A stretch of 64,000 bases of DNA from contig DASXDT010000002.1 of assembly GCA_036490475.1 (NCBI GenBank), forward strand, positions 62,001-126,000, in the 5' to 3' direction. The notes beneath the pieces are model-generated. The model saw only the letters and a program-made list of their open reading frames with translations, searched no databases and was not told where the DNA came from. Origin of the DNA: Candidatus Tumulicola sp. Lineage in GTDB: Bacteria; Vulcanimicrobiota; Vulcanimicrobiia; Vulcanimicrobiales; Vulcanimicrobiaceae. Both the position numbers and the translations under genes were made by a program. Each line of letters starts with the position of its first letter. The first letter of the stretch is position 1. Positions 1 through 64,000 of this stretch are shown piece after piece.

Positions 1-5
1 CGCGG

Positions 6-839
6 TTGAAGGAGCTTTTACCAGGGAGGCTTCTCGATATGCTTGAGGCTTGGGCGGCGGCCTATTACCGAATCGGGGATTCGTTTGAGTTTGTAGCGGA
101 TGGCTGCAGGGCCCACATGGCTCAGTTTGGCGAGAGCCATCCGTTGCCGGACGATCTGCGAAGAAAGCTAGTCGACGATCTGGCGTATGCCTGCCACTGG
201 GTTGGCGGGATGGAGATGATGACTCCGTACGGATTGATGGAAAATCTGAAGTGGAGGGCCGAGCGTGTGGGGGACCTTGCCTTGGATTGTGGCGAGACTT
301 ATCACACGCTGAATTCTATTGGCAACGTACTACGGATGGAGCTAAATGAGCGGTGGCTTCTTTATGTGCCCACCAACTTGGTGGATTTGCACCTTTCGCC
401 GTTAGATAACTGGGGCGAAGTACCGGATAAATTTCCTTCAGCTGCCCCTGAGGTAATTGCGGCATCCGAGTGTTGCGCCCTTCATCAGCCGACGGCGGCG
501 GTCTTTCACTTGATGCGAACACTTGAACGCGGCTTGCGAGCTCTCGCCTCCGATCTCGGGGTTTCAACCGTTAAGCAAGACCTCGGAACCTGGGGCAATC
601 TCCTCGGTGAAATACAGGCGCAGTCAAATACGCGAATTGCGGCGACTCCCAAGGGGCCCGCGCGGAAACTTGAAGAGGAATACTACGCGGAGATTCTTGC
701 CGAGTTCAAGCATTTCAAAGATGCTTGGCGCGATCGCGTTTCCCACTCTAACCGCACCTACGATATTGACGAAGCCAAGAGCGTCCTGTCTCATGTTCGG
801 GCCTTCATGGTTCGACTCGCTTCGAGGCTTACGGAGTGA
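6..839 (+). CDS. HEPN-like hypothetical protein, possibly 5'-truncated
   Basis: I do not recognise a named family for the full length. The last ~110 residues are helical and contain an R-x4-H motif (RDRVSH, R242-H247 counted from the TTG at base 6), the signature of HEPN ribonuclease-type domains found in toxin and abortive-infection proteins. HEPN membership is inferred from this motif and the helix pattern only. The frame is open at the left edge of the window, so the true start may lie upstream; internal ATG candidates exist (base 39). It is the only large plus-strand gene in the first 17 kb. Confidence 0.6.
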   Translation: MKELLPGRLLDMLEAWAAAYYRIGDSFEFVADGCRAHMAQFGESHPLPDDLRRKLVDDLAYACHWVGGMEMMTPYGLMENLKWRAERVGDLALDCGETYHTLNSIGNVLRMELNERWLLYVPTNLVDLHLSPLDNWGEVPDKFPSAAPEVIAASECCALHQPTAAVFHLMRTLERGLRALASDLGVSTVKQDLGTWGNLLGEIQAQSNTRIAATPKGPARKLEEEYYAEILAEFKHFKDAWRDRVSHSNRTYDIDEAKSVLSHVRAFMVRLASRLTE

Positions 840-976
840 CGGACACGCCATATTTTATGGGCAGAACGAAAATTTATTGGGCAAACGGATGATTCTTAGC
901 AAAGCCGTGTCGCACGATTGATTCAACTGGCGTACTGTTGCGGTACCTACAATACCCACCGCATAGGAGACGCACC

Positions 977-1126
977 ATGGCTTTCGATCGAGATATCCCA
1001 AATGACGCTCTTGGGTATGTCGAGCCCGACGAAGAGGACGAAATGCCCGGCGACGACGATTCCGATCGACCGCGTAATACTGGCGACGGAGCGGCGGTCG
1101 ACCCGGCCGATGAGGCCGCGATCTAG
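977..1126 (+). CDS. Small acidic hypothetical protein (49 aa)
   Basis: A short frame starts with ATG at 977, preceded by an AGGAG ribosome site at 965-969 with 7-nt spacing. The product is 49 residues, very rich in Asp/Glu in its middle (PDEEDEMPGDDD), with no membrane segment or cysteines, and is probably disordered. An in-frame ATG at 938 has no ribosome site. Its stop overlaps the stop of the convergent dehydrogenase gene by 4 bases. Function unknown. Confidence 0.55.
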   Translation: MAFDRDIPNDALGYVEPDEEDEMPGDDDSDRPRNTGDGAAVDPADEAAI

Positions 1127-2151
1127 TCGACCGCCGGAAAGATCACGACCGGCTTGACGATTCGGGAAGCAGCGAGCGCCCGGTACGCCTCAGGCACGTC
1201 CTCGAGCCCGATTTCGGTGACCCCGAGTTTCTTTGCCGTTACGATGCCGTCGGCGATCAGTTCGAGCGAACGGCGTGTGTCTCTAGGCCCGCATGAGTAA
1301 CTTCCGGTTAGCGTGAGGTCGCGAAAGTACAACTTTTCGGAGTCGACCGTCACGGGCGTGCCGGGTTCGAACGGCGTGAACATGACCACCGTTCCGCCCG
1401 GAGCCGCCGCAGCGACGGCCGCGTCGAGTGCGGCCGGTACGCCCGGCCCGCAGATGACGACACGCGCGCCGTTGGGAAGTGCGCTCGACGCGTCGTCCGG
1501 ATGAAACGCGGTCGCGCCGAGTTGCGTGGCGCGGTCTCGGCGCCCGGCAATGAAGTCGCTGCCGAATACGCGAGCGCCGAGATCTTGCGCGGCTAACACG
1601 TGCATCAAGCCCATCACGCCGAGACCGATGACGTACACATCATCACCGGCGGTCACGCCGCCACGTCGCAGCGATTTGACGACGCAGGCCAACGGCTCGA
1701 CCAGCGAACCGTCGGCAAAACCGACGTGCGGCGGTAACGCCAGAGTATCGCGCAAGTTTGCGACCGGAACCCGGAAATATTCGGCCATCGCGCCCGGGTC
1801 GATTCGCGACGCGCGCCAGCCCGCGCACTGTACGTAATCGCCACGCTCGCAAGCACCGCATTCGAAGCACGGAGCGTGGTGGTGTACGAACACCCGATCA
1901 CCAACGTGAAATGCGTGCGCGTTACCGCCGTCATCGGCAATGGCGGCGACGATACCCGACGGCTCGTGCCCCAGCACGCACGGAGCCTTGCGCCGGATAT
2001 ACCACGGCAGGATGTCGCCGGTGCAAATGCCCGCAGCCATCGTGCGCACCAACATTTCGCCCGGCTGCAACTGCGGAACCGGACGGTGCTCGATGCGGAT
2101 GTCGTCGACATCGTAGAGCACCACCGCACGCATGGTGTCGGGAAGACTCAT
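1123..2151 (-). CDS. Zinc-dependent medium-chain alcohol dehydrogenase (MDR)
   Basis: A 342-residue MDR-family NAD(P)-dependent dehydrogenase. Visible features: catalytic-zinc ligands C43 (GICTGD) and H62-E63 (GHE); the structural-zinc cluster C95, C98, C101, C109; and a Rossmann nucleotide loop (VIGLGVMG) near residue 175. The substrate is not predictable; the sequence is of the sorbitol/threonine dehydrogenase type. It is the last gene of the long minus-strand run. Its ATG overlaps the stop of the upstream MDR paralogue (ATGA at 2148-2151), so the two are translationally coupled and may act in the same or a paired redox step. Confidence 0.85.
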   Translation of the reverse strand: MSLPDTMRAVVLYDVDDIRIEHRPVPQLQPGEMLVRTMAAGICTGDILPWYIRRKAPCVLGHEPSGIVAAIADDGGNAHAFHVGDRVFVHHHAPCFECGACERGDYVQCAGWRASRIDPGAMAEYFRVPVANLRDTLALPPHVGFADGSLVEPLACVVKSLRRGGVTAGDDVYVIGLGVMGLMHVLAAQDLGARVFGSDFIAGRRDRATQLGATAFHPDDASSALPNGARVVICGPGVPAALDAAVAAAAPGGTVVMFTPFEPGTPVTVDSEKLYFRDLTLTGSYSCGPRDTRRSLELIADGIVTAKKLGVTEIGLEDVPEAYRALAASRIVKPVVIFPAVD

Positions 2152-3155
2152 GGTTCGATGACCGCTTTCATGCCGTTTCCGGCGTCGAGTGCGGCAAAGA
2201 CGCTTGCGATATCGTCCAAACCGGCAGTTTGCGAAGTCAACCGCAACAGCGGCAGCGTGCGACTCGCGATCAGATCGTACGCGCGGCGCACGTCCTGGGG
2301 CGAAAAGTGAAACGGAGCTACCAGCCGCACCTCGTCATAATGTAAGCGCCCGGCTTCGAACGATACATGCGTGCCGCTTGGGAGTCCGCCAAAAAACGAT
2401 ACCGTCCCACCGCGCCGCACGAGCGAGGGTGCAAGTTCCCAAATTTCTGGGTTCCCGGTGCATTCGACGAGAGCGTCGGCGCCGCGTCCTTCGGTTCGAG
2501 CACGGATCGCGTCGAACGCGGGTCCTTGCCGAACGTCGATCGCGTCGACGCCGAGCTCGCGCGCCAAAGCTAAACGTTCGGTGCGCCGCCCGCAGAGTAC
2601 GACCCGATGGCCATCGCGCGCGAGCAGCAGAGCGTGCAAAATGCCAAAAGCGCCGTCGCCGTACACCGCGACGAACGAATCGGACTCGAGCCCGAGGAAT
2701 GCGGCCGAATGCACGACGCACGCGAGCGGCTCGAGAAAGGCGGCCTCGACGTACGAAACGCCGTCCGGCTTGCGATAGCAGTTGCGTGCGACGATGCGCG
2801 CCGGAATTTCTATGTAGTCGGCGTAGGCGCCGAACACCATCGTCCTCGTCAACGATTCGCACAATTCTTCTTCGTCGCGCAGACACCAGAAGCACTGCCC
2901 GCACGGCGCGGAGTGCACGCACGCAACGGCATCGCCGGCGGTCCACTCCGTCACGCCCCTGCCGACGGCGACCACGTCGCCGGAAAATTCGTGTCCAAAA
3001 CGCGTCGGCATCGGCATCAACGGGTGACCGCGACGATACGTTTTGAGATCGGTTCCGTCGGTGAGCGCCGCCCGTACGCGTAGCAGAAGCGCGCCGTCGG
3101 ACGGCGTGCGTACCGGTTCTTCACGTAACTCGACCGTGCGCGGTGCTACCAGCAT
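2148..3155 (-). CDS. Second MDR-family dehydrogenase, atypical metal site
   Basis: An MDR-family dehydrogenase of about 335 residues with a GHE motif (RFGHEFSG), a four-cysteine structural-zinc loop (APCGQCFWC then ELC) and a Rossmann domain. The position that normally carries the catalytic-zinc cysteine (CG[ST]D) reads TDGTD, so that ligand is Asp here. Start choice is uncertain: ATG 3155 fits the usual family N-terminus; GTG 3182 would give a GTGA overlap with the thioesterase stop; ATG 3200 would overlap that gene by 22 bases. It is coupled downstream to the other MDR gene. Substrate unknown. Confidence 0.8.
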   Translation of the reverse strand: MLVAPRTVELREEPVRTPSDGALLLRVRAALTDGTDLKTYRRGHPLMPMPTRFGHEFSGDVVAVGRGVTEWTAGDAVACVHSAPCGQCFWCLRDEEELCESLTRTMVFGAYADYIEIPARIVARNCYRKPDGVSYVEAAFLEPLACVVHSAAFLGLESDSFVAVYGDGAFGILHALLLARDGHRVVLCGRRTERLALARELGVDAIDVRQGPAFDAIRARTEGRGADALVECTGNPEIWELAPSLVRRGGTVSFFGGLPSGTHVSFEAGRLHYDEVRLVAPFHFSPQDVRRAYDLIASRTLPLLRLTSQTAGLDDIASVFAALDAGNGMKAVIEP

Positions 3156-3178
3156 CGCCACACGCCCCGTACGTTCGC

Positions 3179-3631
3179 TCACGATTCCAGCGCGACGCAT
3201 GGCAGCAACGCGGCGCGCACCGCGTCGGGAAGCGGACGGCTGCGCAGCGTTTCGGCGTCGATGCAGGCGACCGTGAGCACGAAAGCCGCTCCCGGTTCAC
3301 CGGTGCGCCGATTGAAGACGACCGTTTTCCAGCGCACGCTCGATCCGCCGACTTTTTCGACGTGCGTGCGTAGCAATAAGTCGTCGTTCATCAGCGCGGG
3401 AGCGTGGTACTCGACTTCGCAACGCACCCGCGGAAGCCAAAAACCATACGTTTGAAAGACCGACTCGTACGGAAAACCGAGGTCGCCGAACATGTCCATC
3501 TCGGCGCGTTCGGCAAAGCGCCAATACGCTGCGAAATACACGATTCCGGCTGCGTCGACGTCGCCCCATTGGGTGCGCACGTTCGATTCGAACACGCGCG
3601 CGCCGGACGGCAGCGTTTCACGATATTTCAT
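3179..3631 (-). CDS. 4HBT hot-dog acyl-CoA thioesterase (YbgC/FadM type)
   Basis: A 150-residue single hot-dog-fold thioesterase. The N-terminal block WGDVDAAGIVYFAAY carries the Asp plus G-I-V-Y-F pattern typical of the 4-hydroxybenzoyl-CoA/YbgC/FadM family, which hydrolyses acyl-CoA thioesters in the cytoplasm. Its ATG overlaps the ribE stop (ATGA, 3628-3631), and its own stop lies within the N-terminal region of the next MDR gene. Context, between riboflavin genes and two dehydrogenases, does not fix the substrate. Confidence 0.85.
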   Translation of the reverse strand: MKYRETLPSGARVFESNVRTQWGDVDAAGIVYFAAYWRFAERAEMDMFGDLGFPYESVFQTYGFWLPRVRCEVEYHAPALMNDDLLLRTHVEKVGGSSVRWKTVVFNRRTGEPGAAFVLTVACIDAETLRSRPLPDAVRAALLPCVALES

Positions 3632-4212
3632 GGTCGCGCCGCGTACCGTGCGACGGGGTCGATTTCCAGGTTAACACGACTACCGGGCGCCCGTTCCCCC
3701 AACGTCGTTGCGGCCAGCGTCTCGGGTATAAGCGCGATTTCAAACCAGTCCGACGCGGCAGCGGCGATCGTCAGGCTCACGCCGTCGACCGCGACGAACG
3801 CTTTATCGACCAACGCAAATGTGAGTTGCTGAGGGCGTTCGATCCGAATAACTTCGCCCTGTCCTTCCCGGCGTCGCTCGAGCACCGCTGCGACCGCGTC
3901 GACGTGGCCGTAGACGAAATGTCCGCCCATCCGCTCGCCGAGACGCAACGCGTACTCGACGTTGACTCGATCGCCCAGATGCCGCTCGCCGAGCGTCGTT
4001 CGACGTAACGTTTCCGGCACGACGTCGAAATCGATCTCGCTCCCGACGACACGCGTCGCGGTTAGACAGGCGCCGTCGATCGCGATCGATTCCTTTGCCG
4101 CGGGAAGTTCGACGCTTACACCGTCGCAGCGCACGCGCAAGGTGAGCGCACCGTCTTCTGCGGGAACGCTCGCAACGATCTCTCCGCGATACCAAATCAG
4201 TCCGCTAAACAT
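3628..4212 (-). CDS. ribE: Riboflavin synthase, alpha subunit type
   Basis: 194 residues, the normal length for the trimeric riboflavin synthase that dismutates two 6,7-dimethyl-8-ribityllumazines to riboflavin. It begins MFSGLI, the hallmark start, and shows the internal duplication of two lumazine-binding halves: DGACLT in the first and DGVSLT in the second, each followed by a PETL segment, plus GGHFVYGHVD in the middle. It overlaps the end of ribD by 8 bases and leads into the thioesterase by ATGA. It works with ribD in flavin synthesis; genes for ribB/ribA and lumazine synthase are not in the window. Confidence 0.95.
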   Translation of the reverse strand: MFSGLIWYRGEIVASVPAEDGALTLRVRCDGVSVELPAAKESIAIDGACLTATRVVGSEIDFDVVPETLRRTTLGERHLGDRVNVEYALRLGERMGGHFVYGHVDAVAAVLERRREGQGEVIRIERPQQLTFALVDKAFVAVDGVSLTIAAAASDWFEIALIPETLAATTLGERAPGSRVNLEIDPVARYAARP

Positions 4213-5326
4213 CCTCGAACGTTCCCGACATCAGCGCATCGCGGCCCAGCAGGCGCGGTCGATCGAATCGCAACGCACGTGGCGCGTCGGAAAGATCGAC
4301 ACCACGTACGGCCGGTACCGACCGGTCGTTGCTCAATAAGCGCGGAGCAACAGACCAATAAAAGCGATCCACAACGCCGGCCCGCAGCATCGCTCCCGCC
4401 AACGCCGGCCCACCTTCGCACAGCACGCTGGTCACGCCGGCCGCGCGCAGCGCGCCCATCGCAGACGCGATGTCGAGGTCGTGTGAATCGGTCTTGCCTA
4501 CCGCAACCACGTCGACGACGCGATCGAGATTGTCGAAGCGCTCGCGACGTCCGGCCGGCACGAGAACGACCGTACGATCGTAATTGTCCACCGGTTCGAA
4601 GACGCGGCTCGACTCGTCCAGGGTTTCGGTCCGGCAAGCGACGACGCGAACGAATGGACGCAATCGAAGGTGTGGCGGACGCACTGTCAGCAGCGGATCG
4701 TCGACACGTATGGTGTTGCTTCCGACCAGCACGGCATCGTAGGCGACGCGCAAATCGCGCACGAAATGCAGTTCTTCCGCACCGCTCAACGACTCGCGGA
4801 CGCCGGGCCGTGACGCGACCATTCCGTCGAGCGAGACGGCTAGTTTCAATGCCACGTACGGACGATCGGTACGAAGCGAGCCGGCAAAAATTTGAACCAA
4901 ATCGTTGGCCACCGGATCGTTCGCTAGTACCACCTCGACGCCGGCCTCGCGTAGCATCGTCGCGCCGAGTCCCGAGTTTGTTGGATTGGGGTCGGTCGTA
5001 CCGATCACGACTCGAGCGATCCCGGCGTCGCGGACGCGCGGCGCACACGCCGGCACCCGGCCGGGCACGGCGCACGGCTCGAGCGTGACGTAGAGCGTGG
5101 CGCCGGTAGCCGCCTCGCCCGCTTGCTCGATAGCGAGGGTTTCGGCATGCTCCTCACCCGCGCGGTGATGGAAACCTTCCCCGGCCGTCCGTCCATCGCG
5201 CACGACGACCGCACCGACCGGCGGGTTTGGAGCGGTGTTACCGATACCGCGCGCCGCCAGTTCGCAGGCGCGTGCGAGGTACACCCGATCGATCGGACTT
5301 AACAACTGTTCTGATGTTGAAGGCAC
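4205..5326 (-). CDS. ribD: Bifunctional riboflavin deaminase/reductase RibD
   Basis: 373 residues in the two-domain RibD layout. Residues ~12-150 are the cytidine-deaminase-like pyrimidine deaminase (APNPPVGAVVV, HAE zinc/proton site, EPCAVPGRVPAC with both zinc cysteines). Residues ~155-370 are the DHFR-like reductase (YVALKLAVSLDG, VGSNTIRVDDP, CEGGPALAGAM). It deaminates and reduces the GTP-derived pyrimidine in riboflavin synthesis. The start is GTG 5326, overlapping comF by 28 bases with no clear ribosome site; a TTG at 5305 is an alternative. Coupled to ribE downstream. Confidence 0.93.
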   Translation of the reverse strand: MPSTSEQLLSPIDRVYLARACELAARGIGNTAPNPPVGAVVVRDGRTAGEGFHHRAGEEHAETLAIEQAGEAATGATLYVTLEPCAVPGRVPACAPRVRDAGIARVVIGTTDPNPTNSGLGATMLREAGVEVVLANDPVANDLVQIFAGSLRTDRPYVALKLAVSLDGMVASRPGVRESLSGAEELHFVRDLRVAYDAVLVGSNTIRVDDPLLTVRPPHLRLRPFVRVVACRTETLDESSRVFEPVDNYDRTVVLVPAGRRERFDNLDRVVDVVAVGKTDSHDLDIASAMGALRAAGVTSVLCEGGPALAGAMLRAGVVDRFYWSVAPRLLSNDRSVPAVRGVDLSDAPRALRFDRPRLLGRDALMSGTFEDV

Positions 5327-5931
5327 GCGGCGCCGGTTTTCGCCGCTGCCACGACGACCGCCCCCGAAACGTGCGCTCCGGCGTTCTCGAGCGCCGCGCG
5401 ACAGTCGCGGAGCGTGGCCCCGGTCGTGCAGACATCATCGATCAAGACGACCGACGGCGGGATATGGACGCCGGAACGGCATGCGAACCGTTCGCGCGTT
5501 GCCAGACGCTCTCGCCGGCTCCGGCCGCGCTGCGCGTCCCCGGCCTGTTGGAGCAAGACCGGGTACGATTCGCCGCCGGTCAACTTGGCCGCGATGGTTG
5601 CGATCTCGGCGACGCCGTCGAGACCACGCACTCGCCCTCGGGCCGCGGTCGTCGGAACCGGCACCAGAGCGGCGTTCGGTTCGAGCAGCGTCGCGAGCCT
5701 TCGAGCCAACGCTTCGGCGACGTCGCGGCGACCGTCTTTGAGTGCCAGGATCGCTCGACGCAAGGCACCGTCGTACGCGCCGAATGCGCATACCGGTATA
5801 CCGGCGTCCGCGTCGGCGTTCAACGCGTGGCAGATCTCGGGAACGCATGCCGCGCATAAGCCGGCGCCTATGGCATCGCAACCCGCGCATTGCGCGGGAA
5901 ATAGGAGATCGATCGCAGCTCGTATCCACAC
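5299..5931 (-). CDS. comF: ComF family protein (phosphoribosyltransferase-like)
   Basis: 210 residues with the ComF arrangement: an N-terminal four-cysteine zinc knuckle (FPAQCAGC, GLCAAC) and a C-terminal phosphoribosyltransferase fold with the PRPP loop VVLIDDVCTTGAT. ComF proteins are needed for natural transformation in several bacteria; the broader family is common and its role is not always competence. GTG start at 5931 with no strong ribosome site. It lies 36 bases after the NDP-sugar pyrophosphorylase and overlaps ribD. Nothing else competence-related is visible nearby. Confidence 0.85.
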   Translation of the reverse strand: MWIRAAIDLLFPAQCAGCDAIGAGLCAACVPEICHALNADADAGIPVCAFGAYDGALRRAILALKDGRRDVAEALARRLATLLEPNAALVPVPTTAARGRVRGLDGVAEIATIAAKLTGGESYPVLLQQAGDAQRGRSRRERLATRERFACRSGVHIPPSVVLIDDVCTTGATLRDCRAALENAGAHVSGAVVVAAAKTGAACLQHQNSC

Positions 5932-5967
5932 ATGCGACGCTCACGACGAGCGCGCGCGGCAACAAGC

Positions 5968-7002
5968 TTATGCGGTTGCGGGTTCGGCTTCGTTTGCGAC
6001 GATCGCCCCGTCGAGCGAAACGCCCGGATCGACTCGATATCCCTTGCCGACGATCGCGTCGCGTAGCGTCGCGCCGTCGCCGACTGTGGCGCCTTCCCAC
6101 AGAATACTCCCGTCGACTCGCGCACCGGCGCCGATCGTAACGTGGTCGCCGATGACCGATGGTCCGGTTACCGTCGCGCCCGCCTCGATACGAGCGCTCG
6201 AACCAATCCAAATGGGTCCTTCGATACGCGCTTCCGATGCAATCGACGCACTCGGGTCGGCGCCCGAAGCGCGCGATCCGGGAATTAAAACGTTTCCGAG
6301 AACGACGTCGCGACTGGCGCGCCGGTACTCGGCCGGCGTTCCGATATCGCTCCAATACGCTCCGCGCGCATGATAGCCGTAAAACGCCGCTCGCGCTAAT
6401 TGCAGATCGGGGAATACTTGTTTGCCGAAATCGTAAAACGTTTCGGCCGGAATTTTGTTGAAGATTTCCGGCGAGAACACGTAAATGCCGGTGTTGGCCA
6501 AGCGACTGCGTTCCGTTCCCTTCGCAGGTTTTTCTTGAAAACCGACGATCTTGCCGCGATCGTCAAGCACTACGACGCCGTATTGATCCACTTCGTCGCA
6601 CTCGACCAAACCGATCGTAGCGATCGCATCGCGCTCGTGATGGAAATCCACCAAACGGTCGAGCGGCAGATCCGTCAAGTCATCACACCCGACGACGACG
6701 AACGTCCCGTCGCTGAAAAATGATTCGAGCTTTTTCACTCCGCCCGCGCTGCCGAGCAGTTCGTGTTCGTGCGAATACTCCAGTCGAACGCCGAAGCGCG
6801 AACCGTCACCCAATCGATCGACGATCGCATCGGCCAAATAGTGAACGTTGATCGCAATTTCGTCGAAACCGTGCGCCGCAAGATAGTGGATCACGTGTTC
6901 TGCGTTGGGAATTCCCGCGACCGGTACGAGCGGCTTGGGCACTTGTTTGGTAAGCGGATAGAGCCGCGTCGATAAGCCGCCGGCGAGAATCATTGCTTTC
7001 AC
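5968..7002 (-). CDS. NDP-sugar pyrophosphorylase with left-handed beta-helix tail
   Basis: 344 residues. The N-terminal nucleotidyltransferase domain has AGGLSTRLYPLT, PKPLVPV and a GCDDL segment binding metal and nucleotide. The C-terminal ~110 residues are hexapeptide repeats (I-G-x-x-A-x type) forming a beta-helix. It resembles mannose-1-phosphate guanylyltransferase/glucose-1-phosphate thymidylyltransferase enzymes; the exact sugar and base cannot be told. Its ATG overlaps the stop of the WecG-type glycosyltransferase (6999-7002), suggesting the two serve one glycan pathway. A second enzyme of this class is at 16185-17276. Confidence 0.88.
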   Translation of the reverse strand: MKAMILAGGLSTRLYPLTKQVPKPLVPVAGIPNAEHVIHYLAAHGFDEIAINVHYLADAIVDRLGDGSRFGVRLEYSHEHELLGSAGGVKKLESFFSDGTFVVVGCDDLTDLPLDRLVDFHHERDAIATIGLVECDEVDQYGVVVLDDRGKIVGFQEKPAKGTERSRLANTGIYVFSPEIFNKIPAETFYDFGKQVFPDLQLARAAFYGYHARGAYWSDIGTPAEYRRASRDVVLGNVLIPGSRASGADPSASIASEARIEGPIWIGSSARIEAGATVTGPSVIGDHVTIGAGARVDGSILWEGATVGDGATLRDAIVGKGYRVDPGVSLDGAIVANEAEPATA

Positions 7003-7754
7003 GAGCGCACCAGTCCGTTCTTCTGCAGTAAGCCGAGGCGTTCGAGCGTGACGAGCCCGACGAATTTCGGCAAGGCGAGTTGGCGGCGCCAGCGCCGCGG
7101 TTCACGAATAAGGCGATACAACCACTCGAGGCCCAAACGCTGAAACGCCTGCGGTGCGCGCTCGACGCGACCGGCAAAGACATCGAACGAACCGCCGACA
7201 CCAATCGCGGCTCCGCAACCGGTCGCAGGCAGATAACTGGCCAGCCACAGCTCCTGTCGAGGCGATCCAAGACCGGCGAACAGCAAGCGCGCGCCGCTCG
7301 AACGAATCGCCTCGACCACTTCGTCGTTGCGATCTTCGGTGAAATAGCCGTCGTGCGTTCCGGCGACGCGCAATCCAGGAAAACGCGCTTCAAGCACGGC
7401 GGCCGCATCGGCTGCCACGCCGGCCGCACCGCCAAGGAAAAATACCGGCACGCCGGTGCGAGCCGCAAGATCGCATAACCGTTCGATCAGTCCGATACCG
7501 GTGACGCGTTCTCGCAGCGTCGAACCGCGCCGTCGCGCAACGTACAGCAAACCCACGGTATCGCATAACGACAACGCCGAAGCGTTGACGACGGCTCGGA
7601 ACGCTTCGTCACGTCGCGCGTGTACGACCATTTCCGTGCCAAGGGTAACGATCTGCGCGCCCTCGCCGTTCGCAACGAGATGCATAATTTGGGTTGCGGC
7701 TTGGTCGGCGTCGATCAGATCGAGCCGGCAACCGAGGATATATTGCGCGTCCAA
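6999..7754 (-). CDS. WecG/TagA/CpsF family glycosyltransferase
   Basis: A 251-residue GT26-type enzyme that typically adds a second sugar (ManNAc or ManNAcA) to an undecaprenyl-linked sugar at the inner membrane. Family motifs: VTGIGLIERL, FFLGGAAGV, GAAIGVGGSFDVFAG, and RAPQAFQRLGLEWLYRL near the end. The start is taken as TTG 7754: it follows an AAGG ribosome site by 6 bases and sits 8 bases after the dapA stop. A longer frame reaching into dapA exists, but its extra N-terminus is low-complexity Arg-rich and antisense-like. Coupled to the pyrophosphorylase downstream. Confidence 0.88.
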   Translation of the reverse strand: MDAQYILGCRLDLIDADQAATQIMHLVANGEGAQIVTLGTEMVVHARRDEAFRAVVNASALSLCDTVGLLYVARRRGSTLRERVTGIGLIERLCDLAARTGVPVFFLGGAAGVAADAAAVLEARFPGLRVAGTHDGYFTEDRNDEVVEAIRSSGARLLFAGLGSPRQELWLASYLPATGCGAAIGVGGSFDVFAGRVERAPQAFQRLGLEWLYRLIREPRRWRRQLALPKFVGLVTLERLGLLQKNGLVRS

Positions 7755-7762
7755 CAGAGGCC

Positions 7763-8665
7763 TTACGCGAGGACCGCCGTCATGTCGGGGTCCGCAAAAT
7801 CGGCAACGACCGGACGCAGCACAGATTCGAGGTTTGCGGGCAGTTCGTCGAGCGGCGAGCGGCAGACGCCGGCTCGGAAGCCCAGTTGATTCATCGCCCA
7901 CTTCACCGGGATCGGATTGGTGACGCGATACAGCACGTCCAGCAGCGGTAGCAACGAGGCGTGGATCGTTGCCGCCTCGGCAACGCGTCCTTCGGTAAAG
8001 GCCTCGTACATCTGGCGAAACTCGCGAGAGCAAAGATGCGAAGCGACGCCGATCAATCCATCGGCTCCCAGCGCTAGACACGGCAAGAACAGATGGTCGT
8101 CTCCGCACCATACGCGAAAACCGCGGGCGCGTTCGCGCAGAATCGTGGCGATCTGCTTGAGATCGCCGCTCGACTCTTTGACGCCGACGACGTTGCGATG
8201 TTCGCGAGCGAGTTGTAACAGCGTCTCGGGCAACATGTTCGCTACGGTGCGCGACGGAATGTTATAGACGATTTGCGGAAGCGGCACCGCATCGGCAATC
8301 GCACCGAAATGGCGCAGCATGCCGGTTTGCGTCGGTTTGATGTAATACGGCACGACGATTAATAATGCGTCGGCACCGGCATCCTGCGCCCGACGCCCAG
8401 ATTCGATCGACTCGCGGGTCGCACTCATGCCGGCATTGGCGATGACGGTCGCGCCGTCTCCAACGGCAGCCTTTACCGCTGTCACGAGCTCGTAACGCTC
8501 GGCGTCGTTTAGGGTTTGACCCTCGCCCGTGGAGCCGGCGACAACTAATGCGTCGTTGCCGCGTCCAACCAGCCAGCGCGCGATGCGAGCCGCTTCAGCG
8601 GTATCGACAGCCCCGCGCTCGTCGAACGGCGTTATCATCGCCGTCACGATCGTCCCGAGGTTCAT
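7763..8665 (-). CDS. dapA: 4-hydroxy-tetrahydrodipicolinate synthase
   Basis: A 300-residue class I aldolase of the DapA family, condensing pyruvate and aspartate semialdehyde in the lysine/meso-DAP pathway. Key residues are visible: T46 (STGEG), Y134 (IVYNIPSRT) and Schiff-base K163 (VGVKESSGD). Length is normal. ATG start overlaps the lysC stop (8662-8665). It belongs to the dapB-asd-lysC-dapA block, which makes DAP for peptidoglycan and lysine for protein. Confidence 0.96.
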   Translation of the reverse strand: MNLGTIVTAMITPFDERGAVDTAEAARIARWLVGRGNDALVVAGSTGEGQTLNDAERYELVTAVKAAVGDGATVIANAGMSATRESIESGRRAQDAGADALLIVVPYYIKPTQTGMLRHFGAIADAVPLPQIVYNIPSRTVANMLPETLLQLAREHRNVVGVKESSGDLKQIATILRERARGFRVWCGDDHLFLPCLALGADGLIGVASHLCSREFRQMYEAFTEGRVAEAATIHASLLPLLDVLYRVTNPIPVKWAMNQLGFRAGVCRSPLDELPANLESVLRPVVADFADPDMTAVLA

Positions 8666-9879
8666 GACGCAGCCTCTCCTTCATCCAATCCGAATTGCTT
8701 GTGAATCGCCGATTCGGCACTCGTCGCGTCGGCCGCCGGAATGAGCACCGAGATCGTGACGTTGCTGTCGGTGAAATGGATGATTTCGACGTTGGCGCGC
8801 GAGAGCGCTTCCACGACATCGCGCACGACTCCGGGCGTACCGCGCATGCCGTTTCCCACCACCGACAGCTTGGAACAGGCCTCCCGCACCCGGACGGCCA
8901 GATTGAGGTCGCCCAGCATACGTCGCAATTCCCCGCCCAAGTCGCCGTCGACCACGAAGGCGACCCCGGCTTGGTTGATCGACACCTGATCGATCGAAAT
9001 GCCGGCGTCGGCCAGGCGGATAAACATTTCGAGTTCGGTTTGCATCCGGCGCGACGGCGTCTCAATATCGCCGCGGATGATCCGGACCCACGTCAGCCGC
9101 CCGGAACAGGTGACGCCCGTGACGGGGCGCTCGTGAAATGCGTTTTCATCGACGACGGTGCCACGGTCGGTATCGACGCCCTTGATCGCGTAGCGCGTAC
9201 CGGTGCGGCGCGCAAAATCCGCTGCTTTATGATGCATCACTTTCGCACCGTGCGCGGCCAACTCAGTCATTTCGTCGAGCGATGCCCGCTCGATCGTCCG
9301 CGCGTCGGCCAGACGCCGGGGATCGGCCGTCATAGCGCCGCTGACGTCGGTATAGATATCGATTCGTTCGGCATTCAACGCGTGCCCCAACGCAATGGCG
9401 GAAAGATCCGTACCTCCCCGGCCAAGGGTGGTCGTCACTCCCGACGCAGTCGCGCCTTGATAGCCCGCGACGACCGGCACCGTTCCGCGATCGATCGCAT
9501 CTAAGACGGGCTGCGGTTCGACAGCCAGAATGCGCGCGTCGCCAAACCGATCGTCGGTAAGAATTCCGGCTTGCGCGCCGGACAGCGCGACGGCAGGTAT
9601 TCCCGCGACATTGAGTTCGTCGGCGAACACTCCGGCGCAGATCAACTCGCCGGCGGCCAGGACCATATCGCTCTGCGCCGTTCCGATGCGATGACCGACC
9701 AGATTCAGTAACGTATCTGTGGCATACGGATCGGGCGGACGTCCCATTGCCGAGACCACGGCGACCGTTGCGAAACCGGCGTCGCACGCATCGGCGATGC
9801 GCCGCGCAGCCACCTCCCGACGCTCGCGCGTGGCAACCGAGGTGCCGCCGAACTTCAGCACCGCGATACCGGCGCTCAC
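8662..9879 (-). CDS. lysC: Aspartate kinase with tandem ACT domains
   Basis: 405 residues from GTG 9879, which overlaps the asd stop (GTGA). N-terminal kinase signature LKFGGTSV; catalytic region with LGRGGTDLSA and DIYTDVSGAMTADPR. C-terminal ~150 residues form two ACT regulatory domains (DQVSINQAGVAFVV; SVVGNGMRGTPGV), implying feedback control by lysine and/or threonine. It phosphorylates aspartate, the first committed step to DAP, lysine, threonine and methionine. A longer frame upstream inside asd is rejected because its extra 30 residues are Arg/Gly-rich shadow sequence. Confidence 0.94.
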   Translation of the reverse strand: MSAGIAVLKFGGTSVATRERREVAARRIADACDAGFATVAVVSAMGRPPDPYATDTLLNLVGHRIGTAQSDMVLAAGELICAGVFADELNVAGIPAVALSGAQAGILTDDRFGDARILAVEPQPVLDAIDRGTVPVVAGYQGATASGVTTTLGRGGTDLSAIALGHALNAERIDIYTDVSGAMTADPRRLADARTIERASLDEMTELAAHGAKVMHHKAADFARRTGTRYAIKGVDTDRGTVVDENAFHERPVTGVTCSGRLTWVRIIRGDIETPSRRMQTELEMFIRLADAGISIDQVSINQAGVAFVVDGDLGGELRRMLGDLNLAVRVREACSKLSVVGNGMRGTPGVVRDVVEALSRANVEIIHFTDSNVTISVLIPAADATSAESAIHKQFGLDEGEAAS

Positions 9880-10886
9880 TCGGAGAACCGTCCCGCCGCT
9901 ACGAGCAGCTCCAGAATCTCGACCGCCGTCGTTGCGGCGCCTTTGCGCAGTTGGTCGCCCGCGCACCAAAATGCGAACTGGGTATTATCGCGTTCGTGCC
10001 GTAATCGAGCGACGTGCACGCGATCGGTACCCTCGACGTCGCGCGGCGTGACGATGCCGTCGTCATGATAGACCAGCGACGGAGTTGCGGCGAACGCGCG
10101 CGCTAACATTGCACGCTCGACCGGGCGTTCGGTCTCGACGAACACGGCTTCGGCGTGCGCGGTGCGCACCGGCACTCGGACCGCCGTAACGCTGACGAAC
10201 AGGTCGGCCAATCCGAGTATCTTGCGCGCTTCGTCGCGCACTTTGCGTTCCTCACCGCTGTAACCCGAAGCGTCGAACGAGCCCACTTGTGGAACGACGT
10301 TCCGCGCCAACGAACGCGGAAAGACGCTGGGTGCCGGCTCGGCATCGCCGGTGACCGCTGCCCGTTCGCCCGCCAAAAGCTCGTTCAGACCGGCCCGGCC
10401 CGCGCCGCTCGCAGCTTGGTAGGTAGCAACCCGCACCGTTCGTAAACCGGCCGCATCGCGGATCGGCGCCAGTGCGCTACACAAAATAATCGCGGTGCAG
10501 TTGCCGACCGGAAATAATCCATCGCCTGGGGCGATCGCCTGAGGATTGACATCGGGAACGATCAGCGGAACGCCGTCGCGTAAACGGAACGCTGCGCTGT
10601 TGTCGATCACGACGCGTCCGCTTCGAACCAATGCGGGCGCGTACGTATCGCTGAGTTCGTCTCCGCCGGCAAAAAACACCACGTCGAACTCCGCCAGCGC
10701 GCCGGCATCGATAGCGCGGACGTCGAGCGCCCGCCCGTCGAAACGAACGGCACCTTCGCGCGAACGCGAAGCGAACGGACCGAGCGTATCGATCGGCAAG
10801 CGGCGTTCTTCGAGCACGCGCAGGATCGTCTCGCCAACGGCCCCCGTCGCACCGACGACCGCTACGTCGAAGCCAGTTCGTCCCAT
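9876..10886 (-). CDS. asd: Aspartate-semialdehyde dehydrogenase
   Basis: 336 residues. The NADP-binding loop VVGATGAVGET is at residues ~10-20 and the nucleophile is C130 in FPVGNCTAI, with an IDNSAAFR segment before it. It reduces aspartyl phosphate to the semialdehyde used by dapA. The ATG at 10886 lies 25 bases inside the end of dapB, so translation is probably coupled; the stop overlaps the lysC GTG. Confidence 0.95.
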   Translation of the reverse strand: MGRTGFDVAVVGATGAVGETILRVLEERRLPIDTLGPFASRSREGAVRFDGRALDVRAIDAGALAEFDVVFFAGGDELSDTYAPALVRSGRVVIDNSAAFRLRDGVPLIVPDVNPQAIAPGDGLFPVGNCTAIILCSALAPIRDAAGLRTVRVATYQAASGAGRAGLNELLAGERAAVTGDAEPAPSVFPRSLARNVVPQVGSFDASGYSGEERKVRDEARKILGLADLFVSVTAVRVPVRTAHAEAVFVETERPVERAMLARAFAATPSLVYHDDGIVTPRDVEGTDRVHVARLRHERDNTQFAFWCAGDQLRKGAATTAVEILELLVAAGRFSE

Positions 10887-11578
10887 CGATCCAATACCGT
10901 ATCGAGACCGATCGTCAGACCGGTCGAGCGCATGACCGCGCGAATTGCAGCGATCATTCCCGGAACGAACGATTGCCTTGACAGTGTGTCGTGCCGGATC
11001 GTAAGCAGCTCGCCGTCGGCGGCGAACAGCATTTCTTGATGTGCGACCAACCCAGGTAATCGCACGCTGTGAATTTGCGGATCGACGGCCCCGTTCTCGA
11101 TCATTCTGCGCGCCGTTTCCAGCGCGGTACCCGACGGTTTGTCTTTCTTTTCCGCGCGGTGCATTTCTACGATTTCAGCGTTATGAAAGTATCGCGCTGC
11201 TTGCCCCGCTAACCGCATGGCGACGGTAGCACCGAGCGAGAAGTTCGGCACGATCATCGCCCCCAACGAGCACTGCGCGGCGAAGACCGAAAGCCGCTCG
11301 CGATCGGCATCGCTCCAGCCGCTGGCGCCAACCACCGGACGCACGCCGTGCTCCAACGCCGCCATCGCGACGTCGACCGATATCGGCTGGGTTGTGAAGT
11401 CGAGAACGACGTCGAGGGGCTTGGAAAAGAGTTCGTCGAGCGAGGCGACGATCGCGTTAGCGGGGTCGGCGTCGCGCGCGAACCCGCCGCCGTAGACGAT
11501 GCCGGGCGTCGACGAACACGCCGACACCGCGATCGATCCCATCGTACCGCGCGCTCCCGCGACTGCCACACGAATCAC
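10862..11578 (-). CDS. dapB: 4-hydroxy-tetrahydrodipicolinate reductase
   Basis: 238 residues, first gene of the DAP block. N-terminal Rossmann loop VAGARGTMGS; the DapB signature appears as EMHRAEKKDKPSGTA, a variant of the usual EHHxxKxDxPSGTA; the C-terminal substrate region has LVAHQEM. GTG start with a strong AAGGAG ribosome site 8 bases upstream, the best in the region, fitting its place at the head of a coupled operon. There are 41 bases between it and pcrA, so co-transcription with pcrA is possible. Confidence 0.94.
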   Translation of the reverse strand: MIRVAVAGARGTMGSIAVSACSSTPGIVYGGGFARDADPANAIVASLDELFSKPLDVVLDFTTQPISVDVAMAALEHGVRPVVGASGWSDADRERLSVFAAQCSLGAMIVPNFSLGATVAMRLAGQAARYFHNAEIVEMHRAEKKDKPSGTALETARRMIENGAVDPQIHSVRLPGLVAHQEMLFAADGELLTIRHDTLSRQSFVPGMIAAIRAVMRSTGLTIGLDTVLDRWDELAST

Positions 11579-11619
11579 TCAGGCGGCTCCTTAACCTCAA
11601 AACCGGATAAAGCGTGCGG

Positions 11620-13782
11620 CTAGATTTTTTCGAGGGGGGCGTATTTTAGCATGAGCATTTTCTGGCCCACGTTCGGAAAATCGATGGTGACCAAACCATC
11701 GCCGCCGGCACCGACGATGTTGCTGATCGCACCTTCGCCCCACTTCGGATGACGCACGTGGTCGCCGATGGCCAATCCGAGATGGATGCCCGCGCCGGCC
11801 GATTCGTGAATCGCGACTTCGCGCCAACGGCCACCAGCGGGACGCGCCAATGCCACGCTATCGGCTTCCAGAAACTCCAAGCCCGGGATCTCGTCGAGGA
11901 ACCGCGATTTCGGGTAGGCATAGGTGTTGCCATACAGTGCGCGACGGAACGCGAACGTGAAGAACAACCGCTGCATCGCGCGCGTCACTCCGACGTACGC
12001 CAGGCGGCGCTCTTCTTCCAGTTCGTCAACATCGCTGAGCGCGCGAGTGTGCGGGAATACACCCTCCTCGAGACCCGTCATGAAGACGCTATCGAATTCG
12101 AGGCCCTTGGCCGAATGCAGCGTCATCAACGTCACGTAGGACGCGTCCTCGTCGAGGGTATCGAGGTCGCTAACGAGCGCGACGTTCGACAGAAAACCTG
12201 CCAGCGTCGGCTCGGCGTCGTTCGCTTCGTACTCGCGCGCGACCGTAACCAGCTCTTGCAAGTTTTCGAGGCGTGCTCGCGCGTCGTGCGTCTCCTCGGA
12301 TTGCAGTTCGCGAACGTATCCAGATTCTTCCATAACGCCGGCGATGAGATCGACGACGCTCGACGATTCGGTGCGCTTACGAAACTCCGCGATGAGTTCT
12401 CCAAACCGCTCGAGTTCGCGTAGCTTCTTCGGGACGGCAAGGCGCAAAAGTTCGGGCGAGAGCACCGCTTCGCCGACCGAAACGTTGGCTTGATTTGCGT
12501 GGTGCACCAGAGCCGACAACGTCTGTTGCCCGATGCCGCGGCGCGGTACGTTGACGATCCGCTTGAACGCCAACGCATCGGATGGATTCAAAATATAGCG
12601 AAGATATGCGATGACATCCTTGATTTCGGTACGCTCGTAGAACCCGACGCCCCCGACGACGCGGTATGGAATGCCGTCGGCCAGGAAGGCCTCTTCGAAC
12701 ACGCGCGATTGTGCGTTCGTACGATACAAGACTAAGAAGTCGCGGTAGGCAGATCCGTCGCGAACCAGCTCCTTCACTTTTTCGACCACGTAACGCGCTT
12801 CGTCGCGCTCGGTCTGGGCCGGATACACGCTGATGGCGTCGCCACCCGTCCGGCGGGTGAACAGCTTTTTCGCCGCGCGCGTCTTGTTGTTATGTACTAG
12901 CGCGTTCGCGGCGTCCAGGATGCGTTGCGTGCTGCGGTAATTTTCCTCGAGCTTGAAAATCTTGGCGCCCGCAAAGTCGTCTTCGAATCGAAGGATCATC
13001 CGGTAATCGCTGCCACGCCAAGAATAGATCGACTGATCGTCGTCGCCGACGACGGTGATGTTGCCGTGGTGCGAGGCAATCAACGCTACGAATCGATACT
13101 GTGCGGCATTGATGTCTTGGTATTCGTCGACCAGTACGTACTGGAAGCGTCGCTGATACTTCTCACGCGTCGCGCGATCGTGCTCGAGGAGCTCGATCGT
13201 CCGCAAAATCAGATCGTCGAAGTCGAGCGCATTCGATGCCGCGAGGCGGCGACGATATTCGGTGTAGACGTTGGCAATGCGTTCGGCGGAAAACGACGTC
13301 GCACGTTCGGCGAACTGTTCCGGCGAGACGAGCGCATTTTTTGCCTTGTCGATTTCGGCTAAACACGCGCCAACGGTCAGCTGGCGGTCGTCGTAGCCGA
13401 GATCGTCGAGAATCTCCTTAATCTGCTGGCGGCGGTCGGTTTCGTCGATGATCGCAAAACGCGGACCGATACCGATCTTCGAACCGTCGGCGCGCAGAAT
13501 GCGGACGCACATCGAGTGGAACGTTCCAACCCACAAGTCTCGCGCGTCGTCGGCGATCAGCTTTGCGAGGCGCGATTTCATCTCGCCGGCGGCTTTATTG
13601 GTGAACGTTACGGCGAGAATGCTCCATGGAGCGACACCAAGTTCACGTACGAGATGCGCGATACGATGCGTGAGAACGCGCGTCTTTCCGCTGCCGGCTC
13701 CCGCAAAAATAAGAACCGGGCCATCCGTATGTCGGATAGCAGCGGCTTGAACGTCGCTAAGGATTTCGGTTTCGAGGAGCAT
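11620..13782 (-). CDS. pcrA: UvrD/PcrA-type superfamily 1 DNA helicase
   Basis: About 720 residues. SF1A motifs in order: Q-motif (LSDVQAAAI), Walker A GAGSGKTR, AVTFTNKAA, WVGTFHS, Walker B VLVDEYQDIN, GDDDQSIYSWRG, ENYRST, LMTLHSAKGLEFD and VGVTRAMQ. The C-terminal ~60 residues resemble the PcrA tail, ending in a Tudor-like block with HPKWGEGAI. It unwinds DNA in nucleotide-excision and mismatch repair and removes RecA or RNA polymerase. ATG 13782 is preferred over an in-frame start at 13812, because family N-termini begin shortly before the Q-motif. No strong ribosome site is visible. Confidence 0.94.
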   Translation of the reverse strand: MLLETEILSDVQAAAIRHTDGPVLIFAGAGSGKTRVLTHRIAHLVRELGVAPWSILAVTFTNKAAGEMKSRLAKLIADDARDLWVGTFHSMCVRILRADGSKIGIGPRFAIIDETDRRQQIKEILDDLGYDDRQLTVGACLAEIDKAKNALVSPEQFAERATSFSAERIANVYTEYRRRLAASNALDFDDLILRTIELLEHDRATREKYQRRFQYVLVDEYQDINAAQYRFVALIASHHGNITVVGDDDQSIYSWRGSDYRMILRFEDDFAGAKIFKLEENYRSTQRILDAANALVHNNKTRAAKKLFTRRTGGDAISVYPAQTERDEARYVVEKVKELVRDGSAYRDFLVLYRTNAQSRVFEEAFLADGIPYRVVGGVGFYERTEIKDVIAYLRYILNPSDALAFKRIVNVPRRGIGQQTLSALVHHANQANVSVGEAVLSPELLRLAVPKKLRELERFGELIAEFRKRTESSSVVDLIAGVMEESGYVRELQSEETHDARARLENLQELVTVAREYEANDAEPTLAGFLSNVALVSDLDTLDEDASYVTLMTLHSAKGLEFDSVFMTGLEEGVFPHTRALSDVDELEEERRLAYVGVTRAMQRLFFTFAFRRALYGNTYAYPKSRFLDEIPGLEFLEADSVALARPAGGRWREVAIHESAGAGIHLGLAIGDHVRHPKWGEGAISNIVGAGGDGLVTIDFPNVGQKMLMLKYAPLEKI

Positions 13783-13857
13783 TATTAAACATTCGACGGC
13801 GACGCGAAGCAAGCCTGTAGGCGAAAACTACGTGATTCCAGCCGTTTTATTGCCGAA

Positions 13858-14913
13858 TTAGCGGGTTACGGCTCGCAGCGTGCGCGTTTGACGCTCGGCC
13901 ATCGCGTATGCCCCGGAAAGTAACGCCAGCGTCGATTCGGCGCCCATATTGCGGTTCACGGCACGTTCTTCCAGACCGTCGTAGCAGCCGCCGCCGTGCG
14001 CCATGATTTCGGAGCGCGAGTTTTTGCCGTAGAACCAAGCGAGTCCGAGTTCTGCGTGGGCGACGTGCGCGGGATCTGCGGTGGCGTCGTATGCGGCCAA
14101 TTCTGCGTCGATCATCGAACACGCATCCAAGGGTTGCTGGCCATACATGGTGCGCGAACCGCCGCGCCGGTACCAGCCGTTGTTGCCGACTGGAACGAAG
14201 ACCCCATCTAGGATAGTGACGCCTTCATAGAAGGCCAAGGTGTCGAGACCGGCTTGCAGGTAGCGCGCTTCACCCAGAACGTGACCGGCTCGGATCATCG
14301 CTTCCGGTAGCCGCGCATTGTCGTACGTCATCATGTCCGTATACCAGTTCCACCCCGGCGCGCGCTGCTTTTCGTACGCCGCCAGCAAGGTATCGGCTAC
14401 ATGCCGGATGGCTTTGACATACGACGGGTCCTGCAACGCGGTGTACGCGTGACACAAGCCGAGCATCGCGTACGCGCGAGGGTGGAGAAAGTCGAACGTG
14501 TCGATCGTAGCGATCGCCCGGTCGAACATATGGCGGCACAACCGGCGCCACGCCGGCGTTGGAGCGTAACCCATGCCGAAACCAAGCGCCCACATCGCGC
14601 GGCCGCAGCTGTCTTGCGTGCCGACATCGTCGAGCCAGTCGCGTTGGTAACTCATGAAATTATGAAACCGGCCGTCTTCTAACTGCGCGTCTTGCAAGAA
14701 CGACAAGTAGGTGGAGGCCAGGCGCGTCGCGAGTTCGTCGCCCGGCAGAGATCGCAAGCGCGTCAGCGCTACGACGAACGCACGCGCGACGTCGTCCGTG
14801 CAGTAACCGGTCGAGCGGTTTGGGACGGACTCGATCGCATGTTGTACGACGCCCGTGTCGTCGGATAGCGTCGCCAGATGATCCAGCGACGGCAAAAGTG
14901 GTCGAGGGTTCAT
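13858..14913 (-). CDS. (alpha/alpha)6-barrel glycosidase-like protein
   Basis: 351 residues from ATG 14913, which overlaps the stop of the glycosyltransferase (ATGA). The protein is a string of helices with aromatic and glycine turns (STGYCTDDVARA, DSCGRAMWALGFGM, NNGWYRRGG, QQPLDACSMIDA), the look of a six-hairpin glycosidase. Asp and Glu residues in DDVARA and QQPLDA are candidate catalytic acids. Homologues commonly sit next to GT4 glycosyltransferases, as here, and are annotated as glycosidases; substrate and activity are unproven. There is no signal peptide, so it probably acts in the cytoplasm. Confidence 0.7.
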   Translation of the reverse strand: MNPRPLLPSLDHLATLSDDTGVVQHAIESVPNRSTGYCTDDVARAFVVALTRLRSLPGDELATRLASTYLSFLQDAQLEDGRFHNFMSYQRDWLDDVGTQDSCGRAMWALGFGMGYAPTPAWRRLCRHMFDRAIATIDTFDFLHPRAYAMLGLCHAYTALQDPSYVKAIRHVADTLLAAYEKQRAPGWNWYTDMMTYDNARLPEAMIRAGHVLGEARYLQAGLDTLAFYEGVTILDGVFVPVGNNGWYRRGGSRTMYGQQPLDACSMIDAELAAYDATADPAHVAHAELGLAWFYGKNSRSEIMAHGGGCYDGLEERAVNRNMGAESTLALLSGAYAMAERQTRTLRAVTR

Positions 14914-16082
14914 GCCGACGAAACCAACGTCATCGGCTCGGGCGGGGCCAGCTCGAGGAACACGTTGGCATATTCGCCGGCCACGTGCGGCCAGGTCATC
15001 TGCCGGCCGAATCGATACGCGCGCCGTTCTGTGGCGCGGCGCAATTCGGGATCGTCGAGCAACATGTTTAAGCGTTTTGCGATCGACGGCGAGTCGCGGA
15101 ATTCGCACAGGAAGCCGCGATTATGCGCCAACAGTTCTTGCGCGTACAGGTACGGCGTGGAAACGATGGCTTTGCCGCAACCGACGGCGTAGGCTAAGGT
15201 TCCGCTAACGATCTGGTCCGGGTTCAAATACGGCGTAAGATAGATATCGGTCGCGGACAGATAACTCACCAACTCGTCGAACTCCATGTATTTGTCGACG
15301 AGCTGCACGTTGTATTGTAGTCCGTACTCGCGAATTTTCGCTTGCAGCGTTTCGCGATACGATTCGCCTTCTTGCCGGCGAACGACCGGATGTGTCGCGC
15401 CGAGGATCAAGTAGAGCGTCTCCGGATGGCGGCGAACGACGTCGCGCATGGCCTCGATGGCGTACTCTAAACCTTTGCCGCGACTGATCAGCCCGAACGT
15501 CGTGATCAACACGCGCTGACCGATACCGAACGACGCCTTGGCCGCGTCGGTATTCGTGAACGGCACGTCGGGCACGCCGTGATGAATGACGCGCAGTAGT
15601 TCGGGGTCGATACCGTACACGGTTTCGAGTAAGCCGCGGCCCGTTTCGGACAACGAAACAATTCGCGAAGCGCTAGCGCACAATTCGCGGGTAACGCGCA
15701 ACATCGTTTCGTCGGGCTCGGGCAGCACGGTGTGCATCGTCACCGCGACCGGCTTCTCGAGCGCTCGCAACAGATCCATGAGCCATTCGCCGCGTTCTCC
15801 GCCGAACAACCCGTATTCGTGCTGGACATTCAAGAGATCCGCCGGATGGCGATTGATGAAGTCGGCTACTTGAGCGTAACTGAAGCGATCTTCTTCCGAA
15901 AGCCGGGCCACGACCTCGGGTCCGTAACGCCGCATCTCACCGCCGGGTTCGTCGATCGCGACGACGTCGCTGGTGATCCCGAACGCTCGATTGTACGAAT
16001 CGACAACGTCCTTGGTAAACGTCGCGATGCCGCACTCACGCGGCGGAAACGAGCCTAGAAATAACGCGCGCGGCGGAAACAT
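14910..16082 (-). CDS. GT4 family glycosyltransferase
   Basis: About 390 residues from ATG 16082 (MFPPRALFLGSFPPRECG), with GGAGG 12 bases upstream. GT-B fold: donor-site region LITTFGLISRGKGLEYAIEA, then Y-L-T-P-Y and GTLAYAVGCGKAIVSTPY containing the E-x7-like donor loop, although the usual first Glu is not obvious. It probably transfers mannose or glucose from an NDP-sugar; the upstream pyrophosphorylase (16185-17276) is the likely donor source and the coupled glycosidase-like gene the partner. Confidence 0.87.
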   Translation of the reverse strand: MFPPRALFLGSFPPRECGIATFTKDVVDSYNRAFGITSDVVAIDEPGGEMRRYGPEVVARLSEEDRFSYAQVADFINRHPADLLNVQHEYGLFGGERGEWLMDLLRALEKPVAVTMHTVLPEPDETMLRVTRELCASASRIVSLSETGRGLLETVYGIDPELLRVIHHGVPDVPFTNTDAAKASFGIGQRVLITTFGLISRGKGLEYAIEAMRDVVRRHPETLYLILGATHPVVRRQEGESYRETLQAKIREYGLQYNVQLVDKYMEFDELVSYLSATDIYLTPYLNPDQIVSGTLAYAVGCGKAIVSTPYLYAQELLAHNRGFLCEFRDSPSIAKRLNMLLDDPELRRATERRAYRFGRQMTWPHVAGEYANVFLELAPPEPMTLVSSA

Positions 16083-16184
16083 GTTTAGCGCAATCCTCCA
16101 CTTCCGACCTATAATTACCCCTCGCTCGATACGCCATAAACCTGGCATCCGCGAGTTCGTGCGGCGCGCCGCCGCTCGGAAGCG

Positions 16185-17276
16185 CTATGTGGTCCGAGAG
16201 CTGTCGACGTTCGGCTCGCCTACTCGGCTGCCTTCCTGTAACACCAGGCCAGGCTCGACGGTTACGTCGTGCCCGATGACGCTGCCGCGCCCGATCCGGG
16301 CGCCCGGTCCGATCGTCACGCCACTCGCGATAATCGTTTCTTCAATGGTCGCCGAGGGCCCGACGCTGACCCGTTCCCACAAGACCGAGTCGCGGATGAC
16401 GGCATGGGGACCGATACTGCAGCCATGGCCGAGTACGACGTTCGGACCGACTTGGGCGGTCGGGTCGACGACCACGTCGGCGCCGGCATACACCGGCGCG
16501 ACGATGCCGGGCAGGCCTTCGAGCGAAGCGGCTCCGAAGCCGTGAATACCCGGCCCGACGCCCATGGCCAGCACGCCGGCAAGCACGTCGGTGTGCGCCG
16601 TGAGGTAGTGTTCGGGACGTCCTATATCGAGCCAGTAGTCATTGGTTGTGTAGCCATACAGCCGTTTGCCGGCAGCAATCGCTTGCGGAAAGGTTTCGCG
16701 CTCGATCGAAACGTTGCGATTCGGCGGTATCAGGTCGAGTATCTCGCGCTCGAGCAGATACGTGCCCGCGTTAATGTCATTGGTCGGCGCCTGATCGCGC
16801 GGCGGTTTCTCGACGAAGGCCGATACCAGACCGTCGGCGTCGTGGGCAACGCAACCGAATGCGGACGGATCGTCGACGCGGATCAGGTGCAGCGTTCCGA
16901 TGCCGCCTTTCTGCTCGTGGTAACGCAACATCGCCGGCAAATCGAGACTGGTTAACACGTCGCCGTTGAGCATGAAGAACCGGCCTTTGATGTGCTGCTC
17001 CACATTTTTGATCGCGCCGGCGGTGCCCATCGGCGTTTCCTCGATCACGTACGTGATCTTCATGTCGAGGTGCGAACCGTCGCCGAAATAGTCGACGATC
17101 GACTGCGGCAAATATCCGGCCGGCAGAATGACGTCGCGAATGCCGGCCTCACATAAGCGCTGCATCGTTCGCGCCAAGAACGGCACGTTCATGATCGGAA
17201 CCATCGGTTTGGGCGTGCCATACGTCAGCGGACGTAAACGCGTTCCCTCGCCACCCACCAGGACGATCGCCTGCAC
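16185..17276 (-). CDS. Mannose-1-phosphate guanylyltransferase-like NDP-sugar synthase
   Basis: 363 residues from GTG 17276, chosen over TTG 17279 because AAGGAGG lies 6 bases before the GTG but only 3 before the TTG. N-terminal nucleotidyltransferase with LVGGEGTRLRPLT and PKPMVPI; NGDVLTSLDL metal site; EKPP; YWLDIGRPEHY. The C-terminal ~110 residues are hexapeptide beta-helix repeats. Closest in style to actinobacterial/cyanobacterial GDP-mannose pyrophosphorylases. First gene of a three-gene minus-strand unit with GT4 and the glycosidase-like gene. Confidence 0.9.
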   Translation of the reverse strand: MQAIVLVGGEGTRLRPLTYGTPKPMVPIMNVPFLARTMQRLCEAGIRDVILPAGYLPQSIVDYFGDGSHLDMKITYVIEETPMGTAGAIKNVEQHIKGRFFMLNGDVLTSLDLPAMLRYHEQKGGIGTLHLIRVDDPSAFGCVAHDADGLVSAFVEKPPRDQAPTNDINAGTYLLEREILDLIPPNRNVSIERETFPQAIAAGKRLYGYTTNDYWLDIGRPEHYLTAHTDVLAGVLAMGVGPGIHGFGAASLEGLPGIVAPVYAGADVVVDPTAQVGPNVVLGHGCSIGPHAVIRDSVLWERVSVGPSATIEETIIASGVTIGPGARIGRGSVIGHDVTVEPGLVLQEGSRVGEPNVDSSRTT

Positions 17277-17327
17277 CAAGCACCTCCTTCGGCTGTTTCC
17301 GCCGTTCTTCTACCCAAAGGAGCGCAG

Positions 17328-17732
17328 CTACTTCGTTCGCTTACGATACCCGTAGGTCGGAGTGAGGCTGTGGCAGTTGGGGCACAGCATACGGAGATTC
17401 GCGAGACGGTTATCGTTTCGAACTCCGTTGATGTGGTCGATCTGCACGGAGAGCGGCTTGCCCCGCCACGTGTCGATTCCGCAACGGTAACATCTCGGCT
17501 CGAGCAATCCGGCGTGGAGTAGTCGAAGCTTGAGGTGCGTCCGGCCCTTCGCAGCCCGAATGACCTGTTCGATCGACCATTTGCGAACGCGCGTCGTAAT
17601 CTCGCCGCGTGCTAGTGCCTTCTGCCAAGCAGCGCTCGAAAAGCCGAACACGCGAATGCAGTCGTAGTACGTGTGGCCTTGGTCGTAGTACGCTTGTATG
17701 GCTGCCCAGTCGTACTTCCGTCGCTTATCCAT
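17328..17732 (-). CDS. HNH endonuclease with HTH-like N-terminus (copy 1)
   Basis: 134 residues. The C-terminal half is an HNH nuclease with a zinc knuckle: CYRCG, then VQIDHINGVRNDNRLANLR containing the D-H and N of the HNH motif, then LCPNCHS. The N-terminal ~45 residues (YDWAAIQAYYDQG ... FGFSSAAWQKALARGEI) form a helical unit that recurs in the two neighbouring paralogues and looks like a DNA-recognition module. Related proteins occur as stand-alone homing-type or phage-associated nucleases. It lies just upstream of the tRNA pair at the edge of the accessory region. Confidence 0.88.
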   Translation of the reverse strand: MDKRRKYDWAAIQAYYDQGHTYYDCIRVFGFSSAAWQKALARGEITTRVRKWSIEQVIRAAKGRTHLKLRLLHAGLLEPRCYRCGIDTWRGKPLSVQIDHINGVRNDNRLANLRMLCPNCHSLTPTYGYRKRTK

Positions 17733-17747
17733 CTTCGCTCCTCATTT

Positions 17748-18065
17748 CTACCGGCGGACGTTTCGGTTTGGCTGTGTCGGGCAAAGCATCCGTACGTTTT
17801 AAATGCGATGATCGTTCGCCAGGCATTCCGCGATACCGCAGTCGTAACAGCTGTTCCTCAGCGCACCCGATTTCATCAGCACACGTCGCACTTGGCTACG
17901 ATGACGAAATGCAACGATCTGCTCCGAACGGAACGAACGCGGTCGCTGCCGTAACGCTCCGCGCTCTTTTGCGTTCATCCACGTTGCTTCGGATAAGCCA
18001 AAGTGACGCATGCATTCATTCCGAGTGCGGTAATCGTCATGGTATTTTGCACTAGTTCGGTCGTA
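17748..18065 (-). pseudogene. Degenerate HNH endonuclease paralogue (copy 2)
   Basis: The minus strand reads a copy of the neighbouring HNH proteins: YDRTSAKYHDD, RHFGLSEATW, then CYDCGIAECL. The segment that should hold the catalytic D-H-x-N-G-V is missing: C-Y-D-C-G-I runs almost directly into NDHRI, followed by a TAA (17799-17801) where copies 1 and 3 read Ala, and then in-frame NVRMLCP. A deletion plus a nonsense change has removed the active site. The open frame extends to 18179, but its first ~38 residues are not similar to the paralogues. Confidence 0.75.
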
Positions 18066-18181
18066 TATCGGGATAAATGTATGGTATCGAACCAGCGTGC
18101 CAACTGGGTGGACAAGTGCTTCGAGACAATACGCTTTTTCTGTGCCAACCAGTTGGCGCACGCGTTTGCGATGATACAAGC

Positions 18182-18772
18182 ATGAAACGCATTTACGATT
18201 GGAAAGCCGTTCAACAGCACTACGATCAGGGACACAAGTTCGTGGAGTGTCTTAAAAAATTTGGCATGACTCACACTGCCTGGCGCACGACAATTCTCCG
18301 CGGCGAACTGCGCGTGCCGTCAACCCCGTTCTCAGATCGACGCAGAAAGCACGATTGGGTTACGATTCAAGCATACTACGACACCGGAGCATCGGTTCGT
18401 GTCTGCGCGGCGGCATTCGGCTTCTGCGTTGAGGCCTGGTCGAAAGCCGTCGCTCGCGGTGAGATTCAACCGCGGCTTCCCGGAATGCCTATAGACGAGT
18501 TACTCGCAAGTACGAAACGGCGTCGCCAACATGTCAAAGCGAGATTGCTTAGAGCTGGCATTCTTAAGAATACATGTGACGGCTGCGGGTTGACTGATTG
18601 GAGAGGCGAACATTTGTCGATGCACTTGGACCACGTCAATGGTGTATCAAACGATCACCGGCTAGCTAATCTTCGGATGCTCTGCCCCAATTGTCACAGT
18701 CAAACGCCAACGTACGGAGGCCGCAATATGCGGCGCAATCGCTCGTTGCATGAACCCGGGCCGCCGTTGTAG
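18182..18772 (+). CDS. HNH endonuclease with two N-terminal recognition repeats (copy 3)
   Basis: 196 residues from ATG 18182. It has two tandem copies of the helical module seen once in copy 1: residues ~4-40 (YDWKAVQQHYDQGHKF ... FGMTHTAW) and ~52-90 (HDWVTIQAYYDTG ... FGFCVEAWSKAVARGEI). The HNH domain follows: CDGCG, HLDHVNGVSNDHRLANLR, LCPNCHSQTPTYGG. Divergent to the broken copy 2. The extra module suggests a longer or altered DNA target than copy 1. The tRNA-Gln gene begins 20 bases after its stop. Confidence 0.88.
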   Translation: MKRIYDWKAVQQHYDQGHKFVECLKKFGMTHTAWRTTILRGELRVPSTPFSDRRRKHDWVTIQAYYDTGASVRVCAAAFGFCVEAWSKAVARGEIQPRLPGMPIDELLASTKRRRQHVKARLLRAGILKNTCDGCGLTDWRGEHLSMHLDHVNGVSNDHRLANLRMLCPNCHSQTPTYGGRNMRRNRSLHEPGPPL

Positions 18773-18778
18773 TATAGT
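18751..18778 (+). promoter_or_regulatory. Possible promoter of the tRNA pair
   Basis: A -10-like TATAGT at 18773-18778 lies 14 bases before the tRNA-Gln 5' end and overlaps the HNH stop codon. The best -35 candidate (TGAACC, 18751-18756) is weak. Tentative. Confidence 0.3.
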
Positions 18779-18792
18779 CCAGCGCTGGTCAT

Positions 18793-18867
18793 TCCCGGGT
18801 AGTTCAGCGGTAGAACGGCGGCCTCTGAAGCCGCATGTCGGTGGTTCGAGACCATCCCCGGGAGCCA
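18793..18867 (+). tRNA. tRNA-Gln (anticodon CTG)
   Basis: Full cloverleaf: acceptor TCCCGGG pairs with CCCGGGA; D arm GTTC/GAAC; anticodon stem GCGGC/GCCGC around the loop CTCTGAA (anticodon CTG); T arm GGTGG-TTCGAGA-CCATC. An encoded CCA ends at 18867. Confidence 0.95.
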
Positions 18868-18869
18868 TC

Positions 18870-18945
18870 GGCCCTATCGTCTAGAGGCCTAGGACGCCGC
18901 CCTCTCACGGCGGTAACGCGGGTTCGAATCCCGCTGGGGCTACCA
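18870..18945 (+). tRNA. tRNA-Glu (anticodon CTC)
   Basis: Full cloverleaf: acceptor GGCCCTA with TGGGGCT (two G-U pairs); anticodon stem CCGCC/GGCGG around CTCTCAC (anticodon CTC); T arm GCGGG-TTCGAAT-CCCGC; encoded CCA at 18943-18945. It sits 2 bases after tRNA-Gln, so the two are one transcript. Everything to its right for ~24 kb is sparse and accessory in character, so its 3' end is a plausible integration site. Confidence 0.95.
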
Positions 18946-18961
18946 TTTTCGTATGCGAAAA
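18946..18961 (+). terminator. Weak hairpin after tRNA-Glu
   Basis: TTTTCG-TATG-CGAAAA forms a 6-bp stem with a 4-base loop directly after the CCA, followed by T-rich sequence. It may end the tRNA transcript; the stem is AT-rich and weak. Confidence 0.35.
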
Positions 18962-19235
18962 CTCCTTATTTTATAGGCGTTCTATGCTTGCACGTATTCC
19001 AGTCAAGACAGCCAACTGTGCAGCCAAATGTACCTTGCGTTGCATCTAAGAGACTGGGCACTGCCGTAAAGCGCACCTAGACGCAACATTCGGGGACCGA
19101 CTCTTGACGATTGGAGCGGTCTGAGCTAGCCACCCTCGATCCGAGCCAGCATCGTCTCCGCCTGCGTTGGACTTGCGATTCGATAGCGTCGTTGCCGAAA
19201 CGGCCGGCAGTCATCAAGACGCACGACCAAAAGCG

Positions 19236-19320
19236 TCTATACAACTATACGCCTATACGCCTATACGCCTATACCACTATACGCCTATGGTCGTATAGGC
19301 CTGTAAGCCATTGCCGGCGC
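19236..19320 (+). repeat. Octamer-array repeat, copy A
   Basis: Tandem CTATACGC octamers, some degenerate, followed by the inverted octamer CGTATAG and then GGCCTGTAAGCCATTGCCGG. The array can fold back on the inverted copy. It is the leftmost member of a dispersed family (copies B to I); this copy lacks the conserved ~75-base core that follows the array in the others. No gene is seen in the flanking 18962-19392. Confidence 0.7.
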
Positions 19321-19392
19321 GTGCAGCGTCCCGCAAGACAAAGTTCGAGCCGTCGATCGAAGCGGAGAGGCCCAAAAGGGCTAAGCCAAACG

Positions 19393-19986
19393 CTAAGAAG
19401 CCCGCTGCCTGACTGCATCTGCTAGGGCGCGAAGCTCTTCCCTAACGGCTTCGATATCCTCAACGTGACCACGCTGTATCATTGCATCGGTCACTGTCTC
19501 GCGTTTCTCACCTAGCGTTTCCAAGCGGCTGAACAAGAAATACACCTGGTTTTTTAGGCTCTTGTAGAATTCGCCCTCGGCTACCGTCCCAGCCTGAATT
19601 AGTGGCGCTCGACTAATTTTAGAAAGTGCGGGGGGGTCGTTCTCCTCTTTGGCTTTCTCCGTGAGCATCGTCACAATCGCTCGCTGACCGTAAACGGGTT
19701 GCAGCAAGTCAGAAAGCCGGTCGATCATTCGCCACGTGTCGGCCAGGAGAATGTCGCGACGTTCGGCCGCATCATTCTGTTGTGATGCGTCCTGGCGCTT
19801 TCCAAGTAAGTACTCGAGTCGCAAGTTCCAGCAGCCCCAGATAACGTACGCAAACCCGAACAGCGCGATCAGCAACGGCAGATACTTGGGCGCGTTTGAC
19901 CCCAAGCTAGCAGCAGCGAGCCAATACGAACCTACCCAGGCGATCACGCCTAGCAAGAGATTGCCCACCCGTGACGGCCAGAGCAT
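19393..19986 (-). CDS. Hypothetical membrane-anchored coiled protein
   Basis: 197 residues. Two hydrophobic segments near the N-terminus (about 8-30 and 36-53: LLLGVIAWVGSYWLAAASLG and LPLLIALFGFAYVIWGC) are followed by ~140 charged, helical cytoplasmic residues with heptad-like spacing. No family recognised. It lies upstream of, and in the same direction as, no obvious partner; the next minus-strand gene starts 3 kb away. Could be an accessory-region membrane effector or signalling protein; function unknown. Confidence 0.6.
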   Translation of the reverse strand: MLWPSRVGNLLLGVIAWVGSYWLAAASLGSNAPKYLPLLIALFGFAYVIWGCWNLRLEYLLGKRQDASQQNDAAERRDILLADTWRMIDRLSDLLQPVYGQRAIVTMLTEKAKEENDPPALSKISRAPLIQAGTVAEGEFYKSLKNQVYFLFSRLETLGEKRETVTDAMIQRGHVEDIEAVREELRALADAVRQRAS

Positions 19987-20639
19987 GGGCTCTGAGCTAC
20001 GCCCGAGCTAAAGAATCACCCTGTCACGGCGTATCCGACCTACCAATGGCTAGCTCGTTGTGTCAAGTATATTGTGTCAAGTATAGACTGCCGAGACGAG
20101 ACTAAAAGCGCGCCGGCGTCCACAACGTACGAAGCGTACGATAGTAGATTCGCGATGGTGATGGGGCTGATGGACCCGCCGCCCGTTTCCAGGCCGCTGC
20201 AGATCGCGTTGAGGATCGTAGCGCAACAAGGCGCCGGGGCGTTTGACGCCGTGGGCGACTGGACGAGAGCGCTGGCGTGAACCTCGGGGTTTAGCCTGGT
20301 CCCGGATCAACGGGAGACGTACGCGGAATAGAACAGTTTTGAAGATATCGGCAAAACGTTACGACGTTATGATGAAGGCGATTTCCTACTGCACGGGTCG
20401 GATTCAAGGTAACGCCTGCCTGCCACGGCCGAGTCGTGTTCGAAACTGTCTCACCAGACTTAGCAAGCATATATGGAGTCACACTAGGCCCCGATTTGTC
20501 TTTCATCACTACCGACGACGGAGCACCCTCGTGCCACTTGCACACGACAAAGCGAATCTTGCTCGAATGCGCTCCGTGGCTCACGCCTTTGGATTTTGAT
20601 TATTGCCGCGAGTATTTAGCTCGAAGTTCGCGGAGCACG
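19987..20639. other. Gene-poor stretch with a coding relic
   Basis: No intact gene seen. Bases ~20196-20280 encode, on the plus strand, the tail IALRIVAQQG then GAFDAVGDWT, which recurs in modified form at 24974-25089 and 35520-35625, so it is the 3' end of a decayed multi-copy gene. A short direct repeat TGTGTCAAGTATA occurs twice at ~20056-20086. Confidence 0.45.
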
Positions 20640-22016
20640 TCACGCGTCCGCTGGCCCGAAGACGGCGTTTAGCCTTCGCACGCTCGAATCATCGTAGCGT
20701 AGTCGCACTAGCGAAACGGCTTGACCATACATGGACTCAAATTCGCGTGCCGATGCTGACATATTTCGGGCCGACTGATATGCCGCGAGGGCCCCCTCAA
20801 AGTCGCCCAGGATGATTCTAGCCTCTCCAATCGTTGCCTCGCGCCACTTATCTCGGTAAGCGCTCTCTGCAGCTTGGAGCGCAAGCTCAGCATGCGCGGC
20901 CGCGGAATTTGGTACCGCGCTCGCCGCAGGCGCTTTCATTACCTCAAGAAAGGCAACATTAATGGCATGGTATAGTACTTGGTTCGGATCGCCAACCGTC
21001 TGAGCCTCAGCAAGTGCAGCATCATAAAGCGAATGCGCGCGTTCCCAATCCGACTCGGCGCCCTTCAGCAGCCACCGCCGCTTGTAGCGTCCGGCGAGTG
21101 TACCTTTCGCGTCGGTGGTATGTGCATATTGCTGTAAAATGCTTAGAGCCTCCGATGCTCGGCCCTGGGCGTCCAGGGCAAGGCTCAGCTCCACTAATGT
21201 ACTGTTGTCAAGTGACTCAGCTACATGGAGGAAAGAGTCGATGACCTCTTGATATCGTCGGTGCTCAATGCTTACGGCGGCACTATCTAGGGTACTCCGC
21301 ACCACGCTGCCGCCGCAAAGGGAGTCGACAATGATTCTTACACTGAGATCATCTTTTGATACGGGCTTAACCATCGTTCGGTGATCGCCTGGAATCACTT
21401 TGCCGGCGTCCGACGGAAACGGATCTAGAACCGATTCGAGTTCAATAAACGCATCCCGCTCTCCGGCGACTGCATGGACATGAAAGGGGAGTGCGCCCTC
21501 GAACTTTGTCGTCCACTCAGATCTCAAGTGCGTTAAGAATTCACTGCCCGGCTTCATGTCCCTGATCTGGTGCTTCGCGAAAGTTAAATACTGAGCTCTT
21601 TCCGTCCCCGTACTCGGCGTTCCAAAGAGGAACAAGTGCCCTATACGGCTTGACATACGATCATTTAGCGCGACCCGTTGAGATATGAGGCCGCCCATGC
21701 TATGTGTAATCAGCGCCAGGGACTTGTATTGTTGGAGTGGCGCATGGTCGACGCGGGTTTGCAATGCGAGAGAAGCCTTCTCTAAATCCGGGTCGTCAGC
21801 CCAGAATCCAAAATCGAACCTTTTCGACGTAGCATAGCTAACAGCGAAAACATCCCAGTTTGCGAGTCGCGGTTCATTCACAAGAAATTGCGGGAAGTCG
21901 CCCCAGTCGCCATTCGAACCTCCCATGCCATGCACAAATAAAATGGCTGCTTCCTTGGAAAGATTGCGAAATGATTCCAAACCGTTACGGGCTCGCCGCC
22001 GCTTCAAAAAGCACAT
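20640..22016 (-). CDS. Serine hydrolase fused to TRAFs-type TPR domain (putative defence effector)
   Basis: 458 residues, two domains. Residues ~22-240 are an alpha/beta hydrolase: oxyanion segment LFVHGMGGSNGDW, nucleophile S106 in THSMGG, candidate D188 (GERDAF) and H212 (GDHRTM), resembling PGAP1/DUF676-type lipases or esterases. Residues ~260-455 are helical repeats with GRYKRRWLLKG, ERAHSLYDAAL, YHAINVAFLEV and WREATIGEARI, the pattern of the MAP3K TRAFs-binding (DUF4071-like) domain found in bacterial conflict and signalling proteins. The ATG overlaps the stop of the SLOG-like gene by one base. Last gene of a TIR/SLOG/hydrolase operon; inferred effector that could cleave lipid, protein or another ester when activated. 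Confidence 0.8.
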   Translation of the reverse strand: MCFLKRRRARNGLESFRNLSKEAAILFVHGMGGSNGDWGDFPQFLVNEPRLANWDVFAVSYATSKRFDFGFWADDPDLEKASLALQTRVDHAPLQQYKSLALITHSMGGLISQRVALNDRMSSRIGHLFLFGTPSTGTERAQYLTFAKHQIRDMKPGSEFLTHLRSEWTTKFEGALPFHVHAVAGERDAFIELESVLDPFPSDAGKVIPGDHRTMVKPVSKDDLSVRIIVDSLCGGSVVRSTLDSAAVSIEHRRYQEVIDSFLHVAESLDNSTLVELSLALDAQGRASEALSILQQYAHTTDAKGTLAGRYKRRWLLKGAESDWERAHSLYDAALAEAQTVGDPNQVLYHAINVAFLEVMKAPAASAVPNSAAAHAELALQAAESAYRDKWREATIGEARIILGDFEGALAAYQSARNMSASAREFESMYGQAVSLVRLRYDDSSVRRLNAVFGPADA

Positions 22017-22549
22017 CAGAGCGTGGGAATACTTAGAATCGGCAGGTGGAGCGAGGTTGCGCGGTCGACAAAATCAGCAGTTGCATCCTCGGAGTTGCGT
22101 CGTTTGCTATCCCAGATCGCGATCGCAATCAGAGAAGTCGCCCCATTAACCGATAGACACACTGCCTCATCGATAATGGTTTGGTTCGCCGATCTGTATC
22201 CGGCGGCATTTCGTTCTACGTTCAGAACAATCAGATCGCCTCTGATTTGAGCCCTCCCTATAGCCTCATCGTAAATGGCCTCCCATTTCCCGGGCCTGTC
22301 GACGACCGAGGACCTGCGGAAGTCGTCGATACCGTAGGGAAGGACTATGCGAAAACAAATGTCCAACTCCATAGATACGTGGATCGCGATCAGGTCCGCG
22401 CCGCAGGCAGCGGAGCTGACCAAACCGGTTACTTTTCGAGATCGAAACTGTTCAGCGATCACACCATGAACGGTTTGAATACGGTCTGACGGAAAGCGCG
22501 GCTCAGCGCCCAACGCATCTATTCGTCGTCCGGCAAGCGCCGCGATCAA
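22016..22549 (-). CDS. SLOG-like nucleotide-binding protein
   Basis: 177 residues: an alpha/beta Rossmann-like fold with AGRRIDALG at the start, PRFP, GLVSSAACGADLIAI, RIVLPYGIDDFRRSSV and a C-terminal AIWDSKRR. These blocks match the SLOG-type (SMF/DprA-LOG) proteins that accompany TRAFs and TIR domains in bacterial conflict systems, where they are thought to bind nucleotide-derived signals. SLOG assignment is from remembered motif pattern, not a search. TTG start overlaps the TIR gene stop (TTGA), and its stop overlaps the hydrolase ATG, so all three are coupled. Inferred role: sensor of the molecule made by the TIR protein. Confidence 0.7.
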   Translation of the reverse strand: MIAALAGRRIDALGAEPRFPSDRIQTVHGVIAEQFRSRKVTGLVSSAACGADLIAIHVSMELDICFRIVLPYGIDDFRRSSVVDRPGKWEAIYDEAIGRAQIRGDLIVLNVERNAAGYRSANQTIIDEAVCLSVNGATSLIAIAIWDSKRRNSEDATADFVDRATSLHLPILSIPTL

Positions 22550-22968
22550 GGTTGATAGGTGTTCTTTGCCGACTTGAGCGCCTCAACGACCCGATCGCGT
22601 TCAAAACTCGTCGCCCAGGATGTTCCGACAGCAAGAATCCCTATGGGCGCGGCGTTGTCTTTCTGCAATTTGACCGCGGCGAGCTTTAGTTTTATATCGT
22701 CTTTCATTGCGCGTTCAATCTCCCAGTTTACCCATTTGCTTGTAGAGGTTTTCTCGCCTACAAGCACGAGCAGATGAGTGGCTGTCATCATCATTTTCGT
22801 CAATGTAGACTTAACGACAACTGCGTCCGCGCTATCGATTTTAACATCCGGACCGCGACTGTCGAAATCGAAATCAAAGTCGTTATTGGCATCCCAAGCT
22901 TGGAGCAATCGCTTATAGTGCACGTCTTCGCTGTGGTCGTACGAAACAAAAACCTTAGTCCTGGGCAT
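22546..22968 (-). CDS. ThsB-like TIR-domain protein
   Basis: 140 residues from ATG 22968, with GGAGAG 6 bases upstream; a longer in-frame start at 23187 has no support. The start KVFVSYDHSEDVHYKRLL and the block HLLVLVGEKTSTSKWVNWE match the ThsB/DUF1863 TIR-like family, in which the Glu of the W-V-x-W-E region (E83) is the likely NADase catalytic residue. In Thoeris systems ThsB proteins make an ADP-ribose-type signal on phage infection. Here the downstream partners are a SLOG-like protein and a hydrolase-TRAFs protein rather than canonical ThsA (SIR2-SLOG). First gene of the operon. Confidence 0.82.
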   Translation of the reverse strand: MPRTKVFVSYDHSEDVHYKRLLQAWDANNDFDFDFDSRGPDVKIDSADAVVVKSTLTKMMMTATHLLVLVGEKTSTSKWVNWEIERAMKDDIKLKLAAVKLQKDNAAPIGILAVGTSWATSFERDRVVEALKSAKNTYQP

Positions 22969-23688
22969 GGTACGCTCTCCTTTTGTAAAACACTTAATCA
23001 AATCTGGGACACGTGTGAGAATCCCTGCAATGCAAGAGCCCTCCGTTTCCGCGGGGCGAGGTTCGATGACGTACTTGCTTGACCTTGGGGACCCTTTGGC
23101 TCGGGCCGAGTCGTCCACGCCGGTAATTTTAGTCAGAATCACCATGCCTCTTCGCCACCATGGCCAAGGCTTTGCTTCAGCACGCATTGGTCCATCCCTT
23201 AGCCTTCAGACGGCTTCGCAACCATCGACAACAGAATAGGGCAGGAGCGCAGCCCGTCAGCGCGTTGGCGGGCATTCCATGACCTGCGCTGGAGCCTCCT
23301 GCACCTGAAGTCGTGACACATCCTTCAACGAATCGGTATAGCCCACTCATCGTCCGCTCTTCCGATCGAAAAGCGTGCGTCAATTACCAACAATCCCCCG
23401 GGACGTTCGCGTCGCTCGATACGCTTAGCGAACCGCGGGCGGGAGCACGGTGGGGTCACAGACCCGCCGTTAGACGCATCAGCCGGTGTTTCTGAACCTG
23501 CGCATCTGCTCGCAGTGCGGGGTGCGATTTGTTAGCTCTCCTCGCAGCAGGGCGACGTTCTGCTCGACCCGTTCGGAACCGAGCATGTGGGCCAACACAG
23601 AGCCGATTTTAATACCGGCAGAGCGCTCACGTCGCAACGTCAGTTGCCGACCTCCTCGGCGATCGTCGCGAGGCAATTCCGACGATAC
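22969..23688. other. Gene-poor stretch, possible Zn-ribbon relic
   Basis: No convincing gene. The plus strand at 23501-23565 reads ICSQCGVRF then RATFCSTR, resembling a four-cysteine zinc ribbon whose last cysteine is lost; this may be a relic. Confidence 0.3.
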
Positions 23689-24051
23689 TTAGCGCGTCGC
23701 AAAGGTTAAAGAATCGCTAGCGCCGGAATGTCGAGAGCCGCCCAGCAGTGCTACACGGAACTCCTGACAGAACGGGCTAAGTAACCACGCAAGGCCCCCA
23801 CGTCCTGAGCGTCCCTGGTCTTTGGCGGCCTGAAGTTTCGCAAAGCTTCTCATCGCGTCTTCGTTCGCGAAGTCTTTGACGCGTCGCGTTCCATTGGGAT
23901 CCGTTTTCACGATCGCGTGACCCACAAGCCAGCGCCGGAGCGCTAAACAGCGAACGGATGAAGTAACCAGATTCGCGACGGCGCGGCCGGTGGCCGCTGA
24001 CGGTAGCCAATCCGTGGCGGATCTCCGCGCGTAGCCAAAAGCCCTTGCCAC
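23689..24051 (-). pseudogene. Possible recombinase relic (copy 1)
   Basis: An open frame whose middle reads RWLVGHAIVKTDPNGTRRVK then FANEDAMRSFAKLQ. The same block appears at 24465-24791 as VTRIVNTAPDGTRRVEF then TRDEALAKLH. The pattern (strand, GTRR, then TRDEALAKL) resembles the N-terminal DNA-binding part of phage-type tyrosine recombinases. The rest is not recognisable, so a decayed fragment is likelier than a working gene. Confidence 0.35.
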
Positions 24052-24420
24052 TATAACGCAATGCCACTATAGGCGTATGTCGCCATGTCGCCATGTCGCC
24101 ATGTCGCCATGTCGCTATGTCGCTATGTCGCTATACGCCTATACACCTATACGCCTATACGCCTGTAAGCGTATAGGCCTGTAAGCCGTTGCCGGGCCGG
24201 CGCCCCAGCACCGATGGTCTAACACGGAGGTCTTAGATATTCTGCAAATTGTGCTTAAACGCGAGCTGAAAGCGCGTGCGGATTCGCAACGACGCCGGCC
24301 CGACCGCGGTCCACCTTACCCCCTCCGCACTCGGCAGTTTCCGAGATGACCAAGGGGGTAAGCGCTACGAGCGTTCGCCGACAAGGCGTGCATAGCGGCG
24401 CGCTGCCGGGCCTGTACTGG
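24052..24420 (+). repeat. Structured repeat element, copy B (most complete)
   Basis: Three parts in order. (1) An octamer/nonamer array at 24058-24175, first ATGTCGCC-type then CTATACGC-type, ending in a perfect 8-bp hairpin CTATACGC-CTGTAA-GCGTATAG. (2) A conserved core of ~120 bases with GGTCTTAGATATTCTGCAAA and GCTTAAACGCGAGC. (3) A nested hairpin: outer CTTACCCCC (24315-24323) with GGGGGTAAG (24354-24362), inner CTCGG (24330-24334) with CCGAG (24341-24345). A further ~60 bases after it are shared with copy E. Confidence 0.75.
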
Positions 24421-24464
24421 AGCTTCTGCGCGCGAGCCGACCAAAGACTCGCCGACCGATTTCC

Positions 24465-24791
24465 CTACGCTACAAACGCTTCTAAGCCCGTTTTACCGGA
24501 AGTCCGCGACGCACTTGAGGCTCGCAAGCTCGGCATCCGCGTTCTCATCGGCATGCAACGCGGTTTGCGTTGCCTCAGCCAATCGCATTTTTCGCTTCGA
24601 TTCCGCATTGACAGCAGCAGTCGATTTAATGCTCGATAACTCTTAATCGAGCTGTCGCTAGAACTTCGCACCTTCCCTAAGCTCGCCGTTCTGACGTGCA
24701 GCTTCGCAAGCGCCTCGTCGCGCGTCCGGGCGGTGAACTCGACGCGTCGCGTTCCATCCGGAGCCGTGTTCACGATCCGCGTGACCCACAA
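24465..24791 (-). pseudogene. Possible recombinase relic (copy 2)
   Basis: Open frame beginning WVTRIVNTAPDGTRRVEF then TARTRDEALAKLHVRTASL, which looks like the N-terminal arm-binding region of a tyrosine recombinase; the remaining ~65 residues are Ser/Arg-rich and carry no catalytic R-H-R-Y residues. Paired with the similar relic at 23689-24051. Inference only. Confidence 0.35.
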
Positions 24792-24973
24792 GCCATCGCT
24801 GGAGCACCTAGACAGCGAACCCGTTCCTTTGCTACGGCGCTTGCGCTTTGGCGCGGGCTAGCGCTTCGCCGCCGAGAGCGCTCATACCCCACGCCCGGCG
24901 CTGGCGCCGATTCGGCCGCGAGAGCGATAGCCACCAAGGCGCTTGCAGGGCACTGCAGTCGTCGTGCGGTTCG

Positions 24974-25089
24974 ATCTCCAAGCCTTCCTGGAAGCCCTGC
25001 GCAGTCTCGAGCAAGACGCGGGCGCGTTCGACGCTGTGGGCGACTGGACGCAGGCGCCGGCGGCGAGATGGCTCGTTCGATTGAACTGA
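24974..25089 (+). pseudogene. Recurrent gene-end relic (copy 2 of 3)
   Basis: The plus strand reads FLEALRSLEQDAGAFDAVGDW and a short tail to TGA. Related tails occur at 20196-20280 and 35520-35625. No start is visible. Identity of the parent gene unknown. Confidence 0.4.
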
Positions 25090-25114
25090 CAAGGCCGACG
25101 CCACTACGGTGTTA

Positions 25115-25310
25115 CAGGCTTATAGTGCTACAGCCTTACGGGCCTGTTTGCATATAGGCGTATGGGCGTATCGGCGTACAGGCCTGTTGGGCTCTTCAAC
25201 TGTCCACCTGCGCCGGTTGCCGGCGGTCGCGTGGCCTAATACCGAGGTCTTAGATATTCTGCAATCGTGTTCAAACGCGCCGAAGACGCGTGCCGGTTCG
25301 CAACGCGCCG
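25115..25310 (+). repeat. Structured repeat element, copy C
   Basis: A degenerate array of GCTTATAG/GGCGTATGGGCGTA-type units (25115-25185) is followed by the core with ACCGAGGTCTTAGATATTCT, TTCAAACGCGCCGAAGACGCG and GGTTCGCAACGCG. The nested hairpin part is missing. The lipoprotein gene at 25394 begins ~85 bases downstream. Confidence 0.7.
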
Positions 25311-25393
25311 AACCTTGATACTCACTGTGCTAAACACGCGCTAACGATCTAATAGCGGGAGCGGCCCTTCGAGAGACTGAAAGTACACACACA

Positions 25394-26392
25394 ATGGATT
25401 GTATGCGGATAGAGCGCGTTCTCGGGCCGTTTGCGTTGTCGCTTGTTCTTCTCTTGTCTGGATGTTCGGGCGCGACACCAGCGGTCAGCCTCCCGAACGC
25501 TCGAGTGCAAACGGGCGCGCGTCCCCTGGCGAACCAGGCGGCGCTCGTAATTTCATTCAAGAGCAGTCCCGCCTACGTTGGCGTCTATTCGACGGGATTA
25601 CATCCGTCGCTGGTAAGAACGATTACCGATCAGGTTACCGCCCCGTCCGCTTTCTTTTTTGATCAGCAAGGCGTTCTCTATTCTGACGATCGCGGACTGA
25701 AAGAGTATGAGCTAGCCACGGGAAAGTACTTACGGACCGCCGGCGCCACCGATCCAATCGCTGTTGCTCCGAACGGAACAATCTATTACGGATATGACTA
25801 CGTCCCCACCGGCGAGGTCTATTTGATACCGCCAGGCAAGACCCAACCGACGGTATCGGTCAGTTCGTACGGACCCGCCGGGATCGTTGTATCTCCAACA
25901 CATACGGTTTTGGTTGACACGCATTCCGCGACCAGAGAGTATTCCGTAAACCTAAAGTTGATTCGTGGCGTCCCCGTGGACGCCATGGCGTTCGATGATG
26001 GCTTCCTGTTCGGTATGGCAACCGTTACAACCGTCGGCGTCTACGACGAGAAGACGTTTAAACTTACGCGCTCTATCACCAATGTACCCAAGTACATAAC
26101 CGGGATACAGTTCGACGGAACGCACAATGTGTACGTCTTCAGTGAGTTTTTTAAAGGTTCCAACATTTCTGGCGGTCGGATCACAGAATATGCAGCGGGC
26201 TCATCGAAAGTGATTCGTAAAATCAGCTTAGGGACAGACATTCCGTACAAAGCCGCCGTAGACTCGCCCGGAAATGTGTACGTCGCAAACACGACCGCCA
26301 GTATAGTCGACATTTATTCGCCGGGAAGTTCAAAGGTAACGGGCCATATTTCCAACGGTTCGACTCCCTCCGCTATAGCCATAGCGCCATGA
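25394..26392 (+). CDS. Lipoprotein with beta-propeller-like repeats
   Basis: 332 residues. N-terminal signal with lipobox LLSGC (C24), so an exported lipoprotein. The mature part is beta-rich with repeats such as PNGTIYYGYD, GTHNVYVFSE and GNVYVANTTASIVDIYSPGS, resembling NHL/SMP-30-type propellers that are frequent in Eremiobacterota. No enzymatic residues are evident; probably a surface or periplasmic binding protein. Start could also be the ATG three codons later. It lies just after repeat copy C on the same strand; a fragment of a similar protein is at 28060-28180. Confidence 0.8.
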   Translation: MDCMRIERVLGPFALSLVLLLSGCSGATPAVSLPNARVQTGARPLANQAALVISFKSSPAYVGVYSTGLHPSLVRTITDQVTAPSAFFFDQQGVLYSDDRGLKEYELATGKYLRTAGATDPIAVAPNGTIYYGYDYVPTGEVYLIPPGKTQPTVSVSSYGPAGIVVSPTHTVLVDTHSATREYSVNLKLIRGVPVDAMAFDDGFLFGMATVTTVGVYDEKTFKLTRSITNVPKYITGIQFDGTHNVYVFSEFFKGSNISGGRITEYAAGSSKVIRKISLGTDIPYKAAVDSPGNVYVANTTASIVDIYSPGSSKVTGHISNGSTPSAIAIAP

Positions 26393-26601
26393 AACGCGGG
26401 AATTGCCATCCGTGGTCAGCAAGGGCTTTTGATGGCCATTCAATCGCGCAGAGCCTTTCTGGACTAGTTGGGCGCCGAGCTCAAGATAGAATCATTGTTT
26501 GGCGCTGAGCCACTTGGAACCGCGTCGAAGGGGTGCGTCTGTGACATAGCGAGCTCTGTGTCTTGGGAGGCGTCTGCACTCTAGCTCAAAAACCAACGCC
26601 A

Positions 26602-27414
26602 ATGGTCCCAAAGCTCATTTCGCGGAAGACCTTGAACGAGTTCCGAGAATGGATGGTTGGATGTGTGTTGCGTAAGATCGACGACGAATTTTCAGCCGCC
26701 GGCATCACCCTCGCGCCGACATCTTCGGTAGTGGTTCATGGTCAGCGGCGCAGCCAAATCGAACTTTATTATGCGTCACTCGATCTGACGAAGCCAACCG
26801 ACGCGGAAAAACTCTTAGCAGTTTTCGAGAATATTATATTGTCGGCAACAACTGCAACTCAGTCAGGTTCGGCCGATTTGATAGCATGGATCGAGAAGGA
26901 TGGTTACGTATACGAAGGCGGTCGACTTCGACGACGGAGTCCGACCGGAATGCGCGCGACGGCCGATAAGGTTGCGGCAGCCACTTCCGGGAGCATCCAC
27001 ACCGACATCCGGCGGATCGAAGATTCGATCGATCGCGATCCAGCGCTCGCAATCGGTTCCGCCAAAGAGTTGATCGAAACCGTCTGCAAAACAATTCTCG
27101 AAGCAAAAGGTATATCATACTCTAAGGCCAGCGATTTAAGTGAACTTGTCAAAGCGGCAACCAAGGCGTTACAGTTGGCTCCAGAGGACATACCGAGCGC
27201 CGCGAAGGGTGCCGACTTGATTAAACGTACGCTGCACAGTCTTGCCGCCGTCGCTGGAAGTATTGGCGAGTTGCGATCTTTATACGGCACCGGTCACGGC
27301 AAAAGCGCAAGCACGAGGGGCCTTCAGCCACGGCATGCGCGCTTCGTAGTTGGTTGCGCTTCGACGCTGGTGACATTCCTATGGGACACGTTTGAAGCTC
27401 GGCCGAACGCATAA
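26602..27414 (+). CDS. Abortive-infection C-terminal (Abi_C) domain protein
   Basis: 270 residues from ATG 26602; an upstream TTG at 26563 is possible but unsupported. The C-terminal ~130 residues show the Abi_C pattern: DPALAIGSAKELIETVCKTI, a DLSELVKAA helix, then ELRSLYGTGHGK and RHARFVVGCASTLV. In other bacteria this domain occurs in abortive-infection phage-resistance proteins and is HEPN-related. The N-terminal half is unassigned. It lies between repeat copies C and D, alone on the plus strand, and strengthens the case that the region is a defence island. Confidence 0.8.
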   Translation: MVPKLISRKTLNEFREWMVGCVLRKIDDEFSAAGITLAPTSSVVVHGQRRSQIELYYASLDLTKPTDAEKLLAVFENIILSATTATQSGSADLIAWIEKDGYVYEGGRLRRRSPTGMRATADKVAAATSGSIHTDIRRIEDSIDRDPALAIGSAKELIETVCKTILEAKGISYSKASDLSELVKAATKALQLAPEDIPSAAKGADLIKRTLHSLAAVAGSIGELRSLYGTGHGKSASTRGLQPRHARFVVGCASTLVTFLWDTFEARPNA

Positions 27415-27684
27415 AAGCGGTGCATGCGAGTTGACGATTTCGCCGCTGGCGGCCAGGGGAAATTATGGAAGACCCAACCGTAGCCCACAGTGATTGCTGG
27501 GGCTCGCAAGGCCGCAGACGGCTGTTCTCGCGGCGGCGAGGCGTACAACATCGCGAATGGCTTCGCCGATGCCGATTCAGGCGGCCCGATGCCGACTACG
27601 GAAAAGCGAGGCCGTCGTACCACGCACTTTCGGGCGCACCGGCAAGCCTGAACGCCTGCAGAGTCGCGACGACGGAACCGCCAG

Positions 27685-28020
27685 CTCGCTGATGGTAGCC
27701 GATCCGTGGAAGGATTGATCTCCGCATCCGCCGGGCATTCCGTGAGTCGCACGGGCGTATACGCCTGTACGCTTATGCGCCCATACGCCCATACGCCCAT
27801 AGGCGTACAGGCCTGTACGCCGTTCGCCTGGCATGTACGCTGTTTGCGGCGACCTCCTCGGCGTTGCCCTGACGCCGAGGTCTTAGATATTCTGCAAATC
27901 GTGCTCAAACGCGAGCCGAAAACGCGTGCCGGTTCGCAACGACGCAGGCCCGACCGCGATCCACCTTACCCCCTCCTCACTCGGCAGTTTCCGAGATGAC
28001 CAAGGGGGTAGGCGTAGGAG
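27685..28020 (+). repeat. Structured repeat element, copy D
   Basis: Parts in order: a leader shared with copies B and E (GGTAGCCGATCCGTGG-like, 27694-27709); an array of CCCATACG-type octamers ending in GGCGTACAGGCCTGTACGCC (27752-27825); a core with GAGGTCTTAGATATTCTGCA and GCTCAAACGCGAGC (27877-27915); and a nested hairpin with CTTACCCCC (27965-27973) against GGGGGTAG (28004-28011) and inner CTCGG/CCGAG. Confidence 0.75.
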
Positions 28021-28220
28021 CGTCGCCGTGCCAGATCGTGCAAGCTGGTGACGGCGTTACGCAAGTCGTTCTTCGTGAAGCGGGCGACAATATGTACGTT
28101 TCGAATTTCGCTACCGGCGGTATCTATATCAATCACTATTCCCCGGGCAAGTTTCAAGTAAAAATCGACAACGGTGGAGGCGGCGTTCAGGGCACGGCGC
28201 TTAGCAACGAAGAGCGCTAA
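27996..28220 (+). pseudogene. Fragment of a propeller lipoprotein after repeat D
   Basis: An open frame of 74 codons starts inside the repeat hairpin. Its middle (GDNMYVSNFATGG then INHYSPGKFQVKIDNGG) resembles the C-terminal repeat of the lipoprotein at 25394 (GNVYVANTTAS then IYSPGSSKVTGHISNGS). It has no signal peptide or ribosome site and is probably a 3' remnant joined to a repeat. Ends 3 bases before the convergent monooxygenase stop. Confidence 0.5.
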
Positions 28221-28222
28221 GG

Positions 28223-29518
28223 TTAGCGGCGTTGCCATGGCCCGCGATCCGCGCGAACTTGCGGATTGCCCCACAAGAGCCGATCGAGGGCTTTCCTAAC
28301 AAATCGTGGGTGCCACGAAACGCGCGCACCAGCTCGAATGAACAGAGTTGCGAACCTGACCGCGGCACTAGGCCCTAGCGTACAGAGAGCACTAGTGAAC
28401 ACGTTCTGAAGCCGTTGCGTAACGATGATGGACGGACGCCGTTCCCGTTCAAACGAACGCGCAACATCCTCCAACGACGCTCCATCTTTGATCGCCGGAA
28501 GGAGCCGGGCTGCCGCGACGACGGCGTCATAGATCGCTACGTTAATGCCCTGCCCACCGGCAGGTGACATCGGATGGGCCGCGTCGCCGAGAAGCAACAT
28601 CCCTGGTTGCGACCACCGCTCTGCCATCTGACTCACCACCGGCAACAGAGAGAGGTCGTTCCAGCCCCGCAGAGCCCGTCGGACGGAATCGCTGAGCTGA
28701 ACCGGCACATGCGAAACGATCCGATCTACAGTCTCCCCAAACGGTTGAGTACGAAGCCGGGCATATTCGCCTTTATGGATGAGCCATCCGACTTGCATTC
28801 GGTTGTTGCGACTGGCGAACGAACCGAAGAGTTGATTGCGCGTTATCCGAACGTACACGCGATTCGGGAGACCAGTCGGGATGGGCGTCGAAAACCACAA
28901 CAGATCGAATGGGATGGATTTGGCGCGCATCTCGATTCCGGCCGCACGCCGGACCGCTGAAAAGCGTCCGTCGCAAGCGACGACGAGAGGAGCGCGGAGT
29001 GTGAGCGACTCGCCATTATACAATTGCGCGCGAACTCCGACTACCCCGTGTGCATCGAACAATAGATCGCGCACCGAGCAACCCATTACGATCTCGAAAC
29101 CGGCTTGTCGGGATGCCTCCGTTGCGAGCGCCTCCAGGAACTGCTTCTGAGGAATGATTGCGACACCACCGCCCTTCGACAGCTCATCGGGGCGGGGGAA
29201 GTCGAAGCGCACAGTTTTTCGATCGTATTGAATATCGAGGCCGGCCGGAAAGCCGCTGCTCAGCGAAAGAATGCGCTCGCGCAACCCCAAGTCGTTCAAG
29301 ATCCGCGTAGCTCCCGGCTGAAGTAATTCTCCGCGGAACTCGCGAGCGAACGTCGTCGCCTGCTCGAGAACCGTCACGCTAACACCGCTGCGGCTCAGGA
29401 GGAGCGCCAGCATCATCCCCGCCGGGCCGGCTCCGACGACGATGACCTGCGGGTTATCGCCGTTTATGGTGCCGTTGCGTCTCTCCGAGCGGAGCGCTAC
29501 GAGATCGACCTCTTTCAC
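28223..29518 (-). CDS. FAD-dependent aromatic monooxygenase (PHBH/UbiH type)
   Basis: 431 residues of the class A flavoprotein hydroxylase family. Rossmann loop VIVVGAGPAGMM near residues 25-36; the conserved D-G (VVACDGRFSAVRR); and the FAD ribityl-binding motif GDAAHPMSPAGGQGIN near residue 320. Such enzymes hydroxylate an aromatic or polyketide substrate using NAD(P)H and O2. The C-terminus is ~30-40 residues longer than a minimal enzyme and basic. It is intact within a decayed neighbourhood and may pair with the VOC protein 246 bases upstream on the same strand. Confidence 0.88.
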   Translation of the reverse strand: MKEVDLVALRSERRNGTINGDNPQVIVVGAGPAGMMLALLLSRSGVSVTVLEQATTFAREFRGELLQPGATRILNDLGLRERILSLSSGFPAGLDIQYDRKTVRFDFPRPDELSKGGGVAIIPQKQFLEALATEASRQAGFEIVMGCSVRDLLFDAHGVVGVRAQLYNGESLTLRAPLVVACDGRFSAVRRAAGIEMRAKSIPFDLLWFSTPIPTGLPNRVYVRITRNQLFGSFASRNNRMQVGWLIHKGEYARLRTQPFGETVDRIVSHVPVQLSDSVRRALRGWNDLSLLPVVSQMAERWSQPGMLLLGDAAHPMSPAGGQGINVAIYDAVVAAARLLPAIKDGASLEDVARSFERERRPSIIVTQRLQNVFTSALCTLGPSAAVRFATLFIRAGARVSWHPRFVRKALDRLLWGNPQVRADRGPWQRR

Positions 29519-29764
29519 AAGTTTAGCGCTGCCTACGGATAGTGTTCTGGGGCGCAGCGACTAGACATCCGGCAATGCGTCGTTGGTCTGGATTTCATCG
29601 ACCAGTCGGCACGGCTCGGACCGGCGCCAGCCGGCGCTCCGGTAGTGCGACATCGCTGCGAAACAGCATATTTAGCCTTTGCGCCACTGCGGTTCACGAA
29701 AACATACATACCAGCCAATCCTCAAGTGGTCAGAACGGCGCAACTTGAGAGAGACAGCGCCAAG

Positions 29765-30148
29765 CTAGCGCGCTTCATGGAGAACCGCTTCAAGTCTATT
29801 CCCGTCCGGATCCCGCACGAAGGCCGCGAAGTATCCGGACCCATACTCTGGATGTAACCCTGGGGCACCTTCGTCGATTCCTCCGTGCAGCAGGGCGCTG
29901 GCGTGGAAGGCTTTCACGGTCTCGCGGTCTGATGCACGAAAAGCTACGTGAGTTGCATTGTTCGAGCCAATCTCAACTGAGTCTGGAATTTGTTTGACGG
30001 CGAACGGCTCGTCGGCGCCCTCGTATCCGTATCCCGCCGCGTCAGCGACAGTCCACAGCCGCCTGACACCAAGTGGCGCGAATGCGGCGTCGTAAAACGC
30101 TATCGCACGATCCAAGTTGTAGACGGCAATAGAGATATGGTCGAACAT
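29765..30148 (-). CDS. VOC (glyoxalase/bleomycin-resistance fold) protein
   Basis: 127 residues from ATG 30148 (an ATG at 30160 is equally possible). Two beta-alpha-beta-beta-beta modules: MFDHISIAVYNLDRAIAFYD at the start and FVRDPDGNRLEAVLHE at the end, with metal-ligand candidates H4 and E near the C-terminus. A stand-alone VOC domain enzyme, usually a metal-dependent lyase, isomerase, dioxygenase or drug-binding protein; substrate unknown. Confidence 0.85.
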   Translation of the reverse strand: MFDHISIAVYNLDRAIAFYDAAFAPLGVRRLWTVADAAGYGYEGADEPFAVKQIPDSVEIGSNNATHVAFRASDRETVKAFHASALLHGGIDEGAPGLHPEYGSGYFAAFVRDPDGNRLEAVLHEAR

Positions 30149-30366
30149 AGCGAGCAGCATTAAAAGACAATCACTAGCACACCTTGCGGCAAACTCGAAC
30201 GGGCGTCGATTTACGAAGTGGTTTCAAACTCCGGTCCGCGCTCCAGGCCGCTTTATGTTACACGAGAACTCGCATCGGGCCGACCCTATTCGCTCTCGAT
30301 AAATGGCCTTTGTATAGGGTGGTCCTCATCGGGTGCAGAGAATTGCAAGGCCTCAACGCGCTTGAC

Positions 30367-30393
30367 GAGATCGTTGAGATCGTTGAGATCGTT
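30367..30393 (+). repeat. Short tandem repeat (GAGATCGTT)x3
   Basis: Three perfect 9-base units inside the gene-poor stretch 30161-30530. No convincing gene covers it. Confidence 0.7.
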
Positions 30394-30530
30394 GAATGCC
30401 TAGCACAACGTCATCTGTCCGAGTTGGAGGAGCAACGTCATCCGAGGTCCGTTGCGCACCTTAAATCTACGATCGCGTTCGGATCACTCCGAACCAGAAA
30501 ATTGAACCGCCCTTCGATCGGAATCTTGCC

Positions 30531-30782
30531 CTAGAGCCATCGTACCGTCAATCTTTCCGCTGACGTATTCGGCGGAGAGCAACGCCTCACCGGAGCCTGC
30601 GGCGCACCGTGTGACGCCGTATTATTTGGGATCTCTCGCTTGCCGCGTGGATCGAAATTCTTCGGCACAGGCTGCTGGCCCGACGGAGCGGCGGTTGGTG
30701 AAGGCGACGGAGGGGTTTGTCCAAGAGCCGCGTTCGCAAGGGATAGGCATGCAGTGAATGTTGCTAAGAGCGCGGCTGCCAC
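30531..30782 (-). CDS. Possible small secreted protein
   Basis: 83 codons. The N-terminus looks like a signal peptide (LLATFTACLSLANAALGQ), followed by a Pro/Ser-rich segment (TPPSPSPTAAPSGQQPVP). The C-terminal half is irregular and may be out of frame with the original gene. No partner genes. Low confidence that it is expressed. Confidence 0.35.
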   Translation of the reverse strand: MAAALLATFTACLSLANAALGQTPPSPSPTAAPSGQQPVPKNFDPRGKREIPNNTASHGAPQAPVRRCSPPNTSAERLTVRWL

Positions 30783-30819
30783 CAGCTAGATTGCGGCCTC
30801 CTCGACGTGGGCCTCTTGC

Positions 30820-31200
30820 ATTGCAGTAGCAGATTCGCGACGGATCTCTGCGCCTGGCCAAAGGGGCGTATGCCCCTATGTCGCTATACCCCTATGTCGC
30901 TATGTCCCTATGTCGCTATGTCCCTGTGGGCTTACAGGCCCGTACGCCGTTGCCGGCCGACGCGCAGCATCGATGGCGTAACACCGAGGTCTTAGATATT
31001 CTGCAAATCGTGCTCAAACGCGAGCCGAAAACGCGTGCGGTTCGCAACGGCGCCGGTCCGATCTCGATCCAGCACCCCCCTCCTCACTCTACGTATTCAG
31101 AATCTCGGAGACGACTGAGGGGTAAGCGCTAGGAGCGTTCATCGACGAGGCGTGCATAGCGGCGCGTTGCGTGGCCCGTGCTGGAGCGTCTGCGTGTGCG
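30820..31200 (+). repeat. Structured repeat element, copy E
   Basis: Parts in order: a leader GTAGCAGATTCGCGACGGAT-like; hairpin AGGGGCGTATGCCCCT; an array of CCCTATGTCGCTATGT units (30870-30925); a core with GAGGTCTTAGATATTCTGCA and GCTCAAACGCGAGCCGAAAA (30985-31032); and a degenerate nested hairpin (31073-31126) keeping GGGGTAAGCGCTAGGAGCGT. About 60 further bases match copy B. A small gene starts at 31442. Confidence 0.75.
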
Positions 31201-31441
31201 CCGACCAAACACCCGCCGGCCCAGTTCCCGACGCCACAGGGCGTTTCTCGGCCCGTTTTCCCGGCAGTGTGCGACGCACCACTCGAGACGGTCTGGCGCA
31301 TACACGTTGGGAGCCGAAAGGGTCGGGCTGGCCGCGCTGAAACCAGATGCGCATGACGCAACACCGCCGCCTCCCGCGCACCATTAACGACATCGTACAA
31401 CAGCGTGGAACGCCGCCAAAGGGCTCGATGCTCGAAGCGCC

Positions 31442-31696
31442 ATGAAAGATAACCCGTACTTAGGTCATGCTCCCGATCAGAAGCGTGAGCTGACGGATGC
31501 GCAGCAAAAGTTGTTCATCGAGATGATACGTATGCGACCGCATGCATCCGGTGAGTCTACACGCCGACGAGCCGTGCGACTCGGCGACAGACTCGATTGT
31601 CGCCTGGAGTATCTTTTCAAAGAATATCCGGGGCTCCGCCCATCGAGCGTCGTCTCGTTCGCGATTACACGATTCCTCGATGAACTCGGACAGTGA
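31442..31696 (+). CDS. Hypothetical small basic protein (84 aa)
   Basis: 84 residues from ATG 31442. The C-terminal ~40 residues (STRRRAVRLGDRLDCRLEYL then GLRPSSVVSFAITRFLDEL) have a strand-helix-helix look suggestive of a ribbon-helix-helix DNA-binding fold, but no family is recognised. It sits between repeat copies E and F on the same strand, like a cassette. Could be an antitoxin-like or regulatory protein; unproven. Confidence 0.5.
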   Translation: MKDNPYLGHAPDQKRELTDAQQKLFIEMIRMRPHASGESTRRRAVRLGDRLDCRLEYLFKEYPGLRPSSVVSFAITRFLDELGQ

Positions 31697-31717
31697 CGTG
31701 ACGTAACGCTTGGGATA

Positions 31718-32035
31718 CCAAAAGGGCCTATAGGCCTCTTCGCCCTTTCTCCTGGACTTGTAAGCCGTTGTCGGCGGTCGCGTCGCGTCGATGGCGCGAC
31801 ACCGTCGTCTCAGATCTCCATGCAAATCGTGCTCAAAACGCGAGCTGAAAGCGCGCTGATCGAAACGAAATCGACGGGACTCTTCGCGTCAGCCGGGCGC
31901 TGCGAATCGGAACGCGCGACGTGTCTTATAAGACGCATGAGATACCGAAGGGGCCTCTTCGCACCTTCGCCCTTTCTCGCACGTTTGACGGCTAAAAGGG
32001 GCGTCTTCGCCCCTTTGCCTCTTCGCCGGGTGTTG
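31718..32035 (+). repeat. Structured repeat elements, copies F and G (diverged)
   Basis: Copy F (31718-31860): hairpin AAAGGGCC...GCCCTTT, then GTAAGCCGTTGTCGGCGG, GATGGCGCGACACCGTCGTC, GCAAATCGTGCTCAAAACGC. Copy G (31948-32035): two hairpins, the second AAAAGGGGCG-TCTT-CGCCCCTTT with a terminator-like shape. The octamers of copies A-D are replaced by CTCTTCGC units. Confidence 0.6.
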
Positions 32036-32037
32036 CA

Positions 32038-32478
32038 GTGTTGAATTCAATAGTCGTAGGAGCGTCTTTCGTGGAGGCGTCTAACTTCAAGCCTATGCAC
32101 GTGCCGCTCGCGCAGCGCTTCGAGAACTGGTGCAACAACGTTGCAAACGCAGTGGCCCAACAAGCAGACGTCCTCCGGGCAACACATAATCGAACGCGCG
32201 AAGGGCAGCCTGGCAGTTTTTCGTATGCCGGCCGCCTTGTCGTCTTATCGTTAGCTCGCGGCGGTCGCGTGCAAATCAGCGGGCTCGATCAATCGCTCGA
32301 TCCGCTGCAACCGGGAGAAGCTGCCCGCGAAAGCCGCAAGATGTTCCCCGCTCAAGCAGTGACCGTCAGAATGACCGCTGAGGGTGAAGCTATCGCTACG
32401 CGCGCGATCATCGCGTGGCTGACACATGCGGATGAAGACGTAGAGCGGATTAGCGCCGACGCTGCCGCGGCTCGCTGA
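32038..32478 (+). CDS. Hypothetical protein (146 aa)
   Basis: About 146 residues from GTG 32038 (TTG 32041 also possible). No family recognised and no membrane segment. The sequence has a central beta-like region (GRLVVLSLARGGRVQISGL) and an Ala/Glu-rich helical end (AIIAWLTHADEDVERI). It starts directly after the hairpin of repeat copy G and ends just before copy H, so again one gene lies between two repeats. Confidence 0.5.
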   Translation: MLNSIVVGASFVEASNFKPMHVPLAQRFENWCNNVANAVAQQADVLRATHNRTREGQPGSFSYAGRLVVLSLARGGRVQISGLDQSLDPLQPGEAARESRKMFPAQAVTVRMTAEGEAIATRAIIAWLTHADEDVERISADAAAAR

Positions 32479-32489
32479 CGGAGTCGGCA

Positions 32490-32830
32490 CATGGCGGCGT
32501 CGCCTAGCATCGATGGCGCGATACAGTTGTCTCAGACCTCGTTGCAAATTGTACTCAAACGCGAGCTTTGTGGCCACCCGTGGGCACCCGTGGCCACCGC
32601 TAGTTCATGTGAGTGATAGCGTTCGCACACGTTCGGTGGCAAAGGGGCCTCTTCGCACCTTCGCCCTTTCTCGCACGTTCGACGGCGAAGGGGCCCATAT
32701 GCATCATCGCCCTCTCCTGGACATGTAAGCCGTTGTCCACGGTCGCGTATTCGATGGCGCGACACCGTCGTCTCAGATTTCGATGCAAAACGTGCTCAAA
32801 TGCAAGCGAACAGCGCCGATCGGAAGACGT
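32490..32830 (+). repeat. Structured repeat elements, copies H and I (diverged)
   Basis: Copy H (32490-32570) keeps GCATCGATGGCGCGATAC, GTCTCAGACCTCGTTGCAAA and CTCAAACGCGAGC. Copy I (32638-32830) has CAAAGGGGCCTCTTCGC hairpins, then TAAGCCGTTGTCCACGGTCG, GATGGCGCGACACCGTCGTC and GTGCTCAAATGCAAGCG, ending 3 bases before the antitoxin ATG. Between them is a short GTGGCCACCCGTGGGCACCC direct repeat. Confidence 0.6.
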
Positions 32831-32832
32831 GA

Positions 32833-33267
32833 ATGGTTACAGTCGCGGATGTCGCCCGCCTGTTAGGCGGTAAAGCGGGAATAGGACGAACGGTTCATAC
32901 GTTCGCGGACTTTGGCTCAGCTATTGCGGCGGGGTTCCCGAGCGCCGCATTACAGCACGTGCTGAGCAGCAGCGAAGTTACCGCAACGGAGATCTCCGAT
33001 TGGCTTCGCATTCCCGTACGGACGCTCATGCGCCTCAAAGAGCGAGAACGGCTTCCAGCCGACGAAAGCGACAAACTCTACCGCTTCGTGTATATCGTTG
33101 CAGTCGCCCAAAAGGCACTGGGCAACCGCGATCGCGGTACAAGTGGCTTACGGCGTGAGAACGGGGCCTTGGGTGGGGCTATTCCAGTTCGGCTGATTTC
33201 GACAGAGCCGGGCTTTCGTGCAGTGGAGCAAGTTCTCGGCCGAATCGACTATGGCGCGGTAAGTTGA
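32833..33267 (+). CDS. Antitoxin, Xre/MbcA/ParS type
   Basis: 144 residues from ATG 32833. The N-terminal ~70 residues form a helical DNA-binding region (TATEISDWLRIPVRTLMRL). The C-terminal part fits the MbcA/ParS toxin-binding domain (DUF2384): LYRFVYIVAVAQKALGN, then PVRLISTEPGFRAVEQVL and IDYG at the end. In RES-Xre systems this protein neutralises and represses a RES-family NADase toxin. The RES reading frame does follow, joined as TGATG, but is broken. A truncated near-identical copy is at 38925. Confidence 0.88.
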   Translation: MVTVADVARLLGGKAGIGRTVHTFADFGSAIAAGFPSAALQHVLSSSEVTATEISDWLRIPVRTLMRLKERERLPADESDKLYRFVYIVAVAQKALGNRDRGTSGLRRENGALGGAIPVRLISTEPGFRAVEQVLGRIDYGAVS

Positions 33268-33716
33268 TGCTTTGGCGCATCACTCGATCTGTCCATTCGA
33301 GTACGACCCTCGACGGTGAATGGTCGCGACTCTACTGGGGGCGCTGGAATCGCCCGGCTGTCCCTCTCGCTGCAACGTCCGAACACTATCGCTTGCGTTA
33401 CTAGAGTATCTTGTTCATGTAGACGTCGATTATTTGCCAACCGACCTTGTTGTCGAGAAGGTTTCGGTTCGAAATGAAATCGTACGGTTGTCATACGGAT
33501 GCTCGCTCCCGCTGAACTGACGCGAGTATCCTCGCCTTCCGAAAGTTTTAGACATCGGCGATGTAGGTCGCCACGCGCGAATACGAGCCTACTTCTGTGT
33601 GCCCATCGGCGATTATTCCTACGAGAACGTGCTCATCAACCGCAGCACTTAGACTTGTCGAAGTCAGTTTTAACGTGTACTCCTTCGCGCTCGATACGAC
33701 GGTATTTCCCTGCTGA
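33267..33716 (+). pseudogene. Decayed RES-domain NADase toxin
   Basis: The ATG overlaps the antitoxin stop. Frame 1 reads MLWRITRSVHSS then YWGRWNRPAVPLAATSEH and hits TAG at 33402. A +1 shift continues the RES fold: LSLALLEYLVHVDVDYLPTD to LPLN, then TGA (33518-33520) where family members have Trp (LPxxW). The same frame goes on with FCVPIGDYSYENVLINRST, and a further shift gives LVEVSFNVYSFALDTTVF. R, Y and E/H positions typical of RES are therefore dispersed over three pieces. Two frameshifts plus one nonsense change: a dead toxin beside an intact antitoxin. Confidence 0.85.
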
Positions 33717-33947
33717 TTGCAGTGAGCTTGACCGACCACACGCTTCCTCGGACCTGGCGCGCTTGGCCGGTGGGAGTCGTTTCGTTAAAACCTTGAGATA
33801 AGCCGATGGGGCTCGACATGGAACGTTCCGACACAATATTTAGGCTTCCAAGAGCCGCCTGATCCTCGAGTGTGAAGGAACAGGATCGTACGACGGATGT
33901 CTTTAAGCGCTACCTACAGTTCATCGGAGCCTGGCGAAGGAGCGAAT

Positions 33948-34574
33948 ATGGATGGCGGCGGCTATGCTATGGCGTACGGATTAAGTACGGCGGCTGGAAT
34001 TCGACCTTGCCTTATGCTTGCGATTAGTGCTTGGCTAATGCACGACGGTACGCTTCACCCCGCAGCAGCATTCGCTTGGCTCGGCCAGGATGGTGTATGC
34101 ATCTTGCTTTCTCTGCTGGCCTTTGTCGAATTTGCGGGTGACAAAATTCCGGTTCTAGATCATTTACTTCATTTGCTGCACTTCGGAGCTAAACCGATCG
34201 CTGCCGTGCTGGTCGCCGGCGGCACCGTCCATTTTCACGATGCGCGAAGCATGCACGAGGCCACCGAAGGGGCCTTGATGGTAGCGTCAGCTGCAAATGC
34301 TGTAGGGTTACATTTCATCTTGGCTACTGCACGAGGCTTTACGACAACCTTTACTTTTGGTGCGGTAAACCCCATCGTAAGCGTGGTTGAAGACATTTTA
34401 TGCGTCGTTGCTATCGCCGCGGCCATACTGGTTCCTATTGCTGCAGCGGTCGTAGCGGTTATGCTAACATTAGTTTCGGTCAGGTTTATTCGTGCTTTTT
34501 TCCGTCTCGTACGAGAGCATCGAATGCGGGCGGCGGAAAACGCAGCTGGCATGGAAATAGGTCCTCTCATCTGA
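33948..34574 (+). CDS. DUF4126 family membrane protein
   Basis: 208 residues from ATG 33948, chosen because AAGGAG lies 5 bases upstream; an earlier ATG at 33897 lacks one. Several hydrophobic segments (GLSTAAGIRPCLMLAISAWL, VCILLSLLAFVEF, AAILVPIAAAVVAVML) and the family-like block EFAGDKIPVLDHLLHLLHFG, where E-x-x-x-D-K-I-P is the DUF4126 hallmark. Inner-membrane protein of unknown function. No operon partner. Confidence 0.8.
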   Translation: MDGGGYAMAYGLSTAAGIRPCLMLAISAWLMHDGTLHPAAAFAWLGQDGVCILLSLLAFVEFAGDKIPVLDHLLHLLHFGAKPIAAVLVAGGTVHFHDARSMHEATEGALMVASAANAVGLHFILATARGFTTTFTFGAVNPIVSVVEDILCVVAIAAAILVPIAAAVVAVMLTLVSVRFIRAFFRLVREHRMRAAENAAGMEIGPLI

Positions 34575-34754
34575 AGAGTGCTCCACATGGTAAATTAGGC
34601 AACGTTACCACCGCATATGAGGTATTATTGGAGCTTTCCGACTAGAAGAGTCTCGCCGGCAAGTCATACTCAACAGTTCGTTTCGGCGATCGCGCTAGGC
34701 GACCGTGGCTCGCGAGCTGAATCGCAAATATGTATCAGGCCCTAACTAGTCGAG

Positions 34755-35168
34755 TCACGACCACTCGGAATTTATTCTGCCCGTCGCCAATCCATAAACG
34801 AAAATGCACGCAAATGCTATCGATGGCGCGAGACCCATCCAAGATATTGAAAAAGTAGGCGCCGTAGCCGCATCTCCGATTGCCAAAGTTAGACCAATCA
34901 ATGCAATGACGCCACACGCAATGTACGAACCACCGCCCACCGGGCTTTCGCCGTAGGGTGAATGCTTAGTCTTGTGCCCTATGGAGCGCACGCAGCGGCG
35001 CCCATCTTTCGGGCTCTCGGCCCCACAAAGCTCCGAGTTCCAGCCCGGGTGCGTATATGCGTCAGGACGGGTGTCATGGTCTCCATCGTGTCCGACGGGA
35101 AGTGTACAAAAGAGTCCACTACTCACGTCCCGTTGACCGCAACGCTTTACAAATTCAGTACTTGTCAT
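34755..35168 (-). CDS. Cys/His-rich protein with C-terminal membrane hairpin
   Basis: About 137 residues from ATG 35168. The N-terminal half holds two similar Cys-His units: CGQ...FCTLPVGHDGDH and CGA...RCVRSIGHKTKH, each with two Cys and two His spaced like small zinc modules. The C-terminal half has two membrane segments (IACGVIALIGLTLAIG and GLAPSIAFACIFVYGL). Unknown family; a membrane-anchored metal-binding domain is inferred. Confidence 0.6.
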   Translation of the reverse strand: MTSTEFVKRCGQRDVSSGLFCTLPVGHDGDHDTRPDAYTHPGWNSELCGAESPKDGRRCVRSIGHKTKHSPYGESPVGGGSYIACGVIALIGLTLAIGDAATAPTFSISWMGLAPSIAFACIFVYGLATGRINSEWS

Positions 35169-35737
35169 GTCACGCAAATAGCCATGTCAGGGTGTCATCT
35201 GATGTACAGATTTGCTGCCTGTTATCCGAAAAATAGTCCCCGACCTCCTGAGCGTCGCTAATCTTACTCGCGGCGTTTTAGACGCGCTAACCGAGAGCGA
35301 GCGAGTAGCAGCGGCGCTAGACTCGACTGAATCTTTGCACCTGCGTCGCGGTCCATGCGCGCGCCGGTATGTGGACTGCAAGAGTCTTGTGACGGCCCAG
35401 CCATGCAGACAAGAGCAAGCTGCTCCGAATCGGAGATGGCCGTATCTAAAAGACCGGACGTAATGTGGTAACCAATCGACGGACGAAAGGGGTACTTAGT
35501 AAGGCATGAACCTCGGTTTGTGAGCCCTCCTCGAAGCCCTTCGGAGTCTCGAACAAAACCCGGGGGCGTTCGATCAATGGGCGACTGGAGGCTCGAGAGG
35601 CGACGAGGTGGCTGCTCAGAATCAAGCTGACCTGATATAAGCTGCGCCTGAGCGAAGACCCCCAGCAACGGCTTATGTGGGGCGTTCAGTCAGATTGGCC
35701 GCTAGTGTGTCCGAGCCCACTCTACTCAAGCGCTCCC
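35169..35737. other. Gene-poor stretch with coding relic (copy 3 of 3)
   Basis: No intact gene. Bases ~35520-35625 on the plus strand encode LLEALRSLEQNPGAFDQ followed by a shifted GDW, matching the relics at 20196 and 24974. The rest shows nothing recognisable. Confidence 0.4.
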
Positions 35738-37276
35738 TCAAAGCTTCGGCACGGCGAGCAGCGGTACCAAAATCGGTTCGACATGTTCGTATAAAGCGCG
35801 AACGTGTGCTTCCTTGGCCGTCCGAGCATGGTCAAATGCCTCGGCAGCGGCTGTCGGCGCAAATTGAGATTCCGCGAATACTTCCTCGCGCGCGAGGTTG
35901 GACCAAGCCATCGCCGCTATGCGCGTGTCCGCCTTAAGCGCGTGCGCGCGCTCAATCACCTCGAGATACAACGCTCGCCCCTGCTCAGGGCAGTGCTCCC
36001 TGAACGCTATTAAGCCCCGTGTAGCGGTGACAATCAGGCGCGAGTCTTCGTCGTCGTCCTGGCAAAAGAGCGAAGCTCGGTCGATGTAACGTCTTGCTAA
36101 GTCGGTTTCGTTAAGGCTAGCGCATGAAAACGCGATATTGTTAAGCAGTCCGGAGTCATGCGGATTCGGTCGCAAGGATCGGCGAAGGATATCGATTGCC
36201 CCCCGGTGGTCGTCTTTTAGGCAGGCGAGCATCCAAGAAAGTAGCTTCGCCGGCATCGCGGCGAACGGTTGATCTCTAAGCCACGCGCGAGTAAACGTTA
36301 TGGCGTCGTCAAAGTTCCCCCGCGCAAAGCTGTCCCACGCCCGCGCTTCGTACGTATCCGCTAAAACGTCCAAACGCGGCTTCTCTGCCAAACCGTCATG
36401 TCGCCTCGCAGCCCACTCGGCTTGAGCAACACTATTTTCAGTTGGATCTTCAAGTGACGCAGCAAACATGGTGCGTATCTGACGTCGTGGACCCTCGAAA
36501 ACTAACTCGGCTGTCCCGATCGCACTAGCAAGCTCACTCGTTTGGAAACGGCTAAAGTTCCCATCCTTAACGATTGTGCGCCCACTCTGCAGATGACGCG
36601 ACCGGCGCTCCGCGCCCGTCGCTGCGGCAATCTCGGCCGCAAGGAGCCACGGGTCATGGGACGTTGCCGGAGACGCGTTGAGTACTGCCTGCGCTTTCGC
36701 AAAGCGTTCGTGGTGCATGTGGAAGCGTGCTGCAGCGCGCAGCACAAAACGGTTGTTTGGTGCAAGTTGGGTCGCAACGCGAAGGGCTCGGTCTGCGGCG
36801 TCGAAGCTGCCGGCAAGATTCAAATGGTAGCCGAGGTCGGCCCACGCTATACCATTCCGAGGAAAAGCGCGAATGCGCTGGCGCAAGCGCTTGATTTGTA
36901 CGCGATAGTTCGCGGTCGAGTCGGGCTGCACTCCGTCCGCTTCCAAGTGCAGCGCGGCAATTTGGCGAAGTGGATCGGACGCGTTAGATTCGATGTTCAA
37001 AAGGAACGTGGCGATCTCTGCTGCCGCGGAAAAGTCATTTCGGGCAAGTGCATCGACGAAGACGTCTCCGGCGAACCACTTGTCGCGATGCGCGCGAAAC
37101 GCTTCGAGCGATTGTTCATATTCGTAAGCATCGCCGTCGTCTTGGACGGGAGCGGTCGAGGACGATGATGTGGCCGAAAGATCATCCCGCCTAACTGCTT
37201 CGTCGAAAGGACGCCAGCGCGGGACTATTGTGCGCGCCTCTGAATCAAGGATACCTCGTTGCTTCCGGCGCTTCAT
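35738..37276 (-). CDS. TPR-type repeat protein (third gene of kinase operon)
   Basis: 512 residues, helical repeats nearly throughout: for example GIAWADLGYHLNLAGSFDAA, then DRALRVATQLAPNN, RAWDSFARGNFDDAITFTRA and SGLLNNIAFSCASLNE. No signal peptide; cytoplasmic. The ATG overlaps the kinase stop (37273-37276), so it is translated with the kinase and is its likely scaffold, substrate or effector. No enzymatic domain is visible. Confidence 0.75.
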   Translation of the reverse strand: MKRRKQRGILDSEARTIVPRWRPFDEAVRRDDLSATSSSSTAPVQDDGDAYEYEQSLEAFRAHRDKWFAGDVFVDALARNDFSAAAEIATFLLNIESNASDPLRQIAALHLEADGVQPDSTANYRVQIKRLRQRIRAFPRNGIAWADLGYHLNLAGSFDAADRALRVATQLAPNNRFVLRAAARFHMHHERFAKAQAVLNASPATSHDPWLLAAEIAAATGAERRSRHLQSGRTIVKDGNFSRFQTSELASAIGTAELVFEGPRRQIRTMFAASLEDPTENSVAQAEWAARRHDGLAEKPRLDVLADTYEARAWDSFARGNFDDAITFTRAWLRDQPFAAMPAKLLSWMLACLKDDHRGAIDILRRSLRPNPHDSGLLNNIAFSCASLNETDLARRYIDRASLFCQDDDEDSRLIVTATRGLIAFREHCPEQGRALYLEVIERAHALKADTRIAAMAWSNLAREEVFAESQFAPTAAAEAFDHARTAKEAHVRALYEHVEPILVPLLAVPKL

Positions 37277-38385
37277 GCGATTGCTCGACGGCGCACACGC
37301 GTCTTTTTCACGAGCAGATCGAACTTAGAAATGATCTTTGTCAGCGACAGCGAACGGCCGCCGCCCCGCTCAATTACGCCGCGTTCCTCCGGCCAGGGAT
37401 GCGAAAGCTGGACGATTAGCTCCATTAGTTCTGGGCGGTAGTTGAAGGAACCACGCGGTTCGGGAAGTGCCGCTTCGATTTGCTGCAAGGTCTTACCGAA
37501 GGCGTCGACCAGATAAGGCCTCGCGTCCTGGAACGTACCTTTCCACAATCCGCCGTAGAAAGGTGGTCGATGAGCAACACTAAGGTTTGCGTGCATCTGA
37601 AGTTTGCAGATCGATAGGCCCGTGAACAGAAAACATGCGACGCTGCCGAGGGCATAGAGGTCGCCCGGGATGTGCCTTGACACCCAATCTGGGTGCTCAT
37701 AACCGTAGACGACCTCGGGAGCCGCAAACCGCATGTCTCCCGGGAAGGAGCTATCGTGGACCTCTGGCCGACCGCGGCGCGTGCAGCTTCCGAGATCCCC
37801 AAGTTTGCGGCCAGCTTCGGTGTCGAGAATATTTGCCTGTTTAATGTCGCGGTGCGCGATATCTCTTCGATGCAGCTGCGCAATTGCGGTGGCGACATGA
37901 TGGAGTGTTGAAAGCCGCCACTCGGTTTCTTTCGGATCAAGAAGCGGCAAAGTATTGCGGATGTCGCCGCCATCCGCGAGTTCGCAAACGATGTATGGAA
38001 CGAAGCTACTAACGTCGGCCGGCTTGAGAAAGGTTTCTCCGTGGTCAATAAGGTCGATGATACGGTCCATCTTCCCGCAATCGTCCAAAAGATCGCGTTC
38101 GAACATATATACCGCCGTCAACTTATTTAGGCTCTCCATGGGACTGAACCCGGGCTCTTTCTGTGCTTTCTCTAGGACAGCCTGAAGATCATAGGCTTTT
38201 AGAAATCCACGCTTTCCGCTAGCTTCGTTACGAACGATGTAGCTCACCGAATTATATCCGCCGCTGTATTCGGTGTTCGAAATACGCTTTTCGACCAACC
38301 ACCCACCGTTAAGTGTGCGTCCCTCCAAGGTTTCGGCGTGCGTTGGTACGTCGTCATCGTAGCTAGCACCGGGGCCGCTAATCAT
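37273..38385 (-). CDS. Serine/threonine protein kinase
   Basis: 370 residues. Catalytic-loop motif HRDIKQANIL (D180, K182, N185), metal-binding D197 in a DLG variant of DFG, APE at 222-224 and a probable ATP-lysine K63 (GFLKAYD). The glycine loop is atypical (EYSGGYNSVSY). No transmembrane segment or PASTA domain, so it is soluble, unlike the usual PknB. The ATG overlaps the HTH gene stop and its stop overlaps the TPR gene. It resembles eukaryotic-like kinases found in phage-defence or stress modules. Confidence 0.88.
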   Translation of the reverse strand: MISGPGASYDDDVPTHAETLEGRTLNGGWLVEKRISNTEYSGGYNSVSYIVRNEASGKRGFLKAYDLQAVLEKAQKEPGFSPMESLNKLTAVYMFERDLLDDCGKMDRIIDLIDHGETFLKPADVSSFVPYIVCELADGGDIRNTLPLLDPKETEWRLSTLHHVATAIAQLHRRDIAHRDIKQANILDTEAGRKLGDLGSCTRRGRPEVHDSSFPGDMRFAAPEVVYGYEHPDWVSRHIPGDLYALGSVACFLFTGLSICKLQMHANLSVAHRPPFYGGLWKGTFQDARPYLVDAFGKTLQQIEAALPEPRGSFNYRPELMELIVQLSHPWPEERGVIERGGGRSLSLTKIISKFDLLVKKTRVRRRAIA

Positions 38386-38792
38386 TGCTCCTCCCCCGCA
38401 GTCGGCTCCAGAAAAGCTCGCACGGCGCCCATCAGGCTTGCGCCTATGTCAGTAACGGTGTTGGTTGATAGAAGACTGGCTGGAGTCGCGTCCTTCAGAC
38501 GCACGTTAACGCTAGTGAACCATGCCGAGATCGTCTGGTCCGACTCGCCGGCGGCACGCATCACGTAAACGATCTGCAGTGCGAAACGCAAGTTTTGTAA
38601 CTTCTCGGGCTGACGCTCGCCGCTCAGCCACTGGTAGATAGAACGGGCGTTCCTTACGCCGCCAATGCCGGAAACAATCGCGGCACCAAGGACCTCAAGC
38701 AGCTCGCGGACCACAGACCCCGGAGTGAGGCGCGCTGGCGCCTCGCCGGCTCGCAGCACTGCCTCGTCCGAACAAGCGGGCAGAGTTCGCAT
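38382..38792 (-). CDS. Antitoxin-like/HTH regulator heading the kinase operon
   Basis: 136 residues. A helical N-terminal domain with SIYQWLSGERQPEKLQNLR (HTH-like) is followed by an MbcA/ParS-like C-terminal pattern: ALQIVYVMRAAGESDQTISA then WFTSVNVRLKDATPASLL. Probably a DNA-binding autoregulator or sensor. It precedes the kinase with an ATGA overlap. 132 bases separate it from the divergent antitoxin fragment at 38925, leaving room for a promoter. Confidence 0.7.
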   Translation of the reverse strand: MRTLPACSDEAVLRAGEAPARLTPGSVVRELLEVLGAAIVSGIGGVRNARSIYQWLSGERQPEKLQNLRFALQIVYVMRAAGESDQTISAWFTSVNVRLKDATPASLLSTNTVTDIGASLMGAVRAFLEPTAGEEQ

Positions 38793-38924
38793 CTTAGTTC
38801 ACGTCAGTGTTCATAGGTTGGCTCATAGTAACACACCGTGGCAACCCGTACCAGACTACGCTGTGCCAGGTCATATTTATCGCCTGAAGTTCTTGCTTTG
38901 GCATAGTTGCTAAAGAGGTTGTAT

Positions 38925-39137
38925 ATGGTTGAGGTCGCAGATGTCACCCGCCTGTTAGGCGGTAAAGCGGGAATCGGACGATCGGTTCGTACGTTAGCCG
39001 ACTTCGGCTCAGCAATTGCGGCGGGGTTCCCGAGCGCCGCATTGCAGCACGTGCTGAGCGCCGGCGACGTTACCGCGACGGAGATCTCAGGTTGGCTCCG
39101 CATTCCCGGACGAACGCTTCAGGCTCCGACGAAGTGA
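38925..39137 (+). pseudogene. Truncated duplicate of the Xre/MbcA antitoxin
   Basis: 70 codons from ATG 38925 with a GAGG site. Residues 1-62 are nearly identical to the antitoxin at 32833 (for example FGSAIAAGFPSAALQHVLS) at both DNA and protein level. After GRTL the sequence jumps to QAPTK and stops: an internal deletion removes the toxin-binding C-terminus. It keeps the DNA-binding half, so it could still compete for the operator if expressed. Confidence 0.75.
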
Positions 39138-39320
39138 AGCAGGCGGCACGCGAAGCCACGCAGGGCGACGAAAAGGTTTGTTAATGAGGTGCGGTGGCTT
39201 GCGCCCAGCATTATCTCGGTTCCGGCGCCCCACTGAGTCAAGCGGTTAGTGTCGTGTGCGCGCCGTTACGAATGCTCGACGCCGCGATTAAGCCGCACGG
39301 TATATTGCTCGGAAATAAGC

Positions 39321-39355
39321 AAAGGAAGATCTCGCCAAGGCGAGGTCTTCCTTTT
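39321..39355. terminator. Bidirectional hairpin terminator
   Basis: GGAAGATCTCGCC and GGCGAGGTCTTCC form a ~12-bp stem with one G-T mismatch, followed by TTTT on the plus strand and TTTG on the minus strand. It lies just after the stress-protein gene stop (minus strand). Confidence 0.75.
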
Positions 39356-39376
39356 CGTTGGACGGGAGCTCCGTTG

Positions 39377-39868
39377 CTAGTCCGAAAAAACGCCACGCAC
39401 CTTATCGCGATTATCGGGACGTGCGTTCACACCAAGTAAAATGCCACCGCGATCAAGGCCCTCGCGGTACTCCTCTGCTTTCTCCTTTGGAATGCCGGCT
39501 CCGACGAGCGCCCCTACGATACCGCCCGCGGTCGCACCAGCACCTAAGCCCGCAAGCACAGCCACGAGCGGCCCGACTACCAAGGGCGCGGCTAGACCGC
39601 CCGTTCCCGCAACAGCTACGATGCTGCCCGTCGCTGTCAGGCCGGCGATTATCGCGCCAAGACCGCCGCCAATCGCGCCACCGGTGACAGCGCCTTCGGC
39701 AGCGTGGCCGCCTTTGTGCTCGGCAAAAGCTTTCGCCTTTTCTTTATCGCGCATCATGACGCTTATGTCTTTGTCGGAATAGCCTAACTCATAGAGCCTT
39801 TGAATCCGAGCTTCAGCAGCTTCGGGGTCGTAGTACATTCCCGATTCGAAATCGCTTGAAGTAGTCAT
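39377..39868 (-). CDS. General-stress (YflT-like) glycine-rich membrane protein
   Basis: 163 residues. N-terminal ~45 residues match the heat-induced stress protein YflT pattern (YYDPEAAEARIQRLYELGYS then DKDISVMMRD). The middle is a long Gly/Ala-rich hydrophobic tract that could form membrane hairpins (GGGLGAIIAGLTATG, APLVVGPLVAVLAGLGAG). The end IPKEKAEEYREGLDRGGILL is typical of this group. Probably stress-induced; role unknown. Followed by a strong terminator. Confidence 0.8.
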   Translation of the reverse strand: MTTSSDFESGMYYDPEAAEARIQRLYELGYSDKDISVMMRDKEKAKAFAEHKGGHAAEGAVTGGAIGGGLGAIIAGLTATGSIVAVAGTGGLAAPLVVGPLVAVLAGLGAGATAGGIVGALVGAGIPKEKAEEYREGLDRGGILLGVNARPDNRDKVRGVFSD

Positions 39869-40110
39869 ACTCCACTACTACCACAGCGCGCTGGGCGCTA
39901 AACTGAAAGCTTCAGTGCTGCTAAGAAGGCACACGGCCGACTGCATTGGCTGCGCGATGAAGCTTTACTATCTCGATCACGATTCGATGCCGCCAGCCAT
40001 GCCTTACCGCTTTGTGTTCCACCATTTGGAGCACTCTTGACTGGGTATATCGGTGACGCTTTTTTCCATTCCGCGAGAAGGCGCCCGCCGTCAACGGAGG
40101 ATTTCCGACA

Positions 40111-40560
40111 TTGAAACCGTTCTCATACTCAATCGCGGCCGTCGCGCGGCAGTACTCCTGCTAACCGCATGCAACAACAGCACGAATAACACTGGCTTTG
40201 GAACTAACTGTGGCGGCCCACCCGCCGGCTTCCAGGTCCTGCACCCGATCTCGGGCGCCACGCACGTAAATCCCGGTGTCCCTGGCGTGTTCCTTGCCGT
40301 AAACCCCGCTTTGCCGAGCGGCAATCAATATAATTTCTTGCCCGTTTCGAGTAGCGGCGCGCAACAGTACGCCGCACAATTCGCGCACTACACCGGAACG
40401 ATACCCAACCCGCACGCCAGCCCGTCGCAGGGCACACCGTTTATCTAGCCTACTTCCCGCAGTCGATCGGTCCACTCCAAAGCGTCAACCTGTTTGGAAC
40501 AACGGCGGAAGCGGCTGCACTCCCAACGTGATCGTCAGCTCATTCACCACGGCTCAGTGA
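40111..40560 (+). pseudogene. Frameshifted lipoprotein gene
   Basis: GGAGG (40096-40100) precedes a TTG at 40111 that opens MKPFSYSIAAVA. After a frame change the sequence continues AVLLLTACNNST (lipobox LLTAC). The mature part NTGFGTNCGGPPAGFQVLHP and onward runs to TAG at 40446. Further shifts continue VYLAYFPQSIGPLQSVNLF and then VWNNGGSGCTPNVIVSSF to TGA 40560, directly before a strong terminator. Ribosome site, lipobox and terminator bracket one ancestral gene of ~150 codons now split by about three indels. Function of the family unknown; an exported lipoprotein. Confidence 0.7.
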
Positions 40561-40565
40561 CGGGC

Positions 40566-40602
40566 AAGAGAGGCGCCGCGCGACTGGCGCCGCGCCTCTC
40601 TT
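40566..40602 (+). terminator. Rho-independent-type hairpin
   Basis: AGAGAGGCGCCGCGCG and CGCCGCGCCTCTCTT form a long GC-rich stem (at least 9 bp GAGAGGCGC/GCGCCTCTC) right after the lipoprotein stop. The T-run is short (CTCTCTT). Confidence 0.75.
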
Positions 40603-40910
40603 CATCACGTCATTCTAACATTGGCAGGAAGGCCAAGCCGAATGTTCATGCTCTCGCGGCGGCGCCACTAAACGACAGTAGGGCGTTGGCAGCTCGACCG
40701 CGCTTCCACGTGGTGGGTGTGTTATGGCAGAAGGCCCTGCGGAGGCATTCGCAAGGCGGTCTGTCCCCGGCACTCTTGAGCAATAATACCGTGTGCGTTT
40801 CCCGGGCGGGGAGGATCGCTTAGTTCAGCGAGTGCGCGTCAAAGCGGTACCGATTTCTCCAGGTGCTTACGATGTCGATTGGCGCAACGATCGGTGAAGG
40901 CCGAACGGTT

Positions 40911-41309
40911 TCAAGGTTGTCGATCGACGCTGATTTTTCGCGGCTTCGCTTCGGATCGTCGCGGAAGGGCGAGTCGCAACATTCCCTCCTGAACCGACGC
41001 ACTAATTGCTTCGACATCGACATCCTCCGGAATCTTGAATGAACGGGTGAAAGAGCGACGCTGTGACTTACTTACCACGCTCAAAAGCCGTCTTTGAGGG
41101 ACACATCGACCTGTTCTGCGCTATAACCAGGAACCGGAACCTCGACTTCGTAGCCGCTTTCGTTTCGGCTGACGTCATAGTCGAAGCCGTAGGAGGGGCG
41201 AAGGTTTTGGAATGGATCGAATCCCATGAGATCGCGGCAACGGCGTTCACTGAACGGGCGGCCTGCGCGACGGCTCCATTTCCCGGAATGCGGGGAGTTG
41301 ATTCGACAT
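40911..41309 (-). pseudogene. Frameshifted Hsp20 small heat-shock protein
   Basis: Minus strand. AAAGGA precedes ATG 41309 and MSNQLPAFREMEP; a frame change leads to GFDPFQNLRPSYGFDYDVSR and NESGYEVEVPVPGYSAEQVD, the start of the alpha-crystallin domain, ending at TGA after VSLKDGF. Another change gives RRSFTRSFKIPEDVDVEAIS and LRLALPRRSEAKPRKI, the end of the domain. Two indels, and the loop between VSLKDG and RRSFTRSF appears shortened by roughly ten residues. The chaperone would not be made intact. Confidence 0.85.
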
Positions 41310-41582
41310 GCTTTCATCCTTTCTAAATATTACTGTCGTAAGGACTCTCGCAATCAGAAATCATCAATTTTCGTACGCCTCTGTCAACGGTTTTTCGCCT
41401 GTGAAAACCGGCAGCAGCCGGAGAACAATGGTTGCGATACCCCTGCCTGCTCCTTGCTTCGACACCTGGACTTCTAGTGCGTGTTGCGACCAATAAAAAC
41501 CGCCTACCAGCCGAGCGTGCAATAGCCCACATGCCGTCGAAGCACTACGAATCCGCGCCAGTTCACCCGGATCGCACGCTTT

Positions 41583-41975
41583 CTACAAGGGGCCCTCGTC
41601 GAGTTTCAATAGACGCAGCGTAATGGCGAAGTTCGAGGAAATGTTCCGCAGTCGAAGATTGGTCTTGGGTTCGCGATCCCGCCAAACTCGGAGCTTCCGG
41701 ATCAATATGCCGATGCATGAGAAATCCAAATGCTCGGTGCGAGCAAGCTCCAAGACGATGTCGCGATGCGGCTCAAGTCCAGAGAGTTCCCGTTTCAGAT
41801 CATTCCGCCGAGGAGCATCATAGCAGCCGCCTTCGAGCGATATGGGCTCCGTCGATGGCCTGCGGATTCCCACGTTGTCTGGTACAAGCCTTGGGGTGCG
41901 CGTGAGCGGCGGGTACAAGGTCGAAAAGGGTTCTTGCTGGCCCTCTGCGTCGTCACGTTTGTTCTGCTTCGCCAA
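41583..41975 (-). CDS. STAS-domain anti-anti-sigma-type protein, C-terminus frameshifted
   Basis: About 130 codons from TTG 41975 (start uncertain). The second half matches the STAS protein at 58846: GGCYDAPRRNDLKREL, DIVLELARTEHLDFSCIGIL and NLRLRNISSNFAITLRLLKL; S-C in LDFSCIG is the usual phosphorylation site region. The frame ends LDEGPL, but a one-base shift continues GPLVESVRSG, the counterpart of LFVIENVRPDG in the paralogue, so the last ~10 residues are lost. May still fold. Partner kinases of this type are at 50915 and 59196. Confidence 0.65.
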   Translation of the reverse strand: MAKQNKRDDAEGQQEPFSTLYPPLTRTPRLVPDNVGIRRPSTEPISLEGGCYDAPRRNDLKRELSGLEPHRDIVLELARTEHLDFSCIGILIRKLRVWRDREPKTNLRLRNISSNFAITLRLLKLDEGPL

Positions 41976-42133
41976 TGTTACCCGTGTGTCAAACGGTTAA
42001 ACTCCACTGGCATCGCGTCCAACCCCGGGCGAATGCGGCCAGGAATAGACTAGGTAAGGCCTGATGTGAGAGACCAAGTGGCGACGGGTAACATCTCCAG
42101 GCGACCAATTGCGGAGAGAACGAAAAAACCAAC

Positions 42134-42301
42134 ATGGCAGTTACCTACAAACCTGGCGACATCGTTCCGCAAGACGGGCAAGTGAAATGCACGCAACATC
42201 CCGAGATCGAGGACAACGTTACGGGCGGCACGCGCTTCGCGCCCTGTCACCATTTCGGCGAAGAGGCGTCCGCCAAGGGCTGCACCTGGCAATACGCATA
42301 G
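42134..42301 (+). CDS. Small Cys/His protein (55 aa)
   Basis: Starts at ATG 42134. It begins VTYKPGDIVPQDG, then VKCTQHPEIE, TRFAPCHHFGEEAS and a C-terminal GCTWQY. The YxPGDxVPxxG opening followed by one Cys, a CHH and a last Cys suggests a small rubredoxin-like or zinc-ribbon fold of the type annotated as conserved small proteins. GGAGAG lies ~16 bases upstream, farther than usual. Function unknown. Confidence 0.6.
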   Translation: MAVTYKPGDIVPQDGQVKCTQHPEIEDNVTGGTRFAPCHHFGEEASAKGCTWQYA

Positions 42302-43121
42302 CGCAACATGATCGGGTCCTGAGCAAAGATACGAGAAATAATCCGTTCCGAGTCTAGCTCGGTGCTTAGTGCGCTGGGGGGTTCGCCCCCTCTAACGTAA
42401 TTGCGATTCCGTGGTTCTTCAAGCAGGATCCCGATAAAAGGACCAGTTCGCCGCCTTCAGTCTCGCATATCGTCGTTCCGTCATCCGGTCTTCGGTGTGC
42501 TCAATCAAAAACTGTCGTCATCGACCGCAAAGGCGGATCCGGCGCAGGTAATGCCGATCGATTGAGCAGGTCGTGAATCCTTGATTGAGATGTCAGATCT
42601 CATTTATTCACGCAAAGTTCAGTTAAGCTCAGCGAAAGTCGTAAAATAGGTAGATCGCCGCCGACATTTAGGATACCCCAGTGCTTTGTTAACTACGCGC
42701 AGCTCGCACCCGAAAACTCTAAGATTTGAGGCCCGCCAAGCTGGCTGCGGCGCCAATGCAACCTCGCCCCATGCCGTAGTCATGTTGGAGGGATCGCCGA
42801 TCCCGGTGGCCTCAAGCCCGTTGGAAAGCCGCTTGTCGATCCATCGTAGCGTTTCGCTTCGGTCGTGTTGAGATGACCGCTCCGGCGCGCCCCAGCGCAC
42901 CGCGAACCCACAAAACGAGAGATGGGGATTCCGATTTCGAAATCCTTTGAGCGGTCCGTGGCCGGTCCTGCGCGGTGCGGCAGTCCCCAACCGATCACAA
43001 TACGGAGACGTGCAGATTGCTTCGCGGTCGCGACGACGGGGTAGAACACCGCATGCATGCACCTCAGTTCACGGCCTAAGGCTTCGCGTACGTGGTACTG
43101 ACTTCTCGATCGCGATTCTGA
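42302..43121. other. No gene recognised
   Basis: Open frames here are Arg-rich or antisense to the HAD gene. A TTATTCACGCAAAGTTCAGT segment and other AT-rich patches near 42600 could hold promoters, but nothing is supportable. Confidence 0.4.
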
Positions 43122-43646
43122 ATGGCGCAGGCACTCGCTGTGCTCCTTGACCGAGACGGAACCATAATCGTCGACCTTCGCGGCAACGCGGACCCCTCGA
43201 AAGTTACGCCCATGCCGTATGCCCGTTCCGCGCTTCAACGACTGCGGCACGCGAATATTCTTACGGCGGTGATTTCGAACCAAAGCGGCGTAGCGCTCGG
43301 GCAGCTCACCTCCGAACAAGTGCGTGCTGTGAATGTCAGAGCCGAACAACTACTCGGACCGCTCGGCCCGATCTTCATTTGCGAGCATAGCGAGCGTGCC
43401 GGATGCGATTGTCGCAAACCGAACCCCGGTCTGGTTTTTCGCGCGGCTATGGAGTTGGGCGTCCATCCCGAAGATTGTGTGGTCATTGGCGACATCGGTA
43501 CGGACATGGATGCTGCCCGGGCCGCCGGGGCCAGGGGCATTTTGATTCCAACGGCGAGTACTCGGCCCGAGGAAGTTTTGGCCGCGCCGGCCGTAGCGTT
43601 GCATCTCGATCAAGCGGTCGACTCTATTCTCGCAGGCAACATTTGA
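43122..43646 (+). CDS. HAD phosphatase, GmhB type (heptose-bisphosphate phosphatase-like)
   Basis: 174 residues. HAD motif I LLDRDGT (D10, D12), motif II ISNQSG, the zinc loop CEH...GCDC then RKPNPG, and motif IV IGDIGTDMDAA. The Cys-His-Cys-Cys zinc loop is characteristic of GmhB and histidinol-phosphatase relatives; next to two GT9 enzymes, D-glycero-D-manno-heptose 1,7-bisphosphate phosphatase is the likely role. First gene of a seven-gene cluster; its stop overlaps the GT9 start (TTGA). Confidence 0.88.
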   Translation: MAQALAVLLDRDGTIIVDLRGNADPSKVTPMPYARSALQRLRHANILTAVISNQSGVALGQLTSEQVRAVNVRAEQLLGPLGPIFICEHSERAGCDCRKPNPGLVFRAAMELGVHPEDCVVIGDIGTDMDAARAAGARGILIPTASTRPEEVLAAPAVALHLDQAVDSILAGNI

Positions 43647-44674
43647 ACATCCTCGCAGTACGGCAAGACAACAACGGAGACGTGCTCTTGACGGGGCCCG
43701 CCTTGCGTGCTCTGGCCGCGGGCTGCACGCGCCTTACTTTGCTCTGCGGTCCGTCGGGTCGTGCCGCCGCCGAAGCGACCGCCTGCGTCGACGCTGTGGT
43801 CTGCCATGAGGCGGGATGGATCGAAGCGGTTCCACATCCCGTCAGGCCCATGGATATAGCGAGCTTTGTAGCGGACATTCGTAAACGAGAATTCGCCCAA
43901 GCGGTCGTGTTCACATCATTTCATCAGAGTCCGTTACCGATCGCCTTACTCCTAAGACTGGCCGCCGTGCGCAAGATCGCTGCCATAAGCGAAGACTACG
44001 CCGGTAGTTTGCTCGATATTCGGTGCCGCGTCCCCGATGATATTCACGAGGTCGAGCGCGCGCTTTCGTTGGCTCGAGCTGCGGGCTTTTCGTTGCCGTC
44101 GAGAGACGATGCACGCCTTACGATGCGAATCGAGCCCACGAATCCACTGGGCGACATCCACGGATACATTGTCGTTCATCCAGGTTCGACCGTTCCGGCG
44201 CGCGCGTGGAAACCGGCTCTCAATCGGCAACTCGTCAAAGCGCTGAACGCTCGCGGAAGTCGCGTCGTCGTAACGGGAACGGCCGGCGAATCGGATCTGT
44301 GCGATTTCGTTGCCGGCGATTCTGCCCTCAACCTCGCAGGCAAAACCAGTCTGACCGAATTGGCACGAGTAATCGCCGATTCTAGTGCGATCGTCGTGGG
44401 CAATACCGGCGCTGCGCACGTCGCCGCCGCCGTCGGTACGCCGATCGTTTCCTTATTCGCACCGACGATACCGGCGGTGCGTTTTCGACCTTGGATGGTC
44501 GAGCACGTGCTATTGGGCGATCAGCAGATAGTCTGCAAAGGCTGTCGAGCCCGCACATGTCCGCGAGGCGATCACGCCTGTATCGACAGTGTGAGCGTCG
44601 ACGAGGTGCTGTCCGCGCTGGATCGAGTCCGCGAAAAGACGGCGGCCGTAAATCGTCTCGGTGCGCATCGATGA
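43643..44674 (+). CDS. GT9 (heptosyltransferase-like) glycosyltransferase 1
   Basis: 343 residues from TTG 43643. Typical GT9 start NILAVRQDNNGDVLLTGPAL, acceptor half with VFTSFHQSP, then VVHPGSTVPARAWKP, VVVTGTAGESDL, NLAGKTSLTELARVI and VGNTGAAHVAAAVGTPIVSL. These match the ADP-heptose-LPS heptosyltransferase family. A Cys-rich tail (VCKGCRARTCPRGDHAC) is unusual and may bind metal. A longer frame into the HAD gene is rejected as shadow sequence. Its stop overlaps the GT4 ATG. Confidence 0.9.
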   Translation: MNILAVRQDNNGDVLLTGPALRALAAGCTRLTLLCGPSGRAAAEATACVDAVVCHEAGWIEAVPHPVRPMDIASFVADIRKREFAQAVVFTSFHQSPLPIALLLRLAAVRKIAAISEDYAGSLLDIRCRVPDDIHEVERALSLARAAGFSLPSRDDARLTMRIEPTNPLGDIHGYIVVHPGSTVPARAWKPALNRQLVKALNARGSRVVVTGTAGESDLCDFVAGDSALNLAGKTSLTELARVIADSSAIVVGNTGAAHVAAAVGTPIVSLFAPTIPAVRFRPWMVEHVLLGDQQIVCKGCRARTCPRGDHACIDSVSVDEVLSALDRVREKTAAVNRLGAHR

Positions 44675-45888
44675 ACATCGCAATGGTTTCGGAACATGCC
44701 AGCCCGCTCGCCAGTCTCGGAAGCGTCGACGCGGGCGGCCAAAATGTACACGTTGCTGCCCTCGCGGCAGCGATGACGGCACTCGGACACTCCGTCACCG
44801 TGTTTACGCGCCGTGATGATGCCCGGCTGCCCAAAAGAGTCGTTATGGCCTCAGGTGTCGTCGTTCATCACATAGACGCCGGACCAGTTATGCGTATCGC
44901 GAAGGATGCGATCTACCCGCACGTCGCGGAGTTTTCAAGAGGGCTGCGGCTTGCATGGAACGTTAGCCGCCCGGATGTCGTGCATTCGCACTTTTGGATG
45001 AGCGGCATTGCAGCGATCGCTGCTGCGGATGCGTTTGGACTTCCCGCCGTGCACACGTATCATGCTCTCGGCGTCGAAAAGCTGCGACACCAGGGGACGG
45101 CCGATACATCGCCGTCGATTCGTCTGTTCGAGGAAGCAAGGATCGCGAGAGAAGTCGATTGTATTGTGGCAACGTCGAGAGCCGAACTCGTGGAATTACA
45201 AGATATGGGCACGCCCCTACACGCAGTTCGCATCATTCCCTGCGGCGTCGACGTCGAGCAGTTTTCTCCGGATGGCGTCTGCGAAATAAAAAACCCGGAT
45301 ATGCTACGGGTCGCCACGATTTCGCGACTCGTTCCACGAAAAGGTGTCGATACGATAATCGAAAGTATTGCATCGGTAGCAAACGCGGAATTAGTCATTG
45401 CTGGTGGTGGGGAAGCCGACCGGTTCGCGGACGATCACGAAACGAGGAGGTTAATAGCTCTCGCGTCACTTTACGGCGTTACCGAGCGCGTCTTTCTACG
45501 CGGCGCCGTCGAGCGTGAGCGAGTGGTCGAACTCCTGCGGTCCGCTGATGTCGTCGTCTGCGCGCCGTGGTATGAACCGTTCGGTATTGTGGCCCTGGAA
45601 GCAATGGCATGCGCCAAACCGGTCGTTGCGTCGAATGTGGGCGGCTTGAAAGACACGGTGATCGACGGCGTGACAGGCTTCCACGTATCGCCTCGCTCGC
45701 CACGTGAACTTGCCGATGCATTACGCCGGCTGCAGGCGGATGAGGATCTTCGGCGAGCCTTCGGTCGTGCGGCGCGCGAACGAGCGATATCGCACTATGC
45801 CTGGTCGAACGTCGCACTGGAGACGCTGGATGCATACCGTTCAGTGATCGACGGTGAAGCTCGGCAACGTTTCGCGATGGCGAGATAA
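44671..45888 (+). CDS. GT4 family glycosyltransferase
   Basis: 405 residues from ATG 44671 (ATGA overlap). GT-B retaining enzyme: N-terminal SVDAGGQNVHVAALAAAM, acceptor-side VVHSHFWMSG, then ISRLVPRKGVDTIIE and the donor loop EPFGIVALEAMACAKPVVAS containing the E-x7-E motif. The N-terminal GGQNVHV is like MshA/sucrose-phosphate-synthase-type enzymes that use NDP-glucose or UDP-GlcNAc. Acts between the two GT9 enzymes in assembling one oligosaccharide. Confidence 0.92.
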   Translation: MNIAMVSEHASPLASLGSVDAGGQNVHVAALAAAMTALGHSVTVFTRRDDARLPKRVVMASGVVVHHIDAGPVMRIAKDAIYPHVAEFSRGLRLAWNVSRPDVVHSHFWMSGIAAIAAADAFGLPAVHTYHALGVEKLRHQGTADTSPSIRLFEEARIAREVDCIVATSRAELVELQDMGTPLHAVRIIPCGVDVEQFSPDGVCEIKNPDMLRVATISRLVPRKGVDTIIESIASVANAELVIAGGGEADRFADDHETRRLIALASLYGVTERVFLRGAVERERVVELLRSADVVVCAPWYEPFGIVALEAMACAKPVVASNVGGLKDTVIDGVTGFHVSPRSPRELADALRRLQADEDLRRAFGRAARERAISHYAWSNVALETLDAYRSVIDGEARQRFAMAR

Positions 45889-45891
45889 AGC

Positions 45892-46839
45892 ATGCACCGC
45901 ATCGTTGCGCTTCGTGCCCTCAAAGTGGGCGACTTTCTTACCGGCGTGCCGGCGTATCGTGCCATTCGACGTGCCTATCCATCCAGTTTCATCCAGCTTG
46001 CTGCTCCGCGGGAGCTCGCTCCGCTAGCGAGCTTACTCGGTAATGCGATCGATGAAGTTTGTGACTCGCACGAATTGGAGCCGCTCAGTCCGCAACTGTA
46101 TGACGCCGATATCGGAGTCGATCTGCATGGGAAAGGCCCGGCGTCGCATCGGCTGCTGGTTGAGGCGAGGGCCGCCCGGCTCGTCGCGTTTCGCACTCTC
46201 GAGATCCCGCAGAGCGCCGACGGAGCGAAGCACGACGCCGAGGAACACGAAGTCGCGCGATGGTGCCGATTGCTCCAGCACGCGGGCATCCCGGCCGACC
46301 CTAATGACTTGGATGTCGCCGCTCCAAATACGACGGCGCTCACGGAAACGGCGCGCGGAGCGACAGTGGTTCATCCCGGGGCGAGCAGTCGCGCGAGATG
46401 CTGGCCGTCCGAACGCTGGATTGACGTCGTGCGGTCTGAGCGGGACGCGGGCCGCCGAGTTGTTATTACCGGAGGCCCGGACGAGGTGCGCTGCGCGCTT
46501 GCGATCGCGAGAGCGGCGGCCGTTCCCGAGGAGTGCGTGTTTGCCGGGCGCACTAACGTGCTCGAGTTAGCAGAGCTGATTGGTGTAGCCGAGCGAATTG
46601 TTTGTGGAGATACCGGAATCGCGCATCTCGCTACGGCATTTAGACGCCCTTCCGTGGTGCTTTTCGGACCCACCCCACCGGCGCACTGGGGTCCGCCGGC
46701 GCGACCGATTCATCGCGTGCTCTGGGCGGGCGGACGCGGCGACCCGCACGCCGATCGAATCGATGCGGGACTGCTTTCGATTTCCGCAGCGGATGTGATC
46801 GATGCTCTGCGCTCGCTTCCCGCGGCCGCGCTTTGTTAA
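45892..46839 (+). CDS. GT9 (heptosyltransferase-like) glycosyltransferase 2
   Basis: 315 residues, 3 bases after the GT4 stop. Start IVALRALKVGDFLTGVPAY, then VDLHGKGPASHRLL, VVHPGASSRARCWP, VVITGGPDEVRCALAIA and CGDTGIAHLATAFRRPSVVL, all GT9 family blocks. Probably adds a heptose or related sugar to a core glycan. Overlaps the PIG-L start by 7 bases. Confidence 0.9.
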   Translation: MHRIVALRALKVGDFLTGVPAYRAIRRAYPSSFIQLAAPRELAPLASLLGNAIDEVCDSHELEPLSPQLYDADIGVDLHGKGPASHRLLVEARAARLVAFRTLEIPQSADGAKHDAEEHEVARWCRLLQHAGIPADPNDLDVAAPNTTALTETARGATVVHPGASSRARCWPSERWIDVVRSERDAGRRVVITGGPDEVRCALAIARAAAVPEECVFAGRTNVLELAELIGVAERIVCGDTGIAHLATAFRRPSVVLFGPTPPAHWGPPARPIHRVLWAGGRGDPHADRIDAGLLSISAADVIDALRSLPAAALC

Positions 46840-47567
46840 GGGCTGGCGACGCTGCGTTACGGCCCGCGCCCGCTTGGATAGGCACGGGCCGGCATGTGCT
46901 GGTGGTCGCGCCGCATCCGGATGACGACGTGATCGGTTGCGGTGGCACCTTGCATGGCCTTGCCCGCGCCGGGATACAGCCGACGGTACTGTACGTCACC
47001 GACGGTCGAGCCAGCCATCCGCATTCGCTTCGCTTCCCCCCTCCGCGGCTGACTCTGCTACGAGAGGACGAGGCACGCGCTGCGCTGATCGAACTCGGCG
47101 TTTCGACACGGCCCATTTTCTTACGCGTTCAGGATGGCGCGCTTGCCACGCTCGCGCCTGCGCGCCGGGAGTGGGTCGTCCAACAAATTCATGGCGCGAT
47201 ATGCAATTTGAAAATCGATACGATCCTCGGACCGTGGCCCCACGATCCGCACAGCGACCACATCGCCACCGCCCGCGCGATCCGGATGGCGCTTCGTTTG
47301 ATCGAGCGGCCACCCCGTTCGGTCCATTACGCTGTATGGACCGCAATTCGCGGCGGCGAAAAGCGATTTCGGATGCTAAATTCGCAGAATGCTTTCGAGG
47401 TCGGGCTGGACGCGGACGCGGTCAACGCCAAACGGCGAGCACTGTTGCAGCATCGGAGTCAAACCAGCGCGCTCATCGACGACGATCCGCAGGGGTTCCG
47501 CATCGATGAGACGCTCATTGATGAGTGGCTTCGCCCGACAGAAGCCTTTTATGGGGAAAGTCGATGA
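46833..47567 (+). CDS. PIG-L/LmbE-family deacetylase
   Basis: 244 residues from TTG 46833. Zinc motif VVAPHPDDDVIGCGG (H28, D31) with the later H-x-x-H segment HDPHSDHI. This family N-deacetylates GlcNAc-type sugars on lipids or small molecules. Its position before an acyl-CoA-dehydrogenase-like gene and a GT2/NodS-methyltransferase pair suggests modification of a glycan or glycolipid amino sugar. The stop overlaps the next ATG (ATGA). Confidence 0.9.
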   Translation: MLRAGDAALRPAPAWIGTGRHVLVVAPHPDDDVIGCGGTLHGLARAGIQPTVLYVTDGRASHPHSLRFPPPRLTLLREDEARAALIELGVSTRPIFLRVQDGALATLAPARREWVVQQIHGAICNLKIDTILGPWPHDPHSDHIATARAIRMALRLIERPPRSVHYAVWTAIRGGEKRFRMLNSQNAFEVGLDADAVNAKRRALLQHRSQTSALIDDDPQGFRIDETLIDEWLRPTEAFYGESR

Positions 47568-48634
47568 CGAAAGATACTGCCGGGCCGGTTCAAATAGCAC
47601 AGGAGCTGCCCGAAGAAGTGTTACGGGCTGCGCGCTCAGATGCCCGTGGGATCCCCCTGGTCGGTCGTGCAGCGGAAATGCATGCTCTGCGTCAGGCGGG
47701 CAACAAGGACCCAAGCTCTGGGCGAATTTTCGAGGGACATGTGAACGGCGTGCAGCTCATCGCGCGCTGTGGAACCGACGAACAACGCGAACGGTTAGAA
47801 CGCGATATCTCCGACGGCCACATCTTCGCTGTGTGGAATACCCAGGATGCCGACGGTTTGCGACTCGAGCCCGTCGTCGACAGCACATTTGTGTTGCGGG
47901 GAGCGAAAACGTGGGCCTCCGGGGCGGGCACGATCACAAGAGCCTTAGTTACCAGTGCGCTGCCCAATGGGTCGCTGCAAATGTGCGTCGTTCCCATGGA
48001 TCGAGTGCAGGTCACGATCGATCGGTCCGCATGGCTGCCTATGGGCATGGAACGCTCGGACAGTTTCCGAGTTGTTTTCGACGGCGTGGAATTGACTTTA
48101 GATGACTTCATCGGCAAACCGGGTGACTACGAGGCCCAGCCATGGTTTGCCGGCGGTGCGCTGCGTTTCATAGGTGTACACGTCGGCATCCTCGAGCGTC
48201 TCGAATGCGAAGCACTCGCGTACTTGATCGACCGAAATCGGCACGGCGATAGCCTTCAACAAATGCGCGCGGCGCAAATTCGCGTCGCCATTCGAACGAG
48301 CCGGCTCTGGTTAGATGCGGGGATTGAATCCTGGATGCAATTTGATGCCGACCCTTCGCAAGTTAACGCAGACAATGTGATGGAAGTCGTTGACATGGCC
48401 CGGGTAGTAATCGAACATTACGCGCTCGACGTAAGCGAATTGGTGGTGCGAAGCGTCGGCGCGCGCGGCTTGATCGAGCCATTACCTTTCGGACGCCTCA
48501 TCCGCGATTTGCAAATGTACTTGCGTCAACCCGCGCCGGATGCTGCCCTACTACGGGTTGGTGCCGCGGCTTTCGCCGCTGCCGCCAGAGCATGCAATCC
48601 TTCTATCGCCTCGCCCACCGGAACCAGCGGATAA
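47564..48634 (+). CDS. Acyl-CoA-dehydrogenase-like protein
   Basis: 356 residues from ATG 47564. The middle and C-terminal parts follow the acyl-CoA dehydrogenase plan: IFAVWNTQD, RGAKTWASGAG, WLPMGMERSDSFRVVFDGVEL and the helical end RLIRDLQMYLRQPAPD. The N-terminal helical domain is short. The usual catalytic Glu is not obvious, so it may act as an oxidase or desaturase on an unusual substrate, or be non-catalytic. Its last 109 bases overlap the convergent GT2 gene. Confidence 0.82.
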   Translation: MTKDTAGPVQIAQELPEEVLRAARSDARGIPLVGRAAEMHALRQAGNKDPSSGRIFEGHVNGVQLIARCGTDEQRERLERDISDGHIFAVWNTQDADGLRLEPVVDSTFVLRGAKTWASGAGTITRALVTSALPNGSLQMCVVPMDRVQVTIDRSAWLPMGMERSDSFRVVFDGVELTLDDFIGKPGDYEAQPWFAGGALRFIGVHVGILERLECEALAYLIDRNRHGDSLQQMRAAQIRVAIRTSRLWLDAGIESWMQFDADPSQVNADNVMEVVDMARVVIEHYALDVSELVVRSVGARGLIEPLPFGRLIRDLQMYLRQPAPDAALLRVGAAAFAAAARACNPSIASPTGTSG

Positions 48635-49671
48635 GCGCGGTCGGCGGCGTTCGAACCTTTTTCGAGCGCCTCGTAGTTTTCGCCAAAAGGCCTTCCATCG
48701 TCGATCAATTGCTGCACTTGCTCGGGCGTTGTCTCGAACATCTTGCATACAATCGTCATATCAATATTCTCGCACGATCCGCGCCAAATGCGGCGTAACG
48801 CTGCTCGGCTCTGCGCCTCTTCGAATATCTGGCAAGGGTTCTCCACCAGCAATGTTCCACCATGCGCGCCTTGCGTATACAAATGCTTTACGAGCGTCCC
48901 AAAGCCGCCCTCGACGCGGCCGTCGGGACGCCCAGACGTAGCGGCCCGCACCTTCCGGCTAAAGCGAACTCTTGCGTCGACGCGCCGCAGCGCGTGCAAG
49001 AATATGCGGTCCTCCAAAGCCGGCACTTCAGGGAGTCCGCCCGCGCGGCGGTAGATCTCCGCCGTCACGGCAAAGCTGGCACCCACGAAGCTGCAATGAC
49101 GTGGAAACGGGTCTTCTGGCACCGGATCGATGAGTGCTTCGAGTTTGGCCCACGCCCTTCTGAATGCATTTTCCTGAGCGTACAAGGCACGTACCGCTGG
49201 CGGTAAATTGCGCCTCTCAATAGCCCCGATCTCGACCAAGCCTGCGACTGCATCCGCATGCCTCATCTCGATTAGCGTTTCAGCCACCCAGTCCCGAGCC
49301 ACGCATGTATCTGCATCGGTCGTCGCCATAATTCCGCGAGGTCTGCCGGCTTCGAAAAACCGCTCGGCTGCATAATCCATTAAGGCTTTGCGAGCCGTAC
49401 CTACGTGATCGAAAGGCGGCGAAAGGTGGCCTTCGGCAATGTGAAGCCGGAGTTGCGGGCGGCTCTCGGCGAATTCTCGCGCCTTCCTCGCGGTCTCATC
49501 GTTACAGTTATTGGCAAAAACGATCACAAGAAAACAGTCCGTTGCGGTTTGCGTTGCGATCGAACCGAGCGCATCAACGATAGCGCGCTCTTCGTTTCTC
49601 GCAGGTATCGTCACGATTAAAGAACACGCTCGAGGGAGGGGTACCGATCCGAGTAAAGCGGTAAGGTTCAA
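48526..49671 (-). CDS. GT2 family glycosyltransferase
   Basis: 381 residues. GT-A fold: SLIVTIPARNEERAIVDAL at the start, VIVFANNCND, and the metal-binding MATTDADTCVARDWV; acceptor region LPEVPALEDRIFLHALRR. The C-terminal ~110 residues are extra relative to a minimal GT2 domain and end in an Ala-rich tail encoded in the overlap with the acyl-CoA-dehydrogenase-like gene. Its ATG overlaps the methyltransferase stop. Confidence 0.88.
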   Translation of the reverse strand: MNLTALLGSVPLPRACSLIVTIPARNEERAIVDALGSIATQTATDCFLVIVFANNCNDETARKAREFAESRPQLRLHIAEGHLSPPFDHVGTARKALMDYAAERFFEAGRPRGIMATTDADTCVARDWVAETLIEMRHADAVAGLVEIGAIERRNLPPAVRALYAQENAFRRAWAKLEALIDPVPEDPFPRHCSFVGASFAVTAEIYRRAGGLPEVPALEDRIFLHALRRVDARVRFSRKVRAATSGRPDGRVEGGFGTLVKHLYTQGAHGGTLLVENPCQIFEEAQSRAALRRIWRGSCENIDMTIVCKMFETTPEQVQQLIDDGRPFGENYEALEKGSNAADRAYPLVPVGEAIEGLHALAAAAKAAAPTRSRAASGAG

Positions 49672-50297
49672 ACCGTCAATACATCCAGCCGATAGTTTTC
49701 GGTTCGATCGCTCCGAAGACGTCTGAAACGCCCGTCGGCCAAAAAGGCATCGTGTACCTCGTCCCCGCTCAGCGGATAGTCGTGCACCTTCGGCAAATAA
49801 TGTACGAGTTCAACGGCCCCCTTTTTTTGTTGCACCGCCACAGCGATTTTACCGATGCTTCGTAGCAGGTCTGCTTTCGACCAATAGTATCCCACCTCTG
49901 AAAGGACGATAAGATCAAAGTTTCCGGGTGGAAAATCATTTGGCACTAGCATGCGGGCAAAGGTGACGCCTGCTTTCTTGTTGCAGCGAAGCTTAGCGGT
50001 TCGCAGAGCGTACCGATTCACGTCGATGGAAAGCAGCCTCGTACAGCGGTCGGCCAGTAGTGATGTAAGAACTCCGATCGAACAACCGATCTCGAGGGCG
50101 TTTCCAAAATGCCGTGATCCGAGAGCCTCGACGGTCGCACGGTATTTATCGGTTTCGTACGTACTTGTTTCGAAGTTCCAGGGATCTGGGCAGGCGGAGT
50201 AAAGTCGATCAAAATACTCGGCGCCAAGCGAGCGGTTTCGCGTCACAAGCACAACCTCGAAAGTAGAGCAGTTAGTCTTGCGGAGTTTCGGGTCCAT
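49668..50297 (-). CDS. NodS-type SAM-dependent methyltransferase
   Basis: 209 residues. After ~25 residues comes the NodS-like block EYFDRLYSACPDPWNFETST then YETDKYRATV, followed by the SAM-binding NALEIGCSIGVLTSLLA and FDLIVLSEVGYYW. NodS proteins N-methylate a deacetylated amino sugar of a lipo-chitooligosaccharide; a deacetylase (PIG-L) is present in the same cluster, so N-methylation of a deacetylated sugar is a reasonable inference. First of two divergently oriented genes with GT2. Confidence 0.88.
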   Translation of the reverse strand: MDPKLRKTNCSTFEVVLVTRNRSLGAEYFDRLYSACPDPWNFETSTYETDKYRATVEALGSRHFGNALEIGCSIGVLTSLLADRCTRLLSIDVNRYALRTAKLRCNKKAGVTFARMLVPNDFPPGNFDLIVLSEVGYYWSKADLLRSIGKIAVAVQQKKGAVELVHYLPKVHDYPLSGDEVHDAFLADGRFRRLRSDRTENYRLDVLTV

Positions 50298-50914
50298 GAC
50301 GTCGGAAACCCACTATTCGGTCGTCTGCTCCAGCTTTGCGAAACTCAAGCAGTGTCACGCAGGGTTGAACGCACTTGGCATCTCCAAAAGAGGGGAGCGC
50401 CGTTCCTTATGGGTCAGGTCGGAGGCCCTCTGCGCCAGGCAAAAGCGCGTGGCCCTTGGCCGAGTGGACCGGGTGATCAACGCGAGCCATTGACGAATGC
50501 TGCGGAGGCGAAGCCACCACTCCGACTTCGGATCGCCGAGGTGGACATACTGTCGAGAATAACGCTTTAACGCGAGACTCCTATGAACAATGGCTTGTAC
50601 ATTCGCCTCGGCAATGAATCGCTCGTCTCATTTTCAGCGGCGACAGGGCCGCACTTAGCGCTGTCGTTGTCTGCGCCTGTTCGAACCGGTAATAAGTACA
50701 CGAACGGTTGGTAGCTCCTTATCCACACAGAACAACGATCGTCACGTTCCGCGTGCTGTTCGTCCTGAACAACACCCCAAAGCCGATACGACGGCGTTGG
50801 AGCGCCTTTTGTGACCGCCTGCTCACTGGTCGATGACCAACCAGCGCAGACGTACAAAGCTCCTTACATTGACGGAATCGATCAGATATTCGCGCCTGAG
50901 ATCAAACTTGAATC
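50298..50914. other. No gene recognised
   Basis: Short frames only, without ribosome sites or family features. Confidence 0.4.
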
Positions 50915-51340
50915 CTAACCCGACAGTTTTTCTGGTAATATAGCTATAGTAATCTTTCCGCCGCCGGAACGACCTTCGACTCGCAATGCACTCGCATATT
51001 GCGCAGCAATGAACAGTCCGCGACCGCCTTCGTCCAGCGCACTCGGCGGCAAACGAGGCTCGAGCGCAAAAAGGTTTCCGTCATCTTCCACATGCAGAGC
51101 GAGTTGATCGGCATTGCAATTGAGCGAAGCGCGTATTGGCCCTGGGGAATGTTTGATAACATTCGCCACCAGCTCTAGGAAGATCACTGCGGCCGCATCC
51201 TCGTCCACTTCCCACCCGGCGTGCTGCCGTATGGACTCTAAAAATGCCCCATGCCGTTCCAGCGCAGTTAGCGGGTTCTGGGATTCGCATTTCCATAAGA
51301 GGCCACTGTTACACATGCCGTGGATGTTCCCAGTGCTCAT
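50915..51340 (-). CDS. Anti-sigma-factor-type ATP-binding protein (HATPase)
   Basis: About 141 residues from ATG 51340; later starts (51316) are possible. GHKL ATPase motifs: N-box ELVANVIKHSPGPI, HVEDDGNLF (G1-like), and DEGGRGLFIAAQYA (G2). Size and order match RsbW/SpoIIAB-like serine kinases that hold a sigma factor or phosphorylate a STAS antagonist. Very similar in plan to the protein at 59196. Its STAS partner could be the one at 41583 or 58846. Confidence 0.85.
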   Translation of the reverse strand: MSTGNIHGMCNSGLLWKCESQNPLTALERHGAFLESIRQHAGWEVDEDAAAVIFLELVANVIKHSPGPIRASLNCNADQLALHVEDDGNLFALEPRLPPSALDEGGRGLFIAAQYASALRVEGRSGGGKITIAILPEKLSG

Positions 51341-51349
51341 CAACGTCAA

Positions 51350-51774
51350 CCCCGCTTGGTTTACGGCGACGCAATCGAATGATCGGGACCGAACATTCAG
51401 GAGCCGACTATCCTACTGGTGGCGGGGTGAAGCATTCGCTAGGTAGTCTGGCTACCGACGAACATCGCTTCTGCGCGTCTGTTGTTGTGTATCGCCGAAC
51501 GTATAGGCACGGACGAGCGTCGAACCGTTCTGCGGTTAACCTTTAAAGGAAAAATAAGATTTACGCGACTGCGGCCCCGACGAGCACGGCATGTCCATGT
51601 CTACCATATTGGCATCCTCGGTACGTACGGCGGTGCGATCAAGTACGCTTCTACTAAAGGCCGCGGTCTCGCGATCCAATATGACGTCGTCCGCTCATCG
51701 GGAGTCTAACAGACGAACCACGACAGACCGGCATCGGGTCGGAACGCGTTACGGACGTGACGCCGGAAAGTGAC
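51350..51774. other. No gene recognised
   Basis: Intergenic space between the anti-sigma-type gene and the large oxidoreductase. Only short frames without support. Confidence 0.4.
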
Positions 51775-54700
51775 TCACGACTGGCCCCGTTTCAAACAAT
51801 ACATTGCTCCAAGAGCCAAGACGGTCAAGGCGATGACGCGGATCCCTCGAGCAAAATCTCGACGAGCGCGCGAACGAACCGTGCGCACGTCCGGCATTGC
51901 GAATAATTCCGGTCGATCCCCGCAAATGCGGCCGGGCTGGAGAGCCAACCAAATGACGTCGGCCAAATGGAGCGCTTGCCGATTTGTCGTTTGCGCGGCT
52001 TGTTCACGGCAAGAAAAGCCGTCGCTAATAACGAGATCTTCGGGCGGCGTACTGCGAACGTGGGGCAAATATCCGAGCTCTCCGGCAGCAACCGAAACGT
52101 CGTAATGCTCGCCCTTTTCAAAGCCGAATGCGCCGGCCATTCCGCAGCAGCCATCGTCCAGCCAGGTCGCATCGACATCCATTCGCTTGAGAACGGTGGC
52201 ATCGCCCTCGGTGCCGAGGGTCGCTTTGTGGTGACAATGACCGTGCACCGTGGCAGCGACTTTCAAGCGGGGAGGATGCCATGATTCGTCATTGGCAAGA
52301 AAGTCACCGAACATCACTACCTGCTTGCTCAATCGGTGCGCGTCCTTGTCGTTCGGATACAGATTAAGAAGTTCGTCCTTAAAGACGCTGACGCACGACG
52401 GCTCTAAGCCGATGACGGAAGTGCCGGCTTCGATTTCAGGTCGCAACGTATCGATGACTTCGCGCAACACGGCTTTTGCCAGTTCGAGCATCCCGTAATC
52501 GTAGAGCGGCCGGCCGCAGCACAGTGGTCGTGCTGGTATGAGAACGTCGTAACCGGCCTGCTCTAACACCTCCATCGCGTGCCGGGCCGTTTCGGCGTGG
52601 AAGTAGTTATTGAAAGTATCGACCCACAAAATCACGCGCTTCTTGCCGGCATTAGGCCGGTATTTTCTATGCGCGCGATACCAGCTCGTGAACGAACTGT
52701 AGGAAAACGGCGGAATGTTGCGTTCCGGAGCCATACGAACGGCACGCTTAAGAAGCGCATCGAAGGGAGGAGTCTGAGACAACGCGTTCGCGAGGCGAGC
52801 AAAACGCGATCCCAGCCGCGCCCACCAGGGAATCAAGCCAAACGCGTATGCCCATATCGGACGCAGACGGCCCTTGTAATAGTGCGATAAGAACTCAGCT
52901 TTGTAGGTCGCCATGTCGACGTTGACGGGGCACTCGCCTTTGCAACCCTTGCACGCCAAACAAAGATCGAGCGCCTCCTTTACTCCTTCGGACCTCCAAC
53001 CGTCTTGCAACGGCGCGCCTTCGAGCATCTCGAACAGCAATCGCGCCCGGCCACGAGTAGCGTGCTTTTCGTCGCGCGTGACACGGTACGAGGGACACAT
53101 CGTACCGCCCTCATGACGACGGCATTTTCCGACGCCAACGCAACGATTGACAGCGTACGAAAATGAGCCGTGGTCCTTAGCCTGAAAGCTAAAGATCGTC
53201 TCCGGCTCGTGCGGCCGGTAGTAAGGGCCCTCCCGAAGATTAGTGTCGATTGCGTAGGCGTCGACGGATTTCCCCGGGTTCATCTTCGAATCGGGATCCC
53301 ATATTCGCTTGAATTCTCGAAATGCTTCGACGATCGTATCGCCATACATGATCGGCAGCAGTTCAGCACGCGCTTGCCCATCGCCGTGCTCGCCCGAAAG
53401 CGAGCCGCCGAACCGACGAATCATGTGCGCTGCCTCATGCATGAAAGAACGCCACTTCGCCACGCCCTCGGCCGTATCGAGTTCGAAGGAAACGCGGCAA
53501 TGGATGCAGCCTTGTCCGAAATGGCCGTAAAGCGCGGCTTTATAACCGTACTTGTGGTAGAGGGCGCGCAACTCGCGCAAATACTCGCCTAGCCTGGCGG
53601 GCGCTACCGCGGAGTCTTCCCAGCCGGGATGAAATGGCGGCTCGTTCGGCACTTTCGCCGTCGCGCCGAGTCCGGCTTCGCGAACTTCCCACAGTTCTTT
53701 CTGCTCTTTCTCATCAACGATTACTCGCGAGTCAGTCGCACCATGGTTACGCAAGTCGGCTTCGCACGATTTGGCGATGGCGACGGCGGAGTCCAGATCG
53801 TTCACGCAGCCGAACTCGCACATGAGCCAGCCTTTTGCGCTATTGTTCGCAGTCGGAAGCAGCCACTCGTCGTTCGTATGAAAGCTTTTGAGCTGCATGT
53901 AGTCGAGCAGCTTGTGATCGAAACCTTCGAGCGCGATCGGCTTATGTTCGTTAACACGCGGGACGGCATCGGCCGCCCGATAAACGTCGTCGAAGGCAAG
54001 CGCTAGAATGCAGCGCTTATTCGGATTTTCGATCAGCTTCACTTTGGCGGAAAGGACGATTACGCACGTACACTCGGTTCCGACCAACGAGCGCGCGACA
54101 TCGAAGCCATGTGAGGGAAGCAACTCTTCTAGCGGATACCCAGAAACGCGGCGAGGAATATCCGGAAAGCGCTCATGAATCGCCTCAGCGTACCGGTCGC
54201 GAATAGACCGCAACCCGCGATAGATCTCGCCGATCCGATCGTCGCGTTGGCAGAAAGTCAAAAGCTGCGAATTCGATGTCGGCCCGACGGTCATGCGCAC
54301 GCCGTCATACGTGAGAATGTCGAGTTCGATAACGTTCTCTTCGGTTTTACCCGCCATCTGTGCGTGCATCCCGCAAGAATTATTGCCGATCATTCCCCCG
54401 AGGGTGTTGTGCGTGTGCGTCGCGGGATCGGGACCGTACGTGAGTCCATATTTTCCTACGGCGTCTCGGAGATCGTCCAACACGACGCCCGGCTGCACCC
54501 TCGCCCAGCGGCCCTCGGGGTCGATCTCCAGTATGTGGTCCATGTGCTTGGTGAAATCCATGACGACTGCCACATTGCAACCCTGCCCTGCGAGGGATGT
54601 TCCGCCCCCACGTGCGAGGATCGGCGCTCCATGGCGTCGCGCGATCTCCACGGTCGCTATAACATCTTGCTCGTTCTCGGGAACCACGACGCCGATCGGA

Positions 54701-54915
54701 ATCTGTCGATAGTTCGACGCATCGGTTGCATAGAGCGCACGCGAAGCGTCGTCAAAGCATACCTCTCCGCCGATGCGTGCCTGTAATTCGGCCTCGAGGG
54801 TTCGGGCGTTTCCTTCCCAAGTGCCCCGTTGGTCGGGCCGAATCCCAGGGGGCGGTTGCCGACTTGCCTCCCTGCGAGCCATCAGTTGTTCTATCCCGCC
54901 GATTAAGTCAATCAT
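51775..54915 (-). CDS. FAD/4Fe-4S oxidoreductase, YdiJ/D-2-hydroxyglutarate dehydrogenase type
   Basis: 1046 residues, close to the ~1018 of E. coli YdiJ. In order: an FAD-linked oxidase domain (~50-280; PILARGGGTSLAGQ, TLGGMIGNNSCGMHA); an FAD-oxidase C-terminal domain (~300-590; GHFGQGCIHCRV, LSGEHGDGQARA); a 4Fe-4S ferredoxin region (~600-690; CVGVGKCRRHEGGTMC, CLACKGCKGECPVN); and CCG domains (~770-980; PLCCGRPLYDYG, DDGCCGMAGAFG). A C-terminal hydrophobic helix (IRVIALTVLALGAMYCL) is extra and could anchor it to the inner membrane. It oxidises a D-2-hydroxy acid and passes electrons on. Confidence 0.9.
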   Translation of the reverse strand: MIDLIGGIEQLMARREASRQPPPGIRPDQRGTWEGNARTLEAELQARIGGEVCFDDASRALYATDASNYRQIPIGVVVPENEQDVIATVEIARRHGAPILARGGGTSLAGQGCNVAVVMDFTKHMDHILEIDPEGRWARVQPGVVLDDLRDAVGKYGLTYGPDPATHTHNTLGGMIGNNSCGMHAQMAGKTEENVIELDILTYDGVRMTVGPTSNSQLLTFCQRDDRIGEIYRGLRSIRDRYAEAIHERFPDIPRRVSGYPLEELLPSHGFDVARSLVGTECTCVIVLSAKVKLIENPNKRCILALAFDDVYRAADAVPRVNEHKPIALEGFDHKLLDYMQLKSFHTNDEWLLPTANNSAKGWLMCEFGCVNDLDSAVAIAKSCEADLRNHGATDSRVIVDEKEQKELWEVREAGLGATAKVPNEPPFHPGWEDSAVAPARLGEYLRELRALYHKYGYKAALYGHFGQGCIHCRVSFELDTAEGVAKWRSFMHEAAHMIRRFGGSLSGEHGDGQARAELLPIMYGDTIVEAFREFKRIWDPDSKMNPGKSVDAYAIDTNLREGPYYRPHEPETIFSFQAKDHGSFSYAVNRCVGVGKCRRHEGGTMCPSYRVTRDEKHATRGRARLLFEMLEGAPLQDGWRSEGVKEALDLCLACKGCKGECPVNVDMATYKAEFLSHYYKGRLRPIWAYAFGLIPWWARLGSRFARLANALSQTPPFDALLKRAVRMAPERNIPPFSYSSFTSWYRAHRKYRPNAGKKRVILWVDTFNNYFHAETARHAMEVLEQAGYDVLIPARPLCCGRPLYDYGMLELAKAVLREVIDTLRPEIEAGTSVIGLEPSCVSVFKDELLNLYPNDKDAHRLSKQVVMFGDFLANDESWHPPRLKVAATVHGHCHHKATLGTEGDATVLKRMDVDATWLDDGCCGMAGAFGFEKGEHYDVSVAAGELGYLPHVRSTPPEDLVISDGFSCREQAAQTTNRQALHLADVIWLALQPGRICGDRPELFAMPDVRTVRSRARRDFARGIRVIALTVLALGAMYCLKRGQS

Positions 54916-56101
54916 AACTTCCAGACCCCAGGGTTTCGCGCGTTGGCGTGCATAAATGTTAGATCACGGCCGGCGCTATATCGATTGGGACGTAGTGCGC
55001 CAGCTACCGAATCGACGAAACCGTCAAACAACATTTTTTCAAGTCGAGCGCGATCGCAAAAATGGTCCATATGCCTCTCGTTTGACGACCGAATCGTTCC
55101 CGGGAATAGGTCCAGTCGGTACCAAAGTGTCTCTTGAGCGCAGTCTCGACGAGAACCGTCGGTCGTGGCCCAAGAATATCGTTCCAGCCGATTCACCGGG
55201 GCCCGCGGCTGAAATGCAATAGGCTGAAACCTTGAATTTCGGCGGTCATGAGCGGGGCCGCTAATATCCCGGGAGGCGATCGGCGACGCTCTTTAGGCGA
55301 CGCTCGTTATGGACTGAATGACCATCGATCGTCCGTTCGCAGCGCCCTTGCGCGCCGGGCTCGCGAATAATCCGATAGGCTCCCGGTTTGAAGAACGGAT
55401 CTGTCTGGACGTTCGCGTCTACGTCGCACGCATTGATTATGCAGTCGGGTTTCGTGACTCGTAAACTCGGGCTCAGGGTCCTTTGCTCTAGGCCGAACTC
55501 TGTCCTCAGCAATACACGCGTGCGCTGACTCACAAACGCCATCCTCCTTAAGCGTCTGTACCCCGCAATGCACCTTTCGATGCGGATGCGTCCAGGTTAC
55601 TTACGACGGGCAGATCCGCGAACGACCGAGCGCTTGCGGTCGTGATCAGGCCATCATGCGCCGCCTTACTTCTAACCGACGAGGTATTGCGCAACTCGAA
55701 GATCAGCCGACTCCTTGAAAAATGTTGGCGGCATTTCAGGATATCCCAACAAAATCGTCGTCGTACCACATACGGCAGCGAGAAAACTCCATCCATTTCT
55801 TAAGCGGTCGAGAAAGCCGACAATCACCTTGTCCTCGCCGCCAGCGAGGCTGAGCAAATGGCCGCTGAACTGCGAGAAAATGACGGAGCGCAGCTTCAGT
55901 GAGCCCATTCTGCTTGCACGTTCTGAGCTCCGAGATTGAGGATCGTGGGTGCGGAGTCACAGGGCTTACAACGTGCTCATTGTATTCGTCGCTGCAGCGG
56001 CGGACAACGCGGCATCAGCTCAGCATCGAACCGCTCCGAAAAAGCGCGACTCCCAGGATTGTTCTCGTTGCAGCGCTTACATGTTCGGGTACATCACAGA
56101 T
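54916..56101. other. No gene supported
   Basis: Several short frames occur on both strands (for example one at 55672-55908, minus). None has a ribosome site, recognised motif or conserved-looking composition. Confidence 0.4.
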
Positions 56102-56956
56102 ATGAGTGAGTCAAAGACGTTACCGCCCCAGCATCAGGACCGGCAGCCAGGGCGCCAAGATGAGCTGCGCCCGCAACCGCAGACCGAATCCCAGACGCTC
56201 GGTTCGAATCGCTTGAAGGATCGCGTCGTCTTAGTAACGGGCGGTGATAGCGGCATCGGACGCGCGGTGGCCGTGCTTGCGGCCAAAGAGGGCGCAGACG
56301 TTGCGATAGGCTACCTGGAAGAAGACGACGACGCTCGAGAAACTCGTCGTCTCGTGGAGGAAAAGGGTCGCAAATGCGAACTGTTGGCTGGAGATATTGG
56401 CCAGGAAAATGTGGCGCGCAGTCTCGTCACGAGGACGGTGGAGCGCTTTGGCCGGCTCGATGTGCTCGTGAACGGAGCCGGCGAGCAGCATCCCCAGGAT
56501 CACCCCGAAGATATTTCAGCCGAGCAGCTCGAGCGGACGTTCCGGACGAACGTGTTCGCGCAATTCTTCACTGTGCAGGAGGCGCTCAAGCATCTCAATG
56601 ACGGCGCTTCGATCATTTGCATTGCCTCGATAACCGCTTACAAAGGCAACCCGAAACTGCTTGACTATTCGGCGACCAAAGGCGCGTTGGTCTCATTCAC
56701 TCGCGCCCTATCGAACGCAATTGTCGACCGGGGAATCCGGGTTAACGCCGTCGCTCCGGGGCCGATCTGGACTCCGCTAATCGCCGCCACGTTCGACCGT
56801 CAAGAGGTCGAAAGCTTCGGGGCCGACACGCCGATGAAGCGGCCTGGGCAACCGTACGAAGTCGCCGCGGTTGTTGTGTTTCTCGCGTCCAGCGACGCCT
56901 CCTATATCTCCGGACAGACGATTCACGTCAACGGCGGTACCGTCGTCAATGGCTAG
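56102..56956 (+). CDS. Short-chain dehydrogenase/reductase, general-stress type
   Basis: 284 residues from ATG 56102; the longer in-frame start lacks support. N-terminal ~45 residues are Pro/Gln-rich, as in the YhdF/YdaD general-stress SDRs. Then [19 protein letters not shown] (NADP loop), VLVNGAGEQ, and the catalytic Ser-Tyr-Lys in [20 protein letters not shown]; end [13 protein letters not shown]. An NAD(P)-dependent oxidoreductase, substrate unknown, fitting the stress-related surroundings. Confidence 0.92.
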
Positions 56957-57574
56957 CGGCTAGACGTCCGCTAGACCCTTCTCGCTGCAAGTTGAACAGG
57001 ACGAGGAGTGTGTGTACGTCTGCGAGTGATGCATTTAGTTCAACGAAGCCAGCGACGCAAGTAGTTCCCGTGAAAACTTGGGATCCCTTAGCTCTGCACG
57101 GTTGGGCACGCGTACTAAACGAGTAGCACGATTACGTTCGGGAGAGGACGGGTTTATTGAATGACTGTGCTTCACACTCGATATAGCGTTGGTATTAAAC
57201 TGCATATTTGACGCTAGGCAACGGAGCTGCATGCGCCAATCCAACGAAGTACTCGCGCTGCGCGCGCTTGCGGAAAAGTAGAGTTTCGGGCACGTCACTA
57301 CTCGAAAGCATTCAATCGGGATACGAACATCTTGGTTACCTGTGATGAAGAATCGTTCGTATGGTTTGGCGAGCGAATCACTCCACAAATGAATACTTCG
57401 CGAGCTACCTCGACGGTAACACTACATTGCTGCGGGATAACGGTAGTGTTTCTTCATAGCGCGGTCGAACCACTCTGGAGATGAGAGCCAGGGACGCTGG
57501 TCCGAGGGCCTTTTCTGGCCCTATGGACCCCCTCTCGCACCGGAAAAAGCGTCCGCAGAAGTCATTTACTTTGT
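56957..57574. other. No gene supported
   Basis: A 117-codon minus-strand frame (57035-57388) lacks any recognised motif or ribosome site. Nothing else seen. Confidence 0.4.
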
Positions 57575-58381
57575 CTAAGCCTGCCCGTCCGCATGGATTG
57601 CGTGAGCGCGATGTGCCGAGTGCCAGCTCGTTTTCTTCGTCGAGTATCCCATGACAGTCTGCCATGCTTGGTCGATCCTTTCGTAGCACTCGCACGCGGC
57701 CGATTCGAGCCCCCGGCGATTGCGAATGGTAATGTGACCGCGTGCGTAGGAGATGAACCCGGCCTCTTGCAGCGCGCCTGCGGCAACGTTCACGCCCGTT
57801 CTTTGGACCCCGAGCATCTGACTCAAGAATTCTTGCGTTAGGAGTATTACGTCATCGCTCACGCGATCGTGCGCCATGAGGAGCCAGCGCGCGCAACGCT
57901 CATTCGTCGCATGTAGGCTGTTGCAGGCCGACAAATACGTACCCGTGTTTATGGTCGCCTGCGCGTAGCGAAGCATAGAAGCTTTCAGTTCCGGCTCCCT
58001 CTCGATAAGATCTCTAAGGTCGGATACCGACAAACATTGCGCCGAGTCAGGTACTTGCACGATTGCCCGTTGCTGTGCCGCCGCCTGGCCCAGAACGATC
58101 GACAACCCCGTCATTCCCTCACGTCCGATCAGGCCGACTTCCGCCGTTGAACCATCGAGCATCTCGAGTACGATCGACACGATACTGCCGATTGGAAATA
58201 AAACTCTTTGATAGGCGGCATCGGACTCGAAGATAGTCTCACCGCGCCTGAACGATGCGAACGTCAGCGATGGCCGAATCGCCGCTAAGACTTGCGGCGG
58301 AAGGTGATCGAGGAAAAGGTTGCCCGTTGTGGTTTTTTCTGGTACGGGAGCCATTGCCGAGTCCGTTCTTGCCGGCTCCAT
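57575..58381 (-). CDS. Crp/Fnr-family transcription regulator
   Basis: 268 residues from ATG 58381. N-terminal cyclic-nucleotide-type beta-barrel (FRRGETIFESDAAYQRVLFP; VGLIGREGMTGLS), a dimer helix with RYAQATINTGTYLSACNSLH, and a C-terminal winged helix with LTQEFLSQMLGVQRTGVNVA as recognition region. No Fnr-type cysteine cluster and no complete cAMP-binding RxS motif, so the signal is unknown. The last ~40 residues after the HTH are extra. Monocistronic. Confidence 0.9.
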   Translation of the reverse strand: MEPARTDSAMAPVPEKTTTGNLFLDHLPPQVLAAIRPSLTFASFRRGETIFESDAAYQRVLFPIGSIVSIVLEMLDGSTAEVGLIGREGMTGLSIVLGQAAAQQRAIVQVPDSAQCLSVSDLRDLIEREPELKASMLRYAQATINTGTYLSACNSLHATNERCARWLLMAHDRVSDDVILLTQEFLSQMLGVQRTGVNVAAGALQEAGFISYARGHITIRNRRGLESAACECYERIDQAWQTVMGYSTKKTSWHSAHRAHAIHADGQA

Positions 58382-58845
58382 AGAAAGTCGGCTGAAACTG
58401 GGTGCTCGGTACAGGCCGACGGCAACTCTATGTTGAGGCCGCGACCGCGCTCGCTGAGGTCATGCGTCGAGTAACATAGCTCTTCCCGTTCGGATAGGGG
58501 TTCACCCGGGCGCATCGCCTACTTGCCCTAATGTCCGAAATGCGGCAGAAGGCACAATTTGACATGGTCAGCCGGAGGCTGCGTCAAAGCCCCCGGCTTG
58601 CGAGTCGCTCGGCCGGTGCGCTCGTGAGAAGCGTATACCCCTAACAACATGAGTCCGAACATATCCCACTCGATACGGACTTCGTGTTACAGACGACGGA
58701 CGCTTGAGAGCATTCCGTGTAGACACTCGGGCGTTCGCTGTTGCTGAAGCTCCACTCGTTTATGCTCGGTTTTATACGGAACGGTGGCCATGTACGGCAT
58801 TATAATGTGGATGTCCAGCCGACTGAGAGGAGCCACGTACGCGTC
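58382..58845. other. Intergenic region between Crp-family and STAS genes
   Basis: No gene seen. GAGAGGAGCC at ~58826-58835 is the only purine-rich site before the STAS ATG and lies 10-13 bases from it. Confidence 0.4.
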
Positions 58846-59142
58846 ATGACTAAGCCCTTGCTGCTCCAAGGTGGCGATTACGATATTGCTCGCAAGAGCG
58901 ACCTATGGACGGAGCTCGGACAGACCGAGCCGCAAAGCGACGTCGTGCTCGACCTTGCGTTGACCGATTTTATCGATTGCTCGTGTTTCGGTGTACTGAT
59001 CACGCAACTCAGTATCTGGCGAGAACACGCTGCAGATACTAACCTCAGGCTACAAAACGTCGCACCCAGCACAGCCAGAATGCTTGGTTTGCTGGAGCTC
59101 GATCGATTGTTCGTGATCGAAAACGTCCGACCCGACGGCTAA
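58846..59142 (+). CDS. STAS-domain anti-sigma-factor antagonist
   Basis: 98 residues from ATG 58846; a longer frame from TTG 58741 exists but its extra part does not look like STAS. GGDYDIARKSDLWTEL, DVVLDLALTDFIDCSCFGVL and NLRLQNVAPSTARMLGLLEL give the STAS fold; the D-C-S/C segment is where the regulatory serine sits. It would bind the HATPase kinase encoded 53 bases downstream in a partner-switching module controlling a sigma factor or other output. Confidence 0.85.
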   Translation: MTKPLLLQGGDYDIARKSDLWTELGQTEPQSDVVLDLALTDFIDCSCFGVLITQLSIWREHAADTNLRLQNVAPSTARMLGLLELDRLFVIENVRPDG

Positions 59143-59195
59143 TCGTCTACTGCGTATAGTTCACCTTTGCGGGGTAGACGTGTAACACGGTCGAT

Positions 59196-59639
59196 TTGCA
59201 GAGGCGCATCTCGACCGAATCCTTCACAGATTGGAAGCAGATGGTCGCGCGCGACTGGCTTTTTCGAGCCGACGATGCCAAAGAAGCCCTCCCTCAGCGA
59301 CAGAGTTACTTAGAATTTCTTCGCGCTGCGTGTACTCCGGATTCGGACTATGACGGCGCGCTCATTATATTTACTGAATTGATCGCTAATGTGATCCGCC
59401 ATGCGGCGGGGCCGATTCAGATCAGGGTGGGCGGCTACGCACAAGGTGCCCTGACGCTGCAGGTGACCGATACCGGTGCTCCCTTTTGCTCTGCTCCGTC
59501 ACTGCCACCGGCGAATAGCGAAGGCGGCCGAGGCCTGTACATTATCTCCCAATTGAGCACAATATCAGTGTCTCACGAAACAAAGATGGCAACGTGGTAC
59601 GAGTGCAGTTGCCCGTCGCATTACAGGGGAGCGTTGTAG
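59196..59639 (+). CDS. Anti-sigma-factor-type ATP-binding protein (HATPase)
   Basis: About 147 codons from TTG 59196; ATG 59238 is a good alternative. GHKL motifs: N-box ELIANVIRHAAGPI, VTDTGAPF, and SEGGRGLYIISQLS. Same architecture as 50915-51340. Immediately downstream of the STAS gene, forming a two-gene partner-switch module. No sigma-factor gene is in the window. Confidence 0.85.
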   Translation: MQRRISTESFTDWKQMVARDWLFRADDAKEALPQRQSYLEFLRAACTPDSDYDGALIIFTELIANVIRHAAGPIQIRVGGYAQGALTLQVTDTGAPFCSAPSLPPANSEGGRGLYIISQLSTISVSHETKMATWYECSCPSHYRGAL

Positions 59640-59787
59640 CTGCTAACTGGCGCGCCTAACCGGTCGATATTCGAGTGGCGGCGGTCCTAAGGCATTGAAA
59701 CGATGGGGCCGAGTCCACGGGTCAGTTTGCCCGGAAATTCGCGCAAATCCGAACGCGGATAATCGCACTTCGAATTTCACGATAGCC

Positions 59788-61074
59788 TCATATCAGGGAC
59801 CGAGGGTTCGGGGCATAAATGTCGCGTCGCGTTGCCGGGACAGTCACGTGGCCTGCGTCGTCGGGTCGAGCGAGTAAAACCTGGTAGAGAGCCAGCCGAC
59901 CTGCGCGAAACTTTGCGCACTGCCGGCCATGTACAGCCTCCAGGCGCGGTATGTCTCTTCCGCCGCCACGGCGATAGCGCGCTCGCGATTCCGTTCGAGT
60001 TTTGCCACCCACATTCCGAGGGTCCGTACGTAATGCTCTCTGAGGTTCTCGACGTCGCGAATTTCAACCCAGCAGCTTCGGCAATGCGTAGCGCGTCAGA
60101 CACTCGTAGCAGGTCGCCATCGGGGAAGATAAAACGGCCGACGAAGCTTCCTTTCGGTTGTTTCGCAGGGAAGCAGTCCGATTCGCAATCCCGTGATTGA
60201 GAAATAGACCGCCCGGCCGCAAAGCATCGAATGCCGCTTTGAAGTAGGCCTGGAGATTGCGACGTCCGACATGTTCAAACATACCGACGCTGACGACCTT
60301 ATCGAACTGCTCGTCTCCGAGTTCACGATAGTCACACAGGCGCACGCTCGCGTTCTTCGCTTCGGTCGCAATTCGATTGCGCGCTTCCAATAGTTGCGTT
60401 TCGCTCAATGTAATGCCCGTCGCCGACGCGCCAAAGACTGACGATGCTCGCATGACGAGGCCACCCCGACCGCAGCCGATGTCCAGTATGCGCTCTCCAG
60501 GCTGTAAGCGGACCTTTCGAAGGATATGGTCTATCTTCGCAGCTTGTGCCTCGCCCAGGTCTTCTATACCATCATCGAAATACGCGCACGATACGTCAAC
60601 GTCGTCCAAGAACGTGCGATAGAATGCGATCGGCAGATCGTAGTGAAATCCAATAGCCGCGCGATCGCGTTCGAGAGAATGAGCTCGCCCACGCAATCGA
60701 GCCTCGCGTAGCGGCGGAAGCGGGCTTCGTGGAAGCCGACGTGCTATGCTCATTAATCCAAACATACGTAAGACGCCCATCTCGGTCACACGCAATAGCG
60801 AGTCGATCGCAAGCTCAAGATCCCCTTCAACATCGATCAGGCCTGCGACGAAGGCTCGTCCCGCTGCGAGGTCGACCGGTCGTCTTAACATCGCACGCAG
60901 AGCTGCCGGATGCTTAATGCACAGCGTGAAGCGTGTTGCCGGTCCGGACGCGTTCACAATCGTTCCGTTCCATAATCGTACGCTGAAGTCGCAGGCGAAT
61001 GTGTCTCCGAACAGTACAAGCAGGAAATGGAGCGTGGGCTCTACGTAGTCGTCCCGCGAGGCGTGCCCGTCCAT
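59788..61074 (-). pseudogene. Frameshifted cyclopropane-fatty-acyl-phospholipid synthase
   Basis: From ATG 61074 the frame gives the CFA/mycolic-acid methyltransferase family: AIGFHYDLPIAFYRTFLDD, CAYFDDGIEDLGEAQAAKID, SAM motif ERILDIGCGRGGLVMRA, and MFEHVGRRNLQAYF. Near 60190 the frame changes; the true continuation is FPAKQPKGSFVGRFIFPDGD. A second change near 60075 leads to EIRDVENLREHYVRTLGMWV then TYRAWRLYMAGSAQSFA, and a third near 59915 to GRLALYQVLLARPDDAG. All three pieces line up with the usual C-terminal ~110 residues. The methyltransferase core is intact but the substrate end is broken, so it is probably inactive. Confidence 0.85.
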
Positions 61075-61241
61075 TAGGACCGGCTCTTCGTGGCGTCAGA
61101 GTGTCGCCTGCAAGCGGCGTGCTCACACTGGCAGTCAGCATTGTCATTCGAGGCCTTGCATTTTGGATCGCAGTAGTCGCCTTCAGTGCGGACCTGGCAC
61201 GTGCAGCCGTCGCCTCGACAGTTATTTTTTGAACCTTCCAT
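61074..61241 (-). CDS. Metallothionein-like cysteine-rich peptide (55 aa)
   Basis: 55 residues from ATG 61241; the open frame extends upstream to 61277 without support. Eight cysteines (C8, C13, C15, C24, C28, C37, C39, C44) and H41, in the order CxxxxCxC, YCDPKC, CQCEHAAC, like bacterial metallothioneins that bind Zn, Cd or Cu. Its TAA overlaps the CFA-synthase ATG (TAATG), so the two were co-translated. Likely a metal or stress buffer. Confidence 0.75.
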   Translation of the reverse strand: MEGSKNNCRGDGCTCQVRTEGDYCDPKCKASNDNADCQCEHAACRRHSDATKSRS

Positions 61242-61723
61242 AGCCGCTTGTACCCGTTTGCGATGAGCGCGCACCATTGCAGGTTTTGCCGTCTGCGAAC
61301 TTGTTCAGAGTGCATATGGCGTTCGACAAACGCTTTGAGCGTTTTCGTTCACCGCATCCTGCGCTTTGGGACTGCGTGGTCTGGATAGGCCTTCGACTAC
61401 TACCATCCGAGCAACGCAAGATCAGTATGGCGCAAACCTTGCCCGACGCCACCGTCCGGCACGATGACAAAGTCTACAGCGCTGTACGTGCAAAACACAT
61501 CAGCTAGTGATCGAAGAGCGCATGCGCGATCCGAGCATCGTTCATTCATTGCGTTCCGTGAATGGTCGCGAAAATACCGGTACGATCTCGCAGGTCGAGG
61601 TGGCGCAACTTTCGTTTGGATGCCGTCGTGGAACCGCGTGGTGAAATTGACAAAACTATTTTGAACCACCCTAATGGGTGGTGTTCTGGATTTTCGGCAT
61701 TCGTTCGAGCGTGCGATGGCCTG
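61242..61723. other. No gene supported
   Basis: Short frames only on either strand, no recognisable motif. Confidence 0.4.
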
Positions 61724-61773
61724 ACGGGGAGGCGCCGGGCAGTCCTTTAAAAGTTGCCCGGCGGAGTCCCCGT
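61724..61773. terminator. Long hairpin terminator
   Basis: Outer 7-bp stem ACGGGGA/TCCCCGT and perfect inner 9-bp stem CGCCGGGCA/TGCCCGGCG around a 13-base loop, located just after the stop of the membrane-protein gene (minus strand). Confidence 0.7.
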
Positions 61774-61777
61774 TGCT

Positions 61778-62453
61778 TTAGGTTGACTTAGGGTTGAAGA
61801 GCCGAAGTAGCCGCCCCGTTAGGGCAGTGCCGCTGAGCGCAACCGTTGCGCCGAGGACGAGCAGGCCAACGAGCATGAGCTCGGCCGAATTTGCGACTAC
61901 GGTTAGCGCCAAGATACCAAGAACAATCGCGGCGCCGCCGCACAAAATTTGTGCGGCGGATGGCGCATGCTACTGCGCCTTCGGTGACCTTTTGCGCGAT
62001 TTCCGAGACGCCGACGGCTTGAACTTTGAGGGCATTCAAACGCTGCAGACCACCGGCAGAAAGGATCAACGCCGCGCCGACGGCGATGACTCCAGCCGAA
62101 AGCAGAACGTCGGAACTGAAGCCCAGCAAAGCGAGTATTCCGAGAACAATGATGCCGCCACCCGCGAGCATTTCGGCGGTCACACCGCCGCCGAGTTCGG
62201 CCGCTCCGAGGCTGCCTCCGGTTAGCACAGAGAGCAGCTTCGAGTATTCGACGCCGATCGCGGCTCCTTGCACGAGTAATGCAGCCCCCAGAGCGATTGC
62301 GGCGATGCCGCCAAAATATCCCGAACCAACGTGCGCTAGTCCGATAATTGCGAGAACCACGACGGCGATTCCAATCGCCCCCTCCATAACAGAACCCGTC
62401 ATTTCGACTTCGAGAACCGTTTTATCGGTGTAGGGTGTAGTCGCTGTTACCAT
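61778..62453 (-). pseudogene. Glycine-rich multi-pass membrane protein, frameshifted
   Basis: ATG 62453 follows GGAGG by 5 bases. The frame gives a Gly/Ala-rich protein with paired hydrophobic segments: GAIGIAVVVLAIIGLAHVGS, GGIAAIALGAALLVQGAAI, GGGIIVLGILALLGFSSDVL. Near 61965-61975 it changes frame: the natural end is AQILCGGAAIVLGILALTVV then ELMLVGLLVLGATVALSG and NPKST at TAA 61778-61780. The uncorrected frame yields an Arg-rich tail to 61788. One base out of place, so this is a recent mutation or a sequencing error. Function unknown. Confidence 0.7.
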
Positions 62454-63587
62454 TTTAACCTCCACATTGAGCCTTCCCGAAAAACAGATAATGCTCGCCT
62501 GCTGAAAGGCACTTTTCAGCTGCTGCCGATGGCAAATCTGATTCCAGCTCGGTCGCTTCCCTTTGCGAGGGTTCGGTGTTAAGCGAGGCACCAGTGGTCC
62601 GTCTGCTTTTCGACGCGCCTTCTTATTTGCGAAAGGACGACGCGCGGCACAGCCTATCCGTGCAATCACTTTGGGACCGCCCGGCCCGAAACCTCGACCT
62701 GTCGCGACCACTGCTGCTCCCTCAATGCCCGCTTTAGTCACATCGAGGTTTCAAGATTGGACCTTGAGGTTACAACCAGTTGGCTGGAGGTCGACCTCGC
62801 AAGGAAGATAGACAGAATCAACGCTCGCTTGTTATATCCGTCCTGCGTATTGGTAATCCTTAAAATCGCCTACGATGCCGTTCTACTAGCATCGACCGTT
62901 TGCGCAAACTTCTTGGTGCGCATCACCGCGTTCATTTCGTATTTCGAGATTCCGGGCAAACATCGGCAAATTGCCGATCGAAAGACGCACGTTTAGTGCT
63001 CGCCAGTTCACCGATGGTGCGGTATCTGCCGCTCCTCCGGCACCTGCGGAACTCCTTAGGGTCTAAGATCACCGCCAGCTTGTGGTTTTGTTCAATGGCC
63101 ACGCGAAGGCAGCGCCTTAGGAGCGTGCGGCGCCCATCGCTGTCGTAGGAGCGGCCACGAAAGAGCGAGTTGGCGAGCGTACGCCGCTTACCGGACCGCT
63201 GTAACTAGGTGCGGCTGGGTATAGATTATCCGTGATCTGCGAATCTCTGCGCCGCTTGACGGCTGATTTCCGAAAGCTACGTGTATGCCTGGAGCAGCGG
63301 CTCCGAACTGCAGTTGGCCGCACGCGAAGCGGCCTTACATTCTCAATGTCGGCGATTTCGACGAGCATACCGAGTATTAGGCTCTATTTCCCGGCTGCAG
63401 AAGCGCTCGGACTATATTCCGTTTTCTTACATCGAACGCTCCAGATGGCTCAACGATCTCGCCGACTGCCGCCGCATCCGCGGGCGCAGAGAATGCGAGC
63501 GGCATCGTATGGATATTCTGAAAAGTGGTACGGCATATTTATATGGTCCTCGACAAGCCACTAGCGTCTTCCTCACGACGGCGGAGA
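62454..63587. other. No gene supported
   Basis: Over 1.1 kb with only short or Arg-rich frames. A divergent promoter region for the membrane-protein gene should lie near 62460-62560. Nothing else recognised. Confidence 0.4.
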
Positions 63588-64000
63588 ATGCACAGACGTA
63601 GCATCTATGTGATGGGCCCGATCGTTGGGGCACTCATCTCCACTGGGTCGTCGGTGGCATGCAATGGCGGCACATCACCGCTCACTGCCTTCGAGAGAGA
63701 TGACGCCCTACCGGCCTATAGCTTTAACGTTGACGTGGCAATGGCCATGCGACACTTCCCATGGCTGCACTTTCACGTGCAGGGCATCGGAAATTACCGG
63801 CCAGGCAAGTCTTATGTCATTCACATCGACAGATTGCCGTGGTTTGCCCCGCACCCCGCTCACGACATCGATCTTTCCATGCTTGATCCGGCGATGTGGC
63901 CTTCGCGCTTCCTCTACCAAGAGGTGGGTGAGGGCGCCGGAAACACCGTCTACGCGCTTCGCGCCATCGACGATCCCACGCTAACGAGCGCGACGGTCAC
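63588..64000 (+). CDS. Secreted beta-rich protein, 3'-truncated by the window end
   Basis: Open frame from ATG 63588 with no stop before the end of the window (137 codons seen). N-terminal signal-like segment (IVGALISTGSSVACNGG, a possible non-canonical lipobox at C), then PAYSFNVDVAMAMRHFPWLH, GNYRPGKSYVIHIDRLPWF, LSMLDPAMWPSRFLYQEVGE and TVYALRAIDDP. The beta-rich layout resembles outer-membrane lipoprotein-sorting (LolA-like) proteins; that link is tentative. The gene continues outside the window. Confidence 0.65.
   Translation, partial: MHRRSIYVMGPIVGALISTGSSVACNGGTSPLTAFERDDALPAYSFNVDVAMAMRHFPWLHFHVQGIGNYRPGKSYVIHIDRLPWFAPHPAHDIDLSMLDPAMWPSRFLYQEVGEGAGNTVYALRAIDDPTLTSATV

What the first reader, a model, noticed from the sequence alone, without database searches (positions are those of the whole stretch)
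20640..22968. Candidate Thoeris-like defence operon: ThsB-type TIR, SLOG-like protein and hydrolase-TRAFs effector
Three genes overlap by 1 to 4 bases (TTGA, TGATG). The first is ThsB-like, with S-K-W-V-N-W-E at the expected catalytic position; the second has SLOG-like blocks; the third joins a serine hydrolase (S106 in THSMGG, H212) to a TRAFs-type helical domain. In known Thoeris systems TIR proteins make an ADP-ribose-type signal sensed by a SLOG or macro domain on the effector. Here the sensor would be a separate protein and the effector an esterase/lipase, a layout I do not recognise as described.
Basis: partly seen in the sequence, partly recalled or inferred. Interest (0 to 1): 0.85.

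Follow-up and report, generated by a model that had tools for sequence, protein, structure and literature searches.

The report
TIR-triggered lipase defence operon
Three overlapping bacterial genes look like a suicide-type antiviral alarm in which one protein makes a chemical signal and a signal-sensing lipase, helped by a little-known binding protein, then damages the cell's own membranes; the parts belong to known kinds, but this arrangement appears untested.

Summary
On the minus strand lie a ThsB-type TIR (140 aa, E83 intact), a 177-aa SLOG-fold protein and an alpha/beta hydrolase (triad S106/D188/H212) with a C-terminal TPR domain; overlaps are 4 and 1 bases. Two corrections. The helical domain is Pfam TPR-S ("sensor", PF20308), so the effector carries its own putative receptor. 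The SLOG protein belongs to an unannotated family nearest in fold to YpsA/DprA, not to the ThsA SLOG. In 43 fetched loci from about 11 phyla that hold a relative of the SLOG protein, TPR-S is nearby in 27 of 43 (chance about 0.13), a lipid hydrolase (patatin or this lipase) in 25 of 43, and a ThsB-type TIR in 10 of 43. SLOG-TPR-S-patatin and patatin-SLOG single-chain fusions exist. Eight loci carry the same lipase; seven of these carry the TIR, five in the same order. In a same-genus genome the same tRNA site carries a phage integrase instead. Best reading: a TIR-signalling abortive-infection system with a TPR-S-gated lipase and a SLOG co-receptor. It works like Thoeris but is not Thoeris by its effector; it is nearest to the TPR-S systems predicted in 2020 (recalled). 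Function is untested.

The parts
22546..22968 (-). ThsB-type TIR protein, 140 aa; predicted signal-producing NAD+ enzyme
   Evidence: PF08937 62.9 bits; PADLOC ThsB 7e-18; homologues 72-73% identical in Rhodoferax L072 and Nitrospira L083
22720..22722 (-). codon of E83, the predicted catalytic glutamate of the TIR
   Evidence: position; invariant in 13 of 13 TIRs
22977..22981 (-). Shine-Dalgarno-like AGGAG, 8 nt before the TIR start
   Evidence: sequence
22016..22549 (-). SLOG-fold protein, 177 aa (TTG start), unannotated family; predicted nucleotide-binding co-receptor
   Evidence: AF2 pLDDT 91.5; YpsA Z 16.6, DprA 12.8, LOG 10.3, ThsA SLOG 7.0; 43 homologous loci; no LOG catalytic motif in 41 of 41 aligned rows
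20640..22016 (-). alpha/beta hydrolase (lipase type) fused to TPR-S, 458 aa; predicted effector
   Evidence: PF12697 and PF20308; AF2 pLDDT 81.5; lipase matches Z 20.9 and 20.8
21384..21944 (-). alpha/beta hydrolase domain of the effector
   Evidence: PF12697 match, residues 25-211
21699..21701 (-). codon of S106, predicted nucleophile (THSMGG); D188 at 21453-21455 and H212 at 21381-21383 complete the predicted triad
   Evidence: invariant in 8 of 8 full-length rows
20946..21254 (-). TPR-S sensor domain core of the effector
   Evidence: PF20308 45.6 bits, residues 255-357
18793..18945 (+). tRNA-Gln and tRNA-Glu pair; boundary of the variable island that holds the operon
   Evidence: the same-genus genome G108 has a phage integrase next to this tRNA pair and no match to the trio in the 19 kb fetched

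Best explanation
A three-gene abortive-infection system. On a phage cue the TIR protein converts NAD+ into an ADP-ribose-type signal (inferred). The signal, or the signal plus a second nucleotide, is bound by the TPR-S domain of the effector and by the separate SLOG protein, which acts as co-receptor or activating subunit (inferred; coupling of these parts is indicated by gene fusions in other species). Binding unleashes the lipase domain, which hydrolyses membrane lipids and stops the infected cell (inferred from the intact triad, from lipase structural matches, and from patatin phospholipases standing in place of this lipase in sister loci). Shown here: gene order and overlap, intact catalytic residues, folds, the association across phyla, the effector swap, and presence at a variable tRNA site. 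Not shown: antiphage activity, the chemical signal, and which protein senses it.
For: The same TIR, SLOG and lipase/TPR-S genes occur in 7 of the 8 fetched loci that carry this lipase (L062, L072, L073, L077, L078, L082, L083; L064 lacks a TIR hit); 5 of 8 keep the same order on one strand. TPR-S lies within the fetched flanks of 27 of 43 SLOG-family loci against 0.13 expected; 25 of 43 have a lipid hydrolase, 17 patatin and 8 this lipase. Single-chain links: SLOG-TPR-S-patatin (L067, L068), patatin-SLOG (L075), DRHyd-like-TPR-S-SLOG (L053, L087, L093). The patatin of L061, the one stand-alone patatin tested, matches the CBASS phospholipase model (118 bits, below its cut-off of 200) and PADLOC phospholipase effectors at 150 bits. 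TIRs 51-52% identical to this one lie on four Acinetobacter plasmids; on the three that I opened the next gene encodes a DRHyd-like-TPR-S protein, and local profiles find no SLOG, lipase, patatin or SLATT in any frame of the stretches fetched, so TIR plus TPR-S looks like the constant core. SLOG proteins paired with this lipase, 9 rows from 5 phyla with the window's, form one group apart from the patatin-linked SLOGs of the window's own phylum (support 62/70; as few changes in 0 of 500 shuffles).
Against: No functional data. Support for the lipase-linked SLOG group is weak (62/70) and the window SLOG is a long branch. Nine of 43 SLOG loci show no TPR-S, lipid hydrolase or adjacent SLOG-SLATT gene, so the SLOG family also occurs without them, although several of these loci are cut by contig ends. 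Only 10 of 43 have a ThsB-type TIR and 24 of 43 any TIR by the local profiles. A converse search with the lipase alignment found matches over the whole model only in genomes already in the set (1 of 385 and 1 of 295; 1 of 399 gave only the truncated copy already known; three partial hits besides), so the association could not be tested independently from the effector side. In plasmids P0003 matched 10 records, all under 51% of its length. No recognised phage-sensing component was identified. The lipase could act on something other than phospholipid.
Confidence: 0.62

Rival explanations
1. One reading: a Thoeris variant in which the SLOG protein alone senses a cADPR-type signal and then switches on the hydrolase, whose helical tail is only a scaffold.
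For: SLOG fold confirmed, and the ThsA SLOG solved with 3'cADPR is among the structural matches (Z 7.0); patatin-SLOG fusion without TPR-S in the same chain in L075.
Against: The hydrolase tail is a recognised TPR-S domain. Relatives of this TIR on Acinetobacter plasmids sit beside TPR-S proteins, with no SLOG of this family in the fetched stretches. The fold is much nearer YpsA/DprA than ThsA SLOG.
Confidence: 0.13
2. NAD+ depletion rather than a made signal: the TIR lowers NAD+, which relieves an NAD-bound, inhibited lipase; SLOG reads the NAD+/ADP-ribose state.
For: One of the two best structural matches of the hydrolase is a bacterial phospholipase solved with thio-NAD bound (6zti, Z 20.8 over 224 residues).
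Against: A lipase solved without it matches equally well (6wpx, Z 20.9). Most lipid hydrolases in sister loci (17 of 25) are patatins, a different fold, so a shared NAD site in the catalytic domain is unlikely. TPR-S and SLOG would be redundant.
Confidence: 0.06
3. A nucleotide-signalling or programmed-death module that serves stress or development rather than phage defence.
For: Related SLOG and TPR-S genes occur in cyanobacteria and other large-genome lineages, and the overlapping family PF13281 is named after animal MAP3K kinases.
Against: Patchy distribution (SLOG family in 7 of 149 genomes of the phylum, own and two weak matches included; this TIR in 2 of 149, the second only 29% identical), a variable tRNA site, plasmid-borne relatives, and an Abi_C protein 3.6 kb away are typical of defence cargo.
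Confidence: 0.14
4. Chance neighbours or an artefact of ORF calling.
For: None found.
Against: Overlapping genes, invariant catalytic residues, and co-occurrence in 7 other loci from several phyla.
Confidence: 0.01

Closest known systems
TPR-S nucleotide-activated systems (Pfam PF20308; Burroughs and Aravind 2020, J Bacteriol; recalled, full text not held)
   Same: TPR-S sensor fused to an effector and encoded with a TIR; predicted to read NAD+-derived signals
   Different: Here the effector is an alpha/beta lipase and a stand-alone YpsA-like SLOG protein is added; whether that paper drew this exact trio could not be checked
Thoeris (ThsA SIR2-SLOG or TM-macro plus ThsB TIR; PMC11204291, passages read; caspase-type effector of Rousset et al. 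2025 seen only as a reference entry)
   Same: ThsB-type TIR with catalytic glutamate; a SLOG-fold protein; separate effector
   Different: No SIR2, TM-macro or caspase effector recognised in the operon; the SLOG is a separate protein of another subfamily; the effector is a TPR-S lipase. NCBIfam Thoeris type III ThcB4 matches the TIR only weakly (14.4 bits, cut-off 220)
CBASS and related systems with CapV-type patatin phospholipase effectors
   Same: Lipid hydrolase as effector; the patatin of sister locus L061 matches phospholipase effector models
   Different: No CD-NTase among the 5 window proteins scanned; the signal maker is a TIR; the window effector is an alpha/beta hydrolase
SLOG-SLATT / LSDAT modules (PF18171, PF18181)
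   Same: SLOG-family genes are next to a SLOG-SLATT gene in L065 (Pfam) and to its close relatives in L079 and L091
   Different: SLATT is a membrane-helix effector; none was recognised in the window operon
YpsA (DUF1273) and DprA
   Same: Best structural matches to the SLOG protein, with ShosA
   Different: No Pfam family covers the 177-aa protein, and its genomic context is TPR-S and lipid hydrolases

Membership tests
Thoeris | ThsB: TIR domain with catalytic glutamate | tested here: met
   PF08937 62.9 bits, PADLOC ThsB 7e-18, E83 invariant in 13 of 13
Thoeris | ThsA effector (SIR2-SLOG or TM-macro) | tested here: not met
   No ThsA, SIR2 or macro hit in the three operon proteins or the two neighbours scanned; the effector is a hydrolase with TPR-S
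Thoeris | TIR makes a cADPR or ADPR-conjugate signal that activates the effector | not testable with these tools
   needs biochemistry
TPR-S immune systems | PF20308 TPR-S domain | tested here: met
   45.6 bits against a cut-off of 27.6
TPR-S immune systems | NAD+-signal generator (TIR) encoded next to TPR-S | tested here: met
   overlapping operon in the window; TIR also present in 7 of 8 loci with the same lipase
TPR-S immune systems | TPR-S binds the NAD+-derived signal | not testable with these tools
   prediction recalled from the literature
SLOG superfamily | Rossmann-like SLOG fold | tested here: met
   predicted model: YpsA Z 16.6, 149 residues, rmsd 2.5; DprA 12.8; LOG 10.3
SLOG superfamily, LOG branch | PGGxGT catalytic motif of LOG enzymes (motif recalled) | tested here: not met
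   0 of 41 aligned sequences
Serine lipase / alpha-beta hydrolase | nucleophile elbow and Ser-Asp-His triad on an alpha/beta hydrolase fold | tested here: met
   S106 (in HSMGG), D188 and H212 invariant in 8 of 8 full-length rows; lipase folds Z about 20
CBASS | CD-NTase gene | tested here: inconclusive
   No CD-NTase model hit in the 5 proteins scanned; the rest of the window was not scanned with PADLOC

The most novel reading that the evidence does not exclude
A distinct class of TIR immunity with two receptors: an unannotated SLOG family spread over about 11 phyla co-gates interchangeable lipid hydrolases (patatin or alpha/beta lipase) together with TPR-S, so that the lipase fires only when TPR-S and SLOG are both occupied, perhaps by different nucleotides. 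If the animal ASK kinase region descends from TPR-S (recalled; PF13281 overlap seen here), one ancestral role would have been signal-gated membrane destruction.
Probability: 0.4. Interest if true: 0.8.

Novelty: new variant of a known kind. Interest (0 to 1): 0.6.

Why it matters
It turns a domain-based prediction (TPR-S as a receptor for TIR-made signals) into a compact, testable three-gene system with clear catalytic residues, and it identifies a widespread SLOG family that no model in the Pfam, PADLOC or NCBIfam copies used here recognised. If it works as proposed, bacteria link TIR signalling directly to lipid hydrolysis, adding lipases to the TIR-activated effectors, and the SLOG protein would be a new receptor or gate worth a ligand search.

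Tried and rejected
Rejected: that the 177-aa protein is unrelated to SLOG (its model matches YpsA and DprA; a PDB profile search by sequence found no SLOG protein, best E 0.011 to a serine dehydratase); that it is a LOG-type hydrolase (no motif); that the trio is unique to this genome.

Led nowhere: the SLOG alignment against viral contigs and P0002 against phage records gave no relative. P0002 matched 1 plasmid record. The hydrolase matched 10 plasmid records (P0003) or 1 (its L083 relative), always over about half its length or less. Converse searches with the lipase alignment: 1 of 385, 1 of 399 (the truncated copy already known) and 4 of 295, of which three were partial; every match over the whole model was in a genome already in the set. 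Literature searches for TPR-S with TIR or SLOG, for Thoeris with patatin, and for the word TPR-S alone found no paper on this domain in the open library; of six papers I read passages only (PMC8195603, PMC9503650, PMC13092281, PMC13174449, PMC11204291, PMC13232231). Most subscription papers, including the 2020 TPR-S paper, are not held, so absence there proves little. The fold search of the 458-aa effector model covered the hydrolase; the TPR-S part was barely tested. Weak TPR-S hits are not specific: at E<=0.001 the family also rang in 5 of 14 control genomes, over the cut-off in 1; at E<=1e-7 in 0 of 14.

Dropped before counts: of 19 coordinate matches of ThsB TIRs to loci I dropped two (L058, L079), because the local TIR profile found no ThsB-type TIR in those stretches; the L058 hit is on another contig number, the L079 hit probably is. 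Rows L093 (cut), L094 (frame broken) and L095 (partial) were left out of alignment A2, so 40 of 43 loci plus the window protein were aligned and put in the tree. Of 46 TPR-S hits, those outside the locus range or whose open frame did not match the locus were not counted. Genome sizes behind the chance figures are rounded.
Full report
What is there. Three genes read on the minus strand overlap by 4 and 1 bases: a TIR protein (22546-22968, 140 aa), a 177-aa protein (22016-22549, TTG start) and a 458-aa hydrolase (20640-22016). The TIR start is backed by an AGGAG eight bases upstream and by a homologue of nearly the same length (L072, 138 aa); the TTG start of the second gene coincides with the start of the conserved LAGRRID block in the family alignment.

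The TIR. It scores 62.9 bits to Pfam ThsB_TIR (cut-off 21.2) and 7e-18 to a PADLOC ThsB model; NCBIfam gives only a weak Thoeris type III ThcB4 match (14.4 bits, cut-off 220). E83 is identical in 13 of 13 aligned TIRs (the window's and 12 from related loci). Two TIR classes accompany this lipase: one like the window's (72-73% identical in Rhodoferax L072 and Nitrospira L083; 54-57% in Hymenobacter L082) and one with a glycine-rich N-terminus (L062, L077, L078, L073 and a second TIR of L083; L062, L077 and L078 are 25-29% identical to the window TIR locally). Within a class the TIR is more conserved than its partners: between the window and L083 the TIR is 73% identical, the SLOG 41% and the hydrolase 41%; between L062 and L077 71%, 51% and 50%.

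The SLOG protein. No model in Pfam, PADLOC or NCBIfam recognised it at E<=1. An AlphaFold2 model built from 41 sequences has mean pLDDT 91.5. VIA-align gives Z 16.6 to B. subtilis YpsA (149 residues, rmsd 2.5), 12.9 to ShosA, 12.8 to DprA, 10.3 to a LOG enzyme, 8.8 to a TRPM2 channel solved with ADP-ribose and 7.0 to the ThsA SLOG with 3'cADPR; the last lies below thiamin pyrophosphokinase (7.9) and in a range the tool calls common. Foldseek puts ShosA and DprA first with E below 1e-4. Fourteen positions are invariant in the 41-row alignment: G7, R8, R9, D11, F19, A48, G50, D52, P71, F77, S81, V82, D84 and W89. The LOG motif is absent in 41 of 41. I read it as a nucleotide-binding SLOG of a new family; its ligand is unknown.

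The effector. The N-terminal half is an alpha/beta hydrolase with S106, D188 and H212 identical in 8 of 8 full-length rows; a ninth, L072, is cut by its contig end. The C-terminal half matches TPR-S, PF20308, at 45.6 bits. The model (pLDDT 81.5) matches lipases: BlEst2 Z 20.9 and the phospholipase PlaB with thio-NAD Z 20.8.

Conservation. PF20308 was then sought in all 43 genomes: 46 hits at E<=1e-7, 33 of 43 genomes with at least one, 0 of 14 control genomes. Mapped by coordinate and reading frame, TPR-S lies in the fetched flanks of 27 of 43 loci; 0.13 hits would be expected by chance. For ThsB TIRs, 32 hits exist in 19 of 43 genomes, and 17 of them lie in 10 of the 43 loci after dropping two coordinate coincidences, against 0.09 expected. 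With a second TIR profile added, 24 of 43 loci have some TIR.

Effector exchange. Seventeen of 43 loci carry a patatin phospholipase: 13 by local profile and four by Pfam in chains that also hold TPR-S (L067, L068, L076, L092). Eight carry the window's lipase (L062, L064, L072, L073, L077, L078, L082, L083). Of those eight, seven also have a ThsB TIR, and five keep the order TIR, SLOG, lipase on one strand (L062, L072, L077, L078, L083). Fusions tie the parts together: SLOG-TPR-S-patatin (1085 aa in L067, 1047 aa in L068), patatin-SLOG (L075), DRHyd-like-TPR-S-SLOG (L053, L087, L093). 'DRHyd' is my recalled name for the N-terminal domain of those proteins; one of them (L062) matches a PADLOC TIR effector model at 7.6e-10. 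Three further loci have next to the SLOG gene a gene that is SLOG-SLATT by Pfam (L065) or its close relative (L079, L091). Nine of 43 show none of these (L057, L060, L069, L070, L080, L081, L088, L089, L095).

The constant core. Four Acinetobacter plasmids carry a TIR 51-52% identical to the window's. In the three that I opened, the next gene is annotated tetratricopeptide and two further TIR genes flank the pair. The TPR gene is TPR-S by Pfam in the two scanned, and DRHyd-like plus TPR-S by local profiles in all three, while profiles of the SLOG family, the lipase, patatin and SLATT found nothing in any ORF of 50 aa or more in the three stretches. This suggests TIR plus TPR-S as the core and SLOG plus lipid hydrolase as a module coupled to it. 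On a Lichenicola plasmid a TIR, a SLOG homologue and a TIR-TPR-S gene follow each other.

History. In the window's phylum the SLOG family occurs in 7 of 149 genomes, own and two weak matches included, and this TIR in 2 of 149, the other being 29% identical. In the tree of 41 SLOG proteins the nine partners of this lipase, from five phyla with the window's, form one group (62/70 support, 1 change, none of 500 shuffles as low), away from the patatin-linked SLOGs of the same phylum (L058, L059, L075); the window row is a long branch, so its place is unsure. The operon lies 1.7 kb past a tRNA-Gln/tRNA-Glu pair in a stretch (18-23 kb) of G+C 0.52-0.56; elsewhere between 10 and 34 kb it is mostly 0.57-0.64, with 0.52 again at 26-27 kb. 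The same-genus genome G108 keeps the genes before that tRNA pair but has a phage integrase next to the pair; none of the window's trio matched the 19 kb fetched there, and the whole G108 genome gave no match to P0001 or P0002. This fits a horizontally acquired cassette at a tRNA site.

Mechanism. The most economical model: the TIR, activated by infection, makes an ADP-ribose-type signal from NAD+; TPR-S on the lipase, together with the SLOG protein, senses it; the lipase attacks membranes and the cell dies before phage release. Catalytic residues, folds and associations are shown; the signal, the sensing step, the lipid substrate and the antiphage effect are inferred. Interchange of the lipase with patatins, of which the one stand-alone patatin tested matches antiphage phospholipase effector models, is the best argument that the lipase is the executioner.

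Known or new. The TIR, TPR-S and lipid-hydrolase parts are each of known kinds. TPR-S was defined by others as a predicted sensor (Pfam name; the 2020 paper is recalled, not read). Thoeris membership fails on the effector. I therefore call it a new variant of a known kind. The SLOG family, unannotated yet widespread and fused to both TPR-S and phospholipase, is the least expected element. My searches of the open library showed no description of this trio, but the key subscription paper was not held.

Noticed in passing
window 19229-19317 and 24077-24203: Tandem octamer arrays (CTATACGC units, followed by a reverse-complement unit) stand in the same orientation on both sides of the operon, about 4.9 kb apart. 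The 16-base double unit at up to 1 mismatch was found at only these two places in the 3.3 Mb genome held.
   Followed up: partly
window 23831-25310, 27765-28028, 30869-31855: Family of diverged repeats (74-92% identical blocks of 65-416 bases) beyond the operon, sharing a GAGGTCTTAGATATTCTGCAA segment; possibly a cassette-like or mobile repeat.
   Followed up: partly
window 26563-27414 (+): Protein with an Abi_C domain (PF14355, 84.8 bits; PADLOC AbiJ 4e-8), 3.6 kb from the trio: a second candidate defence gene in the same island.
   Followed up: no
window 17328-17732 (-) and 18077-18772 (+): Two HNH-domain proteins next to the tRNA pair (the second just below Pfam's cut-off); both match one gene at the same position in the same-genus genome.
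   Followed up: no
L039, L040, L041 and others: Several relatives in the window's family carry a separate DRHyd-like-TPR-S protein (PF13281 at 132.8 bits in L039), in some near SLOG-SLATT or CHASE2-TIR genes (labels by eye).
   Followed up: partly
L043 89-1885: Single chain with TPR repeats, a weak SLOG-family match and a C-terminal region that looks like a nucleotide cyclase (by eye) in G127.
   Followed up: no
L098, L099, L102 (Acinetobacter plasmids): Compact four-gene set TIR-TIR-TPR protein-TIR, beside a HigBA-type toxin-antitoxin pair on L098 and L102; three TIRs per TPR-S protein, and no lipase, patatin or SLATT found in the stretches.
   Followed up: partly
L082 6135-7595: In Hymenobacter two different TIR genes flank the SLOG gene on the opposite strand.
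   Followed up: no
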